From positions 1 to 64,000 of the forward strand of contig NZ_JAENII010000001.1 of NCBI RefSeq assembly GCF_016595525.1: a stretch of DNA of 64,000 nt, read 5' to 3'. This document shows positions 1-64,000 of this stretch, piece by piece. Both the position numbers and the translations under genes were made by a program. The DNA is from Haloferula rosea. GTDB taxonomy: Bacteria; Verrucomicrobiota; Verrucomicrobiia; Verrucomicrobiales; Akkermansiaceae. The first letter of the stretch is position 1. Each line of letters starts with the position of its first letter. The notes under the pieces were generated by a model that was given only the letters and a program-made list of their open reading frames with translations, ran no database searches and was not told the DNA's origin.

Positions 1-16
1 ACCTCACGGGCCGCCG

Positions 17-148
17 CCGGTTTCCATGGCTGGTTTGCGGCGCGGCCCGTGGGACATTTTTCCAACGAGACGGAGGGGCCAATCGGGACAGCGGCTGCTT
101 CGACTCATCAGACGGTTGTTCGCTCCGGTTTCCATGGCTGGTTTGCGG
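17..148. repeat. 24-bp perfect direct repeat upstream of rsmH
   Basis: Positions 17-40 and 125-148 carry the same 24 bases, 108 bases apart. Similarity continues weakly for about 20 further bases in each copy (a GGGAC followed by a T-run). The second copy ends 20 bases before the rsmH start codon, so the element sits in the presumed promoter or leader of the dcw cluster. MraZ normally controls such clusters by binding short TGGG-type repeats, but these copies do not match that pattern clearly. A duplicated operator or promoter is an inference. Confidence 0.8.
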
Positions 149-168
149 GGCGACAACCGGGGACTTTC

Positions 169-1131
169 ATGTGTGGTGTGTCGACGAGCGGCTCATCCGA
201 CTACCATGTCTCCGTGCTCCCCAGGGAGACCCGGGAATGGATGGCCGCCTCGCCGGACAAGTTCATCATCGATGGCACGCTGGGCGGGGGAGGACACAGC
301 GAGATGTTTCTCGAGGCTGGAGCACGGGTGCTCGGCGTCGACCGCGACCCTGAAGCCCTGGCTCATGCAACCGCGCGCCTCGAGCGCTTCGGCGATCGCT
401 TTCGCACTTGGCAGGGAAACTTTGCCGATCTTCTAGACAACCCCGAGGTTCAGGGGGGAGAGCAAGCCGATGGCTTGCTTCTGGACCTCGGGGTGTCGTC
501 TCGTCAACTGGATGCTGCGGAGAGGGGATTCTCTTTCCGTGGCGAGGGGCCGCTGGACATGAGAATGGGACCAGCGACCGACTTCACCGCTGCCGACCTG
601 GTGAACACCTGGTCGGAAGATGAGATTCGCAAGATGCTGCGTGAATACGGGGAAGAGCCCCGGGCGCGTCGGATCGCTGCGGCCATCGTGAAGCAGCGCG
701 AGAAGGCTCCTTTCGAAACCACCACTCAACTGGCCGACTGCATCGAGCGGGAAGTCGGGCGGACCGGAAGAACTCATCCCGCGACCCGCAGCTTTCAGGC
801 GATCCGCATCGTCGTGAACGATGAACTGGGTTCGCTCGAACGGGCCCTTGAGGCATCGGTCGATCTGATCAAGCCGGGTGGCCGACTTCTGGTCATCACC
901 TTCCACAGTCTGGAGGACCGGATGGTCAAAAGATTCATGCAGGATCGAGCCAAGCAGTGGCTTGATCAACCTGACTGGCCGGAGCCCCGGCCCAACCCTC
1001 GGTGGTGCTTCCACCTTCCAAAGAGAAAAGCGATCGCCCCAGGCGACGATGAGATCCAGGTGAACCCGAGGGCCCGCAGTGCAAAACTGCGGGTCGCTGA
1101 GCTTCTGGAAACCACTCCAACAAGACCATGA
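169..1131 (+). CDS. rsmH: 16S rRNA (cytosine1402-N4)-methyltransferase RsmH (MraW)
   Basis: A 320-residue S-adenosylmethionine-dependent methyltransferase that modifies C1402 in the decoding centre of 16S rRNA. It starts with the family signature YHVSVLP (residues 12-18), followed by the SAM-binding loop GTLGGGGHS (36-44) and the later LDLGVSSRQLD motif. An in-frame GTG at position 49 would give a longer protein. The ATG at 169 is preferred because a GGGGA-type ribosome site lies just upstream and the YHVSVLP motif then falls where the family expects it. It is first in the dcw cluster and overlaps the next gene by four bases (ATGA). No mraZ is seen in front of it, but the window begins only 168 bases upstream. 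Confidence 0.96.
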   Translation: MCGVSTSGSSDYHVSVLPRETREWMAASPDKFIIDGTLGGGGHSEMFLEAGARVLGVDRDPEALAHATARLERFGDRFRTWQGNFADLLDNPEVQGGEQADGLLLDLGVSSRQLDAAERGFSFRGEGPLDMRMGPATDFTAADLVNTWSEDEIRKMLREYGEEPRARRIAAAIVKQREKAPFETTTQLADCIEREVGRTGRTHPATRSFQAIRIVVNDELGSLERALEASVDLIKPGGRLLVITFHSLEDRMVKRFMQDRAKQWLDQPDWPEPRPNPRWCFHLPKRKAIAPGDDEIQVNPRARSAKLRVAELLETTPTRP

Positions 1132-1472
1132 ACCGACGCCGATCCGAAGAATTGCCGAATCATTCGGCAGCCTTTCTTGCCCTTGCTCTCGCTGCCATCG
1201 TGGCGACGACGGGAGGAGCGATGCATGCCATCTACCGGAATGGTCAGATCAAGACCGAGCGCAAGATCGCGGACACCCGCAAGCGCATCGAGGAGCATCA
1301 CCTGGACATTCAGATGATCGAGGTGAGGAAGGAGAGATTGTTGGATCGCTACGAGATCCGAGACCAGCTCGCGTTGGTGGATTCATCGTTGTTAGCCGTC
1401 GACCACGGGGTGGTCGAAAAGGTGAGCCCGACCAGCTCCGGGGAGACTTTTCCAGTCGTGGTGCGGCCCTGA
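1128..1472 (+). CDS. ftsL: FtsL-like septum protein
   Basis: A 114-residue bitopic membrane protein: a short basic N-terminus, one hydrophobic segment at about 14-36, then a charged region rich in K, R and E (about 40-70) with coiled-coil character. FtsL proteins have this plan and little sequence conservation, so the call rests on topology, size and its place between rsmH and ftsI. FtsL works with FtsB and FtsQ to activate the FtsW-FtsI synthase. The start overlaps the rsmH stop codon, suggesting translational coupling. No FtsB or FtsQ gene is nearby. Confidence 0.75.
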   Translation: MNRRRSEELPNHSAAFLALALAAIVATTGGAMHAIYRNGQIKTERKIADTRKRIEEHHLDIQMIEVRKERLLDRYEIRDQLALVDSSLLAVDHGVVEKVSPTSSGETFPVVVRP

Positions 1473-1475
1473 TTC

Positions 1476-3410
1476 ATGTCGTCGAAGTCCTTTCAGTTTC
1501 GTTGCTTGCTGTTGTGCACGGTCCTTGTGGCCGGGCTCAGTTTGCTTTCAGTGAGGCTGATCCAGATTCAGGTCTGGGAGCGGAAGAAATATGCGGAAAG
1601 GGCGCGTGCGGCGTATGACCGGAGTGAGACCCTGCCCGGTCTTCGCGGGAAGATCGTGGATCGCCACGAGGAGGTCCTGGCCAAGAGCATTGCGCTGAGC
1701 GCGGTGATGATCGACGCCAACCTCATGAACGACCCGGTGGTGGTCGTCAAAGCGCTCGCTTACGAGCGGGCGTCGAGCGAAGAGGGCTGGAATGAGCTCA
1801 CGGCCAACGAGCAAGCCCGCAAGCTAAAGGCATACCGCAGCGTGATCCTCGGCGAGGAGCCCCCCGAGGTCATCGTGAGCCGCCATCTGGCTCGTGCCGT
1901 GGGAATTCTGGCCCGGCCGCTCGGCCTGCGCCGTGAGGAGCTGAGGGCTCGGATCGAAGGGCCGCGCAACAAGGGTCGTCAGTACTATCCGATCGCCAAG
2001 GACCTGCCGGAGGACGTGGCCGACAGCTTGCGCGAGTTGATTGCGGAGAACCACCTGAAGGGGTTCCGCTTCGAGAACAAGATCAAGCGTTGGTACACCT
2101 CACCCGATCTCGCGACCCACGTGATCGGCTACACGGGTGAGGAGAAGTATGAGAACCTGAAGGGCAAGACCGCCTTCCGGCAGATCGGCAAGTTCGGCAT
2201 CGAATCGGCGATGGAGGAGTATCTCCGCGGCACCGACGGCTACTGGGACCACCTGAAAATCCCGATGCCCGGTGAGGAGGGGAGCATGGTGCCTCCGGTG
2301 CACGGATTGAATGTCCAGCTGACCCTGGACATGGGCATTCAGGCCATCGTCGAGGAAGAGCTGGATGCCGCGCTCGAGACCTACATTTCCAAACGGGGCT
2401 GCATCGTGGTGCTCGAACCGAAGACCGGAGAGTTGCTGGCGATGGCCAGTCGGCCACATTTCAACCTGAACCGCAAGGAAGGGCTGGCCGAAGGGGCGAT
2501 GAACTACGCCCTGCAGGGGATCTACGAGCCGGGCAGTACGTTCAAGATTGTGGCGGCTGCGGGTGCGCTGAATGAGCGTCTGGTTAGCCCTGAAACCCTG
2601 ATATACTGTCACAACGGGCTGTATCAGGAGGGCCGCCTCCGGATTCCCGATCACCATCCGTATGGGATGCTTCCGGTGTGGGGAGTGTTGCAGAAGTCGA
2701 GCAACATCGGCGCCTTCAAGATCGCCCGTCAGCTCGGCACCAAGAGGTTCTACGAGTATGCCCACCAACTCGGATTGGGAAGCGACACCGGGATCCTGCT
2801 TAGTGGCGAATCCGCAGGCACGGTCCGGGACACGAACAATCTGATCGACTTCAGCCGGGCCTCCTATGGCTACGCGCTGAATGTGACTCCGCTACAGGTA
2901 GCGGCGGCCTATGGGGCGATTGCGAATGGCGGTGAGTGGGTTCGTCCCCGGGTGATCCGTTCGATCATTGCCAACGACGGAACCGTGCTTGAGCGCTACC
3001 GTCCGGAAGTCGAGCGACGGGTGCTTCGAGAGGAAGTCGCCGAGCAGCTCCGCGATGCCTTGGTCACAGTGGTGGAGCCGGGTGGCACGGCGACCCGCGC
3101 TGCGGTTTCCGGCTTCAAGGTGGCAGGAAAGACTGGCACGGCGATCCGCATCGACAAAGGTCGCTATCAGAAGCCCCCGTTCGCCAGTGAGTCGCACTAC
3201 ACCGTTTCATTTGCCGGCATGATGCCTGCCGAGGATCCGGCCTTCGTCTGCCTCGTGGTGGTGGACGATCCTCTCACGAATGAGGTGAAGCGCTATGGGG
3301 GAACGATTGCGGCGCCGACCTTTGCCAAGGTGGCCGAGCGATTGGCCACGCACATGAATCTCACTCCCACCGAGCCTCTTGACGAGGACACCCTGGCGGA
3401 AGCCGACTAA
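1476..3410 (+). CDS. ftsI: Penicillin-binding protein, septal transpeptidase FtsI (PBP3)
   Basis: A 644-residue class B penicillin-binding protein that crosslinks septal peptidoglycan. One N-terminal transmembrane segment (about 10-30) is followed by the dimerisation domain and the transpeptidase domain. The active-site motifs are all present: STFK (serine 354, lysine 357), SSN (408-410) and KTGT (552-555). No C-terminal PASTA repeats follow. It starts three bases after ftsL and ends three bases before murE, and its partner glycosyltransferase FtsW lies at 9698 in the same cluster. FtsI rather than an elongation PBP2 is inferred from the dcw context. Confidence 0.95.
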   Translation: MSSKSFQFRCLLLCTVLVAGLSLLSVRLIQIQVWERKKYAERARAAYDRSETLPGLRGKIVDRHEEVLAKSIALSAVMIDANLMNDPVVVVKALAYERASSEEGWNELTANEQARKLKAYRSVILGEEPPEVIVSRHLARAVGILARPLGLRREELRARIEGPRNKGRQYYPIAKDLPEDVADSLRELIAENHLKGFRFENKIKRWYTSPDLATHVIGYTGEEKYENLKGKTAFRQIGKFGIESAMEEYLRGTDGYWDHLKIPMPGEEGSMVPPVHGLNVQLTLDMGIQAIVEEELDAALETYISKRGCIVVLEPKTGELLAMASRPHFNLNRKEGLAEGAMNYALQGIYEPGSTFKIVAAAGALNERLVSPETLIYCHNGLYQEGRLRIPDHHPYGMLPVWGVLQKSSNIGAFKIARQLGTKRFYEYAHQLGLGSDTGILLSGESAGTVRDTNNLIDFSRASYGYALNVTPLQVAAAYGAIANGGEWVRPRVIRSIIANDGTVLERYRPEVERRVLREEVAEQLRDALVTVVEPGGTATRAAVSGFKVAGKTGTAIRIDKGRYQKPPFASESHYTVSFAGMMPAEDPAFVCLVVVDDPLTNEVKRYGGTIAAPTFAKVAERLATHMNLTPTEPLDEDTLAEAD

Positions 3411-3413
3411 GCC

Positions 3414-4919
3414 ATGAAACTCAGCGAACTCACCTCCAGGCTGCGCAAACCACTCGTCGTGGGTTCGCTCGACGTCGACGTTTCGTCGGTGACGTCGGAT
3501 TCGCGTCAGGTCGACGATGGGTCGATCTTCGTGGCGGTGCGTGGAACTCAGGTGGACGGGCGCCGATTCATCGGTTCCGCCGTGGAGGCGGGGGCCGTGG
3601 CGGTGGTCAGTGAGAGCGCTCCGGAAACGGGCGATCCAACGAAGGTGACCTGGATTCAGGTCTCCGATACCCGGGCGGCGCTGTCGGCAATGGCCGCAGG
3701 CCTTGCAGGTGATCCGTCCAGGGACTTGAAGCTGGTCGGTGTCACCGGGACGAACGGAAAGACGACGACGGGGTTCCTCTGTCACCATATCATGAAGTCC
3801 GCGTGGCATCGTGCAGGTCTGCTCGGAACCGTGCAGGTCGACGACGGGGAGAAGATCACGGTGGCAAGCCACACGACACCGGATGCGGTGGATTTGCAGA
3901 ATTTGATCGCACGCATGGCTGGCAATGGCTGCCGGGGTGCGGCCCTCGAGGTTTCCTCGCATGGGATCGACCAGAAGCGGGTGGCTGATCTGGCCTTCGA
4001 CGCGCTCGTTTTCACCAACCTGACTCAGGACCACCTCGACTACCATGGAACGATGGCGGCGTATGCGGCGGCGAAGTTCTCCTGGTTCGAGGCCGCAGCT
4101 GCCGATCCCCGGGGGAAGAAGCCCGTCGCGGTGATCAATGTGGATGATGCGAGCGGAGCGGAGCTGGCCGGCATGCTGAGGGACAAGATGCCGATCGTGC
4201 GTTATGGCTTCGGTCTGCATACCGACCTGCGGGCCTTGGAATTCCGCCAGAGTTCGCGTGGCATGGAGGTGAAACTTGAAACCAAGGGGCGCCAGTATCT
4301 CATCCGCACTCCACTGATCGGACGCTTCAACGCCTACAACATCCTCGCGGCACTCGGTGCCATGAAAGCCATCGGGGTGCCGATGCGCCAGGCGATCGCG
4401 GCCCTCGCGGAAGCGCCGCAGATTCCCGGGCGAATGGAGTACTGCGGCAACCGCGATGGCGTTTCAGTTTTCGTCGACTATGCCCATACGCCGGACGCAT
4501 TGGAGAATTCCTGCAAAACGCTGAAGGAGCTGGAGCCACGGCGACTGATCACGGTCTTCGGCTGTGGGGGGGACCGTGACCGCGCCAAACGTCCGCTGAT
4601 GGCGAAGGCTGCAGCCCGCTATTCGGATGTGTGCGTGATCACGTCGGACAATCCTAGGAGTGAGGATCCCCAGGCGATCATCGAGCAAGTGGAAGCCGGA
4701 ATGGGCAACAGCCGATACAAGAGTGTCGCGGATCGCGCGGAAGCCATCCGTATCGCCATTCACGCGGCCGGGAAAGGGGACATGGTCCTGATCGCTGGGA
4801 AGGGTCACGAGACTTATCAGGAGTTCGCGGGAAACACCGTGGATTTTGACGACCGGAATCAGGCACGCATCGCACTGGCCGAGCGTCCACCCATGGATGA
4901 ACCACCGAGGAAACGATGA
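3414..4919 (+). CDS. murE: UDP-N-acetylmuramoyl-L-alanyl-D-glutamate--2,6-diaminopimelate ligase MurE
   Basis: A 501-residue Mur ligase that adds the third amino acid to the UDP-MurNAc dipeptide in the cytoplasm. The ATP-binding loop TGTNGKTT is at 111-118. The substrate-selecting motif DNPR is at 412-415, which in this family indicates meso-diaminopimelate rather than lysine, so the cell wall should be of the DAP type. The length matches the family. The gene starts four bases after ftsI and overlaps murF by four bases. Confidence 0.97.
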   Translation: MKLSELTSRLRKPLVVGSLDVDVSSVTSDSRQVDDGSIFVAVRGTQVDGRRFIGSAVEAGAVAVVSESAPETGDPTKVTWIQVSDTRAALSAMAAGLAGDPSRDLKLVGVTGTNGKTTTGFLCHHIMKSAWHRAGLLGTVQVDDGEKITVASHTTPDAVDLQNLIARMAGNGCRGAALEVSSHGIDQKRVADLAFDALVFTNLTQDHLDYHGTMAAYAAAKFSWFEAAAADPRGKKPVAVINVDDASGAELAGMLRDKMPIVRYGFGLHTDLRALEFRQSSRGMEVKLETKGRQYLIRTPLIGRFNAYNILAALGAMKAIGVPMRQAIAALAEAPQIPGRMEYCGNRDGVSVFVDYAHTPDALENSCKTLKELEPRRLITVFGCGGDRDRAKRPLMAKAAARYSDVCVITSDNPRSEDPQAIIEQVEAGMGNSRYKSVADRAEAIRIAIHAAGKGDMVLIAGKGHETYQEFAGNTVDFDDRNQARIALAERPPMDEPPRKR

Positions 4920-6280
4920 AACCTGTCGATGCCAACACCCTGGCTCAGATCACCGGAGGCGAATTGCTTCTGGGTGACGGCGGGGCGGTGGCTGGCGCGG
5001 TTTCCACCGATACCCGGACGATTCCGGATGGTGCGGCGTTCTTTGCCCTGAAAGGAGATCGCTTCGATGCCAATGACTTCGCCGGTCAGGCTGCTGCTGC
5101 CGGAGCCCGGGTCGTGGTGGTCGAGCGCTGGGATGAGGCCGATGCGCACGGGGCGGCAGTGGTCAAGGTGCCGAACGGTTTGTTCGCCTTGCAGAGGTTG
5201 GCGCGCTGGCAGCGTCAGCAACGGGAGATGCCTGTCGTGGGCATTACGGGTTCCAATGGCAAGACGAGCACGAAGGATTTCACCCGGGCGGTACTCGGGC
5301 AGCGCTACGACGTCTGTGCGACACGGGGCAACCTGAACAATCACATCGGGGTGCCGTTGACGGTACTTTCGATCGAGGCGCAGCACGATGCCGCGGTGGT
5401 GGAGATGGGGATGAACCACTCGGGTGAGATTGCGCCGCTGTGTGAGATCGCGATGCCGACCCTGGGCATCATCACCAACATCGGCACGGCGCACATCGAG
5501 CACCTGGGAAGCCGTGAGAGCATTGCCGAGGAGAAGGGATCGCTGGCGCGCGCGCTGCCCGAAAGCGGTGCGCTCTTCGTGCCGGCGGGTTGTGATTTCT
5601 ACGAATACTTCAAGTCCCGTACCAAGGCGCGGGTGATCCCGGTTGGAAACGGGCGGGGTCTGGTTCGCGCCGAGAATCTCCATCAGGAGGGCGGGCGTTC
5701 GCGTTTCACCCTGGTGATCGAGGGTGAGGCGGTGGCGGAGGTGGATCTGCCCGTGATCGGGCGGCATATGGTCAAGAATGCCCTGCTTGCCGCGGGTTGC
5801 GGTTGGTTCCTCGGCATGAGCCCGGAGGAGATCGCCCGCGGGCTGTCATCGACAGAACTCACGAGTGGCCGGCTGCGCCGCTACGAGTCGTCCGGGATCA
5901 CGGTGTTCGACGACACTTACAATGCAAACCCGGAATCGATGGCGGCAGCCATCGAGACCCTGGCCGAAACACCGGTGGCCAATGGAGCCCGTCGGTTCGT
6001 GGTGCTGGGCCCGATGGGTGAGCTTGGCAGCCATGCCGAAGCGGCTCATCTGGAAGTCGGCCGACTTGCCGCCGAACGAGGCCTGAGTGTGGTGGCCGTG
6101 GGCAAGGGTGCCGAAGGCATCGCCGAGGGTGCGGGCAACGCCGAATACTTTGCTGAAGGTTCATCGGCAGCCGATGAACTTTCGAACCGTCTCAAGCCGG
6201 GTGACGCCATTCTATTCAAGGCCAGTCGGAGCGCGGCCATGGAGAAGGTGATGAATCAGGCATTTCCCCCGAACAACTGA
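4916..6280 (+). CDS. murF: UDP-N-acetylmuramoyl-tripeptide--D-alanyl-D-alanine ligase MurF
   Basis: A 454-residue Mur ligase that adds D-Ala-D-Ala to the UDP-MurNAc tripeptide, the last cytoplasmic step on the stem peptide. The N-terminal MurF substrate domain contains the STDTR motif (30-34), and the ATP loop TGSNGKTS is at 111-118. A later FDDTYNANPESM block is typical of MurF. The start overlaps the murE stop (ATGA), and the stop overlaps the mraY start by one base (TGATG), so the three genes are probably translationally coupled. Confidence 0.97.
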   Translation: MKPVDANTLAQITGGELLLGDGGAVAGAVSTDTRTIPDGAAFFALKGDRFDANDFAGQAAAAGARVVVVERWDEADAHGAAVVKVPNGLFALQRLARWQRQQREMPVVGITGSNGKTSTKDFTRAVLGQRYDVCATRGNLNNHIGVPLTVLSIEAQHDAAVVEMGMNHSGEIAPLCEIAMPTLGIITNIGTAHIEHLGSRESIAEEKGSLARALPESGALFVPAGCDFYEYFKSRTKARVIPVGNGRGLVRAENLHQEGGRSRFTLVIEGEAVAEVDLPVIGRHMVKNALLAAGCGWFLGMSPEEIARGLSSTELTSGRLRRYESSGITVFDDTYNANPESMAAAIETLAETPVANGARRFVVLGPMGELGSHAEAAHLEVGRLAAERGLSVVAVGKGAEGIAEGAGNAEYFAEGSSAADELSNRLKPGDAILFKASRSAAMEKVMNQAFPPNN

Positions 6281-7500
6281 TGCTTTATTGGATTTACGAA
6301 TGGTGGCGCAGCGCGTTTGAAGCCGAGAAACTTGCCGGTGCGGAAGGCTGGGCGCATGCCCTGAGCTTCCTCAACCTGTTGCAGTACATCACGTTTCGTG
6401 CGGCTCTGGGTGCCTTGATGGCATTCCTGCTGAGTGTGGTTCTCGGGCCGCGGGTGATCCGCCGGTTGATCTCGCTCAAGGTCGGTCAGCCGATCCGGAC
6501 GGCTGACGAAGTCCACAAGCTGGCCGAACTCCATGGTGGCAAGGTGGGCACCCCGACGATGGGTGGCGTGCTGATCCTCGGTTCGGTGCTCATTTCCACC
6601 TTGATCTGTGCCAAGCCCTTCAACCCGTTCGTCGCGGTGTGCGCCTGCACGATGGGCGCGCTCGGTTTGCTGGGATTCTGCGACGACTACAAGAAGGTCA
6701 AGGAGAAGAACTCCGATGGCATCAGCGCGCGGGCCAAACTTTTCTGGCAGTTGGTCATCGCGGCGATGGCGGCCTGCTTCATCTTCTTCAAGCCGGAGAT
6801 CTCGGGGTTCGGATACACTCCGGATCAGCTCGAGGAGTATGGTTACGTGCCTGGATACAAGCTGGGCGACCAGCCGATGGGCATCGGAGCCATCACCTTC
6901 CCGCTGTTCAAGTTTGCGATCATCGATCTGTCATGGCTGATCATCCCGTTCTTCATCGCAGTCATCATCGGCTGCTCGAACGCGGTGAATCTCACGGACG
7001 GTCTGGATGGTCTGGCGACCGGGTGCACGATCACGGTTTCGCTGGCCTATGCGATGCTGGCGTATCTGGCCGGCCATCTGTTCATGGCGACCGAATACCT
7101 GACGATCCCGTACAACCGGTTTGTTGCCGAACTCACCGTGTTCCTGTTGTCGCTGGCCGGTGCCGGATTCGGTTTCCTGTGGTTCAACTGTCACCCGGCG
7201 AAGGTCTTCATGGGGGACACCGGGTCGCTCGCGATTGGTGGAGCGATCGGAACCGCGGCGATCTGTGTGAAACAGGAACTCCTGCTGGTGATCATCGGCG
7301 GGGTGTTCGTCATGGAAGCGCTTTCGGTGATGCTTCAGGTCGGTAGCTTCAAGCTGCGCAAGAAGCGGATCTTCGCGATGGCGCCGATCCACCACCACTT
7401 CGAGCTGCGCGGCTGGCATGAAAGCCAGGTCATCATCCGCTTCTGGATCATCTCCATCATGCTCGCCCTGTTCGGGCTGGCTTTGCTGAAAATCGTCTAA
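6280..7500 (+). CDS. mraY: Phospho-N-acetylmuramoyl-pentapeptide-transferase MraY
   Basis: A 406-residue polytopic inner-membrane enzyme that transfers phospho-MurNAc-pentapeptide to undecaprenyl phosphate to form lipid I. The catalytic and Mg-binding landmarks are present: the aspartate pair in GFCDDYKK (D135, D136), NLTDGLDGL (237-245), FMGDTGSLA and the cytoplasmic triple histidine in APIHHHFE (371-373). It is slightly longer than the usual 360 residues because of an N-terminal helix extension and a loop near 175-205. It overlaps murF and murD by one base each. Confidence 0.97.
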   Translation: MLYWIYEWWRSAFEAEKLAGAEGWAHALSFLNLLQYITFRAALGALMAFLLSVVLGPRVIRRLISLKVGQPIRTADEVHKLAELHGGKVGTPTMGGVLILGSVLISTLICAKPFNPFVAVCACTMGALGLLGFCDDYKKVKEKNSDGISARAKLFWQLVIAAMAACFIFFKPEISGFGYTPDQLEEYGYVPGYKLGDQPMGIGAITFPLFKFAIIDLSWLIIPFFIAVIIGCSNAVNLTDGLDGLATGCTITVSLAYAMLAYLAGHLFMATEYLTIPYNRFVAELTVFLLSLAGAGFGFLWFNCHPAKVFMGDTGSLAIGGAIGTAAICVKQELLLVIIGGVFVMEALSVMLQVGSFKLRKKRIFAMAPIHHHFELRGWHESQVIIRFWIISIMLALFGLALLKIV

Positions 7501-8798
7501 TGGAACTCAAGGAACGTCGTGTGAACATCCTCGGGGCCGGCCGCAGTGGCCGGGCCGCGGCGGCGCTTGCCCTGCGCGAGGGAGCTCGGGTTCATGTGTA
7601 TGACGCGTCGGAGTCGATCGAGAATCTGCCGTCTGGAGTCACCGCGCACCCGGGGGCGACTCCGGAGTCCGCTGAAGCATCCGATGTGCTCGTGGTGAGC
7701 CCGGGGGTGGATACCTACGGCTCTCTGGTGAAGGCATTCTCCGCTGAGGCCGGCGAAACGATCGGTGAAATCGAGTTGGCTTGCCGTTTCTATCAGGGCC
7801 GGATCATCGCGATCACGGGGACCAATGGGAAGACGACCACCACCGAGCTGGTCGAGCGCATCCTCCGTGCCGGCGGCGAAGAGCCTGCCGCCTGCGGGAA
7901 CTACGGAGTGCCGGTTTGCGAGGTGGTGATGCGTGATCCGCAGCCGACGGTGCTGGCGCTTGAAGCCAGTTCGTTCCAGCTTGAGACGATCGTGGATTTC
8001 CGCCCTGACGTGGCGGTCTGGCTGAACTTCGCGCCGGACCACATGGACCGTTACCCTGACGTCGACAGCTACCGAGAAGCGAAGCTGCGGATTTTCACCA
8101 ACCAGACCGCATCGGACACCGTGGTGGTTCGTCATGGTGAGCCAATCGCGACCGGTGCCGGACGTTGCGTGACCTTTTCGACCGAGGATGATTCCGCGGA
8201 TTGGTTTTCCGATGGACAGAGGATCCGTCACGGCCTCGAGGAAGTGATCGACATGCATCAGGGCACCCACCTCCGAGGACTGCACAATGCCGAGAACGCC
8301 ATGGCGGCCATCGCTGCCTGTGAGGCCCTCGGAGTGAGCCGCGATTCGGTGGTGAAGGCCTTCGATGGTTATGCCCCTCCGCGACATCGGTGCGAGTTGG
8401 TCCGTATCCTCGACGGAGTCGAGTGGCTCAATGACTCCAAGGCGACGAATCTGCACGCCTTGGAAAGCGCCCTTCGCTCACAAACTAGGCCCATCGTATT
8501 AATTGCAGGAGGAAAGGAAAAAGGGCTCGATTATCGACCGCTTCTTCCCTTACTCAAGGAGCGCGCTGCGGCCGTGGTGACTTTTGGTGAGATCGGTCAG
8601 GCCCTGGCCGATCTGGTCGGAGAGCTTTCCCCGTGTGAAACGGTGGAGACACTCGCCGAGGCGGTTGAGTCCGCGCACGCCAAAGCCGTGGCGGGTGCCA
8701 CGGTCCTGTTCTCACCGGGCACTTCCTCATTTGATCAGTTCACCGGCTACGAGCAGCGCGGTGATGCATTCTGTCAGCTCGTCCATCAACTTCGCTAA
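7500..8798 (+). CDS. murD: UDP-N-acetylmuramoyl-L-alanine--D-glutamate ligase MurD
   Basis: A 432-residue Mur ligase that adds D-glutamate to UDP-MurNAc-L-alanine. An N-terminal Rossmann-like domain with a GAGRSGRAA loop (12-20) is followed by the ATP loop TGTNGKTT (106-113) and a C-terminal domain containing NDSKATN. The length is normal for the family. It shares one base with the end of mraY (TAATG). It acts two steps before MurF although it comes later in the gene order, as is usual in dcw clusters. Confidence 0.96.
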   Translation: MELKERRVNILGAGRSGRAAAALALREGARVHVYDASESIENLPSGVTAHPGATPESAEASDVLVVSPGVDTYGSLVKAFSAEAGETIGEIELACRFYQGRIIAITGTNGKTTTTELVERILRAGGEEPAACGNYGVPVCEVVMRDPQPTVLALEASSFQLETIVDFRPDVAVWLNFAPDHMDRYPDVDSYREAKLRIFTNQTASDTVVVRHGEPIATGAGRCVTFSTEDDSADWFSDGQRIRHGLEEVIDMHQGTHLRGLHNAENAMAAIAACEALGVSRDSVVKAFDGYAPPRHRCELVRILDGVEWLNDSKATNLHALESALRSQTRPIVLIAGGKEKGLDYRPLLPLLKERAAAVVTFGEIGQALADLVGELSPCETVETLAEAVESAHAKAVAGATVLFSPGTSSFDQFTGYEQRGDAFCQLVHQLR

Positions 8799-8812
8799 CC
8801 CCCTTACGACCC

Positions 8813-9676
8813 ATGAATAATCAACGCATGTCCGTGAAACGCCGCCCTGTGAAAAAGCGGGGCTTCCAGACACTCTTTGCCAACGTGGCACGCAAGAAGA
8901 AGCGGCATCGTGCTGCAACCAGTGCCACACCCGCCGACTTCGAAGGTGACGTGCCGAATCTTGGGATTGCCCGTGCGCTGGTGGTGATCCTGCTCATCCA
9001 CGTGGTCGCCATTGGTGGCATCTTCTTCCACAGCCACTGGCTGAGTGATGACGAGGCGACGGCGAAGACCCCGACTCCGGCGGTGGCCAAGCCCCTGCAA
9101 CCTGCCAGCCCGGCGGCTGCGCTGAATCGTGATCAGGGCGAGGATCTGCCAACCATTCGCTCAGGCGATTCCCTCTACACCGTGGGCACGGGTGATACCT
9201 ATCAGAGCATTGCACAGCGTTTCGGGATCGATGAAATGGAGCTCCGCCAAGCCAATGAGAATCTGGGGATTCGTCAGGGCCGTGTGCTGCGCATCCCACC
9301 GAAGATGATCACCGCGGTCGAACCCCCGGTGGTCACGGAACTGCGCGATCGCACGCCCGAGGTCACTCCGATCAATCCTCCGGCGGCTCCCGTGGCTGCG
9401 GTGGCACCGGAAGAGCCTGTCCGCGTGGCTCCAGCCGCTCCCCAGCCGGAGTTGGTGCCGACCGAGGCGGCACGCCAGGCCGATGCCCGTGCCAGTGGCA
9501 CCGTGAACCAACCTGAAGTCACCGCGTCGGGAACGACCTACAAGGTGAAGTCGGGTGATACCTTCTGGGCGATCGCCCAGCGTCACGGCACTACGGCTGA
9601 CAAGTTGATGAAGATCAACGGCATCTCCAATGCCCGGCACCTTCGGGTGGGGGCGACTCTGGTCATCCCTGACTGA
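8813..9676 (+). CDS. Membrane-anchored protein with two LysM domains
   Basis: A 287-residue protein with a basic cytoplasmic N-terminus (1-50), one transmembrane segment (about 52-73), a proline- and alanine-rich linker and two LysM repeats, about 121-163 and 242-287 (each with the SGDT/TGDTY and IAQR pattern). LysM domains bind the glycan strands of peptidoglycan. The position between murD and ftsW, 14 bases after murD and 21 before ftsW, suggests a role in septal wall synthesis or in tethering the division machinery to the wall. No enzymatic domain is visible. A second methionine at residue 6 is an alternative start. Confidence 0.85.
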   Translation: MNNQRMSVKRRPVKKRGFQTLFANVARKKKRHRAATSATPADFEGDVPNLGIARALVVILLIHVVAIGGIFFHSHWLSDDEATAKTPTPAVAKPLQPASPAAALNRDQGEDLPTIRSGDSLYTVGTGDTYQSIAQRFGIDEMELRQANENLGIRQGRVLRIPPKMITAVEPPVVTELRDRTPEVTPINPPAAPVAAVAPEEPVRVAPAAPQPELVPTEAARQADARASGTVNQPEVTASGTTYKVKSGDTFWAIAQRHGTTADKLMKINGISNARHLRVGATLVIPD

Positions 9677-9697
9677 GACTCCTCCTGATTTCTCCTC

Positions 9698-10846
9698 ATG
9701 GCCCGTTATCTCAATATTGCCCTTTGCATGGCCGTCGCCACCCTGGTGGTGCTCGGTCTCGTGATGTTGGCGAGTACGAGTGCGTGGGTGAAAGGGGTCG
9801 AGGATCCCTACTACTTCTTCGTCCGGCAGAGCTGGATGGCGGTGGCAGGGGTCATCGGTGCGATGCTCCTCGCCGTGCTGGACCCGAGCCACCTCCGTCG
9901 TTTCTGGCCATGGCTGCTGTTGGCCGGCTGTCTGCTTCTCGCGCTGTGCTACGTGCCCGGAGTCGCGGCGGACCTGAATGGTGAGCGTCGATGGATCAAT
10001 TTCCCAGTGGTCAACCGCTTCCAGCCCTCCGAAGTGGCCAAGGCGATCACGATGATTGCGCTGGCGGGATGGTTCGCGCGTTGGCAGACGGAGATCCCGA
10101 CTTTCTTCAAGGGATTCGTCGTGCCGAGCATCCTGCTGGGAATTCCGCTTTGCCTGATCCTGTTCGAGACCGACATGGGAACCGCGGTGGGGCTGGGCGC
10201 TGCAGGATTCGCAGTGCTTTTCACTGCGGGGGTCCGGCTCCTTTATCTGGTGCCCACGGTGCTGACCGGCTGCACGGCCTTCTATTTCCTGGTAAGATCG
10301 AATGAGAACCGTTGGACGCGGATCGAAGCGTGGATGAATCTTGAAGACCCGGTTCACCAGATGAACAAGGGCCTCCAGCAATGGCGTGCGCTGCTTGCGT
10401 TTGGCAACGGAGGAGTGAAAGGGCAGGGCCTTGGCAATGGCTTCGAGAAATTCGGCCACATGCCCTATGCGCACACGGACTTCATTTTCCCGAACATCGG
10501 CGAGGAACTGGGCCTGTGGGGAACGCTCGGCACGGTGTTGTGCTATGTGGTGATCGCGGTCGCGGGAATTGGCGTCGCCATGTATTCGCGGAATGTCTTC
10601 AATCGCTGTCTGGCGATTGGCCTGACGGCCGTGATCGTGGTTCCGGCCATGATCAACATCGCGGTGACCACCGCGGTGCTGCCCAATACCGGCTTGCCGC
10701 TGCCCTTCGTGAGCTACGGGGGAACCAATCTGGTCTTCACGCTGGCTTCGGTGGGTCTGCTCTGCGGCATTCATCGCCGGTCCCGCCTCGAAGTGAAGCC
10801 CGACCGGACCTTCTCGATCGAAAAGACCTACGAAGTCAGGCTGTGA
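9698..10846 (+). CDS. ftsW: Peptidoglycan glycosyltransferase FtsW (SEDS family)
   Basis: A 382-residue SEDS protein with about ten membrane helices that polymerises lipid II together with FtsI. Diagnostic stretches are NRFQPSEVAK, FETDMGTAVG, GNGGVKGQGLGNG, AHTDFIF with the expected catalytic aspartate (D261), and LPFVSYGGTNL near the C-terminus. FtsW rather than RodA is inferred from the dcw position next to murD. It is the last gene of the cluster here; murG, which normally follows, is absent. The bases just before the start are pyrimidine-rich, with no Shine-Dalgarno sequence. Confidence 0.94.
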   Translation: MARYLNIALCMAVATLVVLGLVMLASTSAWVKGVEDPYYFFVRQSWMAVAGVIGAMLLAVLDPSHLRRFWPWLLLAGCLLLALCYVPGVAADLNGERRWINFPVVNRFQPSEVAKAITMIALAGWFARWQTEIPTFFKGFVVPSILLGIPLCLILFETDMGTAVGLGAAGFAVLFTAGVRLLYLVPTVLTGCTAFYFLVRSNENRWTRIEAWMNLEDPVHQMNKGLQQWRALLAFGNGGVKGQGLGNGFEKFGHMPYAHTDFIFPNIGEELGLWGTLGTVLCYVVIAVAGIGVAMYSRNVFNRCLAIGLTAVIVVPAMINIAVTTAVLPNTGLPLPFVSYGGTNLVFTLASVGLLCGIHRRSRLEVKPDRTFSIEKTYEVRL

Positions 10847-10875
10847 CAGGTCGGGAAACCGCCCGCTCGGCAAAG

Positions 10876-10899
10876 TGGGAAAAAACCGGATTTTTCCAC
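10876..10899. other. Imperfect hairpin between ftsW and the zinc peptidase
   Basis: GTGGGAAAAA is followed, after a short ACCGG-type loop, by TTTTTCCAC, giving a stem of eight to nine pairs with one bulged G. It is 30 bases past the ftsW stop. No T-run follows, so it is not a standard intrinsic terminator. It may mark the end of the dcw transcript or be a protein-binding site. Confidence 0.4.
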
Positions 10900-10944
10900 G
10901 TCGGTCCCAGTTGCACCCCACCCAGTTGCGGGTAAAATGGGCGC

Positions 10945-11691
10945 ATGATGTTTGAATTGCTCGCGCAAGCTCAAGATGGGTCGACCCATGGGGTCGGCGG
11001 GATTGGGATCGGCTACTGGATTCTGCTGGGAGGCATGGCCCTCGTCAGCATGCTGATCAGCGGGACCTTGAAGTCCCGGTTTGCCAAGTATTCGCAAATG
11101 CCGATCGCCCAGACGGGGGCCCAGGTCGCCGAGGCGATGCTGCGCCAGAACGGGGTGAACGACGTGCAGGTGATCAGTGTTCCGGGTCAGTTGACGGACC
11201 ACTACGATCCGTCCAAAAAGACGGTGAATCTCAGTGAAGCGGTGTATGCGCAGAACAACGTCGCGGCGGCGGCCGTTGCGGCCCACGAGTGCGGCCATGC
11301 CCTGCAGCACAAGCAGGCGTATGCGTGGTTGACGATGCGCTCGAAGATGGTGCCTGCGGTCCAGCTTTCCAGTCAGCTCATGAACATCCTCATGTGGATG
11401 ATGATCTTCGGCTTGTTTGCCATGGGCTCGGGCGGGACGGTCTTCATCTACGTCTTCCTGATCGCGATGGGGGTTACCACGCTGTTTTCGATCATCACCC
11501 TGCCGGTGGAGTTCGATGCCAGCAAGAGGGCGCTCGCGTGGCTGGATCAGAGTGGCTACGTGCGCGGATTCGAGCACGACAAGGCGAAGGACGCGCTCTT
11601 CTGGGCGGCGATGACCTACGTGGCTGCTGCGGTGGCTGCCATTGCCCAACTCGCCTATTGGGCGATGATGTTGCTGGGTCGCCGGGATTGA
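10945..11691 (+). CDS. Membrane zinc metallopeptidase, YugP type
   Basis: A 248-residue protein with a membrane segment near residues 20-40 and two or three hydrophobic segments in the C-terminal half. The zinc-binding HECGH motif is at 114-118, followed by AxxxxQ and, further on, PVEFDASKRA, which supplies the conserved acidic region of the neutral zinc metallopeptidase family to which B. subtilis YugP belongs. The physiological substrate of the family is not established. It stands alone behind the dcw cluster with its own 98-base upstream region and a strong terminator downstream. The ATG at 10948 is an equally possible start. Confidence 0.9.
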   Translation: MMFELLAQAQDGSTHGVGGIGIGYWILLGGMALVSMLISGTLKSRFAKYSQMPIAQTGAQVAEAMLRQNGVNDVQVISVPGQLTDHYDPSKKTVNLSEAVYAQNNVAAAAVAAHECGHALQHKQAYAWLTMRSKMVPAVQLSSQLMNILMWMMIFGLFAMGSGGTVFIYVFLIAMGVTTLFSIITLPVEFDASKRALAWLDQSGYVRGFEHDKAKDALFWAAMTYVAAAVAAIAQLAYWAMMLLGRRD

Positions 11692-11717
11692 TCCGGCCTC
11701 GCCGACGAATCGATTAC

Positions 11718-11749
11718 GGGCATTCCCTGACTCGGGGAATGCCCTTTTT
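11718..11749 (+). terminator. Intrinsic terminator after the zinc peptidase
   Basis: A perfect ten-pair stem (GGGCATTCCC with GGGAATGCCC) closes a seven-base loop and is followed at once by five T. It is 27 bases past the stop codon of the peptidase gene. Confidence 0.93.
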
Positions 11750-11754
11750 CGTGA

Positions 11755-11994
11755 TCAGTAGCGGCAGGGGCGGGGGCGCCCGTAGTAGGGGCGGCCGTAA
11801 TAATAGTCGTTGCGGTCCCGGTTGTTCGCCACGGCGTAGCCAATGGCCGCGGCGGCGGCGACTCCGACGGCAGCTGCGGCCGGGTCGACCGACTGGACGG
11901 GCCTTCCGTTGGCATCGTAGGTCGTCATGCAGGAGGTCGCAACGAGAGGGATGGCTGCGGCGGCAAGAATTCGGGTGACAAGCGGGGTCATCAT
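11755..11994 (-). CDS. Small lipoprotein with Ala/Gly-rich core and Tyr/Arg/Gly-rich tail
   Basis: A 79-residue predicted lipoprotein. The signal sequence begins MMTPLVTRILAAAAIP and ends in a lipobox-like VATSC. A short alanine-rich hydrophobic stretch (AAAAVGVAAAAAIGYAVA) resembles the glycine-zipper segment of small outer-membrane lipoproteins, and the C-terminus is rich in Tyr, Arg, Gly and Pro (YYYGRPYYGRP). The reading frame stays open upstream for 50 more codons, but the start at 11994 places the signal peptide correctly. It is convergent with the zinc peptidase. Function unknown; a structural envelope role is a guess. Confidence 0.7.
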   Translation of the reverse strand: MMTPLVTRILAAAAIPLVATSCMTTYDANGRPVQSVDPAAAAVGVAAAAAIGYAVANNRDRNDYYYGRPYYGRPRPCRY

Positions 11995-12253
11995 GCAGGC
12001 TTCGACGGGCGCGGGCGCTGTTCTATTCAGAGAAGAATCGCAGCGGCTGCTTTCGTTCAACGCAGCATTTTCAGTGATCACACCTCCCTCAGTGGCAACC
12101 GCTGCTGGGATGTGTGGAGAAAGTAGGCATCTCTCGCGCAGCACTCACAAGCGGCAAAGCGGTCTTGAGGGATGCGGGATGCGGGATGCGACCGACTTAT
12201 GGGATGAGGCGCCATGTTTTTTGTCGAGCACTCTCACAGGTGTTTGGGGAGCC
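11995..12253. other. Intergenic region with a short GATGCGG tandem repeat
   Basis: No convincing gene is seen. The heptamer GATGCGG occurs nearly three times in tandem at 12171-12190. The region should hold the promoter of the lipoprotein at 11755-11994 and the end of the P450 transcript; no intrinsic terminator is visible. Confidence 0.5.
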
Positions 12254-13405
12254 TCAGGCTGGTTCCATGTTGACCTTGAGGGCCTCGAATCCATTGGAGC
12301 GTTGGTAGTGTTCCTCCACTTCGATGTGTGGACGTGCTTCCAACACGTGGATTTTGGCCACACGATCGACCAGCGCCTTCAGGAGTGTTCGAACAAGCAG
12401 CCGCGCGTGTGGGGCACCAAGACAGAGGTGCGCGCCGAAACCGAAGGAAATGTGCGGGTTGGGTTTGCGATCGAGTTGAATGGTCTGGGCTTGGTCGAAA
12501 ACCGATTCATCAAAATTGGCCGATGCCCATCCCAGCGACACGCGCCCGCCCTCCTTCACTGGGACTCCATGCACATCGGTGGCTACCGGGCAGACTCGGC
12601 CGATATGCGTCAGGGGCATGAACACCCTGAAAAACTCCTCGGCCGCGTGGACGATTCGTTTCGGATCTTTCCGGAGGAAATCCAGGGCCTCCGGGTGTCT
12701 GCCGAAGTATTCGATGATCGATGAGATGCTGTGGATGATCGTGTCACGACCTCCAGCGAATGTCAGATTGCCAAATCCCATCATCTCTTCGCGGGTCAAC
12801 TTACGGCCCTGAAATTCCCCCTGCGTCAGTGCACTGAAGAAATCCTCTCCGGGGTTCGCCTCGGCGCGGTCGAATTGATTGGCAAGGTAGTCTTCCAAGG
12901 CGTTGCCTTTCTTGAACTTGCCGCCTTGCACCTTGAATACGTGAATACCCCAGCCGACATACGTCTCAGCTTCGGTCTCCGGAACGTTCAACAGGTAGGT
13001 CAGGGCATGCGATTGGATCGGCAGGGCAAGGCCGTTGACGATCTCGATCGAGTCATGACCCAGGGCCTCGGATAGTTTCGAATCGACCAATGCCTCCACC
13101 TTCGCGATCACCTCCGGTGTCTTCGAGCGTTGGAAGAAGGATTTCACGATTTCGCGATATTCGGTGTGTTGAGGAGGATCGGTCTCGATTGGCAGTTGTC
13201 GCATGGTCCGCACTTCCTCCTCCGAAGGAATTGGCACGCGAAACGGCGCGTCTGAGCTGTAGGTTTTCCAATCCTTGGCAGCGGCTCGCACATCGGCGTG
13301 ACGGAGAATCATCGGCACCTCCTCGCCCTGGAATGGGCACTTGATTACGCCCTTCTCGCTTCTCGCCTCGCGGAATGGATCCAAGGGGTCGGATGATTCG
13401 GTCAT
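12254..13405 (-). CDS. Cytochrome P450
   Basis: A 383-residue soluble bacterial P450 mono-oxygenase. The haem-binding loop FGFGAHLCLGAPHAR places the iron ligand at Cys328, the I-helix oxygen-activation motif is AGGRDT (217-222), and the K-helix ExxR is EFFR (257-260). The length is slightly below the usual 400. No ferredoxin or ferredoxin reductase gene is adjacent, so redox partners must come from elsewhere. The substrate cannot be read from the sequence. It is transcribed alone, divergently from the M41-type peptidase at 13530. Confidence 0.95.
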   Translation of the reverse strand: MTESSDPLDPFREARSEKGVIKCPFQGEEVPMILRHADVRAAAKDWKTYSSDAPFRVPIPSEEEVRTMRQLPIETDPPQHTEYREIVKSFFQRSKTPEVIAKVEALVDSKLSEALGHDSIEIVNGLALPIQSHALTYLLNVPETEAETYVGWGIHVFKVQGGKFKKGNALEDYLANQFDRAEANPGEDFFSALTQGEFQGRKLTREEMMGFGNLTFAGGRDTIIHSISSIIEYFGRHPEALDFLRKDPKRIVHAAEEFFRVFMPLTHIGRVCPVATDVHGVPVKEGGRVSLGWASANFDESVFDQAQTIQLDRKPNPHISFGFGAHLCLGAPHARLLVRTLLKALVDRVAKIHVLEARPHIEVEEHYQRSNGFEALKVNMEPA

Positions 13406-13529
13406 GGGTGCATCACTTTCCGGGATGGGTTTCTTCGATTCAAGGAAACAGAGCCAGGCAGGGGAAATGTGAAATTTGGATTGTGTGGGCTTGTCGTTGG
13501 CAGGCCCAAACGGATAGCTGCTGTGAGCA

Positions 13530-14003
13530 ATGACCGATGACCGACGAATCCTGACCGCTTATCATGAAGCAGGGCATGCGGTGATGGCGCTGTTGATGGG
13601 GCGCACCATTCAGAAGGTCAGTATCATTCCTTCTCAGAATCGTCTTGGATCCTGCACCATCCAGAAGGGGCGGGCGAAGCAGGTGCAGGACAAGCTGGAG
13701 GCGGACATGCTGATCCTTCTCGCAGGGATGGCGGCCGAGGGAAAGAAGTCCGGGCGCTACAATGTGCAGGGCGCGGGACAGGACCTTCAAGCGGTCGAAC
13801 GATTGGCCATGGCTCGCTCGGGTAACTCCCGCCAGGCTGCCAAGCTCTTGCACAAGATGCTCGACAAGACTCAGCACCTGCTTGCCGACAACGCCAACTG
13901 GGCAGGGGTCAAGGTGATCGCGAATGAATTGATGGAACACGAGTCCATCAGTGGCAGGGCTGCCAAGCATCACCTCACGCTTGCTAAGAATCAGAGCAGC
14001 TAG
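13530..14003 (+). CDS. Stand-alone M41-type (FtsH-like) zinc peptidase domain
   Basis: A 157-residue protein that consists only of an FtsH-type protease domain. The zinc motif HEAGH is at 12-16, and GAGQDLQAVERLA near residue 85 matches the FtsH region that provides the third zinc ligand (D85). There is no AAA ATPase domain and no membrane segment. FtsH normally needs its ATPase ring to feed substrates, so this protein either cleaves unfolded or small substrates by itself or works with a separate partner. The zinc residues look intact, so decay to a non-enzyme is less likely. Its neighbours give no clue. Confidence 0.85.
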   Translation: MTDDRRILTAYHEAGHAVMALLMGRTIQKVSIIPSQNRLGSCTIQKGRAKQVQDKLEADMLILLAGMAAEGKKSGRYNVQGAGQDLQAVERLAMARSGNSRQAAKLLHKMLDKTQHLLADNANWAGVKVIANELMEHESISGRAAKHHLTLAKNQSS

Positions 14004-14111
14004 TGCCGCCCAACGATCGCGTCGCGCCGACTTTGCTCCATTGGTTCCTTGAAGAGCAGGCCGAGGAATCTTGCTTGGAAGGATGGCGGTGATCTGGCGT
14101 ATTGGGGTTTG

Positions 14112-15089
14112 ATGAATCCCAAGTTGCTCATTTCTTCGCTCCTGATTGCCACCTCGGGTCTCCCGGCGGTGGCCGAGACCAAGGAGATCGTTTTCATTGC
14201 AGGCCGGAAAAGTCATGCTTCCGGCGAGCACGAGTTTCGTGCGGGGAGCCTGCTTCTTGCCAAGGCGCTGAATGAGCAGAGCGGGCTGGATGTGAAGGCC
14301 TCGGTGGTGGGCGTGGAGTGGGCAAAGACGCCGAAAGTGCTCGAGAATGCGGATGCCATCGTCATTTACTGTGATGCATCGAAGGCGATTGCGGGCAAGT
14401 GGGATGAACTGGATCGCCTCGCGAAGAACGGGGCGGGTTTGATGTTCATGCACTACGCGGTTCACCCCTCGAAGGAGAATGCGGACAAGTACCAGCGCCG
14501 CTGGGTGGGTGCGGCCATGGAGACGGGATTCTCGGTGAACCCCCACTGGTTGGCTGAGCTGAAGGTGATGCCGGGTCACGAGATTTCCCGGGGTGTGCCG
14601 GAGGCATTCGAGAGTTATGATGAATTCTACTACAACATGCGTTTCCAGGATGACCGCGAGGCGGTGCTGGACCTGGTGACCGCGGTGCCGACCCGCGAGC
14701 GGATGCGCCGCTACATCAATCTGTGGAATTGGTATGGTGCGGAAGGCATGAACAAGCCGCAGACCCTGATGTGGGGCGTGGAGCGTGAGGATGGTGGCCG
14801 TGGGGTGGGGTTCACGGGCGGTCACTACCACAAGAACTGGGCGCTCGATGGATTCAGGACCGTCGTGCTGAATGCCATCGTGTGGACCGCGGGCATGGAG
14901 GTGCCGGAAGGCGGGGTGAAGTCGCAGAAGGTCACCGAGGATGAACTCAACGCGAATCTCGACTCATACGGCGACAAGAAGAACCCTCGGATCACGCTGC
15001 CGGATCTGGAGGAGATCCGCAAGATGGCGCCTGCCAAGATCAAGCCTGAGCGGGAAGCCGCACCCTGTGGCTGCGGTGGCTTCCACTGA
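14112..15089 (+). CDS. Secreted ThuA-domain protein
   Basis: A 325-residue exported protein with a signal peptide (MNPKLLISSLLIATSG, cleaved near AVAE) and a ThuA-like, class I glutamine-amidotransferase-like fold: KEIVFIAGRKSH at the start of the domain, GAGLMFMHYAVH in the middle and GVGFTGGHYHKNW near the end. Such proteins are numerous in Verrucomicrobiota and Planctomycetota and are usually tied to sugar metabolism, but this one lacks a neighbouring sugar gene. The C-terminus ends in a short Cys-rich CGCGGFH. The frame is open for 21 codons further upstream; the start at 14112 is chosen for the signal peptide. Confidence 0.85.
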   Translation: MNPKLLISSLLIATSGLPAVAETKEIVFIAGRKSHASGEHEFRAGSLLLAKALNEQSGLDVKASVVGVEWAKTPKVLENADAIVIYCDASKAIAGKWDELDRLAKNGAGLMFMHYAVHPSKENADKYQRRWVGAAMETGFSVNPHWLAELKVMPGHEISRGVPEAFESYDEFYYNMRFQDDREAVLDLVTAVPTRERMRRYINLWNWYGAEGMNKPQTLMWGVEREDGGRGVGFTGGHYHKNWALDGFRTVVLNAIVWTAGMEVPEGGVKSQKVTEDELNANLDSYGDKKNPRITLPDLEEIRKMAPAKIKPEREAAPCGCGGFH

Positions 15090-15112
15090 GTGAGAAGTGG
15101 GGCTCTGGTGCG

Positions 15113-15772
15113 ATGAAGGTGACCACCACGCTCGCCCGCTGCAGCACGCCGGACGGTCGTCCGATGCTGCTGCAGGAACACGACGGGCACTACTTTCTGA
15201 AAGTCGATGGAGTGACTCTGATGAGCACGATGGCGACTGCTTCAGAGCAGCAGATGGCGGAGTTGGCGGGCGAAATCTCGCCGCGACGTGTGCTGATTGG
15301 CGGGATGGGATTTGGTTTCACCCTGCGACGTGTGCTGGAGCTCGGAACGGATGAGGCGGAGGTCACGGTCGCGGAACTCCTGCCGGAGATCCTTGATTGG
15401 AATCGAGAGCACCTTGGAGCGGTCAATGGATCGCTGATGGACGACTCCCGGGTTCACGTTCATCTGGGTGATGTGGCGGAGTGTATCGACCGCGCGGCGG
15501 GTGGGCGCTTCGATGCGATCCTCCTGGATGTGGACAATGGCCCGGATGGCCTCGTGGATGGCGGCAATGACGCGCTTTACGGGAGGAAAGGTCTGAAGCG
15601 GATCAAGTCCGCGCTGGCTCCGGGCGGACGGGTGATCTTCTGGTCGGCGAATCGCGATCGCAGCTTCGAGCGCGAAATGGCGAAGCATTTCAACGGGGTG
15701 AGATCGATCGGTGCAAAGGCCTACCCGAAGGCCAAGCGGTTCTCGCACACGCTATTCGTTGGGGACCGGTAG
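15113..15772 (+). CDS. Spermidine-synthase-like methyltransferase-fold protein
   Basis: A 219-residue protein with the Rossmann core of spermidine synthases: RRVLIGGMGFGFTLRRVLE (nucleotide-binding glycine loop), EVTVAELLPEILDWN after the second strand, and FDAILLDVDNGPDG. It lacks the N-terminal beta domain of true spermidine synthases, so aminopropyl transfer is uncertain and a methyltransferase role is possible. It starts 23 bases after the ThuA gene, and its end overlaps the convergent lipoprotein gene by 21 bases. Confidence 0.8.
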   Translation: MKVTTTLARCSTPDGRPMLLQEHDGHYFLKVDGVTLMSTMATASEQQMAELAGEISPRRVLIGGMGFGFTLRRVLELGTDEAEVTVAELLPEILDWNREHLGAVNGSLMDDSRVHVHLGDVAECIDRAAGGRFDAILLDVDNGPDGLVDGGNDALYGRKGLKRIKSALAPGGRVIFWSANRDRSFEREMAKHFNGVRSIGAKAYPKAKRFSHTLFVGDR

Positions 15773-16111
15773 GAGTGGGTCCGAACCCACGGTGGGGTCG
15801 CTCTCCATCGGATCGGGAAGTTTGGTGCCACCGGTGCCGAAGGTGGGATTGGATCCGAAGCCGCTGTTTCCGCCGAGTGATGGGCCGGCATCCCGGGCGG
15901 CGGCTTCCTTGGTCTCGCGCTGTCTCTTCTCGACCTCCTTGTTGGCCTTGCGCTTCTTGTGGGCCTCCATGGGTTTGGTGACGGCGGCGCGGCTCAGTGA
16001 GGCGGTGCCCTTGGCTACTCCTCCCGCGACCTTGAAGGGCGCGCGCACGATGCCGCATGAGCAGAGGCTCAAGGTAATGATGCTGATCGCGAGGAAGCGG
16101 AATGAAGTCAT
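15752..16111 (-). CDS. Small lipoprotein with charged, coiled-coil middle
   Basis: A 119-residue predicted lipoprotein: signal sequence MTSFRFLAISIITLSLCSC with the acylated cysteine probably at position 19, a short hydrophobic or glycine-rich piece, a highly charged stretch (HKKRKANKEVEKRQRETKE) and a Gly/Pro/Ser-rich tail. No family is recognised. Its start overlaps the stop of the glycerophosphodiesterase by four bases, so it is the second gene of that minus-strand unit. Confidence 0.75.
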   Translation of the reverse strand: MTSFRFLAISIITLSLCSCGIVRAPFKVAGGVAKGTASLSRAAVTKPMEAHKKRKANKEVEKRQRETKEAAARDAGPSLGGNSGFGSNPTFGTGGTKLPDPMESDPTVGSDPLLPVPNE

Positions 16112-17946
16112 TGCTCGGGCGAGTCTGGCAGGCGACCAAGGCGTGCGGCAAGGTCGATCAACAGGCGTTCGCCCGGATTGAGGGTGGCTCGTTCGTCGAT
16201 CACCTTCCGGCAGGTGTGGGGGCGGTCGGTGATGAGCCCATCGATTCCTCTGCTGAGAAGGGATGACATGAGGGTCGGGTCGTTCACGGTCCAGGCATAA
16301 ACCTCGATGTTCGACCGGTGCGCACGGTCGATGAGCCGGTCCGTGACCGAGTTGGCATTGAGACCGAGGAAGCTGACGTCGAGGCGGGTCGGGTCGCCTA
16401 CCGAGATCGACGACAGCAAGCCCACCCTCCAGGTTGGCCGAAGCTTGCGGACCTTCTGGACGCCCTCGAGCTTGAGCGACATGAGTTGGACCTGATCGGT
16501 CATGCCGGTCGCCTCGACGATGTCGATCGTCCGTTGCTCGAGTTGTTCCTCGGAGCCGTAGTACTTGAGTTCGATGATGACGCCGGCCCGGTCTTTGCAG
16601 AATTCTAGGACCTCCCGCAGGGTGGGTGTCCGCTGGTCCGCGAATCTCGGGTCAAACCATGAACCGATGTCGAGTTGTGCGATCTGGTCCTGCGTGGCAT
16701 CACGAAGCGACGTGGTATCGCGGGACATGCGCATGAAGTCCTTGTCGTGGAACACGAGGATTTCACCGCGGGCGTTTTCCTGCACATCGATTTCCACCCA
16801 ATCCGCTCCGGAGTCCACGGCCAACTCGATGGCGGCCATGGTGTTCTCAGGTGCCTTGGCGGAGGCGCCGCGGTGGGCGATGACCACGGCGTCGTCCTTG
16901 CTGGTCAGACGGTCCAGCCGCTGGTGGCAGAAGTAGGCGATGAATCCCAGACAGACGCACGAAGCGGCGATCAGGAGCTTCCACGGAATGGCTCGGGAGG
17001 TGCTGGAACCTTCGGTCTTGAAATCCTCCGGATCCAGACCGGTCTGGCGGAAGAGCTTGAGGTGATAGAGGGCGAGTGCCGATTGAGTGGTGAACCCGAT
17101 CAGCATGGCGATGCCACTGGAGAGAAGGAGGACCATCGCCAGACAGAGCGCGAGCACGCCGAGACGGTGTTGAAGCATCTCGGCCGCCCACAGGGTGACC
17201 GGCGGCCAGATCAGGTTGGTCGGCAGCAGGAGGAGCGGTGTGCCGAACGCCCAGAGGGCCAGGGCGGTGGCGATTTTCCGTTTCTGACCCCGACATGCCT
17301 TGGGGCTTTTTTGCCGAGCGCTGCCTGCGGATTCCTTGCAGAAGAGGACGAGCGGGAGGGCATGCATCCAGCCCACGGCGTGTCGGATGACCACGAAGCC
17401 CATGACGGATAGGATTCCGAGGGTCAGGATCACCGCGAGGATGAATTCCGGGGGGCGGGCGTCGAGGTAGTAGTTGATGTCCTGCTGCCCGAGTTGCACC
17501 CAGGCAACGCCTGCGATGGCTGCCAAGAAAGGGAGGGCGATGGTCGAGACCTGCAACAGGAAGCGGAGAGACAGGGCCAGCAGCGACGGCAGCCGGGAGG
17601 CGGTGTAGGATAGCGCGGCGGTGATGGTTGGAGCCTCGCCGTGGAAGGACTGATGGCCGGCGACGAGCTGGGCGGCGTAGCCGAGGAGTTGAAGGGTCAA
17701 CCACAACGCCCCCAGACCCAGCGCAAGAAGCAGTCCGGCTGGGCTGGCAATGAAGGATAGGATGTCGGTGTCGCTGAGGACGGTTTTGTCCGAACTGGCG
17801 AGAGCGGTCTGGACCGCGGCGGTGAGCAGGGGGGCGCCGATCAGCGCTCCGATGACAAGACAGAGTGCCTGAATCCCGAACAGGCTCTTCCAGCTGCGCC
17901 GCAGGTGGGTACGGATGCGTTCCGGTTCCGGTGCTTCTTCCGACAT
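16108..17946 (-). CDS. Glycerophosphodiester phosphodiesterase with large membrane domain
   Basis: A 612-residue protein. The first 345 residues carry about seven or eight hydrophobic segments, and the C-terminal 260 residues are a glycerophosphodiester phosphodiesterase domain: IAHRGASAKAPENT (H358, R359), EID (E385, D387) and FHD (H400) are the metal and catalytic residues of the GDPD TIM barrel. The plan matches the known membrane-domain GDPD family. The enzyme would hydrolyse glycerophosphodiesters at the membrane, recycling lipid head groups. It is co-transcribed with the small lipoprotein that overlaps its stop codon. Confidence 0.92.
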   Translation of the reverse strand: MSEEAPEPERIRTHLRRSWKSLFGIQALCLVIGALIGAPLLTAAVQTALASSDKTVLSDTDILSFIASPAGLLLALGLGALWLTLQLLGYAAQLVAGHQSFHGEAPTITAALSYTASRLPSLLALSLRFLLQVSTIALPFLAAIAGVAWVQLGQQDINYYLDARPPEFILAVILTLGILSVMGFVVIRHAVGWMHALPLVLFCKESAGSARQKSPKACRGQKRKIATALALWAFGTPLLLLPTNLIWPPVTLWAAEMLQHRLGVLALCLAMVLLLSSGIAMLIGFTTQSALALYHLKLFRQTGLDPEDFKTEGSSTSRAIPWKLLIAASCVCLGFIAYFCHQRLDRLTSKDDAVVIAHRGASAKAPENTMAAIELAVDSGADWVEIDVQENARGEILVFHDKDFMRMSRDTTSLRDATQDQIAQLDIGSWFDPRFADQRTPTLREVLEFCKDRAGVIIELKYYGSEEQLEQRTIDIVEATGMTDQVQLMSLKLEGVQKVRKLRPTWRVGLLSSISVGDPTRLDVSFLGLNANSVTDRLIDRAHRSNIEVYAWTVNDPTLMSSLLSRGIDGLITDRPHTCRKVIDERATLNPGERLLIDLAARLGRLPDSPEQ

Positions 17947-18016
17947 GGTGTGATTTCTTATCAGGGCGGCGAGCTTGCGGGAAGGCTGGGTGTGAGCTTC
18001 CGAACGAATTCTGGAT

Positions 18017-19165
18017 TCAGCGGACCATGGGATTGCGTGGAATCACGCGATCATTGGTGGGCATGTCCGGCTGGATGGGTTGGGCCGGCTTCGGCTGGGG
18101 TGCAGGGGCTTGCTTGCGAATCTGTTCCACGATGGTCAGGACCCGTCGGTGATCGCGCTGGGCGAGTTCCTCCACGTCCGTGCCACTGGCCTCGGCGAGG
18201 AGTTTCATGTAGCCGGAGTCGAGACTGAGGAAATCCTGGGCCGTCCGGGCCTTGAGTTCACGGGCCAGCAGCGAGCGGTGGGCGCGTGCAAGTCGGGCTT
18301 GTTTCGCGACGGCTGGGTTCTTTTCCAGTTCTTCGATGGTGGCCTTGATTCTCTCCGGCCACGGGCTGCCCGGCACGGTGGTGAACGGGCGCTCGCGGAA
18401 GGCACTGAGGGTCGCCCAGCTTTCCTCGGCGGGCAGGTTGGTGAGAGCTTCGAACTCCTTCTGCAAGGTCTCCTGATCCGGCTGTTTGCCATTTCTCAAG
18501 GCGAACCATTCCTTCAGCCCGACGGACCCATCGGATGGAAAGGCGTGGCCGAGTTCCGGCCAGACCTCCATGTCGACCTTGGCACCGAGAGTGCGATAGA
18601 ACAGGAGGGCCTTGAGCGAATAAAAGTGGTTGGGGTCCTCGCGACCGACGCCGATGAAGACCGGGGTGGGGGTGTTGAAACGCTTCGGGTTCTTGGGGAA
18701 ATCCGTGAGGTGTCCTGCCATGAGCATGGCACCACCGGCGAGGGTTCGATCGACCTGAAGCAGGCTGTCGACCATCCAGCCCCCTTTGCTGTAGCCGACG
18801 AGGTGGAGTCGCTTGGGATCGAGCCCGTGGCTTCGCTGCAGGCGATCGCGGACGGCGCGCAGGACGGCCAATTCACGATCGAGGGCTTCCTGGCTCAGTT
18901 TGTGTTCGCCCCGCTGGGCGTAGGCCATGCCGACGACGATCCAGTCTTCCGCTCCGGTGTGTTCGCGGGTGCGCGCGGTATTGGGCTGGCCGTTCTGGCC
19001 GTGATACGAAAATACGGCTGGCCAACTCATGCCGTCCTCATGGTTGGCGGGCAGATCGACGAGGATGGGCTCTTCGACCCCGGGGACCTTGATTTCAAGC
19101 GCGGGAGCGCAGGTGATTCCCAACAGACTGACTCCGATTCTGAACCACCGTGACCACTTTTCCAT
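18017..19165 (-). CDS. Exported alpha/beta hydrolase
   Basis: A 382-residue protein with an N-terminal signal peptide (hydrophobic 7-21) and an alpha/beta-hydrolase domain. The nucleophile elbow is GYSKGG (S126), the acid is likely D177 in VGREDP, and the histidine is H207 in LGHAFP. The fold resembles esterase or PHB-depolymerase-type enzymes seen in planctomycetes and verrucomicrobia. The C-terminal 150 residues are helical, with a proline-rich tail (QAPAPQPKPAQPIQP), and are not recognised. It lies 57 bases downstream of the large TPR gene. Confidence 0.85.
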   Translation of the reverse strand: MEKWSRWFRIGVSLLGITCAPALEIKVPGVEEPILVDLPANHEDGMSWPAVFSYHGQNGQPNTARTREHTGAEDWIVVGMAYAQRGEHKLSQEALDRELAVLRAVRDRLQRSHGLDPKRLHLVGYSKGGWMVDSLLQVDRTLAGGAMLMAGHLTDFPKNPKRFNTPTPVFIGVGREDPNHFYSLKALLFYRTLGAKVDMEVWPELGHAFPSDGSVGLKEWFALRNGKQPDQETLQKEFEALTNLPAEESWATLSAFRERPFTTVPGSPWPERIKATIEELEKNPAVAKQARLARAHRSLLARELKARTAQDFLSLDSGYMKLLAEASGTDVEELAQRDHRRVLTIVEQIRKQAPAPQPKPAQPIQPDMPTNDRVIPRNPMVR

Positions 19166-19222
19166 GCCTGACGTCTAGCCCGGAGCCGGGTGTGCCGCAA
19201 GGTTGGGACTCGAATTGCGCGC

Positions 19223-21769
19223 TCAATCGTCCCAGATCATGTGTTCGAGACCAAGCTGCTTGGCTCGGTCGGATGCCTCTTCGGAACGTGGCCCCTTGAG
19301 CTCGGCGATGCGGCTCGCCAGCTTCTTGGCAGCGGCCCATTCCTCTCTTTTCTCGAGAATCCGGAGTGCACTGAATCCACACAACTCGATGGATTTCCAG
19401 TCGTTCCGGTTGGTGCCGACCGCGGAATCCACGACATCGGTGTAGGTCTTGAGGGCATCGCTTTCACGGCCCGGGAATTGTTCGAGCGCCAGGCCTTTCT
19501 GATAGAGAATCCTCGCCCGCACGGGAGAGTCATCGGGCAGCACACCGAGGAGTCGGTCATACACTTCGACGGCCTGCTCGAGGACGCTGGTCTGTCCCTG
19601 AGCGTGGGCGAACAGGGCGTCGCCCAGCAGGAGGCCGATGCTGAGGATGAGTGGATCGTCGTCCTCCATTTCCTTGAACCACGGGGCAAGGGTTTCAACC
19701 GCTTCCTCAAGCCGGGACAGGCGGATGAGCAGATCGGCCTTCTCGAGCCGGGCGACTTCGTGGAAATCGGAATCCGAGTCGATGAGTTGGTCAAAGAGCT
19801 CGAGGCTTTCGGACTGGGACTGGGGCGTTCCACCTTCGGCTGCGGCGCGTGCGGAGAGGAGCAGCGCAGCGGGGGCCTGTGGGGAATCCGGGGCATCCTG
19901 AATCAGGGCTTCAAGGACGAGGCGGGCGTCGTTGTAGTCCTTGTTCTGGAAAAGGGCCTTTCCTTGCTCGTAGCGGATGGTGTTCCGCAGCGGGCCTTCT
20001 TCGAGGGTGCCGAGGAGCTCCTGGGCTTCCTGGGCGGATTCCTTCCAGTTGCCCCGACGCTCGTGCAAGCGGATGCGGGCGAGTGCCAGCAGACCGGATG
20101 AGAGGGATTGCTGCTGATCGGGGCTCAGGGCGTTGAGTTGTTTTTCCGCCACGTCGGGCTTGGCGGGTGAGGCATCCAGGGCGGCGAGGGCGGTGCTGAG
20201 TCTGGCCTCGGGCATCCTCGGGTGGTCCGGGTATTGCTGGATGAATGCGAGCAGAGCGGGCAAGGCATCTGGACTGCGCACGGAGGTCAGGTGGAGTGCG
20301 CGTTCCAGGGCGAGCTGGGATTGCAGCCATGGATCCTCGGTCTTGCCATCGAGCTGGTCGAAGGCTGCGACATCACCTGCCGCAAGCAATGAGGTGGCTG
20401 CATTGAGCCGGGCCGACTGGCGCCGATCATCTTCAAGCAGATCGGCGGCTTCATCGAACAGGTCGGCGGCCTCGTCGAACTGTCCTTCCGCGAACAGAGC
20501 TCCGGCTTCAAGTGTGAGTCCCTGTGCCCGGAGCTCGGGTGGGGAAGCCTGACCGAGCCGGTTCAGGGATTCGAAGCAGGCTGTGGCGCGCTGGCGTCGG
20601 CCTTCTTCGAGGTGCCACCGTCCGGCTTCCAACAAGGCGCGGGGCACCAGCTGATGGTTGGGGAACTCGAGGCGCAGCCGGGTGAGAAGAAGCTGGGCTT
20701 CAAAGGGGGACGTCGGGGAGTCCTCTTTCTTCACGCCGAGGGCCAGATAGAAAAGGGATGCCGGTCCGAGGGGCGTGGCGGGAGGGGTCGGGAGCGGCCA
20801 GCCGTGGGCTGCTCCATCCTCGATGCTCGACATGGTGATGCCTCTTCCGGGGGCTGAGGGAGCCCAGTCGCGGAGTCGAGTGAGGATGGGATCGTTGGGT
20901 GCGGGTTGCTCGGGGAGGCACTGCAGGAGCAGGGTGAAAGCCTCGTTGAGCAGCGGAGAATTCGGATTCTTCTGAATGAAGGCGAGCAAGCCGTCTGCGG
21001 CAGGTTCGATGGAGCCCAGCTTCATTCTTGCCTCGGCCAGACCGATGTAGGCCTTGTGGTGGTTTTCGAGGGTTTGGTTCTCGGGTGCGGCCGTGAGGTC
21101 GAGGAAGATGGGGGCGGCTTCATCGGCCTGACCGAGCGCGAGCAGCGCGCGTGCCTTCACCAAATCCGCGACACGCTGATCGGCAGCCGACAGACCTTGG
21201 GTGGGGGGGAGTGCTTTCAGGGCATCCTCCGGGCTGTCCTCACCCAGGAGGATCTCCGCTTTGAGCAAGCGAGCGGTGGCCGGCGGTTTGGGCAGCGAGA
21301 GGATGGAATCCAGTGTGGAAAGGGCGGCGCGTGAGTCTCCAATGGCGCGCTCCAGCAGGGCTTGGGTGAGGGCGATCTCGGTGCGGTGGGAGTCCTTTGC
21401 ATCGATGGCTTCGAAGGCGTCGATGGCTTCTTGAAACCTGCCTGCGGCGGCAAGTGCCTGGGCATGCCAGAACGGGCGGTCGGGGTGGTCGGCGATATCC
21501 GGGTCGGCGAGGGTTTCCAGGGCGAGATCCGGTTGTCCTCCGCGGATGCGTGCTTCCGCGAGTCGGAGGAGAATGGAGGCGCGGAGTTCGGGTGTCAGGT
21601 CCTCTTCCTTGAGGGCTGCTTCAAAGCGGGATGCAGCGACTTCCCACAGCCGGCCGCCCAAGGCATCGAGTCCCAATTGGTAGGTGGGGATGTCCTTGAG
21701 GTCAGGCGCGGCATGGACCGCCGCCGCGAGTATGGCGGGCAGGAGAATGCGGCTTGGCCAGCGGATCAT
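19223..21769 (-). CDS. Large periplasmic TPR-repeat protein
   Basis: An 848-residue exported protein with a signal peptide (MIRWPSRILLPAILAAAVHA) and tandem helical repeats of about 34 residues through most of its length (for example LGLDALGGRLWEVAASRFEA, ALLEAGRWHLEEGRRQRATA). Tetratricopeptide arrays of this size act as scaffolds for envelope complexes. No catalytic domain is seen. It lies between the alpha/beta hydrolase and an NtrC-type regulator on the same strand, with short gaps, and may be co-transcribed with both. The specific partner is unknown. Confidence 0.85.
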   Translation of the reverse strand: MIRWPSRILLPAILAAAVHAAPDLKDIPTYQLGLDALGGRLWEVAASRFEAALKEEDLTPELRASILLRLAEARIRGGQPDLALETLADPDIADHPDRPFWHAQALAAAGRFQEAIDAFEAIDAKDSHRTEIALTQALLERAIGDSRAALSTLDSILSLPKPPATARLLKAEILLGEDSPEDALKALPPTQGLSAADQRVADLVKARALLALGQADEAAPIFLDLTAAPENQTLENHHKAYIGLAEARMKLGSIEPAADGLLAFIQKNPNSPLLNEAFTLLLQCLPEQPAPNDPILTRLRDWAPSAPGRGITMSSIEDGAAHGWPLPTPPATPLGPASLFYLALGVKKEDSPTSPFEAQLLLTRLRLEFPNHQLVPRALLEAGRWHLEEGRRQRATACFESLNRLGQASPPELRAQGLTLEAGALFAEGQFDEAADLFDEAADLLEDDRRQSARLNAATSLLAAGDVAAFDQLDGKTEDPWLQSQLALERALHLTSVRSPDALPALLAFIQQYPDHPRMPEARLSTALAALDASPAKPDVAEKQLNALSPDQQQSLSSGLLALARIRLHERRGNWKESAQEAQELLGTLEEGPLRNTIRYEQGKALFQNKDYNDARLVLEALIQDAPDSPQAPAALLLSARAAAEGGTPQSQSESLELFDQLIDSDSDFHEVARLEKADLLIRLSRLEEAVETLAPWFKEMEDDDPLILSIGLLLGDALFAHAQGQTSVLEQAVEVYDRLLGVLPDDSPVRARILYQKGLALEQFPGRESDALKTYTDVVDSAVGTNRNDWKSIELCGFSALRILEKREEWAAAKKLASRIAELKGPRSEEASDRAKQLGLEHMIWDD

Positions 21770-21845
21770 GAAAGCAAGCTAGGCCGGGACGGGGGGTGAG
21801 GAAAATCCCGAATGCGTGGGGATGGTGATTTCGCGGCGGTGGTCC

Positions 21846-23231
21846 TCAGCCGCCATTGCCGAGCCATTTGCGGAACTGGGAGGCGCTGAGCCCCAGCACG
21901 CCGGACGCGGCACCGAGGTCTCCATCCTGGCGCTCGACCAATCGGGTGGCGATACGCTCAAGGAGCCAATCGCCGCCATTTTCGGAAGGCAGGCAGTCGA
22001 GCAGGGCATTCACGTGCTGGTCGATGGATTCTTCAGACGCTCCCGGCGCGGTGGCCAGCATGATGTCGGCCGGCAGCAGGACATTCGATCCGGCCAGGGC
22101 GCATGCGCGCGCCATGGTGTTCTCGAGTTCGCGCACGTTGCCGGGCCAGCGGTGGCTCTGGAGGACGGCTCCGGCCTCGGCGGATAGCCGGATGTGGGCC
22201 ATGCCGTTCTTCCGGGTGATCCGACGAAGGAAGAACTCGGCCAGCAACGGGATATCCTCGGGGCGCTCCCGCAGCGGTGGAAGTTTCACTTCGACCACAT
22301 TCAAGCGGTAGTAGAGGTCTTCGCGAAAGCGACCGGCGGTGACCTCCTCGGCGAGGTTCTTGTTCGTGGCGGCAACGATGCGTGCGTCGGTTGTCTGCGT
22401 TTCGTTGGAGCCGACGCGGGAGAATGTGCCGTCCTGGAGGACGCGGAGAAGTTTCACCTGAACCGAAGGCGGCATGTCGCCGATTTCATCGAGGAACAAG
22501 GTGCCACCATCGGCTTGCTCAAACCGGCCGGCACGACGTGCGATGGCTCCGGTGAACGAACCCTTTTCGTGACCGAAGAGCTCACTCTCGAGCAGGTTGT
22601 CCGGGATCGCTCCACAGTTGATCGCGAGCAGTTCTTTCTGGCGTCGGGGGGAATACTCGTGGATGGCCTTGGCAACGAGTTCCTTGCCGGTGCCGGATTC
22701 TCCGGTGACGAGCACGGGGGCATCGGACTTGGCGACGCGACCGACCACCTTGAAGACATCCTGCAGGACCCGGGAGACCCCGATGATCTTGAGGCGGCCC
22801 TCGTTTCGCGGCATCTCCGCGGCGGTCTCCGGCTTGTCGGCCACCCGCAGTGCTTCCGCGGTCTGCAGGGCATTTTCGACGACAGGTCTGAGCTCGAATG
22901 GGAGTGACTCCTTGCGGAGTACATCGTGGGCTCCCTGTTGGGTGGCTTCGATGACCTGGCCGGTGCTGGGAAAGCCCGTGGTCAGGATGACCAGGGTGGT
23001 GGGGGCGGTGGCGCGGATTCGCTGGAGTAGCGCCATGCCATCGAATGGCTGGAGTTGGATATCCGCGATGACCAGATCGACTTCCGCTTTCTCAATCACC
23101 TTGGCGGCCTTGTCCGCGTCATCGCATCGGAGGATTCTCAGTCCATCGGCCGCCAAGTGCTTGGTGGCCCACTTCAGGTAGTCGTGGTCCGGATCGACGA
23201 GGAGGAGGGTGGGTTCGCGAGGGTCAGCCAT
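21846..23231 (-). CDS. Sigma-54-dependent response regulator (NtrC family)
   Basis: A 461-residue regulator with an N-terminal receiver domain (phospho-acceptor D57 in VIADIQL), a sigma-54 AAA+ domain with Walker A GESGTGKE (177-184) and DEIGD (248-252), and a C-terminal Fis-type helix-turn-helix ([20 protein letters not shown]). The loop that contacts sigma-54 reads GSFTGA (224-229) rather than GAFTGA, a tolerated variant in some family members. No sensor kinase gene is adjacent, so it is an orphan response regulator. It should activate promoters of the -24/-12 class. The closest possible target by position is the TPR gene 76 bases downstream. Confidence 0.94.
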
Positions 23232-23379
23232 AGGCGGGGAACGGGGGGAAGTTGGGGGGAAGTCTCCGAATACGCAAGTGGGGAGACCGACGGATCAAGA
23301 CATCGCGCGCCGGTCGAACCCATGGAGTCAGTGCGGTGATTTCCGGTGAATCCGGCGGAACGGCCCGGAAAACGTCGGA

Positions 23380-24090
23380 TCAGAGGGCTCCAAACCGACG
23401 GTGCCGCCTGGAATACTCCTCGACCGCCTCGAACAGGTCGGACTGGTGGAAGTCCGGCCAGTATTTCTTGAAAATCACGATCTCCGAATAGCTGATCTGC
23501 CACAGGAGGAAATTGGAGATCCGCAATTCACCCGAGGTGCGGATCAGCAGATCAGGGTCGGGCATGTCCGAGGTGTAGAGTCGGCTGGCAAACAATTCCT
23601 TGGTGATGGAATCCGGATCCAGCGTGCCTGCAGCGGCGTCCTTGGCGATGGAGCGGGCCGCTTCGGTGATCTCCTCGCGCGAGCCGTAGGACAGTGCCAG
23701 CACCAAAGTCATGGAGGTGTTTCCGGCGGTCCGTTCCATGGCTTTGCGGAGCTTGTTGCGCGTTTTCTCCGGCAGGCGCTCGGTGTGACCGATGGCCAGC
23801 AAGCGGACATTCTGCTTCATCATCTCCTCCGCCTTCTGGTCGAGAAACCTCTCGAGAAGGGTCATGAGGGCGGAGACCTCGGCAGGTGGGCGATTCCAGT
23901 TCTCGGAAGAAAACGCGTAGAGGGTGAGGTACTTGATCCCTATCTGTTTGCAGGCTTCCACGCATTCGCGGACCGACTCGGCTCCCGCCCGATGACCGTC
24001 ACGGCGTGGCAAGCCGCGGGCTTTCGCCCAGCGACCGTTGCCATCCATGATGATGGCGACGTGCTCGGGAATGGAGGATGGCGGTGACAC
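23380..24090 (-). CDS. uppS: Undecaprenyl diphosphate synthase (isoprenyl transferase)
   Basis: A 236-residue cis-prenyltransferase that extends farnesyl diphosphate with isopentenyl units to give the C55 lipid carrier. The catalytic motif is IIMDGNGRWAK (D16), followed by GHRAGAESVR and, later, LIRTSGELRISNFLLWQ and the terminal RRHRRFG block. The length is normal. The product carries lipid II made by the dcw cluster and probably the polysaccharide made by the operon at 45-50 kb. No cdsA or dxr gene follows, unlike many bacteria. Confidence 0.96.
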   Translation of the reverse strand: MSPPSSIPEHVAIIMDGNGRWAKARGLPRRDGHRAGAESVRECVEACKQIGIKYLTLYAFSSENWNRPPAEVSALMTLLERFLDQKAEEMMKQNVRLLAIGHTERLPEKTRNKLRKAMERTAGNTSMTLVLALSYGSREEITEAARSIAKDAAAGTLDPDSITKELFASRLYTSDMPDPDLLIRTSGELRISNFLLWQISYSEIVIFKKYWPDFHQSDLFEAVEEYSRRHRRFGAL

Positions 24091-24220
24091 GAGTGGGATG
24101 GGAAAAAGAAGCCGGGGTTACGTGTCTTATCGGTGAATGGCCGGCGAATTTTCAATGATCATTTTGCCTCCGCCGCGCCATCGGGTCGATGATCCATGGT
24201 AGCCCGATTCTCGAAGGTGC

Positions 24221-25489
24221 TCAGACCACCAGTGTTTGATCGCGGTCGGGGCCGACACCAACGAACTGGATGGGAGTATCACAGAGTTCGGAAAGGCGCT
24301 GGAGGTAGGCCTTGGCCTTTTCGGGAAGATCCGCGTAGCTCGTGCATCCGGTGGTGTCGGTCTGCCAGCCGGGGAGTTCTTCATAGATGGGTTGTGCGCG
24401 TTCCCACGCGCGGCGGTCGGCCGGAGCCAGCTCGTGGCGGACACCGTCGATGTCGTAGGCCACGCAAATACGAAGGGTCTCGTAGTCATCGAGCCCGTCG
24501 ACGTTGGTCACCGCCAGCCCGGTGGTGCCGTTGACCATGCATCCCTGACGCAGGAGGACGACGTCGAGCCATCCGCAACCGCGCGGGCGTCCGGTGGTGG
24601 CACCGAACTCGCGGCCGAGATCGTGCAGGAACTGGGAGAGTGCCTCATCGACGGACGGGAAGGGTCCGCTGCCGACGCGGGTGGTGTAGGCCTTGCAGAC
24701 GCCGATGACCTGATCGATCGCCGTCGGCGGCAATCCGCTGCCGGTGCAGCATCCGCCCGCCGTGGTGTTCGAGGAGGTGACGAAGGGGAAGGTTCCGAAG
24801 TCGATGTCGAGCAGGGTGCCCTGGGCTCCTTCAAAGAGGATCTCCTTGTCGGACTTCCATGCCTCGTGGAGGACGGGGATGGTGTTGGTGACGTGAGGCT
24901 TCAGTCGTTCGAAAGCGGCGAGCACTTCGTCGGCCTGCTGTTTGGCGTCGAAGGTCGGGAGGTCGAATTTGGCGAGGATCTCGTTGGCCTCTTCGGTGCG
25001 GCGAGCCACCGTTTCCCGGAAAAATTCCTCATCGAGGAGATCGGCGACCCGCAGTCCATTGCGGTTCACCTTGTCGGCGTAGGTCGGGCCGATGCCACGT
25101 TTGGTGGTGCCGATCCTGCGGTCGCCGAGGGCGGCTTCGCGTGCGGCGTCGAGCTCCTTGTGGAGGGGGAGAACGACGTGGGCCCGGTCGGAGATCAGCA
25201 GTTTCTCGGCGGGGATCTTCACGCCCTGGGCCTCGACTTTCTCGATTTCGGCGACGAGTCCGACGGGGTCGAGCACCACGCCATTGCCGATCACGTTGAT
25301 CTTGTCGTCCCAGAGGATGCCGGAGGGCAGGAGGTGAAGGACGTACTTGGTGCCTTTGGCGATGACGGTGTGGCCAGCGTTGTTGCCTCCTTGTCCGCGC
25401 ACGACGACGTCGGCGGTTTCGGTCAGGTAATCGACGATTTTGCCTTTGCCTTCGTCTCCCCACTGGAGACCGGTGACGATAGTGTTCAT
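24221..25489 (-). CDS. purA: Adenylosuccinate synthetase
   Basis: A 422-residue enzyme that joins IMP and aspartate using GTP in the first committed step of AMP synthesis. The N-terminal GLQWGDEGKGK (7-17) is the GTP/IMP-binding signature, followed by GNNAGHT and GTTKRGIGPTYADK. The length is typical. It is transcribed alone, with a 241-base upstream region in which I see no recognisable purine riboswitch. Confidence 0.97.
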   Translation of the reverse strand: MNTIVTGLQWGDEGKGKIVDYLTETADVVVRGQGGNNAGHTVIAKGTKYVLHLLPSGILWDDKINVIGNGVVLDPVGLVAEIEKVEAQGVKIPAEKLLISDRAHVVLPLHKELDAAREAALGDRRIGTTKRGIGPTYADKVNRNGLRVADLLDEEFFRETVARRTEEANEILAKFDLPTFDAKQQADEVLAAFERLKPHVTNTIPVLHEAWKSDKEILFEGAQGTLLDIDFGTFPFVTSSNTTAGGCCTGSGLPPTAIDQVIGVCKAYTTRVGSGPFPSVDEALSQFLHDLGREFGATTGRPRGCGWLDVVLLRQGCMVNGTTGLAVTNVDGLDDYETLRICVAYDIDGVRHELAPADRRAWERAQPIYEELPGWQTDTTGCTSYADLPEKAKAYLQRLSELCDTPIQFVGVGPDRDQTLVV

Positions 25490-25731
25490 TGGAAATTCTG
25501 GGGAACCGTGGAGGGCTGCAATTCGGTGCGAGCGCCCGGGTTCGGGGTGGTTGAGTGAGGACGGGAGGTTCCCACCCGATTCAAGAGTGTTTGAAATGGT
25601 GAATCAGATCGACGCGATGGGGTGAATCGATGGGCTTGATGCCCGTGCCACCGGATGATCCTTCTCATTCCGAATCGCGTTGCATTCCGCCGAGGTTCGG
25701 GACGATTCCTGAGCAAGCGGCGAGGAGAAGA

Positions 25732-26871
25732 TTACTTGGTGGATTCGATCAGCTCGGCGAACTCCTCGAAGAAGTAGCTGGCGTCATGAGGGCCAGGGGC
25801 GGCTTCGGGGTGGTATTGCACACTGAAGACGGGGTGTTCCTTGTGACGGATGCCTTCGACCGTCTGGTCGTTGAGGTTGATGTGGGTCACCTCGATGTCG
25901 TCGGGCAGGCTGTCGCCATCGACGGCGAAGCCGTGGTTCTGCGAGGTGATGGAAATCTTTCCGCTGCGCAGGTCCTTGACCGGTTGGTTTCCGCCACGGT
26001 GACCGAACTTGAGTTTGAAGGTCTTGCCACCGAATACATGGGCGAGAATCTGGTTGCCGAGGCAGATGCCGAAGATCGGGGTCTTGCCGATGAGCTTGCG
26101 GACTTCTTCGTGGATGTAGCCGAGCGCGGCGGGGTCGCCGGGACCGTTGGAGAGGAACACTCCGTCGGGATTCTTGGCGAGCACCTCGTCGGCGGGGGTG
26201 CGGGAATTCACCACTTCCACTTCGAACCCGGCCTGGCGCAGGCGGCGCAGGATGTTGTGCTTGATGCCGAAGTCGTAGGCGACGATGCGGTGCTTCACGG
26301 GTGGCAAGGGAAGCCAGTTGTCCGGTTGGTCGGTGACCACGTTCGGCAGGGTGAATCGGCGGGAGTCCTCTTCCCACTGGTAGCTGTCCGGCGTGGACAC
26401 TTCCTTCACGAAGTCGCTGCCTTCCATCAGCGGGGAGGCCTTGGCGGCGGCGACGGCTTCCTCCGCGGAAAGCTCGGTCGTCAGGCAGGCGCGCATGGCT
26501 CCGGCGGAGCGCAGGTGTTTGGTCAGAGCCCGGGTGTCGACATGCTCGATACCGAGAATCCCGTGCTCGGTGAAGTACTCGGCCAGCGTCTGGCGTGAGC
26601 GGTAGTTCGAGGCGACTGGTGAGAGTTCTCCGATCACGAAGCCACGGACGTGGGGGCCGGCGGACTCATTGTCTTCCGGAGTCACTCCATAGTTTCCGAT
26701 CTGCGGGTAGGTCATCGTCACGATCTGTCCGCGATAGGAAGGATCGGTGATGACCTCCTGATATCCGGTCATCGACGTGTTGAAGCAGATTTCACCGGTA
26801 TGGGTGCCGGGAGCTCCAAATGCGCGACCTTCAAAAAGGCGGCCGTCTTCGAGGGCAAGAATGGCTTTCAT
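25732..26871 (-). CDS. carA: Carbamoyl-phosphate synthase small subunit
   Basis: A 379-residue glutamine amidotransferase subunit that supplies ammonia to CarB for pyrimidine and arginine synthesis. The N-terminal half carries the CarA-specific motif FNTSMTGYQE, and the class I amidotransferase domain has its nucleophile in GICLGNQ (C270) and the His-Glu pair in VQYHPEAAPG. The carB partner is not in this window. Monocistronic as far as can be seen. Confidence 0.97.
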   Translation of the reverse strand: MKAILALEDGRLFEGRAFGAPGTHTGEICFNTSMTGYQEVITDPSYRGQIVTMTYPQIGNYGVTPEDNESAGPHVRGFVIGELSPVASNYRSRQTLAEYFTEHGILGIEHVDTRALTKHLRSAGAMRACLTTELSAEEAVAAAKASPLMEGSDFVKEVSTPDSYQWEEDSRRFTLPNVVTDQPDNWLPLPPVKHRIVAYDFGIKHNILRRLRQAGFEVEVVNSRTPADEVLAKNPDGVFLSNGPGDPAALGYIHEEVRKLIGKTPIFGICLGNQILAHVFGGKTFKLKFGHRGGNQPVKDLRSGKISITSQNHGFAVDGDSLPDDIEVTHINLNDQTVEGIRHKEHPVFSVQYHPEAAPGPHDASYFFEEFAELIESTK

Positions 26872-27012
26872 GGGACGTGGGCCGAGCGCTGTGGAGGCCT
26901 TCCCCGGCGCGCGGCGCGGGAGATTACGAGCGGGGACGCCGAATGATCAATGACGAATCCCGAAACCTGATTTTCAGCCAGTCATCCCGCGGGTTCGGGC
27001 TGGGCGGGAGCG

Positions 27013-27846
27013 TCAGGATTCCACCTGACGGCGCAGTTTGTGGGCGCGTGACAGGTTTTTCTCATAGGTCTGCTCGAGGCGCTGGGTGAAGTCCCGGGCG
27101 CTTTCGTCGGCCTCCGGTTGCAGCGGCTTTCCGAGCTCGATGCTCATCCGGATCGGGAATTCCGGGCGTTTCCACAGTGGCCAGCCTTTTTCGAGGAAGC
27201 GGGTGTTGCTGCGAATGTAGACCGGCAGGACCTTGACGCCGGCGTGGCGGGCGATCAGGGCGCAGCCGCCGCGCAGTGGGTTGATCCAGCGCTCGGTGCG
27301 CTTCGTCCGGGTCCCTTCGGGGAAGAGCAGAAGCTGTCCGCCGTCGCGCAGGGCTTCGGAGGCTTCCCGCACGAGGCGTGAGGACTTTCCATTCGGGATG
27401 TAGCCGGCAAGTCGGGCGCCGCCACCGAGGAATGGATTTCGAAGGATGGACTCCTTCATGATGCAGATGGGCTGGGGTAGGCAGGAGATCACGAACACGG
27501 CGTCCCAGAGTGAAGTGTGGTTCGGCGCGATGATGACCGGCTCGGTCATCTTGCGGAGCGAGCGCAGCGAGTCGAGGTCGGCGTGGACCAGCCGCGTCAC
27601 CTGCAGGTAGCGGACGAATACCCGGAATGCCCAATGAAGGAGCGAACGCCCGAAACGAGTGCCGGATTTCCGCGGCAGGAGCAGGCAGAGGGGAAGGGAA
27701 ACCAGCGTGAAGAGCAGCCCGAAAATGCCCCAGTAGAGGAACGCGCCGATGGCTGCGACCGTCTCGAGTGGCCACCACCACCAGCCGCGACTGCTGACAG
27801 GCAGCGAAGCGGATTCGCGGAGGACTGTGGGATCGACAGGGGGCAT
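27013..27846 (-). CDS. 1-acyl-sn-glycerol-3-phosphate acyltransferase (PlsC-like)
   Basis: A 277-residue membrane-associated acyltransferase that makes phosphatidic acid. A Trp-rich N-terminus and a hydrophobic segment (about 28-57) precede the catalytic block NHTSLWDA (H110, D115 of HX4D) and the acceptor-binding block FPEGTR (175-180). The frame remains open far upstream, but the ATG at 27846 is chosen because the membrane anchor and motifs then take the family spacing, and the upstream part would run into the divergent gene at 27970. Confidence 0.9.
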   Translation of the reverse strand: MPPVDPTVLRESASLPVSSRGWWWWPLETVAAIGAFLYWGIFGLLFTLVSLPLCLLLPRKSGTRFGRSLLHWAFRVFVRYLQVTRLVHADLDSLRSLRKMTEPVIIAPNHTSLWDAVFVISCLPQPICIMKESILRNPFLGGGARLAGYIPNGKSSRLVREASEALRDGGQLLLFPEGTRTKRTERWINPLRGGCALIARHAGVKVLPVYIRSNTRFLEKGWPLWKRPEFPIRMSIELGKPLQPEADESARDFTQRLEQTYEKNLSRAHKLRRQVES

Positions 27847-27969
27847 GGCTGGCCGGGAAGTCGCCAGAATGCGTGGAATCCATAAAAATTCCAACTCTGA
27901 AATCTGTCTCCTGGCTCTTGGTCGGCACGACGGATTGCTTCGGGCGGTGAGTTCCCTAGGCTGGTCGCC

Positions 27970-28713
27970 ATGTTTGCGAAGTGGACCTTGAGCCTGTGGA
28001 TTCTTGTCATGGTCATGCCGCTCACGGCGAAACCGGAGCGGAAGGAAGTCGACGGCATCACTTACCACCTGCTCCGCGTGCCGGCGGCATCGGTGCGGGT
28101 CATCTGGAAGGATAACGCTGGAAAACCGCTCAGGACCTTTCCCGCGACCACGAAGTTTCTGGAATCGAAGGGCGAGGACGTGCAGGTGCTCATGAATGGC
28201 GGGATCTTCGAGCCCGGAGGGATTCCGAGTGGGCTCCTCGTGCAGGATGGCAGCACCCTGCATCCGGTGAACCGGCGTCCGGGGAAGGGGAATTTCTACC
28301 TGATGCCCAATGGGATTTTTCAGATCACGGCCAAGGGAGCGTCGGTGATCCGGACGGATGAGTATCCTTTGGGAAATGCCGCCGTGACCTACGCCGTGCA
28401 GTCGGGGCCCTTGCTCCTCCGCAAGGGGAAGGTGCATCCGGCGTTCAATGCTCCCTCGACCTCACGGCTGCATCGCAACGGCGTGGGCGTGGCGAGAAAC
28501 GGAGATGTCGTCTTTGCGATGACTGACTTCCACTCGGCGAAGTTTCCCAACCTGTTCGAGTTCGCCGGGCTGTTCCGTCAACTCGGTTGCGATGACGCCT
28601 TGTTTCTGGATGGCGATATCAGCCAGATGCGGTGGGGCGATGGACTCAAGAAACCGGGCAACCGCTTCGGGTCCTTCATTGCCGTGGTCGGGGAAGCGAC
28701 GCCGGATGAATGA
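27970..28713 (+). CDS. Exported phosphodiester-glycosidase-like protein (NAGPA/YigE type)
   Basis: A 247-residue exported protein with a signal peptide (MFAKWTLSLWILVMVMPLTA). The body matches the phosphodiester glycosidase (NAGPA) fold: VLMNGGIFEPGGIPSGL early, YAVQSGPLLLRKGK in the middle, and LGCDDALFLDGDISQM near the C-terminus, which are the typical glycine and aspartate positions. Family enzymes expose N-acetylglucosamine or related sugars by hydrolysing phosphodiesters; the bacterial substrate is not established. It diverges from the PlsC gene. Confidence 0.85.
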   Translation: MFAKWTLSLWILVMVMPLTAKPERKEVDGITYHLLRVPAASVRVIWKDNAGKPLRTFPATTKFLESKGEDVQVLMNGGIFEPGGIPSGLLVQDGSTLHPVNRRPGKGNFYLMPNGIFQITAKGASVIRTDEYPLGNAAVTYAVQSGPLLLRKGKVHPAFNAPSTSRLHRNGVGVARNGDVVFAMTDFHSAKFPNLFEFAGLFRQLGCDDALFLDGDISQMRWGDGLKKPGNRFGSFIAVVGEATPDE

Positions 28714-28754
28714 GGAGGCCTGTTAGGCTCTTGCCGGTAGCCTGCCCCGATTTT

Positions 28755-28910
28755 ACTGTAGGCAAGACGGTGACGATCACCCTGCGCGTGTGGGATTTCT
28801 CCGTGGATCTCAACCACTACGTCGAGCGCCCGGACACCATAGCACCCGAGTGGATGGTGGGCTCCAGTATTCTTCCAGTCGTGGAGAACCTTTCAGCCAA
28901 GTGGCTCCAG
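28755..28910 (+). pseudogene. Remnant of an outer-membrane-barrel gene (C-terminal 52 codons)
   Basis: Read on the plus strand, these 52 codons encode a segment (TVGKT...VWDFSVDLNHYVE...PEWMVG...PVVENL.AKWLQ) that matches the C-terminal end of the barrel-like protein at 31614-32504 at about two thirds of positions. The paralogue ends at this point (WVQ stop), whereas here the frame runs on for 12 more codons into the start of the next gene. No start codon or N-terminal part exists, because the preceding gene ends just upstream at 28713. It is a broken gene copy on the strand opposite to its intact relative. Confidence 0.85.
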
Positions 28911-28925
28911 TGGTGCCGGCTTGGC

Positions 28926-29771
28926 TCAATCCAAGCGCCAGCGCGGTGACTCGATTGGAAACGACAGAGTCAGGAACGCACCCCACTCCGGCTCTCCTGT
29001 CTGTTGGAAGAGAAACGCCCTGACCCCTGCTCCCCACTGAATGGGTTGATCCCTGATCAGGGTGAGCTGGCTCAAGCGCAGTTCCAATGGACCAGTCCAC
29101 TGCTCGGCCCTCCAGCTGTAGCTCAGTTCGGCACCCAGCGCGATCGTCGAGGCAGTGGGGAAAGTGTAGGCGAGGAGTGGTTCAATCCGTGTTGTATCCA
29201 CGCGGCCCGCCGACGAGGGCCCTGCAACCGACCAGAGGTGGCTCAGGATCAGGCCGGTGGTCAGCCGGTCGCGCTGACGAAAGAAGCCGAAGCTCGGGCC
29301 GGCACTGAAGAGCTGGCTTCCAAGCGAATCGCGGGTTGCCGTAGGAACCACGAAGGTTGGACCTAAGCCCCAGTAGACATCCCAGGCCAGCGAGCGATCG
29401 GGCGAGAAAAAGAAGGTTTGGACAAGGTCACCAAGCCCCTCCTGTTGAGTGCCCGGCACCACGTCGTTCTGAGCCCGCCAAGTCAGTTCAGTTTTGCTGA
29501 TCGCGTGCCAGTCATCGGTCAACTGGAAGGGGATCCTCGGTCCCAGTCGGAAGGTGTATGCCTTCCCTGAGCCATTTGCTCCACCGCCGTCGTCGTATTC
29601 GAAAACGGTCGGAAGCACGAGGAGTCTGGCGAGCGGATTCTGAAGCTGCCGTTGCAGGTCAGGATAGGCCTCCACGGCGGCTTCCCGGCGTCGCTCGAAT
29701 GGCCCGTCGCGTTCGGCAAGCGCCGGATGCAGCATCGATGCTGACAAAAAACCCGTGGACCAGAATCTCAT
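28926..29771 (-). CDS. Outer-membrane beta-barrel-like protein, second copy
   Basis: A 281-residue exported protein (signal peptide MRFWSTGFLSASMLHPALA) made of alternating short polar and hydrophobic strands, as in a beta barrel. It shares GLGD, VPTAT..SLG and GPSF-type landmarks with the protein at 31614-32504, so the two are distant paralogues. The pattern resembles the MetA-pathway phenol-degradation-type family of putative outer-membrane channels; this is a family-level inference. It is the last gene of the minus-strand block that begins with the DUF1254 genes. Confidence 0.75.
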   Translation of the reverse strand: MRFWSTGFLSASMLHPALAERDGPFERRREAAVEAYPDLQRQLQNPLARLLVLPTVFEYDDGGGANGSGKAYTFRLGPRIPFQLTDDWHAISKTELTWRAQNDVVPGTQQEGLGDLVQTFFFSPDRSLAWDVYWGLGPTFVVPTATRDSLGSQLFSAGPSFGFFRQRDRLTTGLILSHLWSVAGPSSAGRVDTTRIEPLLAYTFPTASTIALGAELSYSWRAEQWTGPLELRLSQLTLIRDQPIQWGAGVRAFLFQQTGEPEWGAFLTLSFPIESPRWRLD

Positions 29772-29835
29772 GAAACGAGCATGCGGACCCCGTACCGTGG
29801 CGGAATCCGCAGTAGATCAGTCGAGAGAACAGGTA

Positions 29836-30042
29836 TTAATCCCGTTTGTTTTTGTTGTTCTGCTTCTGCTTGTACCAATAGGCGTCCTCGCGGCGCTCCT
29901 CTTCTTCCTTCTTGTCGATGGCATTGGAGACCGCCGCACCTGCGACGGCGCCTGCGGCGACGTTTCCGGCCGTGGAAGAACAGGATGAAATGAGGAAAGG
30001 TCCGCCGAAAGAGGCGATAAGGATCAAGAGTGTGGTTCTCAT
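29836..30042 (-). CDS. Small lipoprotein with Lys/Asn/Gln-rich tail
   Basis: A 68-residue predicted lipoprotein. The signal sequence MRTTLLILIASFGGPFLISSC gives a lipobox ending ISSC, followed by an alanine/glycine zipper stretch (NVAAGAVAGAAVSNAI) and a very charged tail (KKEEEERRED, then KQKQNNKNKRD). The start at 30042 is chosen over a longer frame because it puts the signal peptide at the N-terminus. It lies 26 bases after the DUF1254 gene at 30069 and is probably in the same transcript. Confidence 0.75.
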   Translation of the reverse strand: MRTTLLILIASFGGPFLISSCSSTAGNVAAGAVAGAAVSNAIDKKEEEERREDAYWYKQKQNNKNKRD

Positions 30043-30068
30043 GGATCGTGTAGTTTGGCGTTCCGGGT

Positions 30069-31568
30069 TCATTCAGTAAGCTCCGGATCCCCCGGCATCC
30101 AGGTCTGGTCGTAGAAGGATTCCAGTGGCCCATAGAGGCGGAGAATGGTGTTCCAGCCCTTACCCGGAACCGTCTGGATCCAGTTGCTTTCCTTGCCTTC
30201 CGGTGCCTTCGGGCTGAAGTAGATGTCGTAGGAACCATCGTCGTTCGGCTTGGGAGCGTCCTTGTCCACGCTGCTCTTGCCCGGGAACTGCTGGTCGGTC
30301 TGCAGCATCGAACGCGTCTGGTTGTCGTAGAGCGTAAACGACCAGAAATCCTTCGCCGGGATGTCCTTCGGCAAGGTGATTTTGTAAGTCTTGCTGCCGT
30401 CGAGCGCGTTACCGTCTTTGTCGAGGTAGGCAATCGCATACTGCGATCCCTTGCCGACGTTCTTCACTGCCATCGCCGGGGTGATGCCCGTGGCGTAGAA
30501 GTGCATGTAGACACGCGAGTCGAGCAAACGCGCACCATCGAGCAGGAAATCATAGCGTCCCTGAATGAAGGGATTAGTCCACACCCGCTTGCCGGGATAG
30601 AGGTAATGACGTTCATCCTTCGGTCGTGCGGTCAGGGCACGGGCCGTGACCGATCCCACCTTGGCCGCCTCGGTGAGGATCTTCTTCATGCGCTCATCGG
30701 GCGCGAACTCCTTGCCTTTCTCGATGCCGATCGAGGCGATCAGGCCACGCAGGTCGGCGTCGAGGCCTTCCAGCGGCTCGGCTTGAATGGTCTCGTTGAG
30801 CTCTTCCCAGTAGCCGAAGTCCATCCGGTGGATCGTGTTGTGGAACTTGCCCGAGACGTTGATGAAGTTCATCGGCGGCGGGTTGTCCTTCTTCGAGAGG
30901 GGGTAGATCTTGAACTTCTCCTTGGTCGCCTTGATGGCGGGAGCGGGCGAGCCGTCGACCTGGAAGCCACGCCAGATCACCCAGTTGCCGTAGGTTGAAG
31001 TCTTGGCAACGTGATACCCCTCGGGGATCTCCCCTTCGTAGCCGGGAGGGATGACCAGAAACTTGCCGCCCTTGCCCTTGTCGGGTCCGGCATTGCCAAA
31101 ATCGACCACATACTGGAACCAAGCGTCGTTGATGAAACCCAGCACGTTGGGCGGGGTCTCCATCACCATCGGCTCGTCGCCGAGCTCCATCCACGTCGCC
31201 ATGTAGACCGACACGGTGTTCGGTGTCAGCCACAGCGCCTTCGAGTCCATCAGGTCCTCGAAAAGCAGGGCGGTCTGGTTCGGCGGACCGAACTTGGTCA
31301 GCCCGTGCTCCATCGCATTCAGCGAGGAAATCTGCAGCGAGTTTAGAAAGGCCTGGGTCGCCCGCTGAAGGTCGAGATTGTCATAGACTTTCTGGGTCGT
31401 CTCCGCATCCGGCACGCCGTCGAAGGAGCTCAGGGTGCCAAGTCCGGTCTCCAGCTTGTCCGGAGTCGCAACTCCGTCAGGCACCTCGGTGGTCATCTTC
31501 ATCTTCGGCGGCTCGGCCGCCAGGATCACGCCGCTCAGGGCGGCGAAGGTCAGGGTGGTGGTTTTCAT
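30069..31568 (-). CDS. Exported DUF1254/DUF1214 protein, copy C
   Basis: A 499-residue exported protein (signal peptide MKTTTLTFAALSGVILA). The first half is a DUF1254-type domain (VIPPGYEGEIPEG, YPLSKKDNPPP) and the second a DUF1214-type domain (FWSFTLYDNQTRSMLQTDQQ, DIYFSPKAPEGKESNWIQTV). Both are families of unknown biochemical role, often found together in one chain. It is close in sequence to copy A at 34035 (shared FASIGIEKGKEFAPDERMKK-type block) and more distant from copy B at 32603. It lies in a block with two barrel-like proteins and a lipoprotein. Confidence 0.9.
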   Translation of the reverse strand: MKTTTLTFAALSGVILAAEPPKMKMTTEVPDGVATPDKLETGLGTLSSFDGVPDAETTQKVYDNLDLQRATQAFLNSLQISSLNAMEHGLTKFGPPNQTALLFEDLMDSKALWLTPNTVSVYMATWMELGDEPMVMETPPNVLGFINDAWFQYVVDFGNAGPDKGKGGKFLVIPPGYEGEIPEGYHVAKTSTYGNWVIWRGFQVDGSPAPAIKATKEKFKIYPLSKKDNPPPMNFINVSGKFHNTIHRMDFGYWEELNETIQAEPLEGLDADLRGLIASIGIEKGKEFAPDERMKKILTEAAKVGSVTARALTARPKDERHYLYPGKRVWTNPFIQGRYDFLLDGARLLDSRVYMHFYATGITPAMAVKNVGKGSQYAIAYLDKDGNALDGSKTYKITLPKDIPAKDFWSFTLYDNQTRSMLQTDQQFPGKSSVDKDAPKPNDDGSYDIYFSPKAPEGKESNWIQTVPGKGWNTILRLYGPLESFYDQTWMPGDPELTE

Positions 31569-31613
31569 GGTGTGTTGATTCTATTCTGTTGGACTAATCT
31601 TTAAGTTGGATAG

Positions 31614-32504
31614 CTACTGAACCCAGCGGGCGAAAACGTTCTCGACCACCGGCGCGATGTTGAACCCAACCATCCATTCAGGCCCGAACTCGTCCGGAGT
31701 CTCCACATAGTAGTTCAGATCCACGGAGAACTCCCACGGGCGACCGGCGATACTGAGCGTCTTGTTCACCGTGAGATGGAGCGGGATGATCCAGTCATCC
31801 GACTCGTGGTTGTAGGTCATGATCGGAGCGGTTCCGAAACTCCATCCGTTTCCAGGCATCATGATTCCGAAAAACTGGATCGTCGTCAGGCTCACCGCTG
31901 GATCGTTCGGTCCCAGCAAGACGTAGGGTCGGTCGAGCCCCGACTTGCCATTCCCGGCGACGTCCCACTGATGATTGACAAAGACCCCGACAACCGAGGT
32001 TTCGGTCACCCGTCCGATCTGAAAGCCTGGCCCGATCGTCCAAAAATCAGTACCCAATCCTTTTTCCGTGGCGGTGGGAAGGCTGGTCGAGGCTCCGATA
32101 CTCCAAAGAAAGCCGTTTTCCAAAGTCGTCCCATACTGCACATCCAGCGTGACATCCCCCAACCCACTCTCTTCCTCAATGCGCCTTGATCCCGTGTCGA
32201 AGACCGGCTGATTGACCAAGAAAGGCACACCCGGCCTCACCCAGAGAGTATTGCCATTCGCCAGTTCGAAAGGGAGAGTCGGCTGCAGGTACAGTTTGAC
32301 CATGTCGAGGTCTCCCAAGCCGGGAACATCGCTCTGGAAAGCGTAGTATTGGGTCTGCAGCTTGAGGCTGGTAAGGGAGGTGTTGGGGTTGGCCAACTCC
32401 TTCGCAATTTCGTCGGCAGATTGACCAGTCTCTTGGGCGTTTGCGGCAGAAAGCCACATGACGAATAGGGCTGCGGCTCGCACCGAATGTCTAGGATGGG
32501 TCAT
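31614..32504 (-). CDS. Outer-membrane beta-barrel-like protein
   Basis: A 296-residue exported protein (signal peptide MTHPRHSVRAAALFVMWLSAANA). After a short helical N-terminus the sequence is a series of amphipathic strands ending in aromatic residues (VENVFARWVQ), as expected of an outer-membrane barrel. It resembles putative channels of the MetA-pathway phenol-degradation type. It lies between two DUF1254 genes on the same strand, with gaps of 45 and 98 bases. A C-terminal copy of it survives as a remnant at 28755-28910. Confidence 0.8.
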   Translation of the reverse strand: MTHPRHSVRAAALFVMWLSAANAQETGQSADEIAKELANPNTSLTSLKLQTQYYAFQSDVPGLGDLDMVKLYLQPTLPFELANGNTLWVRPGVPFLVNQPVFDTGSRRIEEESGLGDVTLDVQYGTTLENGFLWSIGASTSLPTATEKGLGTDFWTIGPGFQIGRVTETSVVGVFVNHQWDVAGNGKSGLDRPYVLLGPNDPAVSLTTIQFFGIMMPGNGWSFGTAPIMTYNHESDDWIIPLHLTVNKTLSIAGRPWEFSVDLNYYVETPDEFGPEWMVGFNIAPVVENVFARWVQ

Positions 32505-32602
32505 GGTATTCTCGATTATGAGCTCAGCTTGATCGACTGGCTCAATTAACGGGCTCCGGTTTCATGCTGGATTTTGATTCTCCTGGATTCAGGGAGCCGC
32601 CT

Positions 32603-34018
32603 TCAGTTCACCTTCTCGATGTCGGGCAGTTTCCATCCGCTTTCAAACCAGCCTTTCTTCGGCCCGTAGAGGCGGAACAGGATGAACCAGTCCTCGCCTG
32701 TCGGGATCCAGTTGCTTTCCTTGCCTTCCGGAGCCTCGGGCGAGAAGTAGACGTCGATGGTTCCATCATCATTGACGATCATGGACTCCTTGTTGGTCGA
32801 GGCCAGACCGACCCGCTCGGCTTCCTCGACGAAGCCTTTACTCTTCATGCTGTAGACGATCACCGACCAGAAGTCTTCGGCCGGAGTATCGGCAGGAACC
32901 CGCAGCCGGTAGGTGTCCTTTCCATTGAGCAAGTCTCCCGCCGAGTCGCGAAGTCCTGAGATGTAGTAGGTACCGCCACCCAGTTTCTTGGGAAGATAGG
33001 TCACGTAAAAGTACATGAACGCCCGTTTATCGATCATCAGTCCCGTCTCATCGATGAAGGGGATCCCGAGCTTGGCCTGTTCCAGCGGGAAATTGAAGGT
33101 GCCGTGCTGGCGGTCATCCCACAACTTCCGAAGGCTTCCCCCATCGGTCACAAACCAGTGCTGCATGTAGTCGTAGGCCTGCTGCAATCCTTCCAGCATG
33201 GCGGCCTTGGTCTCCTCATCGGGAGCGAAGGGCTTCCCGGGCACCATGCCGAGAGAGGCCATGAGGCCGGACATGGCGTAGTCGTGCTCCAGGGGCTTTT
33301 CCCGCTGCATGGCCGAGTTGAGATCGGTGAAAAAGGTCCAGTCATAGACCGGCAGGGTGTTCACGGGGTTCTCGTAGACGTCGACAAAGGGCCAGGGAGC
33401 ATCGGCCTTGCCCAGTTCGTAAACCTTGAGCGTCTTGGCGTAGGCCGATTGATCCTCATTGGTGCCACCATTGATGGCTACCGGGCGAAACGCGAAGTGT
33501 GCCGCTGCCGTGTCGCACTGGAGAATGATGTAGCCCTCCTTCGGAAGTTCCCCTTCGTAACCCGGCGGAACGACCAGATATTTCCCGCCATTGCCGGCAT
33601 CCTCACCCGACGGGCCGACGTCGGCGAGCGGGCGTTGCCAGGCGTTGATGATGGTGCCGAACAGCTGCGCCTTCTCACCAAGCGCCGGCACCTCGATCAC
33701 CATGGCCTTGCCATTGAGTGGCACGCCGGCGAAAACATAAGGGGTTACGTCGTTGGCGGTCAGGAAGCCGTGGCGGGAATCCATCGGTTTGGTCATGTAG
33801 GCGACCGTCCCCGGCCTGGCACCGGCATCGCGCTGGATGGCCAACTCGATGTCGTAGGCGGCGACGGCCGGCAAGCCCCAGATCGCCAACTCGCACGAGC
33901 GGCGCACGATCATGTCGTGTTCGGCTTCGGAAAGCTCTGCCATGACAGGTGGCAGACCTGTCAGGAGCGCTGTGAGCGTCAGGACCTTGATCTTGTTGGC
34001 GAATGGATTCTTCATCAT
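32603..34018 (-). CDS. Exported DUF1254/DUF1214 protein, copy B
   Basis: A 471-residue exported protein with a signal peptide (MMKNPFANKIKVLTLTALLTGLPPVMA). It has the same two-domain plan as copies A and C (VVPPGYEGELPKEGY in the first domain; FWSVIVYSMKS and DVYFSPEAPEGKESNWIPT in the second) but is clearly more divergent and lacks their N-terminal DGxxTPDxxET segment. It begins 16 bases after the end of copy A, so the two are co-transcribed. Methionine 2 is an alternative start. Confidence 0.9.
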   Translation of the reverse strand: MMKNPFANKIKVLTLTALLTGLPPVMAELSEAEHDMIVRRSCELAIWGLPAVAAYDIELAIQRDAGARPGTVAYMTKPMDSRHGFLTANDVTPYVFAGVPLNGKAMVIEVPALGEKAQLFGTIINAWQRPLADVGPSGEDAGNGGKYLVVPPGYEGELPKEGYIILQCDTAAAHFAFRPVAINGGTNEDQSAYAKTLKVYELGKADAPWPFVDVYENPVNTLPVYDWTFFTDLNSAMQREKPLEHDYAMSGLMASLGMVPGKPFAPDEETKAAMLEGLQQAYDYMQHWFVTDGGSLRKLWDDRQHGTFNFPLEQAKLGIPFIDETGLMIDKRAFMYFYVTYLPKKLGGGTYYISGLRDSAGDLLNGKDTYRLRVPADTPAEDFWSVIVYSMKSKGFVEEAERVGLASTNKESMIVNDDGTIDVYFSPEAPEGKESNWIPTGEDWFILFRLYGPKKGWFESGWKLPDIEKVN

Positions 34019-34034
34019 ATTTTTGGGGTGATCG

Positions 34035-35528
34035 TTACTTCACCAGTTCGATCTCGCTCGGACGCCACGTTTGTTCGATCCAAGGCTTGAGTGGCGAATA
34101 CATGCGGAGGATCACGAACCAGCTTTTGCCGGGAACGGTCTGAACCCAGTTCTTTTCGAAGCCTTCCGGGGCCTCCGGGCTGAAGTAGATCGTGAAGGAT
34201 CCGTCCTCGTTCTTCTTGATGCCTTCCGTGTTGCTACCCGTGGTCGGGAAACCTTGATCGGTCTGCAGCATCGAGCGTGTCTGGGTGTCATAGACGGTGA
34301 GCGCCCAGAAATTGCCGACCGGAGGATCGGCCGGAATCGTCATCTTGTAGGTCTTGGCGCCGTCGAAGGGCTGCTTCTCCGCATCGACATAGGCGATTGC
34401 ATAGTCGGAACCCGTTCCCTCCTTCGGAGCCGCCATGGCGGGCGTCACCGCGGTGTACGGGTAGTGGAACATGACGCGGGCGTCGGTGTTCATCGTCTGA
34501 CCGTCCTCTCCGTTGAAGAGGACATTCCTGCCGGTGAAGGCCATGATCCAAGCGCTGTCGGTGTCCGGATAGATGCGCACCCCCTCCATGTTCATCTCAT
34601 GCCGCGGATACCAGACGACCGAGCGCGAGGCGGCATTGCCGAGTGCCACGCCATCGGCGAGGATCTTCTTCATCCGCTCATCGGGCGCGAACTCCTTGCC
34701 CTTCTCGATACCAATCGAGGCGAACAATCCGCGGGTTTCTGCATCAATCATTCCCAGCGGCTCATACTGGATGATCTCATTCAGGTGATGATAGAATTCG
34801 CTGTTATTCGGGTGGATGGTGTTGAAGGCCTTGCCCGACGCGCTGACGAATTTCATCTCCGGCTGCTCCCTGAACTTCGAGAGCGGATAGACCTTCACGT
34901 TGTCCGTGCACAGTTTGGCAGCTGCCTCGACGTCGCCGTTCTTGACCGAGGATCGCATAAAGCACCAGACACGATAGGTCTCAGGACGGTAGACAATGAA
35001 CCCTTCCGGAACCGGACCATCGTAACCCGGCGGCAGGTAGAGGTAGCGACCGCCGAGTGCGTAGTTGTGGACGAAGCGGAACCAGCCATCATTGGCAGCC
35101 CCGAGAACGCCGTCGGGGACCTCCACCACGGTCGGACCGTCGCGCTTCAAGTCCAGATCGGGAACGCAGTAGATGGTCGAACTGTTTCCAGTCAGGAAAA
35201 GCGACTCAGCTCCCATCAGCTTGTCGAAGATCATCACTTCGTTCGCTTCGACCGCACCCAACGAATGGGCCCCGTCGATGAGCGCCTTGAGCGAGGCACC
35301 CGGCATGCCTTTGAGGAAAGCATCCATTGCGCGGGTAGTGTCGAGGTAGTCGTAGACTTTCCCGGCAGTCTCCGGGAGCGGAGCCCCGTCGAGGAACTTC
35401 AGGGTGCCGATCGAGGTCTCGACTTCGTCCGGTGTCGAGATTCCATCAAGGGTTTTCTGGCTGACGTCGGAATGAGCGAGCCCACAGAAGGCTGCAAGCA
35501 AGAGGGAAGAAAGGCCGGTGAATTTCAT
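34035..35528 (-). CDS. Exported DUF1254/DUF1214 protein, copy A
   Basis: A 497-residue exported protein (signal peptide MKFTGLSSLLLAAFCGLAHS). A DUF1254-type domain (YLPPGYDGPVPEGF) is followed by a DUF1214-type domain (FWALTVYDTQTRSMLQTDQG, TIYFSPEAPEGFEKNWVQTV). It is the closest relative of copy C. It is the first gene of the block, with the AraC regulator transcribed divergently from the other side of a 103-base gap. The duplicated structure suggests that the copies handle related substrates; what those are cannot be seen. Confidence 0.9.
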   Translation of the reverse strand: MKFTGLSSLLLAAFCGLAHSDVSQKTLDGISTPDEVETSIGTLKFLDGAPLPETAGKVYDYLDTTRAMDAFLKGMPGASLKALIDGAHSLGAVEANEVMIFDKLMGAESLFLTGNSSTIYCVPDLDLKRDGPTVVEVPDGVLGAANDGWFRFVHNYALGGRYLYLPPGYDGPVPEGFIVYRPETYRVWCFMRSSVKNGDVEAAAKLCTDNVKVYPLSKFREQPEMKFVSASGKAFNTIHPNNSEFYHHLNEIIQYEPLGMIDAETRGLFASIGIEKGKEFAPDERMKKILADGVALGNAASRSVVWYPRHEMNMEGVRIYPDTDSAWIMAFTGRNVLFNGEDGQTMNTDARVMFHYPYTAVTPAMAAPKEGTGSDYAIAYVDAEKQPFDGAKTYKMTIPADPPVGNFWALTVYDTQTRSMLQTDQGFPTTGSNTEGIKKNEDGSFTIYFSPEAPEGFEKNWVQTVPGKSWFVILRMYSPLKPWIEQTWRPSEIELVK

Positions 35529-35590
35529 GGCGGTAGCGTTATAAAGATATCACGCCATACACGATGAAGGTGTTCTTCCAGCCAAGTACT

Positions 35591-35604
35591 AATCACTTGT
35601 GATT
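35591..35604. promoter_or_regulatory. Inverted repeat in the AraC/DUF1254 divergent promoter region
   Basis: AATCAC and GTGATT form a dyad with a two-base centre, 28 bases before the AraC-type gene and about 60 bases before the divergent DUF1254 gene. The position suits an operator. AraC proteins more often bind direct repeats, so another regulator could be involved. Confidence 0.45.
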
Positions 35605-35631
35605 TGGTGCCAACACCCGAGGATAGGAAGG

Positions 35632-36618
35632 ATGCGCTACGTCGCTATGGCCCGAAGCTCCCTCTTGCTGCCCTTCATGTCCTTCTTGGCCAAGGGCGGG
35701 GCTGATATGGCGCGTTTGGAGGCGATGGCGGGGCTTCGGCCAGGTCTGATGGATGATCCTGAATCGTTGTTACCTCTAAACTGGGCAGGCGATTTTCTGG
35801 ATGATGTCGGACGGCGGGAGGGAATTGTGGGGTTTGGAGCAAGGGTAGGGGCGGAGGCGAGGATTGATCGGATGGGATGCTTCGGTGGGCTGCTCGCAAA
35901 TTCACTCACTTTGAAGCAGTTGCTAGATCGCTTACGCAAGCTGGTTCCGTTGGCGAATTCGGGGGCCAAGGTCTGGCTGACCCGGGATCAAGCCAATGTG
36001 AGCCTCCATTTGCAGCATCGGATGTCGAGCGGGCGAGCGGAGGCGGATGGCTTTGCGCTTCTTATTTTGATTGACGCCGTGCGCATGGCGCTGGGGCCGG
36101 AATGGCGACCTCGTCGATTTACACTTGATTCAGATGCTGGCGATTTGGCGGAGCTTGAAGCTTTGTCTGGAGGTCGGAGACTAGGGGAGTCCAGCCATGT
36201 TTCGTTGGAAATTCCCGCATTTGAACTCCATCGAGCGATTCTTCGGGAGCGATTCCAAGACACGGCACCTATGAACTCGCCGCCGAGGGACCTCATCGCT
36301 TCGCTCGAGGCAGGCGTGGAAGCTGGGCTCGGGCGGCCAGTTCCCACCATTGAAGGGGCTGCGGTGATGGCAAACATGAGCCGCCGCAGCTTGCAGCGAC
36401 ATCTGGCACTCAATCAAACCAGTTATCGAGAAGTGGTTGACCGATTGCGCCATCGCCACGCCATCCGATTGCTTGGCGAGATGGACGTGCCTGTGGTGGA
36501 GATCTCGGAGTTTCTTGGCTACAGTAACCCGGCAAACTTCACCCACGCTTTCCGCCGGTGGACAGACTTGAGCCCGATCGAATATCGCCGAAGACTGGGA
36601 GAAGGGCTGATCCGGTGA
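35632..36618 (+). CDS. AraC-family transcriptional regulator
   Basis: A 328-residue regulator. The N-terminal two thirds fit the AraC-binding-domain type found in OruR/ArgR-like regulators (LTLKQLLDRLRKLVPLANS), and the C-terminal 100 residues hold two helix-turn-helix units: MSRRSLQRHL, and ISEFLGYSNPANFTHAFRRW followed by SPIEYRR. The ATG at 35632 has purine-rich GAGG and AGGAAGG upstream; a GTG 11 codons earlier lacks this. The divergent arrangement makes the DUF1254 block its likely target; the inducer is unknown. Confidence 0.92.
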   Translation: MRYVAMARSSLLLPFMSFLAKGGADMARLEAMAGLRPGLMDDPESLLPLNWAGDFLDDVGRREGIVGFGARVGAEARIDRMGCFGGLLANSLTLKQLLDRLRKLVPLANSGAKVWLTRDQANVSLHLQHRMSSGRAEADGFALLILIDAVRMALGPEWRPRRFTLDSDAGDLAELEALSGGRRLGESSHVSLEIPAFELHRAILRERFQDTAPMNSPPRDLIASLEAGVEAGLGRPVPTIEGAAVMANMSRRSLQRHLALNQTSYREVVDRLRHRHAIRLLGEMDVPVVEISEFLGYSNPANFTHAFRRWTDLSPIEYRRRLGEGLIR

Positions 36619-36634
36619 GTGATGGTGGCCTGGT

Positions 36635-36660
36635 TTGGCGGGGGGCAAGCCCCCGACCAA
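36635..36660. other. GC-rich hairpin between the AraC gene and nadA
   Basis: TTGGCGGGGG is followed by a short loop and CCCCCGACCAA, giving a strong stem with one bulge. It is 17 bases after the AraC stop and lies between two convergent genes. No T-run is present on either side, so termination is only possible. Confidence 0.4.
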
Positions 36661-36713
36661 GGGATTTACGAACGGGTGAGTGGTATTCCTCTGTCTTACC
36701 GGGAGGAAGTCGA

Positions 36714-37670
36714 TCACTTCGACTGCTCAAGCATGCGCAGCAGCGGAGCCTCGGCCCGGGAGCGGATGTCCTCGGGGAGTTCGACCTGGGGTGACAGGTT
36801 GGCGAGGCAGTCGTGGAGTTTTTCCAGGGTGTTCATCTTCATGAACCGGCAGTCGGCGCAGGCGCACTTGTCGGTGGGCCCCGGAATGAGGTTCTTGTTA
36901 GGCACCTCTTTCTGAAGTCGATGAAGCATGCCGCTTTCGGTGACGACGATGATGTTCTGGGCGTCGACTTCCTTGCAGTAGGTCACCATGCGCTCGGTCG
37001 AGCAGACTTCGTCGGCAAGCAGGCGGACGGCCTGGGTGCACTCGGGGTGGGCGACGACGACGGCGTCCGGGTGTTCCTTCTTGATCCTGTTGATCGAGTC
37101 GCGGGTGAACTCGACGTGGACGTAGCAGGAGCCTTTCCACAGGTCCATCTTGCGGCCGGTCTTCTCCATGACCCAGGCACCGAGGTTGGCATCGGGGACG
37201 AAGAGAATCGGGCGGTCCTTGGGCGCGCGATCGACGATGCGGATGGCGTTGCCCGAGGTGCAGATGACATCGCACAGGGCTTTGACGTGGGCCGAGCAGT
37301 TGATGTAGGCGATGACGTAGTAGTTCTTCTCCTTGTTGGCTTCGAGGAAGGCCTCGAGTTCCGGTCCGGGACAGCTTTCCTCGAGCGAGCAGCCGGCATC
37401 CTTGTCGGGAAGGACCACGGTTTTTGACGGGTTCACGATCTTGGCGGTTTCGGCCATGAAGTGAACACCGCAGAAGCAGATGACGTCGGCATCGGTCTCC
37501 TTCGCCTTGTAGGCGAGGCCGAGCGAGTCACCGACGTAGTCGGCCAGGTCCTGGATGTCGCCGGTCTGGTAATTGTGGGCGAGGATCACGGCGTTCTTTT
37601 CCTTCTTCAACTGAAGGATGGCGTCCTTGAGATCGAGAGCGGCGCTGGGCATGCGGGGAGAGTGGGGCAT
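36714..37670 (-). CDS. nadA: Quinolinate synthase NadA
   Basis: A 318-residue [4Fe-4S] enzyme that condenses iminoaspartate with dihydroxyacetone phosphate to quinolinate for NAD synthesis. Landmarks are ILAHNYQTGDIQDLADY near the start, CGVHFMAETAKI, the ligand cysteine in ICTSGNA (C137), AHPEC and CADCRFM. The start at 37670 is preferred; an internal methionine at 37652 is also possible, and the open frame continues upstream to 37796 with no family match. nadB and nadC are not nearby. A strong hairpin lies upstream at 37798-37827. Confidence 0.95.
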   Translation of the reverse strand: MPHSPRMPSAALDLKDAILQLKKEKNAVILAHNYQTGDIQDLADYVGDSLGLAYKAKETDADVICFCGVHFMAETAKIVNPSKTVVLPDKDAGCSLEESCPGPELEAFLEANKEKNYYVIAYINCSAHVKALCDVICTSGNAIRIVDRAPKDRPILFVPDANLGAWVMEKTGRKMDLWKGSCYVHVEFTRDSINRIKKEHPDAVVVAHPECTQAVRLLADEVCSTERMVTYCKEVDAQNIIVVTESGMLHRLQKEVPNKNLIPGPTDKCACADCRFMKMNTLEKLHDCLANLSPQVELPEDIRSRAEAPLLRMLEQSK

Positions 37671-37797
37671 CGAACCCCGGACGTCCAACTTTGAACGCTG
37701 AAATGCGGGCCAAGGTGGGTGGGGCGTCGCCGCTGAGAAGATGGAGGGAGGCGGGGAGGAGTGGATTCCGAAGGGGAAATCGTAAGGGCCGTACAAG

Positions 37798-37827
37798 CAT
37801 TCCGGCCTCCAGCAGGAGGCCGGAATG
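37798..37827. other. Perfect 13-bp hairpin upstream of nadA
   Basis: CATTCCGGCCTCC and its exact complement are separated by AGCA. The stem is 128 bases upstream of the nadA start, in the region that would be its leader, and 141 bases upstream of the MarR gene on the other strand. There is no T-run on either strand. It may be a leader structure for nadA or a repeat element. The remaining 37828-37967 holds a further imperfect GTTAC/GTAAC dyad and the MarR palindrome, but no gene. Confidence 0.7.
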
Positions 37828-37937
37828 GATTCCTTACCGGGGGGCAGTGGGAATCGACTAGTTACGAGTAACCCCAGAAAACCAAAACTGGAGCATGGGG
37901 AATCCTACGCCAGAGGCTTGGCTCACTGGAAGGATGG

Positions 37938-37951
37938 GTGCAATATTGCAC
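37938..37951. promoter_or_regulatory. Perfect palindrome GTGCAATATTGCAC, likely MarR operator
   Basis: A 14-base perfect palindrome lies 16 bases upstream of the MarR-type gene. MarR dimers bind palindromes of this size and often repress their own gene. A TTGGCT 17 bases upstream of the AT-rich centre could be a -35 element, which would put the palindrome over the -10 region. Autoregulation is inferred. Confidence 0.7.
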
Positions 37952-37967
37952 GTATTGATAGAGGAGT

Positions 37968-38345
37968 ATGAGAGACGAACAGCGTGAGCAGGAGGCCATG
38001 GCCGTCAATCTGGCGAGTGAGTTTTACGCGGTTCTGGCGAAGTATCTTCCCCACACCGCGAGTCTGGGTGAGATCCAGGTTCTCACGGAGGTGGCGAAGG
38101 GCATGTACGCGGATGCTCCCTTAACGGTCAGCGAGGTGGCGGATGCCACGAGTATGAACCGGTGGTCGGTGAGTCGGATTCTGATGCGCTACATCGAAGG
38201 CGGCATCATCGTGGAGAGGAAGGATCCGGATGATTCGCGCAAGAACCTGTTGGTGTGGACCGAGGAGGCTTTCAAGGGCAACCGGGAGTGGTCGGCGGAT
38301 TGGCTGGAGGTCTGGAAGGCGGGGGTGGAGCGTCTTTCCCCGTAG
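37968..38345 (+). CDS. MarR-family winged-helix regulator
   Basis: A 125-residue winged-helix protein. The recognition region LTVSEVADATSMNRWSVSRI is followed by a wing with VERKDPDDSRKNLLVWTEE, typical of MarR proteins (the DxR of the wing is present). A GAGGAG site precedes the ATG by one base; a second ATG ten codons on also has AGGAGG before it, so the exact start is open. Transcribed alone. Its operator candidate is the palindrome just upstream. Confidence 0.88.
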   Translation: MRDEQREQEAMAVNLASEFYAVLAKYLPHTASLGEIQVLTEVAKGMYADAPLTVSEVADATSMNRWSVSRILMRYIEGGIIVERKDPDDSRKNLLVWTEEAFKGNREWSADWLEVWKAGVERLSP

Positions 38346-38365
38346 CCTCGGGCATCACGTGGGCA

Positions 38366-38398
38366 CAAAAAACGGCATGACCCGAAGGTCATGCCGTT
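38366..38398 (-). terminator. Intrinsic terminator of the bactofilin gene
   Basis: On the minus strand a perfect 12-pair stem (AACGGCATGACC with GGTCATGCCGTT) closes a TTCG tetraloop and runs directly into six T. It starts 22 bases after the bactofilin stop codon and also lies between this gene and the convergent MarR gene. Confidence 0.93.
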
Positions 38399-38420
38399 GA
38401 TGAAATGAATGGGGTGTGGA

Positions 38421-39044
38421 TCAGTTCTTGATCCCGGCAAGGTTGCCTTGCTGAGGCTTGTTGCCTCCGCCGTTGCCCTGCTGCTGGGGCTTGTTTCCCT
38501 GGTTCTTGTTCCCCTGTTGTTGGGCGGGCTTGTTGCCCTGGACCGGGGTGGATGGGGTGCCCACGGTGGACTTGCCGACGATGATGGCGCCGGCTTCAAT
38601 GGTCAGTGTCTTGGCCTTGATGTCGCCGACGACTTCGGCGCTGGCCTTCAGGTCGACGCGATCGCTGGCGGTGATGTTGCCGTGAACCTTGCCGTAAACG
38701 ACGACCGTGGCGGTCTTGATTTCGGCTTTGAGGCGGGCGTTCTCACCGACGGTCAGATTGCCATCCGAGGAGATCTCACCTTCGATCTTGCCATCGACCA
38801 CGAGGTCGTTGGTGAACTTGACGGAACCCTTGATGTCGACGTCCGAGCTGAGGACGTTGCGCGAGGCGGCCGGAGAGGCTTGCGGGCGCGAAGCGGGCTG
38901 CTGGGGCGCGGAAGCCGGGGTGCTTGGAGGCGCGGAAGCGGCCGGGGCTGGAGCCTGGCTTTCCGGTGCTGGCTGGCTGGCTGGGGCGCTGGACGATTCA
39001 TCGGATTTCTGGCCGATAACTTTGCGAAACATGTTGTTGCTCAC
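38421..39044 (-). CDS. Bactofilin (polymer-forming cytoskeletal protein)
   Basis: A 207-residue protein with three parts: a disordered Ala/Pro/Ser/Gln N-terminus (about 12-60), a bactofilin beta-helix domain (about 62-160, with SVKFTNDLVVDGKIEGE and KVHGNITASDRVDLKAS), and a Gln/Asn/Gly/Lys low-complexity tail (GNKPQQQGNGGGNKPQQGN). Bactofilins self-assemble without nucleotides into filaments that organise cell shape or wall enzymes. The tail is unusual. It follows the TPR membrane protein by 39 bases, probably in one transcript, and ends in a strong terminator. Confidence 0.93.
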   Translation of the reverse strand: MSNNMFRKVIGQKSDESSSAPASQPAPESQAPAPAASAPPSTPASAPQQPASRPQASPAASRNVLSSDVDIKGSVKFTNDLVVDGKIEGEISSDGNLTVGENARLKAEIKTATVVVYGKVHGNITASDRVDLKASAEVVGDIKAKTLTIEAGAIIVGKSTVGTPSTPVQGNKPAQQQGNKNQGNKPQQQGNGGGNKPQQGNLAGIKN

Positions 39045-39083
39045 GGTTTCTGAATCAGAGGTTTGGGATGGTGAAAGTCAATC

Positions 39084-40013
39084 TCATTCGCCGTCCGCGG
39101 GAGGCGTTGAGTCGCTGGGTTCTTCTACTGGTGTTTCGGCCGAATCTTCCGCGGGAGCGGGAGTTTCTTCGGTGGTTTCAGGAGATTCTTCGGCGGGCGC
39201 CGGGGTGTCCTGATTGAGATTGTCGAGCAGAGGGTTGCCGGTCGTTCCACCACCGGTCGGTTGGGTGGGGTCGAGCTCGATGGGAGAGGAAAGATCGGGG
39301 TCCGGGCCGGGATCGAGGGGGCTTGGAGGGGTCGATGTTTCAACCGGCTCGGGGGCTGGCGGATCGATCTCGGTGGGCATCTGGAATCCGATGTAGCGCT
39401 TGCTGTCGCTGACGGTCCGGCCGAATGGGGATTCCGGGTAGCTGTTGCTTGCCTCATCGAGCAGGCTGGACGCCTTCTCCTGGTCGCCATTCTTGGTGGC
39501 GATTTCGGCAAGGGCGGTGAGGGCGTAGGGAGCGAGGTAGCTGGCCTTCGGGTTGTCGGCGAGGTCCTGGAGGACCTCGGTGGCCTTGTCCAGCGAGCCT
39601 TGTTCGATCAGGCGGGCACCGAGGCGCGCTTGGGCGGGGAAGGTGGCCGGATGGTCGGGATGGGCCGCGATTTCCTCTTCGAGGGTTTCGATGGCGGCGC
39701 TTTGCTGGCCTTGTTCCCACTGGAGATCCGAAAGGATGACCTTCGCGGAGGGAACCGTGGGGGTTTCGGCGTGGTTCTTGACCACGTCCTGCATGGCGGA
39801 AACGTCTTCGGCGGCGAGCAGTGCTTCCCCTGCGGCGGCGTTGTTTCCTTCCTCGACGCCTCTCATCACGACGACGGCGCCAATGCCCAGCGAGGCGAGG
39901 ATCCCGACGGCGATCAGTTTCTTCTGATGACGATCGAGGAAGCCCTCGAAAGCGGAGGGTCCGTGGGAGATTTCTGCAATGGGCTGTGCGGATTCAGCGT
40001 TCGGTTCGGCCAT
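39084..40013 (-). CDS. Membrane-anchored TPR protein, YfgM/BamD-like
   Basis: A 309-residue protein with a cytoplasmic N-terminus, one transmembrane segment (about 33-53, LIAVGILASLGIGAVVVM), about four helical TPR-type repeats (to about 205) and a long acidic Pro/Glu/Thr-rich tail. The N-terminal plan resembles YfgM of E. coli, a periplasmic chaperone subunit near the Sec translocon. It precedes the bactofilin gene, which raises the possibility that the pair forms a wall-organising unit. The disordered tail is longer than in YfgM. Confidence 0.8.
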   Translation of the reverse strand: MAEPNAESAQPIAEISHGPSAFEGFLDRHQKKLIAVGILASLGIGAVVVMRGVEEGNNAAAGEALLAAEDVSAMQDVVKNHAETPTVPSAKVILSDLQWEQGQQSAAIETLEEEIAAHPDHPATFPAQARLGARLIEQGSLDKATEVLQDLADNPKASYLAPYALTALAEIATKNGDQEKASSLLDEASNSYPESPFGRTVSDSKRYIGFQMPTEIDPPAPEPVETSTPPSPLDPGPDPDLSSPIELDPTQPTGGGTTGNPLLDNLNQDTPAPAEESPETTEETPAPAEDSAETPVEEPSDSTPPADGE

Positions 40014-40159
40014 GGTCTTGCTGCGTTGCGGAGGGCGATTAAGGGGCGCTATGGGGGGAAATCAATGACAATGTCCATTCCGAATCGACATTCGGAGCTG
40101 TGGGATCGGGGGATTGGGGATTGCGAGGCCGGTCGACGAGCGGATAGCCTCCGCCACAG

Positions 40160-41287
40160 ATGAACGGGAGCTTGTATGTCGTCGCCGGGGAGATGAGTGG
40201 CGATGTCCACGCGGCGGGCCTGCTGGAGGCTCTACAGGAGCTGCGGCCGGGGCTTCAGATCCGGGGCGCTGGAGGGCCGCGCATGCAGGCGGTGGCGGGG
40301 GACGGGATCCACGATTGGCTCGATCAGGCGGCGGTGATGGGGATTGTCGAGGTGCTGAAGCACTATCGTTTTTTCAAGCAGAGCTTCGATCGCATGTTGG
40401 CGGAGGTGAAGGAGTTTCGGCCCGACGTGTTGTTGTTGGTCGATTATCCGGGTTTCAATTTCCGTTTCGCGGCGGCGGTGCGCGAAGCCCTGCCGGACAC
40501 GAAGATCGTCCAGTATGTCTGCCCGCAGGTGTGGGCATGGAAAAAGGGTCGGATTCCCAAGATGGTCGAGCTATTCGACGAGGTCCTGTGTCTGCTCCCG
40601 TTTGAGCCGGAGATTTTTGCCGCCACGAAGTTGAAGGTGACTTTTGTCGGTCACCCGTTGGTCGATGAACTGGAGGAGGCCCGGGTGGAGGGCGGTCGTG
40701 AGGACGGGCTGGTGGCCTTGATCCCGGGAAGCCGGATGCCGGAGGTGGAAAAGTTGTTTCCGATGATGCTGGAGACGGCCCAGCGCCTGATGAATGGCCG
40801 GCAGGGGCTGCGGTTTGCGGTGCCTGCGGCAAATGCGAAGCTGCGCGCGCGGATCGAGGAGCTGGCAGGGCACGCCCAGATCGGGGATGCTCTCGAAATC
40901 CTGGACGGCAAGGCGCACACGCTGATGCAGCGGGCGGCATGTGGGGTGGTGGCAAGCGGCACGGCCACGGTGGAGGCGGGCTACTACGGGCTGCCGTATT
41001 GCCTCGTCTATCGCTTGGCGTGGCCGACGTTCCTGGTGGCGAAGATCGTCGTGAAGATCAAGTATGCCGGGCTGGTGAACATCCTGGCTGGGCGCGAGGT
41101 GGTGCAGGAATTCATCCAGTCCGAAGCGGATCCGTGTCACGTCGGACGGGCCATGGAACGGTTTCTCGATGACCCGCAGGCGGTGGCTGACCTGCAAGGG
41201 CATCTGAAGGAAACGCTGGCAAAGCTCGGTGGCACCGGGGCTCACCGCCGCGCTGCCGAGGCGGTCAGTGCGTGGTTTGGGTCGTAG
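40160..41287 (+). CDS. lpxB: Lipid-A-disaccharide synthase
   Basis: A 375-residue GT19 glycosyltransferase that joins UDP-diacylglucosamine and lipid X to form the tetraacyl disaccharide of lipid A. The start VVAGEMSGDVHAAGL and the block GAGGPRMQA are diagnostic, as are YVCPQVWAWKKGR and GHPLVDE, and the C-terminal ASGTATVEAGYYGLPYCLVYR. The presence of this gene implies a lipopolysaccharide outer membrane. Divergent from the TPR gene, with a 146-base gap containing a small CCGAAT/ATTCGG dyad at 40080-40095. Confidence 0.97.
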   Translation: MNGSLYVVAGEMSGDVHAAGLLEALQELRPGLQIRGAGGPRMQAVAGDGIHDWLDQAAVMGIVEVLKHYRFFKQSFDRMLAEVKEFRPDVLLLVDYPGFNFRFAAAVREALPDTKIVQYVCPQVWAWKKGRIPKMVELFDEVLCLLPFEPEIFAATKLKVTFVGHPLVDELEEARVEGGREDGLVALIPGSRMPEVEKLFPMMLETAQRLMNGRQGLRFAVPAANAKLRARIEELAGHAQIGDALEILDGKAHTLMQRAACGVVASGTATVEAGYYGLPYCLVYRLAWPTFLVAKIVVKIKYAGLVNILAGREVVQEFIQSEADPCHVGRAMERFLDDPQAVADLQGHLKETLAKLGGTGAHRRAAEAVSAWFGS

Positions 41288-41338
41288 AACCCGCCTTCGC
41301 TCTTGTCAGGTCGGGTGGAGGGACTAAAACCTCCGCCA

Positions 41339-41506
41339 ATGAAGCCTCTTTACCTCCTTGCCGCCGGCGCTTTCTTCGCTGCCGTTTCCTGTGAACGCCA
41401 CTCTTTTGAGGATACCAAGGTGTTGCACGAGCAGCACAGTGACCACGGCGACGGTCATAAAAAGGAAGCTGACTCCGGTGCAGAAGATAGTGAGCCGGGC
41501 CATTGA
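41339..41506 (+). CDS. Very small His-rich lipoprotein
   Basis: A 55-residue predicted lipoprotein: MKPLYLLAAGAFFAAVSC is a signal sequence with lipobox AVSC, and the mature part is only about 38 residues, rich in His, Asp and Glu (HEQHSDHGDGHKKE). The histidine and acid clusters could bind metal, but this is an inference. It starts 51 bases after lpxB and ends five bases before the convergent reductase gene. Its small size lowers confidence. Confidence 0.6.
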   Translation: MKPLYLLAAGAFFAAVSCERHSFEDTKVLHEQHSDHGDGHKKEADSGAEDSEPGH

Positions 41507-41511
41507 TGGGC

Positions 41512-42135
41512 TCAGCTTTCGGTGGAGCGCCGATAGCTGAGGAAGCACTCGCCCAGATCCTCTCTGGGCTCGAAGCGGGTGAGTTTGAAATGCCGGGATG
41601 CCGGGAGGAAATTGCCTGGCAGGCCGGTGGGTCCGGGGGCGGATTGTCCTCCGAAGAGATGATGGCCGGCCCAGGTGAGGTGGATCTCGTCGAGCAGGTC
41701 GAGGCCGGCCAGCTCGTGGATGAGTTGGCCACCCCCTTCGCAGTGGATGTGTCGGACTTCGTGGTCGCGGCTGAGGGTTTGGATGAAATCGGGCAGGCTG
41801 CCGTGGTGGGCCGTCGTCGAGGGAATGGCGGTGGGCGGATGCTCGGTGCCGAGAAGGTGGATGGGGCCTCCCTCGCTGGAGAACAGCGGGTGCGTGGGGT
41901 CGAAGTGACCCTTGCGTGAGACCACGCAGCGCAGGGGATTGCGGGGTGACTTCATGGTCATCCGGTCGGCTTCGAGGGTGCCACGCCCGACGAGCAAGGC
42001 ATCCGCCGAAAGTCGCAGCTCCTTGAGGCGGGCGAAGTCATCCTTCGAGGTCCAGCCGGACGCGCGCCCGGAAACGGAGCTGATTTTGCCATCGGCGGAC
42101 AGCGCGAGATTGATGGAGATGCGGGGCCGGCTCAT
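41512..42135 (-). CDS. RibD C-terminal-domain reductase (dihydrofolate-reductase fold)
   Basis: A 207-residue protein with the pyrimidine-reductase half of RibD only. ISINLALSADGKISSVSG opens the domain, DALLVGRGTLEADRM binds NADPH, and HCEGGGQLIHELAGLDLLDE is the typical C-terminal part. It lacks the deaminase domain. Free-standing members reduce diaminohydroxyphosphoribosylamino-pyrimidines or other nucleotides. It follows the small membrane protein at 42144 with an eight-base gap. The open frame continues upstream, but the start at 42135 fits the family. Confidence 0.88.
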   Translation of the reverse strand: MSRPRISINLALSADGKISSVSGRASGWTSKDDFARLKELRLSADALLVGRGTLEADRMTMKSPRNPLRCVVSRKGHFDPTHPLFSSEGGPIHLLGTEHPPTAIPSTTAHHGSLPDFIQTLSRDHEVRHIHCEGGGQLIHELAGLDLLDEIHLTWAGHHLFGGQSAPGPTGLPGNFLPASRHFKLTRFEPREDLGECFLSYRRSTES

Positions 42136-42143
42136 GGCGGGAT

Positions 42144-42539
42144 TCAGTGGAGCCACCAGCGGGTGATGCCGGTGGGATCCGTGCGGAGAATGTAGATGCT
42201 GGCAAGCGGGAGGATCAAGCAGCCCCATGCGATGAGTGTGGTTTGCTGGCTCCGCTCGCCCCGTTTCCACCACAGATAGGGGAGGAGGAAGGTGGTGAGG
42301 AAGGGGCTGTATACGAAGACGGCTGAGACGGTGTGAAGGATGGAGAAGACCGGGCTGAGTGATCCGGGGGAATCCACTCCGGGGACAGGCTTTCGGCCAA
42401 GGAGGGCGACGGCCAGCAGCCACTCGGCGAGGATGGCAAGGATCGGGGACACTCCGAGCAGCAGGCTGGCCGCGGCCCGGAGGTATTGGCGGGTGTCCCA
42501 TGGGGGATTGGTAGATGGAGCGGAGTGAAATGGTTCCAT
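42144..42539 (-). CDS. Small membrane protein, function unknown
   Basis: A 131-residue protein with about three hydrophobic helices (about 21-46, 65-87, 98-115) and no recognised domain. It is the first gene of a two-gene minus-strand unit with the RibD-type reductase, and it is divergent from the glutaredoxin gene at 42580 across 40 bases. Confidence 0.7.
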   Translation of the reverse strand: MEPFHSAPSTNPPWDTRQYLRAAASLLLGVSPILAILAEWLLAVALLGRKPVPGVDSPGSLSPVFSILHTVSAVFVYSPFLTTFLLPYLWWKRGERSQQTTLIAWGCLILPLASIYILRTDPTGITRWWLH

Positions 42540-42579
42540 CGGTCTTGCGAATGGGAGAAGTCACGCTACTTTTCCGCCT

Positions 42580-42948
42580 ATGAGCAATTCTCAACCGCAA
42601 ATCACGGCGTATCTGAAGACTTTCTGCGGCTGGAGCGAAGGCGTCCGGGCGATCATGAGGAAGTACAACCTCGAGTTCGAGGAGAAGGACATCATCAAGA
42701 ATCCCGCCTACCGCTGGGAGATGGAGCAGAAGAGCGGTCAGCCGCTTTCACCCTGTGTGGTGGTGGATGGCGAGATGCTCGCTGATGTCTCGGGCGAGGA
42801 GGTCGAAGCGTGGATGATTGAAAACGGCAAACTGGCGAAGATCGAGGCGGAGGCCGATGCGCCGACGAACTCAGCCTGCACCGACGAGCAGCACGATGCG
42901 ATGGCCAGGGGTGAGATTCCCGGAGGAAAGATCAAGTTCGTCGACTGA
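42580..42948 (+). CDS. Glutaredoxin-like protein with a C-terminal extension
   Basis: A 122-residue protein. The first 85 residues are a glutaredoxin fold with a monothiol-type active site CGWS (C16 to S19) and the cis-proline region LSPCVVVDG. The remaining 37 residues (acidic, ending GGKIKFVD) are an extension of unknown role containing one more cysteine. Monothiol glutaredoxins often handle iron-sulfur clusters, but the CxxS site may simply be a thiol reductase variant. A terminator follows 38 bases downstream. Confidence 0.88.
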   Translation: MSNSQPQITAYLKTFCGWSEGVRAIMRKYNLEFEEKDIIKNPAYRWEMEQKSGQPLSPCVVVDGEMLADVSGEEVEAWMIENGKLAKIEAEADAPTNSACTDEQHDAMARGEIPGGKIKFVD

Positions 42949-42985
42949 CCGGACCGGTCGGGATTCACTTTCCTGAATTTTCACG

Positions 42986-43008
42986 AGGCACCCCGATGGG
43001 GTGCCTTT
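42986..43008 (+). terminator. Intrinsic terminator after the glutaredoxin gene
   Basis: A perfect nine-pair stem (AGGCACCCC with GGGGTGCCT) around a GAT loop is followed by a short T-rich tail. It lies between the glutaredoxin stop and the GH20 gene. The T-run is short, so it may be leaky. Confidence 0.85.
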
Positions 43009-43082
43009 CGTGTGTCTGGTTGTCCTACCCAACCACTCGATCCCGGATGAACATCGCTGATCGCTGGGGTAGTGATTTCGTG

Positions 43083-45092
43083 ATGACGCGATTGCTGACC
43101 GTTCTTTGCTGTGCCTGCCTGTGTCTCGCAGCCGTGGCTGCCCGACCTGCGCTCCTGCCGATGCCCCAGCAGGTGGAGTGGGGTCAGGCCGAGGTCACCT
43201 TGGAGGGTGTTCGCTTCGGGGTGCCGCCGGGCTGGAAGACCGGGCGGGGTGGGCAGGTGGTGGCGGTTCTGGGCGCGCTGAGGTCCGAGCACGGCTTGGC
43301 GTCGGACGACGGCTATCCGATCCGGTTCGTCATGGGTAAGGTGGAAGTGCCCCGGTTTCCCGAGGAGGCCTATCGGATCGAGGTGACGCCTGAGGGGACG
43401 ACGGTGACCGCCAATGGCGAGCTCGGTCACTTGCGGGCGGTGCAGACCATCCGGCAGTTGATGGTCTCGACCGATGGACGTACGACGCTTCCCGTATGTC
43501 GGATCGTGGACTACCCGGCGTTCAAGGTGCGCGGATTCATGCACGATGTGGGACGGAACTTCCAGTCGATCGAGCAACTCAGGATGCAGATCGACATCAT
43601 GGCAGCCTACAAGCTGAATGTCTTCCACTGGCACCTCAGCGATCACTACGGATGGCGATTGGAGAGCAAGAAGTATCCGGGTCTGCAGAAGGATGAGGCA
43701 TTCACCCGGGGGATCGGCGACTACTACACGCAGCAGGAGTTCGTCGACATGGTGAACTACTGTTGGGAACGTGGGATCATGGTGCTGCCGGAGTTTGATT
43801 CGCCGGGGCACTCCGGGGCATTCCGCAAGGGGATCGGTATCCAGACGATGATGGATCCGCGTGCCGAAACGGCCATGGTGGGGTTGATTGATGAACTTTG
43901 CGGGTTGGTGTCGGCTGAGCGGATGCCGTGGATTCACCTCGGGACCGATGAGGCCCACGCGGCGGCGGAAAGGGTGCCAGCCTCCTACCTGCCCGCCTTG
44001 CACGCGGCCGTGCACGGCCATGGACGTGAGGTCGTGGGATGGTGGAAGGGGATCCAAGTGCCGGGGGATACGCGCCAGATCCTCCAAACCTGGGCGAAGG
44101 CGGCTCCGACTCCGGGCAAGCGACACATCGATTCGAGGTCGAACTACATCAACCACCTGACGGCGCTCGATGCACCACTGCGATTCTTTTTCCAGCAACC
44201 GTGCCGGGTGCCCCATGGCGACGAGATCAACCTGGGCGGCATCCTCTGCTACTGGCCGGATCTCCGCGTCTCGGACGAGAAGGCGGGGTTGCGGATCTCA
44301 CCGGTGTTGCTTTCCATGGTGGCCTATTCCGAGTCGGTCTGGCGTGGATTGGAAGAGGATCGCCCGGAGTTCTGGGCCAAGGTTCCGCCGCAGGGTTCGA
44401 AGGAATTCGAGGCTTTCCGTGATTTCGAGCAACGGTTGGTCGAGCACCGGGATCGCTTCATGGATGGAAAGCCGTTTCACTTCGTCCGCACCACCGACAT
44501 CCCATGGCGGCTTCTGGGCCCCATCCGGAATGACGAGCTGCCGGAGCTCCCCGAGCAGGGGGTTCGCGAGCTCTATCAGACTGAAGCCGGTCCGTATCGG
44601 TGGACCAAGCCGATCCATGGCGGGACGATTCACAGTCAGCACTTCTTCGGTTTCCCGGGGCACCTGAAGGCAGGCAAGGGGGACGACACGGTATATGCTT
44701 TCACGCGGATCCACAGTGAGGAGGCTCGTGAAGTGGATGCGTGGATCAACTTCAACACCGTGTCTTCATCGGATTACCGGGCAGGCGTGGCCCGGCCCGG
44801 AGACTGGAATGCCAACCCAGCCTGCGACGTCTGGCTGAACGGAGAGCGTGTGGATCCGCCGGAATGGAAGTCGAGTGGAGACACGGACAAGGAAACGCCG
44901 ATCACCGACGGGGTCTTCACCAATCGTGAGCCTGCCAAGCTGAGCTTGCGCAAGGGGTGGAACACCATCCTGCTGCGCAGTGCGCCGAAGTGGAAATGGT
45001 GCTTCACTTTTGCTCCCATCGAGTGGGATGGGGTGCTGGCGCGCGAGGTGGAGGGGTTGACGTATTCGGTCGACTTTCCGCGTGCCGAGTAG
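43083..45092 (+). CDS. Exported beta-N-acetylhexosaminidase (GH20)
   Basis: A 669-residue exported glycosidase. A signal peptide (MTRLLTVLCCACLCLAAVAA) is followed by a GH20b-type N-terminal domain and the GH20 TIM barrel: VFHWHLSDHYGWRLE, LPEFDSPGHSGAF, and the catalytic pair in GTDEAH (D289, E290). A C-terminal galactose-binding-like region with a WNTILLR block follows. It would remove terminal GlcNAc or GalNAc from chitin oligomers or glycans. Codons upstream to 42996 are open but overlap the preceding terminator, so 43083 is chosen. Confidence 0.93.
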   Translation: MTRLLTVLCCACLCLAAVAARPALLPMPQQVEWGQAEVTLEGVRFGVPPGWKTGRGGQVVAVLGALRSEHGLASDDGYPIRFVMGKVEVPRFPEEAYRIEVTPEGTTVTANGELGHLRAVQTIRQLMVSTDGRTTLPVCRIVDYPAFKVRGFMHDVGRNFQSIEQLRMQIDIMAAYKLNVFHWHLSDHYGWRLESKKYPGLQKDEAFTRGIGDYYTQQEFVDMVNYCWERGIMVLPEFDSPGHSGAFRKGIGIQTMMDPRAETAMVGLIDELCGLVSAERMPWIHLGTDEAHAAAERVPASYLPALHAAVHGHGREVVGWWKGIQVPGDTRQILQTWAKAAPTPGKRHIDSRSNYINHLTALDAPLRFFFQQPCRVPHGDEINLGGILCYWPDLRVSDEKAGLRISPVLLSMVAYSESVWRGLEEDRPEFWAKVPPQGSKEFEAFRDFEQRLVEHRDRFMDGKPFHFVRTTDIPWRLLGPIRNDELPELPEQGVRELYQTEAGPYRWTKPIHGGTIHSQHFFGFPGHLKAGKGDDTVYAFTRIHSEEAREVDAWINFNTVSSSDYRAGVARPGDWNANPACDVWLNGERVDPPEWKSSGDTDKETPITDGVFTNREPAKLSLRKGWNTILLRSAPKWKWCFTFAPIEWDGVLAREVEGLTYSVDFPRAE

Positions 45093-45095
45093 GGG

Positions 45096-46313
45096 TCAAA
45101 GCCGACCAAGCAACTCGTCAAGGCAATGGTCGAGACGGCTTCGGCTGTGTTTGCTACGATAACCGGCGTAGTCCGGGTCGAGGGGACGGGAGAAGAGTTC
45201 GTTGATGGCTGCCTTGGCCGCCTCCACGTCATCCTGAGGGATCGTGCGGCCCAGTCGGAAGCGATGGACCCGTTCGCCGATGCATTCACCCTCGGTCGCG
45301 ATGACGGGGATCTCGAAGGCGGCGGCCTTGCTCAGGGTGCCGCTGCTGCCGGCGAAGTCGAGATAAGCGGCCCACGCCAGATCGAAGCTCGAGAACAGCG
45401 AGTTGAACTCCGGTTCGGTCGGGATGCGGGTCGCTGCCGGGTCAAAGTGGACGTGATCCACCTGGCCGGAGCGGATGTCGCGATCGATCGATGCGAATTC
45501 CTCCTGCTCGGACGGGCTGAACTCGGAGGCATCGTAGGTGCCCGCAAAGACGAAAAACCATGGAGTTTCTTCGCTCTGACATTGGCGGGCCAGGCGCAGC
45601 ATGGTGAGGGCTCCCTTTCGTTTCTCGAGGCCGATCAGGCCGATGACTTTTCGTCCTTTTGCCTTCTCAGCGATCTCCTTGGCGAAGGCCGACGGGGATG
45701 CGGGGAGATCCGTTAGGGTGACGTCGGGGAAGGCGGTTACGTTCTGCCCGGTTTGCATTTCGAGGGCGCTGCAGTAGCGCTCGTCGAGCACCCCGATGCC
45801 TCGGCAGGAGGGGCTGGAAAGCAGGTGGTCTCCTTTGGCAAAAATGCGGGCCGTCTGAAGCAGGCTCCCTCCGTTGCGGTAGTGGTGGTTCCTCAAATAC
45901 AGGCCGCTCCAAGGGCGTGCGATCGTGGCCTCCGGGACCCTGGGGAATGGCAGGAAGCGCAGGTAGGAATCCAGATAGGGGAAATAGATCAGGTCGAAGG
46001 GTTTGCCGCTTTGCTTCTCGGCGCTGTGGATGGCGTCGGCGGCGAACCGCCAGCGCTGGAAGGTGCGCCACGGGTCACCTTCGAATCGTCCACCTAGCAC
46101 GCTACGACCACCAGTTTGGAGTGGGAGACAATCGACCGGCGCATCCGGATCCCCGTAGGCTTGGAGGATTTCGCCACGGCCGGCATCGGGTTGCGGGCAA
46201 ATGCCCACCACCTGGGCTCCATTGCGCAGGAAGGAGGCACCGAATTCCCCGAAATACATGGGGTGGTGGCCGATCCAGAGCGGGTCGACGATTGCGACGG
46301 TGGGTTCCTTCAT
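45096..46313 (-). CDS. Glycosyltransferase, family 4-like
   Basis: A 405-residue GT-B-fold glycosyltransferase, last gene of the polysaccharide operon. The N-terminal domain (VAIVDPLWIGHHPMYFGEFG) and the C-terminal nucleotide-sugar part (GRKVIGLIGLEKRKGALTML, GSSGTLSKAAAFEIPVIAT) fit the family 4 pattern weakly, so donor and acceptor cannot be named. It overlaps the start of the polymerase gene's stop by four bases, and it is separated from the convergent GH20 gene by only three bases. Confidence 0.85.
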   Translation of the reverse strand: MKEPTVAIVDPLWIGHHPMYFGEFGASFLRNGAQVVGICPQPDAGRGEILQAYGDPDAPVDCLPLQTGGRSVLGGRFEGDPWRTFQRWRFAADAIHSAEKQSGKPFDLIYFPYLDSYLRFLPFPRVPEATIARPWSGLYLRNHHYRNGGSLLQTARIFAKGDHLLSSPSCRGIGVLDERYCSALEMQTGQNVTAFPDVTLTDLPASPSAFAKEIAEKAKGRKVIGLIGLEKRKGALTMLRLARQCQSEETPWFFVFAGTYDASEFSPSEQEEFASIDRDIRSGQVDHVHFDPAATRIPTEPEFNSLFSSFDLAWAAYLDFAGSSGTLSKAAAFEIPVIATEGECIGERVHRFRLGRTIPQDDVEAAKAAINELFSRPLDPDYAGYRSKHSRSRLDHCLDELLGRL

Positions 46314-47683
46314 GAGTGTCTGGAGGAACTAGAGTGAATCCAAGAGGCGCGGACAATGAAGGATTGGGGCAATCCGGCCATGAGCCCGAAAATCAAGGCG
46401 GCGAGGCGTTCGTCGAATGGATTGGAGGTGGCGGTCTCGCTGAGGAGGCAGCATGCGGCGACGAAAGGGAGAAAGGCGAGCCATTGGTCGGGACCGGGGT
46501 CGCTGGCACTGGAGCGGGCGGCACGCAGGCTGAACCCCATCACCCCACCGATGAAGAGCAGGTGGGCGACCACCCCGATGGCTCCGCCGGAGAAGAGGGC
46601 GTAGGTCCAGGTCGAGTGTCCGGCGAACCAGACTTCTCCACCAAGCTCGGCGTCCACGGGGTAGACCATGTGGAGTTCGGGCAGGTAGTCGGGATCCCAG
46701 TAGTAGCTCGCGCCGATGCCCTTGCCAAAGAGGTAGTGGGCGGGTTCCTTGTTGAGGATCTCGATGATGGCAGAGGCTTCCGCTTCCCGGGTGAGCCAGG
46801 AAATGTCGCCCTTCAGGTTCCGGTCCGAGGCATGGTGGAAGAGGCGTTCGTTCCAACGGTCGAGCAGGCGCGGGTAAATCACCGCGACCGACCCGATCGC
46901 CAGGATGGCGGCGGTGGCAATGCCGAAGGCCGGGGCGTATCGGCGCGCGGTTTCCTTCACCTGATAGATGCCCCAGCGGATGCCGAGGACGAAGCACAGG
47001 GTGGTGGCGAGGGCCGAAGCCATCACGGGAAAGAGCAGCGAGCGGGTGACGGTGATGAGGATGCCGCCGAACAGGACGCCACCTGCGATCAGCAGGGTGA
47101 TGTGGAATTTTCGGCGCAGGACGAGGGCACATCCGATGAATGCAGCCAGCCAGTTGTTGGCGGAGCTCTGCACTTCGACCCGGGCGGTATCCAGCGTCAC
47201 GCCCTTGAACAGGAAACCCTGGGTGATGCGCCAGACGACGTTGATGCATGCGGCCACGAGAATGGGAGCGACGATGCGGGATGGGCGGATGCCAACGCAG
47301 CCTGCGATGTGGGCATTGACCAGACCGGCGAAGCAAAGGCCAAGGGGGAATAGGATGCGCAGGGATCGCCCCGGAGCGACTCCTTGGGCGAAGGCATTGA
47401 CCAGCATGAAGCCGAGGAACGCCCCCCATCCGGCAATCAGCCAGAATCCCGGGCGGGTGGTGATGCGACGCCATCCGAGAAAGAGGATGCCCATCGTCGA
47501 GAAGGCCATCAGTGCGAGGAATGCGAGCTGGTCGAGGCCTGCGCCGCCTGCACCCTCGCGTGCCGTGGCCGCCCGGTAGTCCAATGCGAAGGACAGGGTG
47601 AAGACCCACAGGAGTCGCTCGATCCAGCGCGCCTCAGGTGCCTGAGGGACGTGGACGGGGTCTTCCTGGTCGCAGAGGAACAT
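46310..47683 (-). CDS. O-antigen ligase/polymerase-like membrane protein (Wzy type)
   Basis: A 457-residue inner-membrane protein with about ten or eleven helices and a large periplasmic loop (about 290-370, ERLFHHASDRNLKGDISWLT to ELGGEVWFAGHSTW), the plan of Wzy polymerases and WaaL ligases. A glycosyltransferase operon around it supports a role in polysaccharide polymerisation or ligation. The start at 47683 is 12 bases after the previous gene ends. Wzy and WaaL cannot be told apart by sequence alone. Confidence 0.82.
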   Translation of the reverse strand: MFLCDQEDPVHVPQAPEARWIERLLWVFTLSFALDYRAATAREGAGGAGLDQLAFLALMAFSTMGILFLGWRRITTRPGFWLIAGWGAFLGFMLVNAFAQGVAPGRSLRILFPLGLCFAGLVNAHIAGCVGIRPSRIVAPILVAACINVVWRITQGFLFKGVTLDTARVEVQSSANNWLAAFIGCALVLRRKFHITLLIAGGVLFGGILITVTRSLLFPVMASALATTLCFVLGIRWGIYQVKETARRYAPAFGIATAAILAIGSVAVIYPRLLDRWNERLFHHASDRNLKGDISWLTREAEASAIIEILNKEPAHYLFGKGIGASYYWDPDYLPELHMVYPVDAELGGEVWFAGHSTWTYALFSGGAIGVVAHLLFIGGVMGFSLRAARSSASDPGPDQWLAFLPFVAACCLLSETATSNPFDERLAALIFGLMAGLPQSFIVRASWIHSSSSRHS

Positions 47684-47694
47684 GATGCTTGAGC

Positions 47695-48864
47695 TTACAG
47701 TTTCCGCAGCGCGGCGGCGAGCGTGCGGCCGCGGTCGGCCCAATCAAAGGCCTTCTGGCAGCGTGCCAGCGCGCTCTCGGCGAGGTGGTTGAGGTGCTCG
47801 AGGTCATCGATGCGCGTGGCGATCTGACTGGCGAGCTCCCGGGTGGTTCCCGCCGCGATGACGTTGGCCCCCGGTGTCAGGGGAAGCCCACTGAGGGCGG
47901 ATCCGATCGAAGCCAGGGGCAGGCCGTGGAAGATGTAGTCGAGCGCCTTGAGCTTGAATCCGCCTCCGAGGGCTTCGGGGATCAGTCCGATGCGGGCATC
48001 GCGCAGGTGGGGTGCCATGCTCGGAACGTTCGGGATGAAGCGAGCCCACGGATGGCGCTGGGACAGGGACTCGAAGTAGTCGGGCTTGGCCTTGCCGACG
48101 ACATGGAACTCGATGCCAGCCGGTTCGAAAAGCGACTCGGCATCGTGGAGGAAGGCCTCGAGGTTCCGGCGCTTGGCGATCCATTCAAAAGTCCCGGCCA
48201 GCACCACCCTTCGTGGTGTCTCTTCCGTGATCGGCCGTTCGGGGGACGATGGGATCTCACCCTCGAATCCGGGTGGGAGCTGGCAGTAGTGTTTGTCGGG
48301 GAAGTCGTCGCGGTAGTGGGATTCATCGCGGGGCGTGATGGCGGAGATCACTTTGGCGGTGGCACAGAGGCGACGTTCGAGGGCGGCGTATTTCGACGCA
48401 TCGAACCGCAGGGCGAGCCGGAGCGGTAGCGCACCTTCCTGGGATCCGGCGATCTCGGTGCGGACGATGGCTTCGTGGTTGTGGGAAACGTAGAAGACGG
48501 GGAGGTCCTCGGGGAGGTCGTCGAGTGCCCAGGCGTTGGCGGCCTGATCGATGATGATGCCGTCGAATGTGGCGGACCCGATGTGCCACCGCAGAGTATC
48601 ACGGATCCGGGGATCGGCGAGGCGATGGGCGTCGCTGGGAAGTCGGGAAAGCAGGCTGAGTGGGCTCTTCGACGCGATGCTGCTGGGGAGATCCCAGCTC
48701 ACTCCCTCGATGTCGGATTCTGAATCCCCGGCTCGATGACCCAGCACGGTGAGCCGGACTTCGCCGGTTGCAGCGAGGGCGCGGATCAGCCCGAGCGTGT
48801 AGATGAGCTCGCCGCTGTCGGCAGGTCTCGGGTCCTGCCGGGTGATCCAGAGGTAGGACTTCAT
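47695..48864 (-). CDS. Glycosyltransferase, family 4
   Basis: A 389-residue GT-B-fold enzyme. The N-terminal part contains a DSGELIYTLGLIRALAA segment and the sugar-acceptor region; the C-terminal part has LAGTFEWIAKRRNLEAFLH and a PEALGGGFKLKALDYIFHG block typical of GT4 (donor-binding EX7E region). It overlaps the previous gene by four bases (ATGA). Donor and acceptor are unknown. Confidence 0.87.
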   Translation of the reverse strand: MKSYLWITRQDPRPADSGELIYTLGLIRALAATGEVRLTVLGHRAGDSESDIEGVSWDLPSSIASKSPLSLLSRLPSDAHRLADPRIRDTLRWHIGSATFDGIIIDQAANAWALDDLPEDLPVFYVSHNHEAIVRTEIAGSQEGALPLRLALRFDASKYAALERRLCATAKVISAITPRDESHYRDDFPDKHYCQLPPGFEGEIPSSPERPITEETPRRVVLAGTFEWIAKRRNLEAFLHDAESLFEPAGIEFHVVGKAKPDYFESLSQRHPWARFIPNVPSMAPHLRDARIGLIPEALGGGFKLKALDYIFHGLPLASIGSALSGLPLTPGANVIAAGTTRELASQIATRIDDLEHLNHLAESALARCQKAFDWADRGRTLAAALRKL

Positions 48865-50057
48865 GAGGTGAGGATCTGCTCGAATACGTCGGCCTTCGCT
48901 TCAATGGGGAAGATGGTTTCAGCGTAGGACCGGGCGTTGGCGGCGAGACGGGCGCGCAACTCCGATGAGTCTCGTAGTTCCGAGGCGGCGGCGAGGAAAC
49001 CATCGGCATCCGCCGGGGCGACCGTCCTGCCGGCTTCATGGTCACGGGTGATTCTGGCGGCGAGATTCGCGGGTGGCACGGCCAGCAACAAGGGGCGACC
49101 GGCGCACAGGTAGCTCAGCGTCTTGGATGGCACGGAGAAGACGCCTGCATCCTCTTCGAGAAGGCCGACAAGGACGTCGCCGGTGGCGAGGACCTCGGGC
49201 AGATCGGCGAAGGGCTGGTAGGGCATCACCGTGAGGTTGGTGAGATTCTCGCTGGCAGCATGCTCCTTGAGCCACTCCGCGCCCATGCCTTCCGAGATCA
49301 CAAGGACCTCGACCTGCGGGTCGTGCTGATGCTGGCGCGCGAGTTGGAGCAGTCGTTCGGGGTTGTGCTTCATGCCGATGGTTCCCGAGTAGAGGAACAC
49401 GAAGCGGTCGTGGAGCTTGTGGCGCCTGGCCCACGGATTGTCCTTCGGGTGGGTGGGGAGTTCCTCGATCAGGGCCCAGTTCGGGACGACGGCGACCTTG
49501 TCCGCGGGGATGCCGAACTCATCGGCCAGGATGGGAGTGAAGTCCTCGGTGATGGTAATGATCCGGGTGCTGAGCTCGAACTGCCGCGAGTCGAGCCGGC
49601 GGTACCATTTGCCGATGAGGCCACCGACGAGCGGGATCTTCTTTCGGAGAAGTCGGTCGACGGCGAGGCTGTAGAAATCCTGGACCCAGTAGTAGAAGCG
49701 TGCGCCCGTTTCCACGGCGGCGCGGCAGATCGGGTCCTGGCTTTCGGTCGGGGTATTGCCGGAGAGAACCACGTCGGGTTTCCAGCGGCGGACGAATGCG
49801 GCGGCTTCATGTCCGTAGCGCACTTCCATGTTGCGTCGGCGGATGAAGGAATACTTGTACTTCGTGTATTCCGGGTCCATGGCGAGCTCGTGGAATTCGA
49901 GCGTGTCGGGGTCGTCCGGTCTCTTCCTGAGCTCCCCCCGCGGGGTTTGAAGGGCGCCGGCAAAGGTATGGGCGACCTGATGACCTCTCCGCGCCAGCTC
50001 GCGGCTGAGCGAGGTCGGAAAAGCATGGCCGGCGTAGTCGTGGACTACGATTTTCAT
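48861..50057 (-). CDS. Glycosyltransferase, family 4 (WbuB-like)
   Basis: A 398-residue GT4 enzyme, first gene of the operon. MKIVVHDYAGHAFPTSLSREL opens the N-terminal domain, and a WVQDFYSLAVDRLL motif is common in WbuB-type enzymes that act on aminosugars. FLYSGTIGMKHNPERLLQLA and SKTLSYLCAGRPLLL form the donor-binding domain. The long open frame upstream of 50057 has no family match, so the start at 50057 is chosen. The upstream 213 bases (50058-50270) include a TCACGTGA palindrome and two GAAGCGGTC copies, with no further gene. Confidence 0.88.
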   Translation of the reverse strand: MKIVVHDYAGHAFPTSLSRELARRGHQVAHTFAGALQTPRGELRKRPDDPDTLEFHELAMDPEYTKYKYSFIRRRNMEVRYGHEAAAFVRRWKPDVVLSGNTPTESQDPICRAAVETGARFYYWVQDFYSLAVDRLLRKKIPLVGGLIGKWYRRLDSRQFELSTRIITITEDFTPILADEFGIPADKVAVVPNWALIEELPTHPKDNPWARRHKLHDRFVFLYSGTIGMKHNPERLLQLARQHQHDPQVEVLVISEGMGAEWLKEHAASENLTNLTVMPYQPFADLPEVLATGDVLVGLLEEDAGVFSVPSKTLSYLCAGRPLLLAVPPANLAARITRDHEAGRTVAPADADGFLAAASELRDSSELRARLAANARSYAETIFPIEAKADVFEQILTS

Positions 50058-50270
50058 CGTGGGAGGGGGTGGGGAAGCAGGGGTGAATGCCCGGGGAATG
50101 GGCGACTCGGAGTCTAGGGAATGCGTGGACCGGGTCAATGGTGCGGGGTCACGTGATCGCGGGGGACTGGGTGGGCTCCGGGAATCACGGTTTGGCGGGA
50201 AGCGGTCTGAAGCGGTCGGGTGGTCGTGGAATGAGCGGGCTTTGCACCGGGGCGAGGAACCGTTAGTAAC

Positions 50271-52325
50271 TTGCCTGTGACTCCCGAGCTTGAGCGATTT
50301 TTCGATGCTGCCACCCGACCCCTGGAGGGGAATCCCGAAGCTCGCGAGGAGGTGCGGGCGGAATTGATGGGACGGGTGAGCCATCAAGGGGTGCCGCTGG
50401 AGCTGATCGATGTCGGCGAGGAGACCGCGGTGCTCGAGAAGGCGACGTCGCGGCCGTCTCCGTGGTTTCGGCGCGTGGCGATGCTGGTGGGGTTGGTGGT
50501 TTGCCTCATCCTGTGGGGGGCGGGTGTCACGCTGGAGAGCCTGGCGGCGACCCGCGCCATGCTCGCTCAGCAACTCAGCTTTCACTACCGCTGGGGGGGG
50601 AGCTACGGCACGACCCAGTCGAACGATTTCCTTCCCGCGTGGCAGCGCCGTGTGGCTCCCGACGTGCCGCTCACGGGAGACCCGGCGAGATTTCCCAAGG
50701 TCGATGATGAGACGCGGGCGCTGCGTGAGCGCTTTCCGGAAGATCTGGCGGTCCTGCAGGAGCATTTGGCCCGCAGGACGAACGAAGCGGATGACTACAT
50801 GACCGGGGAAGAACGGGCACTGGTCGAGCGTCTGGATCCGGACAATGCGATGTGGCTGGTGAAGGAGTCCGAGTGGATGCGTGGCAAGGCCTACGGTCGC
50901 GGCACCGGAGGACTCAGCTACATGGCGAGGTCGACAAGCGTTCCGGTGGATGCGGACGTCCTCGCGGAAGCGTGGGATCTCTATCAGCAGGCGGCTGCGA
51001 AGACGACGTATCGGGATTATTCGCCAACGATGGTGCGACGTGAGATCGAGTCATTTCCTCCGGATCAGCGCTTCATGCAGTCGCTGTTGCTATCCGGCTA
51101 TGCAGACTTGGTCTTCTCGGCCGGCGAGGGTCGAATGGGTTTCTCCTTCTCGTCGATGACGGATGACTTCGAGAAGCAGGTCTCGACGCTGGTCAAGGAT
51201 GGGGATCTCGAGGGACTGACGAAGCTGGGCGAAGCGTGGGAGCGGATCAACCGCCTGCAAGTGCACTCGGGTTCCCGCTCCTCCGGCATGGATGTCAGCA
51301 GCCTGCAGAGAGAGTCGCGCCAGTTGGCGGATGCGTTCCTCTCCTTGAACGACATGGAGTCCTCCGGGCACTACGAAGGGCTGGCGACCGTACTTTCCAT
51401 GGTGGAGACGAAGCGATATGTGACGTCCGGAGATCCGCTGGATGAGCTCATGCCGATTCGGGGTGAGATGGGATACCTGGTCCCCCGTGAGCTGACGGTG
51501 GATGAAGTGAAGCCCGGGCGGATGGCGGAGCGGGCCTACTTTGACCGGATGTTGACGTGGTTCGGGGCATTCCTGTTGTTCCTCGTGGTGCTGGCCTGTG
51601 GGTTCGAAGCCTATCGGCGATCCTTCCCGGTCAAGGGGATGGCCCGCGGGCTGATGCCGTTGTTCAGCTGGCGGGATCAGGCATGGGTTGCCGGGCTGGG
51701 GGTGGCGGCTCCATGGCTCTATTGGTGGGGGGTGACGCGCATGACGCCGCTGGGTTTTCGCAAGATCGGCATGGCCGATGAATGGGCGGGGTTGGGGTGG
51801 ATGCTTCAGGCGGCGATCGCCCTGCTTCTACTGGTCGTGATGCTGGTGCAGACGGTGCAGTGGCGTTGGGTCAAGCGAGGTGCCTTCCTTGGATTCCGCG
51901 GCCGGGTTGATTGGCTGGGTTGGGTGGTTGCCGGAATGCTGGCGCTCGGGTTGCCGCTTGTGGGTGTCGTGCGTGAACTGGCAGGCGGTGATGATGAAAA
52001 GGGGATGTTCCTGTTGGGGATGGTGGGTCTCGCTCTGGTGGGACTGCTGTGGCTGCTCTGGGTGGGCGGGATGAATTTGTTCACGCCTCGCCATAGTGCG
52101 CTGCGGGCAAATCTGGTTTCCCGTAGCCTGCTGCCGTGGAGCATCGTTTCGGTGGCGCTGATGCTCCTGTGTGCGGGTGTCCTGCTGCAGGCTGAGAAGA
52201 CATGGTATTCGCGGGACACCTTGTTTCCGCTGTCCACGGGGGTGAGTCGGATCAACGGTTTCGAGGAACGGGCGATGGAAGAGATCCAGGCATCGCTGCA
52301 GGAGGTCTGGCAGGTCGAGGAATGA
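50271..52325 (+). CDS. Large membrane protein, paralogue 1 (unknown function)
   Basis: A 684-residue protein. A soluble helical N-terminus (1-60, with EAREEVRAELMGRVSHQG) resembles the prefix domains found on some regulated membrane proteins; a transmembrane segment follows at about 68-88, then a long extracytoplasmic domain (about 90-420) and five or six membrane helices at the C-terminus ending in SLQEVWQ. It shares the prefix, topology and the C-terminal TRDTLFP-type block with the next gene. The start is a TTG with GAGGAA 12 bases upstream; a GTG two codons on is an alternative. No domain is recognised. Confidence 0.75.
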   Translation: MPVTPELERFFDAATRPLEGNPEAREEVRAELMGRVSHQGVPLELIDVGEETAVLEKATSRPSPWFRRVAMLVGLVVCLILWGAGVTLESLAATRAMLAQQLSFHYRWGGSYGTTQSNDFLPAWQRRVAPDVPLTGDPARFPKVDDETRALRERFPEDLAVLQEHLARRTNEADDYMTGEERALVERLDPDNAMWLVKESEWMRGKAYGRGTGGLSYMARSTSVPVDADVLAEAWDLYQQAAAKTTYRDYSPTMVRREIESFPPDQRFMQSLLLSGYADLVFSAGEGRMGFSFSSMTDDFEKQVSTLVKDGDLEGLTKLGEAWERINRLQVHSGSRSSGMDVSSLQRESRQLADAFLSLNDMESSGHYEGLATVLSMVETKRYVTSGDPLDELMPIRGEMGYLVPRELTVDEVKPGRMAERAYFDRMLTWFGAFLLFLVVLACGFEAYRRSFPVKGMARGLMPLFSWRDQAWVAGLGVAAPWLYWWGVTRMTPLGFRKIGMADEWAGLGWMLQAAIALLLLVVMLVQTVQWRWVKRGAFLGFRGRVDWLGWVVAGMLALGLPLVGVVRELAGGDDEKGMFLLGMVGLALVGLLWLLWVGGMNLFTPRHSALRANLVSRSLLPWSIVSVALMLLCAGVLLQAEKTWYSRDTLFPLSTGVSRINGFEERAMEEIQASLQEVWQVEE

Positions 52326-52359
52326 GCCATCCCCCCCCGAATCAGGAACCAACGAAGCC

Positions 52360-54372
52360 ATGAGTGAAGCGACGGAGAATTTTGTGGATGCGGTGGTCGC
52401 TCCACTGGAGGACGATGCCGAATTGTCTCTAACAGCCCGGCAGCAGCTGGGCGAGACCCTCGACCCGGGTGTCCCCGAATCGGAGGTGGCTTCGGCGAGC
52501 GAGCGGGTCGGCAGGTCCGCGTGGAAACGTTGGCAGAAGGGGTGGCTCATCGCCGTGCTCCTGGTCTCGGTGCCGATGGTTCTGCTCACCGTTGGCAAGC
52601 TCAGACGTAGCGTCAACGAAGTGCGGGGTGCCATCAATCCGATCTGGACCATGGCGGTTCAGGAACCGAATGCCCATCCCGCTTGGGCGCAGGGGATGGG
52701 GACCGAGGCGCGATTGATCCTGTTTGGTGCGGAAGGGGCGGTTACGGAGGTCGATCGTTGGCGGCCACTGTGGGAGAGCGACCGGGAGAATCCGGTCTAC
52801 TACCAGAAATTCGTCATGGTCCAGCAGAACGAGGAGAAGCGCCTGCCTGCCGACTTTCTCGAGTTCGCTCAGTCCATCGACCCGGGCAATGGATGGTATC
52901 GCGTGGTTGTGGCTGCGCATGAGATGGATCATTTGATCAAAATGGGCTCGATCCCGAGGGCGGATCGGGAAGCGGGGAAGGCCATCCCGTATGAAATCCT
53001 CGATGAGGATGAGTTCGGGAAAAGGATCGCCCTGCTCCATGAAGCTTCCGCGGCGCCACGCCTGGTCAGTCATCACAAGGACCTGGTGGAGCTGCAGTTC
53101 AAGCTGATGCCCCGGCCAAGGGATTTCCCGGAACTGGTGAGGTCATACATGATCTTTGCGGACACGACGATTGGCATGTCTTCGATGAAGTCGTCCCGAT
53201 TGATTGCCGCCGAGGCCCAGCGCTGTCAGCGCGAGGGTGATCGGGATGCATTTCTGAAATTGGAGAAGACATGGAAGCGGATGGTGGAGACCCAGATCGA
53301 GCAGAGCAATACCTTGGTCGAGGCACTCATCGCCCAGGCCTTCATGTCGGGCACGCTGTCCTCGATGCGCGACGCCGCGATCGCCCTGGAAGTGAACGAC
53401 GAAGCCTGGACCGATCTGGAAACTGCGATTCGGGAGCGCAAGGAGGAGATTTCCAAGGCACCTCTTGATGAGGCGGTCATCAGCCAGCACGGATCGATGC
53501 TCGCATCGCTGAGTCTTCCCATGGTCGGGCGCATGATCCGGGGCATGGACCCGCTGACGCGGGAAGAGCTGTTGCCGTCGGTCCGTGTGGATCAGGCATT
53601 CCTCGGCCGCATCCTGTGTGCCTCCGGATGGCAGGTGGTGGGAATGGTGGTGCTAGTCTCGTGGTTGGCCATGTTTTCGATCCCGAAAGTGACACGGGTG
53701 CTGGGGCGCCGACTGCAGGGGATTTTCCGGCCTGTCGACTGGATGTGGATCATGCTCGGAGGGCTGATTGCTCCTCTGTGCCTGTTCTTGATTTTTCGTT
53801 ATGCGACGCCGTTGGGACGGCTGGATTGGGGGCCTCGGCTGACGCTGTATGCCATCCCGATCGGGCACTTCATCTCGCTGCTTCTGATGTGGCTGGTGTG
53901 GCCGATGATCCTCGCGTGCTGGCGGATGGAGAAGGCGGGCGCGGTGGTGCGCTGGACCTTCGGGAAAAGGTGGTTCGCCGGTCTCGTGATGGCCGGGCCA
54001 CCCGTGGCAATGATCCTGTTGGGGATGGGGGTGCCGATGGGAACCCACAGTCTGATCCTCCTCGGATGCGCGACCTTCCTCGGCGTCCTCTGTCTGGTGT
54101 GGCTTCTTTTTCGCCCCGGATGCGGGTCGCAGGGCGGCTTCGCAGGGCGAGTTGAGAGTGCAGCCCACCTCTACGCCGTCCGCCCTGCATGGCTTGGGGC
54201 GATGCTTGGGTTTGCCTTACTCATTCCATTCTTCCACGCGGAGGAACGGAGGTGGATGAGACGCGATACGATCCTGCAGCCCACGACTTCCATGACGGCC
54301 TATGAAAGCCGGGTGACGGAACACCTGAAAGGAGAGCTCAGGGACATCCTGGAAATGCACCCGCTGGAGTGA
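52360..54372 (+). CDS. Large membrane protein, paralogue 2 (unknown function)
   Basis: A 670-residue protein of the same plan as its upstream neighbour: an acidic N-terminal prefix (ending LTARQQLGETLDPG), a transmembrane segment at about 68-86, a helical extracytoplasmic domain (about 95-420), and about six C-terminal helices, ending RRDTILQPTTS and LKGELRDILE. Sequence identity between the two is low, but the ends align. The genes are 34 bases apart and surely co-transcribed. Function unknown; a two-subunit membrane complex is plausible. Confidence 0.75.
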   Translation: MSEATENFVDAVVAPLEDDAELSLTARQQLGETLDPGVPESEVASASERVGRSAWKRWQKGWLIAVLLVSVPMVLLTVGKLRRSVNEVRGAINPIWTMAVQEPNAHPAWAQGMGTEARLILFGAEGAVTEVDRWRPLWESDRENPVYYQKFVMVQQNEEKRLPADFLEFAQSIDPGNGWYRVVVAAHEMDHLIKMGSIPRADREAGKAIPYEILDEDEFGKRIALLHEASAAPRLVSHHKDLVELQFKLMPRPRDFPELVRSYMIFADTTIGMSSMKSSRLIAAEAQRCQREGDRDAFLKLEKTWKRMVETQIEQSNTLVEALIAQAFMSGTLSSMRDAAIALEVNDEAWTDLETAIRERKEEISKAPLDEAVISQHGSMLASLSLPMVGRMIRGMDPLTREELLPSVRVDQAFLGRILCASGWQVVGMVVLVSWLAMFSIPKVTRVLGRRLQGIFRPVDWMWIMLGGLIAPLCLFLIFRYATPLGRLDWGPRLTLYAIPIGHFISLLLMWLVWPMILACWRMEKAGAVVRWTFGKRWFAGLVMAGPPVAMILLGMGVPMGTHSLILLGCATFLGVLCLVWLLFRPGCGSQGGFAGRVESAAHLYAVRPAWLGAMLGFALLIPFFHAEERRWMRRDTILQPTTSMTAYESRVTEHLKGELRDILEMHPLE

Positions 54373-54388
54373 TCGCCCCAGGTTCGGG

Positions 54389-55039
54389 TCAGCCGGTCGG
54401 GGTGAAGCCCATGATGATGTCGAAGCGGGCGGCGAGCTCGTTGACTTTCGAACCTTTGACCGGGGTGAAGTCGACGATGACGGAAGCGCGTTGATTGGCG
54501 TCCTTGATGTTCTGGAGCAGGCCATCGCGGGCATTCTGTTTTTCGCCCTTGATGTAGCATTGGGTGGTCCACTTCTTTCGGCCTTTGATCTTCACGGCGA
54601 AGTGGATGTGCGGCGTTCGACCGGGATAGGAGACGGGCTTGATGGTGCGGAAATAGTATTCGCCTGTGGTGCCGGTCATGAAGCGACCGAAGCCCTGAAA
54701 GTTGGTGTCACGTGCGTTGTGGCGGTTGCTGCCCTTGTGAAGGTAGACGCCCTTCTGGTCGACCTGCCAAATCTCGACGAGGGCGTTTCGAATGGGCTTG
54801 CCCGCTGAGTCGAGGATTCGCCCGCTGAGATGGGTGATCTGGCCGAGAGCGGGGGTCAGGGCATCGTTGATGACGATCAGGTCGTTGTCGGTATCCAGCG
54901 GGAGATCGACGGGATAGAAGGGGCCTTCGGTCTGGCGGGGTGTCTGGAGGAGGGCTTCGGCGTAGGCACCGGGGACCCAGAGGCCCGCGGCTGTCGCGGT
55001 GAAGCCACGTAAAAACCTCCGCCTTTCAATCGAGCTCAT
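54389..55039 (-). CDS. Tat-exported intradiol ring-cleavage dioxygenase
   Basis: A 216-residue protein that begins with a twin-arginine signal (RRRFLRG, residues 6-12). The non-haem Fe(III) ligands expected from protocatechuate 3,4-dioxygenase are all present: Y99 (in GVY), Y138 (in VSYPG), H144 and H146 (in PHIHF). It would cleave catechol-type rings outside the cytoplasm. Bacterial intradiol enzymes are normally cytoplasmic, but Tat-exported versions are known in Planctomycetota and Verrucomicrobiota. The aromatic substrate is unknown. Convergent with the paralogue-2 gene, 16 bases away. Confidence 0.9.
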   Translation of the reverse strand: MSSIERRRFLRGFTATAAGLWVPGAYAEALLQTPRQTEGPFYPVDLPLDTDNDLIVINDALTPALGQITHLSGRILDSAGKPIRNALVEIWQVDQKGVYLHKGSNRHNARDTNFQGFGRFMTGTTGEYYFRTIKPVSYPGRTPHIHFAVKIKGRKKWTTQCYIKGEKQNARDGLLQNIKDANQRASVIVDFTPVKGSKVNELAARFDIIMGFTPTG

Positions 55040-55101
55040 GGAGATGGAACTCCGCCCGGACGTGGTTTTGTCTGTGAAAACGGAAGGAGGGCGTTGCCAG
55101 A

Positions 55102-56154
55102 TCAGTCGCTGTTCGACAGGCGGATGAATTCGCGAGGGGCGCCGGATGGGGCGATCGTCACGGTGCCGGTCGAGCCGGCCGGGATGGGGTTGCTGCCGAT
55201 GGAGAGACGTCCGGTATCGATGTCGTCCCAACTGCCAAGGGTGCTGGAGGTCTCCGCCACGAGCGGTGCGGCCGTTCCCCCATTGGGCAGGAGAATTTCG
55301 AATCCACCGGGAACGAGCTCGGATGGACGGGGAAGGGATGGGGAGGCATCGGTGACGCCGTCGTAGCCCAGCGCCCATGCGATGCCGTTGCGAACCCCGT
55401 CGCCGTTGTTGTCATCGTCGGCGGGTGCTCCGGGAATCGAGTTCTCAATGGTCCAGGCGATGTATTCGCTGAGGGGGACTTCCGCGGAGCCTTCGAGCTT
55501 GATGGTTCCCACGGCGCGAATGGTGACTTCCTGACCATCGGTTACCGTGACTTCGGTGATGTCCACGGGGATGGTGACTTCAACGTCGAAGTTCTTGGTC
55601 AGTGCATTGGCACTCGTCTCGGTGAGGGTGATCGTTCCCTCTCCGCTTCCGCTTCCGGTGAAACTCTCGGTGGGCGTGAAGCTGATGTTGATGGGAATGG
55701 TTCCCACGATGAGGGCGGAGATCGATCCAGCTGCCTGTCCTTGATCGATGGTGAACTGGTGGAGCGTCGCATCGAATTTGCCAGTGGCAGGATCGACGGG
55801 TGCGGGGGGATTCGGAGTGCTGACGGTTCCGCCGAGGTTGGTCAGGTTGACGGTGTAGCTTCCGACGAAAATGGTCCGCCCGCTGAAGGTGGTATCCGTT
55901 CCCTCAATACGCCCACCCGTCAGGGAAAACTCCTGTGTGGTGCCGGCGGCTGGGTCCACGTCCAGAGTGGCCATGATGGGTTGGCCGGGCACGCTGGTGA
56001 GGGTCGATGTCGCGGTGTCGGCGGGGAGCACCGGGGGATTGATCGTCAGGGCCAGTTCGTTGAATCCGGATTCTTCCGACAGCGTCAATGGCGTCGTGAC
56101 CGGGATCGCGACGAGAGGGCAGGTGGTGAGTGCGAGGAGGAGGGGGGCGCGCAT
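55102..56154 (-). CDS. Secreted protein with a C-terminal acidic linker domain
   Basis: A 350-residue exported protein. A signal peptide (MRAPLLLALTTCPLVAIP) is followed by a beta-rich region of Thr/Ser/Gly-rich strands (about 20-230), and then a linker ADDDNNGDGVRNGIAWALGY that resembles calcium-binding, thrombospondin-3-like segments found in many verrucomicrobial secreted proteins. The C-terminal 90 residues form a conserved beta domain. No enzyme motif is seen. A short gap (62 bases) separates it from the dioxygenase gene on the same strand. Confidence 0.8.
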   Translation of the reverse strand: MRAPLLLALTTCPLVAIPVTTPLTLSEESGFNELALTINPPVLPADTATSTLTSVPGQPIMATLDVDPAAGTTQEFSLTGGRIEGTDTTFSGRTIFVGSYTVNLTNLGGTVSTPNPPAPVDPATGKFDATLHQFTIDQGQAAGSISALIVGTIPINISFTPTESFTGSGSGEGTITLTETSANALTKNFDVEVTIPVDITEVTVTDGQEVTIRAVGTIKLEGSAEVPLSEYIAWTIENSIPGAPADDDNNGDGVRNGIAWALGYDGVTDASPSLPRPSELVPGGFEILLPNGGTAAPLVAETSSTLGSWDDIDTGRLSIGSNPIPAGSTGTVTIAPSGAPREFIRLSNSD

Positions 56155-56208
56155 GGGGGGCGGATATTCAGGGTTGGGGCGGCACGAACGAAGGCTCCCG
56201 AACGGGTC

Positions 56209-56628
56209 CTACGGGTTCAGCCAGTGGTTCAAGATCTCGACGGCTGCGGCCTGGTCAATAATGGCTTTCTGCTTTTTTGCGTTCCGGCCTGCTTCGCGCA
56301 GCTTGTGGGCCGCATCGACGGTGGTCATGGACTCGTCAACGTATTCCAAGGGGAGCCCGGGCAGGCGCTTCTTCAGTTTGTTGGCGAAGTGGCGGACCTT
56401 CAGGGAGGCGGGGCCTTCTTCGCCGTCGAGATTCAGAGGCAGGCCGACGACGAGGATCTTGATCCCGCGGTCTTCCACCAGCGCGGCGATCCGTTCGATC
56501 GGGTCGACCTTGCGGACGTCGATGGTTTCGACCGGATGGGCGAGGATGCCCAGTGGATCGGTGGCGGCGATGCCGAATCGCGCATCGCCGTAGTCGATGC
56601 CCAAGGCCGGGTGAAGGTCGGGGTTCAC
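56209..56628 (-). CDS. ruvX: Putative pre-16S rRNA nuclease / Holliday junction resolvase (YqgF/RuvX)
   Basis: A 139-residue RNase-H-fold protein. GIDYGDARFGIAAT near the N-terminus supplies the first catalytic aspartate (D12), VVGLPLNLDGEEGP is the central motif, and YVDESMTT carries the acidic residue pair (E and D). Family members mature the 5' end of 16S rRNA in E. coli and resemble Holliday junction resolvases. It ends the minus-strand unit that includes the guanylyltransferase 18 bases away. Confidence 0.95.
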   Translation of the reverse strand: MNPDLHPALGIDYGDARFGIAATDPLGILAHPVETIDVRKVDPIERIAALVEDRGIKILVVGLPLNLDGEEGPASLKVRHFANKLKKRLPGLPLEYVDESMTTVDAAHKLREAGRNAKKQKAIIDQAAAVEILNHWLNP

Positions 56629-56646
56629 TGGGGTTCTCCAGGGGGG

Positions 56647-57720
56647 CTAGAGCAGTTCTTCAGGCAGGTGCGCGGACAGCTTCTTGATGGCATCCGCCTG
56701 GTGACGGTTGGCGATGAGCAGGGCATCATCGGTCTGCACGACGATGAGATCATCGACGCCGAGCAGGGCCACGTGGCTTCCCTTGCGTGCGTTGAAGACG
56801 ATGTTGTGATCGGAGTCGATCTGTGAAACGGGGCTGTTGACCTGGTTGTCATCGCCTACGGTGTCGAGGTACTTGGCGACCGAGATCCACGATCCCACAT
56901 CATCCCAGTCGAAGGATGCTTCGATGTTCATGACGCGGTCGGCCTTTTCCATGAGGGCGTAGTCGATCGAGATCGGGGTGAGTCCCGGGAACCGCTCGGT
57001 GACGGTGGTGTCCAAGTCGGATGAATCTCGAAGTTCACCGATGAAGTCGGCGAGCTCGGGGCTGTGGGTGGCAAGCTGGGAGGTGACGGTCGGGATGGAC
57101 CAGACGAACATCCCGGCATTCCAGCAGAATCCTCCCTGGGCGAGGTATTCCTCGGCTTGCTCGGTGCTTGGCTTTTCGCGGAAACGGGTCACCTCGGCAG
57201 GCGGGTGGGTGCACTCCAGGCCGTCGATCTCCGAAGCTACACCGCGCTCGATGTAGCCGTAGGACGGGCATGGCCATGTCGGCTTGATCCCGATGGTGAC
57301 GAGACCGTCGGACTTCTCGGCGGTGGCGATGGCGTCGCGCATGACCGAGTGGTAGGCCTCCGTGTCCTGAATCAACTGATCCGCGGGAAGCACCAGCATG
57401 GTGGCCTCCGGGTCGCGTGCGGCGACCAGGCCGATACCGAGTGCGACGGCGGGGGCGGTGTCACGCTTGGCGGGCTCCGCGTAGATGTTTTCGGCTGGCA
57501 GCATCGAGGCAACCTCGCGCACGGCCTCCACCTGGAGTGAGTTGGTGAGGATGAGGATGTTTTCAACCGGGACGAGCCCTTCGAGACGCGAGATGGTCTG
57601 CTCCAGAAGGGTGTCGGTGCCGAACAAATTGAGAAGTTGCTTGGGGCGGGCATTCCGGCTGAGGGGCCAGAATCGGGTGCCGGATCCGCCGGCGAGGATG
57701 AGTGCGTAGGTCGAGGGCAT
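56647..57720 (-). CDS. manC: Mannose-1-phosphate guanylyltransferase
   Basis: A 357-residue nucleotidyltransferase that makes GDP-mannose from mannose-1-phosphate and GTP. The pyrophosphorylase signature GGSGTRFWPLSRNARPKQ is at 11-28; LVLPADQLI and FREKPSTEQAEEYL follow. It lacks the C-terminal isomerase domain of bifunctional ManC, so it is a monofunctional type. GDP-mannose could feed the polysaccharide operon at 45-50 kb. It lies just upstream of ruvX on the same strand. Confidence 0.93.
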   Translation of the reverse strand: MPSTYALILAGGSGTRFWPLSRNARPKQLLNLFGTDTLLEQTISRLEGLVPVENILILTNSLQVEAVREVASMLPAENIYAEPAKRDTAPAVALGIGLVAARDPEATMLVLPADQLIQDTEAYHSVMRDAIATAEKSDGLVTIGIKPTWPCPSYGYIERGVASEIDGLECTHPPAEVTRFREKPSTEQAEEYLAQGGFCWNAGMFVWSIPTVTSQLATHSPELADFIGELRDSSDLDTTVTERFPGLTPISIDYALMEKADRVMNIEASFDWDDVGSWISVAKYLDTVGDDNQVNSPVSQIDSDHNIVFNARKGSHVALLGVDDLIVVQTDDALLIANRHQADAIKKLSAHLPEELL

Positions 57721-57823
57721 GAGTCGTTCGGTAATCTGTCGGCGACTGTAGGGGGTGGGGCGTGGGCGAAAAGCCCGAATCGGTGACGGATGGGGGGGCA
57801 AATGCCTGTCGGCATGGTCCGGA

Positions 57824-59353
57824 TTACCAGTGGTCGTGCAGATCTTGTCGGCTGCGGCGTCGCTCCGCCCGGTGCTGGATCTGGCGGAGTTGCTTCGGGG
57901 TGAGTTCCTTTTCGCGGCTCAGCCACGGTTTCGGCACGTCGCCGGCCATCAGGCAGCCGAGGGGTTGGATCTCGGTGACGATCTCCGCCAACCCGAAGCG
58001 GGCGATCTGGGCTTTCACCGACTCGGCGTTCTTGTAGGCGATGGGGGTTTCGCCGAGGTCGGGTTTGCCGCAGAACCAGCGCACGTCGATTCCATCCGTG
58101 CTGCTCTCGATGGCATGACGCCGTGCTGCTTCATCCCGGAAGCGCTTCCTCAGGGCGGTGCGCGACACGTTCCGGCCTGCGCCGTGGGGGGCGAAGGAGA
58201 GGAACTCGTCCTGATCCGCCCCGAGGACGAGGAGGATGGGCTCGGCCATGTTCAGCGGGATGAGGCCGAGCTGTGGGCGGCCGTCGGGATCCTTCCATGC
58301 CGGCGTGGCTCCCTTGCCGTGATAGAACATGTCGCCGCGTTTCCAGACGAAGTTGTGTTCGTTGCCCACTTCGGCCACGGAGCTTCCGCCGATCCGTGCA
58401 AGGAAACGCCGGTGGATGGCGCGGTGGTTTGCCTTGGTCCATCGAGCGACGTATTGGAGTGCGTCCCAGTAGTCCCTGCCTTCCGGTGAGTCGGCATCGA
58501 TCCACGCGGCGGCGTCGGGGATGGGTTGGCCCTTGTGGCCGACGTGTTTCATGGCCACGGCCTGGCCGCGTTTGAAGACGTGGGCGCCGAGGCTGCGTGA
58601 ACCATGATGGGTGACGAGGACGCGATACTTCTTTGTCGAAAGCCGAGCCGCCAACTCATCGTGGCGGGCCAGCCGAAGCAGCGCGATCATGGCCGGGGTA
58701 ACTTCGGTTTCACCAAGGAAGGCGAAGTGATTGCCGTCGCCCTGGTCGGCGATGTGCGCATGGGCACGGTCCCTCATGCCGTAGAGAAAGCGGTTGCTCC
58801 AGACGTTCTCGTCGAGCACGGGATCGTGGACGAGGTCGTCGAGATGTCGGTGTCCCGGCCCGAAGCGGGTGGATCCCGTGAGGGCATCGAGTTCCTTCGC
58901 GACGCTACTGCGTTCCTCGTAGAACGTGGCGAACATCGAGCAGCAGATGTCGGAGGAGTGGGCGGAGGGGATGATGGCGTTCTCGACGGCAATGGCGCCG
59001 CCGACCGGCATGCCGGCCTTGATGGGGCCGGTCGGGCAGGCATCGGGCATGATGGCACCCCTCGCGATGACGGGAGTCCTGAGTAGCTCGCTCATGCTCT
59101 TCCTGACCTTGGCGAGGTTGGCCTTCTCATCCTTGCCTGTGGCCTCGATGGCTTCGGCGCAGCCGACCGGCTTCGTCCGCATCGCGGCCTTCGGTGGTGG
59201 CGGCGCGAAGTCACGCTTGAGCAGCTTGAGGGCATACTTCTTGTCCGAGATCCCGCGGGCTTCGTATTCGTCGATCTTCTCGAGCATGAGTTTGAACGCG
59301 GGACCGGGTTCGTAGCCGGCGGCGATCAGGTCATCTGAGGTGAGTGGTTTCAT
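57824..59353 (-). CDS. RtcB-family RNA ligase
   Basis: A 509-residue RtcB-family protein. The metal-binding block reads DICCSM (D135, C138), where canonical RtcB has DIGCGM; GDGNHF, THHGSRSLG and HGAGRNVSR provide the remaining histidines, including the one that becomes guanylylated. RtcB joins 2',3'-cyclic phosphate and 5'-OH ends with GTP. About 100 N-terminal residues (to PPPPKAAMRTKP) extend before the core. No rtcA or archease gene is adjacent. Whether the DICCSM change alters metal choice cannot be told from sequence. Confidence 0.9.
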   Translation of the reverse strand: MKPLTSDDLIAAGYEPGPAFKLMLEKIDEYEARGISDKKYALKLLKRDFAPPPPKAAMRTKPVGCAEAIEATGKDEKANLAKVRKSMSELLRTPVIARGAIMPDACPTGPIKAGMPVGGAIAVENAIIPSAHSSDICCSMFATFYEERSSVAKELDALTGSTRFGPGHRHLDDLVHDPVLDENVWSNRFLYGMRDRAHAHIADQGDGNHFAFLGETEVTPAMIALLRLARHDELAARLSTKKYRVLVTHHGSRSLGAHVFKRGQAVAMKHVGHKGQPIPDAAAWIDADSPEGRDYWDALQYVARWTKANHRAIHRRFLARIGGSSVAEVGNEHNFVWKRGDMFYHGKGATPAWKDPDGRPQLGLIPLNMAEPILLVLGADQDEFLSFAPHGAGRNVSRTALRKRFRDEAARRHAIESSTDGIDVRWFCGKPDLGETPIAYKNAESVKAQIARFGLAEIVTEIQPLGCLMAGDVPKPWLSREKELTPKQLRQIQHRAERRRSRQDLHDHW

Positions 59354-59388
59354 GGTGGTGGGATTGCAGGGAGCTAACCTGATGGGGG

Positions 59389-59940
59389 CTATTTCGGGTG
59401 GACGGCCATCCAGTCGTCGTCGATCAGGCCGTAGTTGACCCGGTCGAAGAGTTGATTGCCGCGTTGGGCACCCAGTCGTTGGGTGCCCTCATGGGTGAGG
59501 CCTGCCTTCTGCATGACCCGACCTGAGGCCGGATTGTGGGCAAAATGGCAGGCCCCGATGCGCCGAAGTCCGAGGTCTTCGAATCCAAGGCGCAGGACGG
59601 CTTGCAGGGCTTCGGTGGCGTAGCCATTTCCCCAGAAGGGAACGCCCAGCCAGTAGCCGAACTCAGCCATGGGTGCGGTTTCGTTTCGGTGAAGACCGAT
59701 GCATCCGATCAGCTCTCCGGTGTCACGCAGGGTGATCGCGAAGACCTGATGGGGGTGATCGTCGTCGTAGGTGAGGAGGCGGTCGATCCAGTCGATCGCT
59801 TCGGTATGGGCATAGGGGTGGGGGATGAGGGTGGTCATTTCGGCCACCCGGTGGTCGCTCACCCAGTGGGTGACGGCTTCGGCGTCGTCCCTTCGGAAAG
59901 GGCGGAGCGTCAGGCGCTCCGTGTGTAGAATTCGCTTCAT
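59389..59940 (-). CDS. GNAT N-acetyltransferase (RimJ/RimL type)
   Basis: A 183-residue GNAT enzyme of the ribosomal-protein-alanine type. LHTERLTLRPFRRDDAEAV starts the fold, GYWLGVPFWGNGYATEAL holds the acetyl-CoA pyrophosphate-binding region, and ACHFAHNPASGRVMQKAGL is the typical end motif. The acceptor may be a protein N-terminus or a small molecule. It lies 35 bases downstream of no gene on its strand except the HNH gene further up (54 bases). Confidence 0.9.
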   Translation of the reverse strand: MKRILHTERLTLRPFRRDDAEAVTHWVSDHRVAEMTTLIPHPYAHTEAIDWIDRLLTYDDDHPHQVFAITLRDTGELIGCIGLHRNETAPMAEFGYWLGVPFWGNGYATEALQAVLRLGFEDLGLRRIGACHFAHNPASGRVMQKAGLTHEGTQRLGAQRGNQLFDRVNYGLIDDDWMAVHPK

Positions 59941-59994
59941 GATGGGATGGAGGGTAGGGAGGGGAGACCTTTGTCTCCCCTCCCGGTGCTTGGT

Positions 59995-60573
59995 TCAGAT
60001 GAAGTGCTCCCAGTCCTTGATGCCCCAGGAGTTCCGGATCCGCGCGGTGGCGGGCACGGGCATGGGGGTTCTGGGGACGGAGAGCAGGCGGAGGCCGGCT
60101 TCTTCGGGGGTGAGGGACCCTTTGCGGGTGTTCACCTTCCGGTCGGCGAGGACGCAGTTCTCCCAGCAGTCCTGTCCGCCCCGCGAACGGGGCAGGATGT
60201 GGTCGATGTTCGCTTCGTCGGGCCGGAGTTCCCTGCCGCTGTACTGGCAGCGCCCGCCGTCGCGTTCCCACAGGCCGCGGAACCCGAAGACGGGTCGGAC
60301 CATGGGGACCCGGGCGTAGCGGGTGAGTACGATGACTGTAGGAATCCGGACCCTGCCATGGGGAGTTCCGATGGCGGGCGCGGTCGCGGGAATATCAAGT
60401 TCACGCCAGTCCTCCCAATCGAAGGGTTGGACGGAGGTGTCGTCGATACGCAGGGCCCGTGCGCTGCCGGTGGCGAGATGGCCGAAGGCATCGACAGGGG
60501 TGATGGCATCGATGGCGAGCCAGTGACGGTTCAGGACGAGAACGGTGGAACGATGGAGGATGGGGACGGTCAT
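59995..60573 (-). CDS. HNH endonuclease
   Basis: A 192-residue protein with an HNH core: DGGRCQYSGRELRPDEANI, then DHILPRSRGGQ and WENCVLADRKVNTRKG. The conserved His, Asn and His are in place, but the zinc-knuckle cysteines are partly replaced (CQYSG, and ADRKVN), as in the HNH subfamily common in Bacteroidota and Planctomycetota. The 85-residue N-terminal part is not recognised. It starts 16 bases after the tRNA-His gene on the same strand and may be read from the tRNA promoter. Confidence 0.88.
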   Translation of the reverse strand: MTVPILHRSTVLVLNRHWLAIDAITPVDAFGHLATGSARALRIDDTSVQPFDWEDWRELDIPATAPAIGTPHGRVRIPTVIVLTRYARVPMVRPVFGFRGLWERDGGRCQYSGRELRPDEANIDHILPRSRGGQDCWENCVLADRKVNTRKGSLTPEEAGLRLLSVPRTPMPVPATARIRNSWGIKDWEHFI

Positions 60574-60589
60574 GGGGTGGGTGTGGAGT

Positions 60590-60664
60590 TGGGGTGACCT
60601 ACCGGATTCGAACCGGTGCCGCCGCGCTCACAACGCGGGGTGCTGCCGCTACACCAAGGTCACC
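60590..60664 (-). tRNA. tRNA-His (anticodon GTG)
   Basis: A full cloverleaf on the minus strand. The acceptor stem pairs seven bases perfectly; the anticodon stem CCGCG/CGCGG holds the loop TTGTGAG with anticodon GTG; the T arm is ACCGG/CCGGT with loop TTCGAAT. An extra 5' G (position -1, at 60664) faces C73, the identity element of histidine tRNA. The terminal CCA is encoded (60590-60592). Confidence 0.97.
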
Positions 60665-60710
60665 ATGGAGTGGGATGATTGCTTCGAGGGCGCAGCTCTC
60701 CCGTGACATG

Positions 60711-60724
60711 AAAGATATATCTTT
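60711..60724. promoter_or_regulatory. Palindrome AAAGATATATCTTT upstream of tRNA-His
   Basis: A perfect 14-base AT-rich palindrome lies 46 bases upstream of the tRNA 5' end. It could hold promoter or binding-site function for the minus strand, but its AT richness makes chance more likely than for a GC-rich palindrome. The bases from 60665 to 60886 otherwise contain no convincing gene. Confidence 0.35.
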
Positions 60725-60886
60725 CCTGATTCAGGATGGATATATGGTTCGAGTCCTTGTCGGGTGCCGTCCGCCCTCCGGGCGGAGGTGGATCAAGAAT
60801 GACGAGTGTGAGTTTTCAGTGGATTGGCCGCGTGGGCCGACGGGAAGATTGAGGGTGGGAGATTTCGAGTGGTGGGTTCGGGATGC

Positions 60887-60919
60887 AAAAAAGCCCTGAT
60901 TCCGAGGTGGAAGCAGGGC
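60887..60919 (-). terminator. Intrinsic terminator of the small gene at 60952-61116
   Basis: On the minus strand GCCCTGCTTCC pairs with GGAATCAGGGC (one mismatch) around a five-base loop and is followed by six T. It begins 32 bases past the stop codon of the 54-residue gene and has the same orientation. Confidence 0.85.
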
Positions 60920-60951
60920 GGCTTGGTGGAGTGTCCTAAGCGATTGTCCGG

Positions 60952-61116
60952 TCAGTGGACTGACCTGGCCCTGTTTCCGTGGAGTTCCGGATGCATTTCG
61001 AGAATGTAGCCCGAATCTTTCGGGGTCTCGAATCCGCATGAATCCCAGCAGCGCACGCATCCCAGACCGATGGAGAATCGGGTGGTCGTGCTGATGTTGG
61101 ATTGCGGTTGGGTCAT
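60952..61116 (-). CDS. 54-residue small protein with a Cys-rich core
   Basis: A 54-residue open frame on the minus strand, beginning MTQPQSNISTTTRFSIGLGC and holding the core VRCWDSCGFETPKDSGYILE, with three cysteines in a nine-residue span (C20, C23, C27). It is followed by an intrinsic terminator in the same orientation and preceded at 61141-61169 by a TTGACT / TATCCA pair with 17-base spacing. No family is recognised; the cysteines could bind metal or form a disulfide. The transcription signals, not homology, support the call. Confidence 0.6.
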   Translation of the reverse strand: MTQPQSNISTTTRFSIGLGCVRCWDSCGFETPKDSGYILEMHPELHGNRARSVH

Positions 61117-61473
61117 CGGATTGGAAGTTGGGTGGGGCGGTGGATAGGAGGTTTGTGGAGATGAGTCAAGTTGTGATTATATCTTTTCCTGAGATAGTGT
61201 TATCATGATGGATTGATATGAGTCCCGGGATGGTGCCTCCATCATTGGTGGCTTGACTCGCGCCGACGCATGCTCTTGTTTGGCCGCGCTTCACTCAATG
61301 TTGAGAGCCATGCGTGTCTTCCTGATTCATTTCTCCCGGCCGTCGTCCCATCCCTGAAGGGGTGGGGATGTGCCGTTGAGTGACCGCCGCGATGGCGGTC
61401 GAGGAAATGAACTTTTGAAAAGCCGCGGAACGATCGCGCCCACAGGACGGGCCCGGCACCGCGCAAGATAACA
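61117..61473. other. Intergenic region with candidate promoter and hairpin
   Basis: No convincing gene. A TTGACT (61164-61169) and TATCCA (61141-61146) pair on the minus strand, spaced by 17 bases, could drive the small gene; a TATAAT lies at 61176-61181 on the same strand. A seven-pair hairpin GACCGCC/GGCGGTC is at 61382-61400, 73 bases before the next gene, in what would be its leader. The region is more AT-rich than its surroundings near 61165-61220. Confidence 0.5.
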
Positions 61474-62379
61474 ATGAAACTTCACGAAGTGGAGGAGGTG
61501 CGTGCCTGCCTGTCGAAGGGGCGGACACTCTTCTCCTATGGAAAAGACTGGTATGCCGTCGAGTTGCTGAAGCTGTGCGTGCGCGGCGAGACCTCGGTGG
61601 CAGATCTGAAGCAGTCCGCATTCGGCAGGCTGTTCGACAAACAACGGGTCCGGCAATGGTTCGGGTCCCTCGGCAAGACGAAGGTATCCAGGGAGGATCT
61701 GGAATTGCTGTGGCCGGAGGAATGGGAGAGCTATCGATTGAAGCTGGATGCATTCGACGGCTGGACCCAAACGAGCCGGAAGGGCGACCAGGCCTGGAAT
61801 CTGGTCCTGCAGCTGAACCTCAATGAGGCCGATGCGCGGCTGATGGATGCCCAGTTCGAGGACAGGAGTGATGATCCCTTTGAATGGGCCTGTCATCCGG
61901 TTCACGAGGGTCGTCACCGCACGCTGGCTTGGGCGAGGATCGATCTCGATTGGGAATCCGGCGAAGCGCTGATCGAAGAGGTGCAGAATGACCGCCTGAG
62001 GGAGGTGAAACTGCTTCTTGATCGCGCCCGCAGCCTGGAGCTTGAGGAGGTCGATCGATGGGGTGTCACGGTGAAGACCAGCTTTCTCGAGCACTACTGG
62101 GAGAAACGCCTGCGGCTCTCCCGGGCGGTCTGGGATGAAGCGATGGTGTGTGCGACGATTCGGTTCATCGTGGGAGAGCTGGGGTTGCGCAGGGTGTTCT
62201 TCCACACTCCGGAAAGTGGCAGGACCTACAAGGACTACGGGTATTCAGAGCCTCCAAGGTCGGTCTATACCGATCTGCCGAAGAAGTTCTGCTTCAAGCG
62301 GGTGGCCGAGATGCCTGAGTTCCTGCGCCGTCGCTTCAAGAAGCGTCCGCAGGTCGACTTCCAGCTGCTTGAGTTCTAA
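61474..62379 (+). CDS. Unrecognised 301-residue protein with an EVQND motif
   Basis: A 301-residue soluble protein of no family that I recognise with confidence. The C-terminal half holds GEALIEEVQNDRLREVKLL, then WDEAMVCATIRFIVGELGLR, VFFHTPESG and SVYTDLPKKFCFKR. This order is similar to the EIQSDW-containing domains in large polyvalent phage and plasmid proteins (EIQSD, then WHELALKRM, then ATTG), but the resemblance is distant. The N-terminal 80 residues look helical (LKLCVRGETSVADLKQSAFG). Its start lacks a Shine-Dalgarno sequence. Neighbours give no clear role. Confidence 0.75.
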   Translation: MKLHEVEEVRACLSKGRTLFSYGKDWYAVELLKLCVRGETSVADLKQSAFGRLFDKQRVRQWFGSLGKTKVSREDLELLWPEEWESYRLKLDAFDGWTQTSRKGDQAWNLVLQLNLNEADARLMDAQFEDRSDDPFEWACHPVHEGRHRTLAWARIDLDWESGEALIEEVQNDRLREVKLLLDRARSLELEEVDRWGVTVKTSFLEHYWEKRLRLSRAVWDEAMVCATIRFIVGELGLRRVFFHTPESGRTYKDYGYSEPPRSVYTDLPKKFCFKRVAEMPEFLRRRFKKRPQVDFQLLEF

Positions 62380-62393
62380 CAGTGCGTCGCTAT

Positions 62394-62411
62394 CGGGCAT
62401 GATGATGCCCG
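62394..62411. other. Short hairpin between the unknown gene and menD
   Basis: CGGGCAT and ATGCCCG close a GATG loop, 15 bases after the preceding stop codon. No T-run follows, so it may be a weak or factor-assisted terminator. Confidence 0.4.
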
Positions 62412-62499
62412 GCAGCGTCCGTTTCGTGGCTGGGATTGATCCGGTGGGGCGGGTGTCGTCCCCCTTGCGGTTGTCGAGGTGGTGGGCTAGAACCGCGCT

Positions 62500-64000
62500 G
62501 TGACGGCATGGCAAGCAGCGGAGGACACCATCAGGCAGTGTTTGGAGCAGGGGATCCGCGAGTTCGTGGTGTGTGCGGGTGCGCGCAATGCGGTGCTCGT
62601 GGAGGTCCTTGTACAAGCGGAGAGCGCCGGGCATGTCACCTTGCGGCGTCATTTCGAGGAGCGCTCGGCGGGGTTTTTCGCGCTGGGTCGGACGATGGCC
62701 AGCGGTGAGCCGTGTGCGGTGGTGACCACGAGTGGAACGGCGGTGGCGGAATTGCTGCCGGCGATGGTCGAGGCCCGCTATCAAGGGCGGCCATTGGTTG
62801 CCTTGACGGCGGATCGCCCTGCCTCCTTCCGGGGTAGCGGGGCACCGCAGTCGATGAATCAGGTGGGGATTTTCGGCGAGCATGCGGGCAGCGGGGATCT
62901 TTCCGGCTGGGACCGACGTTCGCCTTGGCATGTGAATGTGGAACTCGAGGAGGCCTTCGAGCCGGGTGTGCTGGAGCTCGGGGGTGCGATCGTATCGCGA
63001 AGTGAGGCGGACTGGCCGCGGCTGGCGGTGGCTGGCCTGGCGCGCTGGATGAAGGATGATCTGTATCGTGGCCTCGTGGTGATGATCGGTGGCCTTGAGC
63101 CCGAGGACCGGGAGGACGTATTTCATTTTCTGCATGAACTCGGTGCGCCGGTGGTGGCCGAGGCGACGAGCGGTTTGCGTGAGGCGCTTGCGGGCCTCGT
63201 GCTTCCGGATCCGGATCGGATGCTCAAGGCGATGCCTCCGGGAAAGGTGTTGCGTCTCGGATCCGTGCCGAGCGGCCGGTTCTGGCGGGATCTCGAGGAC
63301 TTGCCGGATGTGGAGGTCTGGAATGTCAGCCGGAGTGGCTTTCCCGGGCTGGCACGTGAGTCCTTCACCATCACCGGTGAGGTGGGTCGCGTCGTGCGGG
63401 CGCTCGGCGAAGCGGAGGAGGCGGGCGATGCGCTCGACTACCTTCCTCGTAGTTCACGCCGGTTTGCGGAGATCGACGAGTTGTTGGAGGCCTATCCGGA
63501 CAGCGAGCCGGGCCTGCTGAGGACGCTGTCGCACTATGCGGCGCTGGGGTCCGGTGTGTTTCTCGGGAACAGCCTGCCAATCCGCGAATGGAACCTGTTT
63601 GCCCAGCGCGATCGCCCGGTGCCGGAAGTGAAGGCCAATCGGGGCATGAACGGGATCGATGGTCAGGTTTCAACTTGGTTCGGCGTGAGTGCCGCGCGCG
63701 AAGACGCGTGGTGTATCGTGGGTGACCTGACGGCGCTCTACGACCTGTCCGCGCCGGCCATGCTGGGTCAGGTGGTGACCAAGGGTCGGGTCCTCGTGGT
63801 GATCAACAATGGGGGAGGTGCGATTTTCGGACGGGTCCCTCGACTTCAGGCGATGGGGCCGCGGGGAAAGGAATTGATGATGAACCCTCACGCGGTGTCC
63901 CTGGAAGGCTGGGCGGCGATGTGGGGGATGCGTCACGTGCGGATCGCGACCGTCGAGGACTTCGATCTGCTCGAGACCGATGACGGCATGCTGCTGGTCG
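62500..64000 (+). CDS. menD: 2-succinyl-5-enolpyruvyl-6-hydroxy-3-cyclohexene-1-carboxylate synthase MenD (partial)
   Basis: The first 500 codons of a thiamine-diphosphate enzyme in menaquinone synthesis; the frame runs off the window end with no stop. Recognisable parts are HFEERSAGFFALGRTM, TTSGTAVAELLPAMVEA and ALTADRPASFRGSGAPQSMNQ in the Pyr domain, and the ThDP-binding block GDLTALYDLSAPAML with VINNGGGAIF. MenD adds succinic semialdehyde to isochorismate. The GTG at 62500 is the first start codon that keeps the N-terminal family pattern (GIREFVVCAGARNAV). The start of the reading frame is less certain than the identity. Confidence 0.93.
   Translation, partial: MTAWQAAEDTIRQCLEQGIREFVVCAGARNAVLVEVLVQAESAGHVTLRRHFEERSAGFFALGRTMASGEPCAVVTTSGTAVAELLPAMVEARYQGRPLVALTADRPASFRGSGAPQSMNQVGIFGEHAGSGDLSGWDRRSPWHVNVELEEAFEPGVLELGGAIVSRSEADWPRLAVAGLARWMKDDLYRGLVVMIGGLEPEDREDVFHFLHELGAPVVAEATSGLREALAGLVLPDPDRMLKAMPPGKVLRLGSVPSGRFWRDLEDLPDVEVWNVSRSGFPGLARESFTITGEVGRVVRALGEAEEAGDALDYLPRSSRRFAEIDELLEAYPDSEPGLLRTLSHYAALGSGVFLGNSLPIREWNLFAQRDRPVPEVKANRGMNGIDGQVSTWFGVSAAREDAWCIVGDLTALYDLSAPAMLGQVVTKGRVLVVINNGGGAIFGRVPRLQAMGPRGKELMMNPHAVSLEGWAAMWGMRHVRIATVEDFDLLETDDGMLLV

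Follow-up and report, generated by a model that had tools for sequence, protein, structure and literature searches.

A DUF1254/DUF1214 gene cluster with two barrel genes and a divergent AraC-family gene in Haloferula rosea: a candidate ligand-switched envelope system

INTRODUCTION

In the published view, channels of the COG4313 group serve for the uptake of compounds that are hydrophobic or amphipathic (PMC4493636). One member, SphA, is encoded divergently from the AraC-family regulator SphR (PMC3900636, PMC4493636), which is described as binding sphingosine and whose loss is reported to raise sphingosine sensitivity (PMC3900636). The published account of another barrel protein, the secretion pore FapF, gives it a periplasmic coiled coil (PMC6173800). 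A structure of a DUF1254/DUF1214 protein, 2p3y, has been public since 2007, and the original prediction for the locus studied here held that these families have no known role. Our results agree with that statement: the clear structural matches are uncharacterised, and no tested role was found in the accessible text of the open-access literature naming DUF1254 or the Malassezia PF06742 protein. Here we compare with these systems a locus of Haloferula rosea that encodes three DUF1254/DUF1214 proteins and lies within a 64,000-nucleotide stretch of contig NZ_JAENII010000001.1, hereafter the window.

RESULTS

The cluster lies on the minus strand between position 35528, the 5' end of its first gene, and position 28926, the 3' end of its last. 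In order, it encodes DUF1254/DUF1214 protein C (497 aa; 34035..35528), DUF1254/DUF1214 protein B (471 aa; 32603..34018), barrel B (296 aa; 31614..32504), DUF1254/DUF1214 protein A (499 aa; 30069..31568), a small lipoprotein with the lipobox LISSC, recognized by eye (78 aa; 29836..30072), and barrel A (281 aa; 28926..29771). The genes are tightly packed, with successive gaps of 16, 98, 45, -4, and 64 bases, the negative value being a 4-base overlap of gene A and the lipoprotein gene. Signal sequences in all five large proteins, protein C among them, were assigned by eye. Divergent from gene C, on the plus strand, is a gene for an AraC-family regulator (35599..36618) carrying the ligand-binding domain PF12625 together with HTH_18; by eye, an ATG near 35632 may be its true start. 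The layout of three DUF1254/DUF1214 genes, two barrel genes, and a lipoprotein gene on one strand with short gaps, opposite a divergent AraC gene, is as originally predicted, and the coordinates match exactly. The genome (97.5% complete) yielded three DUF1254 genes, every one of them inside this cluster. Since, in addition, DUF-barrel pairing recurs in other genomes far above expectation (see below), we do not regard the cluster as a product of chance.

The promoter scan returned no sigma-70-like promoter (2.0 expected in shuffles), terminator-like sites were near chance (9 versus 6.8 expected; sd 2.5), and no direct repeat of at least 9 bases that might serve as an AraC operator was seen around the divergent start. 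Base composition was not telling as to foreign origin: GC is 0.592 in the five operon genes versus 0.624 (sd 0.019) in 39 other window genes, and the corresponding GC3 values are 0.753 and 0.756. An empty-site comparison could show no insertion boundary; among 17 same-genus genomes, 16 have the flanking genes carA and nadA widely separated or on separate contigs, and one of the 17 has no nadA match. Most of these assemblies are drafts, in which a contig break may hide adjacency. None of seven proteins compared matched the PADLOC anti-phage defence models at E 0.001. The PHROGs search matched the AraC protein alone among the cluster proteins, to five families, of which one is a named regulator and four are unknown. 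Five viral contigs encode a DUF1254 relative.

Proteins A, B, and C each carry PF06863 and PF06742 well above the curated cut-offs. The model of protein A (pLDDT 94.2) has the VPA0735 fold, with Z 44 over 453 residues (Z 44 and 43 for the entries 2p3y and 3vb9), followed by VPA0106 (3u07; Z 24.3) and 6ans (Z 15.1); beyond these uncharacterised matches every row of the structure search has a Z of at most 5.8, a level at which modelled similarity neither shows nor excludes a relationship. Protein B matches VPA0735 (3vb9/2p3y) by sequence (E about 1.6e-48), and its top plasmid relative among the matches listed, from Alisedimentitalea, is 44% identical. Two copies that stand in tandem in a genome of the same family (L053) share 64% identity with protein C. 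Across 60 DUF1254/DUF1214 sequences, N117, R200, W409, Y414, R477, and Y479 are invariant, no His or Cys column is conserved at 80% or more, and two acidic columns reach at least 90%, namely D383 (55/60) and D444 (56/60), neither of them invariant. From this conservation, D383 and D444 could possibly form a catalytic acid pair.

Barrel B passes the PF13557 cut-off of 22 bits with 25 bits, and barrel A falls below it with 17.1. The two are homologous, with 24.7% of 194 columns identical (E 6e-11 when five sequences were searched), and barrel A is 30-40% identical to six barrels from relatives' DUF1254 loci. Such barrels go by the name "neuromedin U." The model of barrel B (pLDDT 83.5) is a 12-stranded barrel with a signal-like helix at residues 9-19, a helix at 30-38, and its first strand at 45. 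In COG4313 channels an N-terminal segment occludes the lumen; in barrel B it is the helix at 30-38 that stands ahead of the first strand. It matches the COG4313 channel Pput2725 (4rl8) with a Foldseek E of 1.6e-9 and with Z 22.0, rmsd 2.7, and 235 aligned residues; as modelled, barrel B has the COG4313 channel fold. FapF chains tie with 4rl8 as matches to barrel B (Z 22.0-23.1), and because the fold is thus shared with a protein-export channel, the direction of transport is something we infer. When the barrel subfamily is compared profile to profile with full members of PF13557, the match is weak (probability 4.8, E 0.008), and a sequence search of the PDB using the barrel profile gave one match, at E 0.44. 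In this weak alignment, the GLGD and PT motifs of COG4313/PF13557 line up with the subfamily. Asp117 and Pro143, invariant in its 13 aligned rows, and Thr144, nearly so, may correspond to residues of the conserved lateral patch that includes Asp92 and Pro119-Thr120-Gly121 (PMC4493636). The PTG motif of COG4313 reads PTA in barrels A and B and in most subfamily rows. Inverted at the cluster end, on the plus strand, lies a relic of a further barrel (28752..28910; 53 codons), which shares 62% identity with the C-terminal end of barrel B (E 7e-21, 500-base target); the barrel profile also finds it, if weakly (E 5e-4). The small lipoprotein matches no Pfam family above cut-off, and no homologue was found among 1914 proteins of at least 60 aa from the window and 108 loci (best E 0.19).

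In other genomes DUF1254 and barrel genes do occur together, contrary to the outcome that would have refuted the original prediction. Of 39 homologous barrels counted in 25 whole genomes, 17 are no more than 6 kb away from a DUF1254 match, versus 0.31 expected under uniform placement with rounded genome sizes; the barrel profiles, built like the sulfatase profiles mostly from DUF1254-adjacent genes, favour finding barrels of that sort. In relatives, 7 of 31 barrels are near DUF1254 versus 0.11 expected. The genomes were drawn from those of 43 of 80 loci, which included 10 of the 11 loci in which a barrel had been seen previously; we therefore counted again with the contigs already known to show the pairing removed and found 11 of 33 barrels so placed versus 0.27 expected. 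Of the 26 genomes with no more than 8 sulfatases, a bound under which every match was listed, all but G336 were counted, and fragments were merged or dropped, taking barrel rows from 43 to 39 and sulfatase rows from 120 to 118. At the gene level, we used the best 80 of the 555 relatives matched by an alignment headed by protein A and dropped L097 and L122, loci in which gene calling gave no DUF (2/80). Among genes of at least 90 aa (the lipoprotein was checked apart), barrels account for 12 of 351 genes within three genes of a DUF versus 1 of 639 farther away. Pairing occurs in 11 of 78 loci, on the same strand in 10 of the 11, and by record titles these belong to Acidobacteria, Planctomycetota, Alphaproteobacteria, Geobacter, and Akkermansiaceae. 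The same count in 27 loci of relatives is not significant (3 near versus 0 far, p 0.17). Among 57 related genomes, our own included, a barrel match is present in 17 of 19 that bear DUF1254 versus 7 of 38 that are free of it (Fisher 3e-7, ignoring kinship and genome size); these seven, one of them a fragment, are evidence against our main reading. Barrel and sulfatase partners are optional: of the 114 DUF1254 matches in the 25 genomes (two rows being pieces of one gene), 85 lack a barrel of this kind within 6 kb, and 98 lack a sulfatase.

Sulfatases recur beside both gene types in the same genomes, with 15 of 118 within 6 kb of DUF1254 versus 0.84 expected and 9 of 39 barrels near sulfatases versus 0.49 expected. 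The gene-level test is weaker, giving 19 near versus 7 far from a DUF gene in the best 80 of 555 relatives (p 0.02) and 16 versus 5 in the loci of relatives (p 0.04). Two same-genus clusters contain sulfatases and PF13557 barrels, one of them also an alkyl-sulfatase-type protein. AraC homologues make up 14 of 238 genes at distance 1-2 from DUF1254 versus 3 of 752 farther (best 80 of 555 relatives), and none was found near DUF genes in the 27 loci of relatives. On an Alisedimentitalea plasmid, a divergent AraC gene is followed by an "alkaline phosphatase family" gene and then by a DUF1214 gene. Overall, the neighbour sets of DUF1254 vary widely between loci.

DISCUSSION

The reading we prefer, with rather less than even confidence, is an inducible system of the cell envelope that handles a small hydrophobic or amphipathic compound and is switched by the AraC protein in the manner of SphR-SphA. 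The AraC protein would sense the compound and, to judge from the arrangement, switch on the divergent operon; one or both barrels would pass the compound through the outer membrane, as transport by COG4313 members suggests; and the DUF1254/DUF1214 proteins, of three different kinds and either periplasmic or surface-located, might bind the compound, hand it on, or transform it, standing where SphR-SphA has the sphBCD genes. The lipoprotein may anchor components of the system to a membrane. Because sulfatases are frequent additions to the set in other bacteria, the substrate could plausibly be an amphiphile carrying sulfate or some other charge; substrate, direction, and chemistry alike are what we infer. 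The originally proposed capture or conversion of a compound at the cell surface survives in part: the fold of barrel B and the DUF-barrel linkage speak for it, whereas the many DUF1254 genes without a barrel nearby and the tie with FapF speak against it.

Alternatively, the cluster might be an envelope-stress or detoxification module that neutralises or binds membrane-active compounds, such as surfactants, free sphingoid bases, or bacteriocins, rather than serving feeding. On two rhizobial plasmids, DUF1254 genes stand beside genes for mechanosensitive channels, OmpA, and DUF2147 or DUF2721, which would suit such a role. Listeria lacks an outer membrane, so its DUF1254 protein says little about channels. 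Its gene, lmo1241, is listed among those raised by garvicin KS (log2FC 2.36; PMC12791056), and the higher sphingosine sensitivity reported on SphR loss (PMC3900636) also fits protection. However, sulfatase and hydrolase neighbours point to conversion and uptake channels would be odd for pure defence, and we consider this explanation unlikely.

Conversion could also take the form of sulfated polymer or lipid degradation, with the DUF1254/DUF1214 proteins as accessory or catalytic partners of sulfatases (for example, a new hydrolase or lyase) and the barrels importing the products. Such a role is consistent with the proximity of sulfatases to DUF1254 and barrel genes, with the two same-genus clusters, and with a report in which the Malassezia PF06742 protein is modelled as a jelly-roll glycoside hydrolase (PMC4634964). 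Yet the Pfam scan found no sulfatase among the genes examined in the cluster and its flanks, and the absence of a His or Cys column at 80% also argues against it, D383 and D444 leaving a catalytic pair possible; we rate it as rather unlikely.

It is improbable that these genes are loose neighbours, mobile genes co-travelling in plastic genome islands without joint action. Among the best 80 of 555 relatives, proteins from other phyla reach 80% identity with protein A (best segment), and yet the figure is 58% at best in the compared relatives' loci, so the DUF genes probably do move, and the variety of their neighbours fits such traffic; against this, the pairing recurs across the groups named above and keeps to one strand in 10 of 11 paired loci. 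Least probable is export, in which the barrels would be FapF-like pores taking the DUF1254/DUF1214 proteins or another polypeptide to the surface: FapF chains match the barrel B model as high as 4rl8, but the stretch from the presumed signal to helix 30-38 is too short for the coiled coil described for FapF (PMC6173800), and Pfam found no C39 peptidase among the cluster genes.

The inducible envelope system that we prefer can be extended, more doubtfully, to the families at large. DUF1254/DUF1214 proteins might do the periplasmic work of a pathway that is widespread, mobile, and ligand-switched and that deals with amphipathic compounds, many of them sulfated; a distinct COG4313-like barrel subfamily would form its entry gate, and type I sulfatases would frequently take part. 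The several DUF1254 types would then work on a single compound, as a chain or as a hetero-complex, which would explain why arrays hold more than one type. Since the DUF1254/DUF1214 genes are firmly linked in genomes with sulfatases, with AraC regulators, and with channels whose substrate class has been published, their role can be approached through a short list of compounds and assays.

Compared with described systems, protein A shares its fold with VPA0735 (2p3y, 3vb9), VPA0106 (3u07), and 6ans, whose entry titles name no function. FapF, an amyloid secretion pore, shares the barrel fold with the model of barrel B (Z 23.1) but differs in its periplasmic coiled coil, for which barrel B has no room, and in the C39 peptidase, for which the cluster has no match. 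The COG4313/PF13557 channels Pput2725 (4rl8), TcpY, and SphA resemble the barrel B model in their 12 strands and short segment before the first strand, whereas barrel A scores below the family cut-off, PTA replaces PTG, and the profile match is weak. The SphR-SphA system of Pseudomonas aeruginosa differs in that the accessible part of its description names no DUF1254 gene (PMC3900636), whereas the present locus has three DUF1254/DUF1214 proteins, a lipoprotein, and two barrels; what the two have in common is an AraC-family gene divergent from a gene or operon for a COG4313-type channel.

Organization of the cluster

The cluster runs on the minus strand from 35528 down to 28926. It encodes, in this order, DUF1254/DUF1214 proteins C and B, barrel B, DUF1254/DUF1214 protein A, a lipoprotein of 78 residues, and barrel A; the successive gaps measure 16, 98, 45, -4, and 64 bases. 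A gene of the AraC family diverges from the cluster from 35599; judged by eye, its listed start may be too early, with an ATG near 35632 a probable alternative. The layout originally noted, three DUF genes, two barrels, and a lipoprotein in one orientation with short gaps beside a divergent AraC gene, is confirmed. We found no PF06863 genes elsewhere in the genome and two more barrels of this family (contigs C8 and C33 of G000, the window's own genome). A 53-codon barrel-paralogue relic, 62% identical to the barrel B C terminus, lies inverted just past the 3' end of barrel A (28752-28910, plus strand). A phosphodiester glycosidase gene (NAGPA, PF09992; 27970-28713, plus strand) is convergent with the cluster, and its membership is not clear. 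The flanking genes carA and nadA (25732-26871 and 36714-37796) lie on separate contigs or at a large distance from each other in 16 of 17 genomes of the genus; most of these are drafts, so the comparison is not conclusive.

The barrels resemble COG4313 channels

Barrel B was modeled from an alignment of both window barrels and 11 relatives (pLDDT 83.5), giving a run of long strands that we counted as twelve. The top Foldseek match was 4rl8, the COG4313 channel Pput2725 (E 1.6e-9). A second structure comparison gave a tie between the amyloid secretion pore FapF (Z 23.1) and 4rl8 (Z 22.0); protein export is one rival reading. The 4rl8 structure is described as a 12-stranded barrel with an inserted N terminus and detergent bound within; its authors favor uptake of hydrophobic or amphipathic molecules and name TcpY (trichlorophenol) and SphA (sphingosine) as the characterized COG4313 members (PMC4493636). 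Because Ala replaces Gly in the segment aligned with the COG4313 PTG motif, with Pro-Thr retained, and because the subfamily profile matches full PF13557 members weakly, we call the window barrels a divergent COG4313-like subfamily. Paired barrels like these recur, since 7 of 31 relatives' barrels have a PF13557 match in a neighboring gene at most 300 bases away.

Barrels and regulators accompany DUF1254 genes

In 78 usable loci (from the best 80 of 555 relatives), subfamily barrels made up 12 of 351 genes within 3 genes of a DUF gene versus 1 of 639 beyond. The 11 barrel loci among these include, by record title, Mesorhizobium, Phyllobacterium, Roseovarius, Tateyamaria, Geobacter, Acidobacteria, Planctomycetota, and Akkermansiaceae, and barrel and DUF gene share a strand in 10. 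Across 25 whole genomes, in which every match was listed, 17 of 39 barrels had a DUF1254 match (114 in all) no more than 6 kb away (0.31 expected), and 11 of 33 did so after previously seen contigs were removed (0.27 expected). Among relatives, own genome left out, the count was 7 of 31 (0.11 expected); by gene distance, their loci alone gave 3 barrels near versus 0 far, which is not significant. Barrels were present in 17 of 19 related genomes with DUF1254 versus 7 of 38 without it (own genome included). The predicted pairing recurs elsewhere but is not obligatory, as 85 of the 114 DUF1254 matches have no subfamily barrel inside 6 kb. A second rival is that the cluster genes merely co-travel.

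AraC homologues made up 14 of 238 genes within 2 genes of a DUF gene versus 3 of 752 beyond in the same 78 loci, and none was near DUF genes, by gene distance, in relatives' loci. At Roseovarius locus L092, a divergent AraC gene is followed in succession by a fragment of an AraC gene, three DUF genes, a gene whose product matches OMP_b-brl below threshold (27.1 versus 28.7 bits), and the barrel gene. TetR-type regulators occurred 7 times near DUF1254 genes and 0 times far from them. One lies directly upstream of DUF1254 genes at six loci (L081, L077, L079, L090, L068, and L121), a local switch alternative to AraC; both proteins scanned (L081, L121) carry an EthR_C domain.

Old paralogues and the fold of protein A

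Proteins A and C are 43.6% identical, A and B 34.8%, and B and C 27.8%; by sequence, the three are old paralogues rather than fresh copies. In 30 of the 78 loci there are at least 2 DUF frames 300 aa or longer, and 33 of 39 adjacent DUF pairs (one pair being the window's) are at most 49% identical. Such arrays of different DUF types suggest divided labor. By best segment, among the best 80 of 555 relatives, protein A is 80% identical to a protein of a Kiritimatiellales MAG, 78% to one of Thalassoglobus, and 77% to one of Desulfoluna, versus at most 58% to those in the loci of relatives that were compared; this suggests horizontal transfer of such genes. DUF1254 relatives, at most 54% identical, also occur on five viral-collection contigs (L152-L156) and may be either cargo of the viruses or contaminating host DNA.

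The protein A model (60 sequences, pLDDT 94.2) matched VPA0735 (Z 44), VPA0106 (Z 24.3), and 6ans (Z 15.1); the titles of these entries name no function. Across the 60 sequences, nine positions do not vary (N117, P139, R200, P404, W409, Y414, P456, R477, and Y479). Conservation of His or Cys stays below 80% in every column, an argument against a classic His-metal site or Ser-His triad; binding, or chemistry via acids and aromatics, would fit this pattern more easily. The portions of the literature searched yielded no tested function for DUF1254/DUF1214, VPA0735, or PF06863/PF06742/COG5361, consistent with the earlier statement that these families have no known role.

Sulfatases and other neighbors

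Sulfatases raise a third rival, a sulfated-polymer pathway: in the 25 genomes, 15 of 118 lie within 6 kb of DUF1254 (0.84 expected) and 9 of 39 barrels are near sulfatases (0.49 expected), and 98 of 114 DUF1254 matches have no sulfatase inside 6 kb. Two same-genus DUF1254 clusters, L036 (444-17359) and L044 (3277-15654), contain sulfatases and full PF13557 barrels; one adds an alkyl-sulfatase-type protein, PAP2, and DUF2950, and the other HAD, bestrophin-like, MoxR-type AAA, and DUF58 proteins, possibly a larger recurrent envelope island. On rhizobial plasmids, DUF1254 genes are accompanied by arylsulfatase, alpha/beta hydrolase, MoxR, and DUF58 genes or directly preceded by a barrel gene. Recurrent DUF1254 neighbors by similarity cluster (L084, L128, L035, and L086) have DUF3604, HupE/UreJ_2, and PPIC-type representatives.

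A working scheme

The simplest scheme combines an AraC sensor, an outer-membrane gate, and periplasmic DUF1254/DUF1214 proteins. The AraC protein would sense a ligand, one or both barrels would admit greasy or amphipathic molecules, and the DUF proteins would act on or bind them in the periplasm. Of the predicted uptake or processing system, the anatomy, model folds, and linkage stand, while ligand sensing, transport direction, and the DUF role are what we infer; a protective module is a further rival account. The nearest worked example known to us in which an AraC gene diverges from the gene for a COG4313 channel is SphR-SphA of the Pseudomonas sphingosine response.
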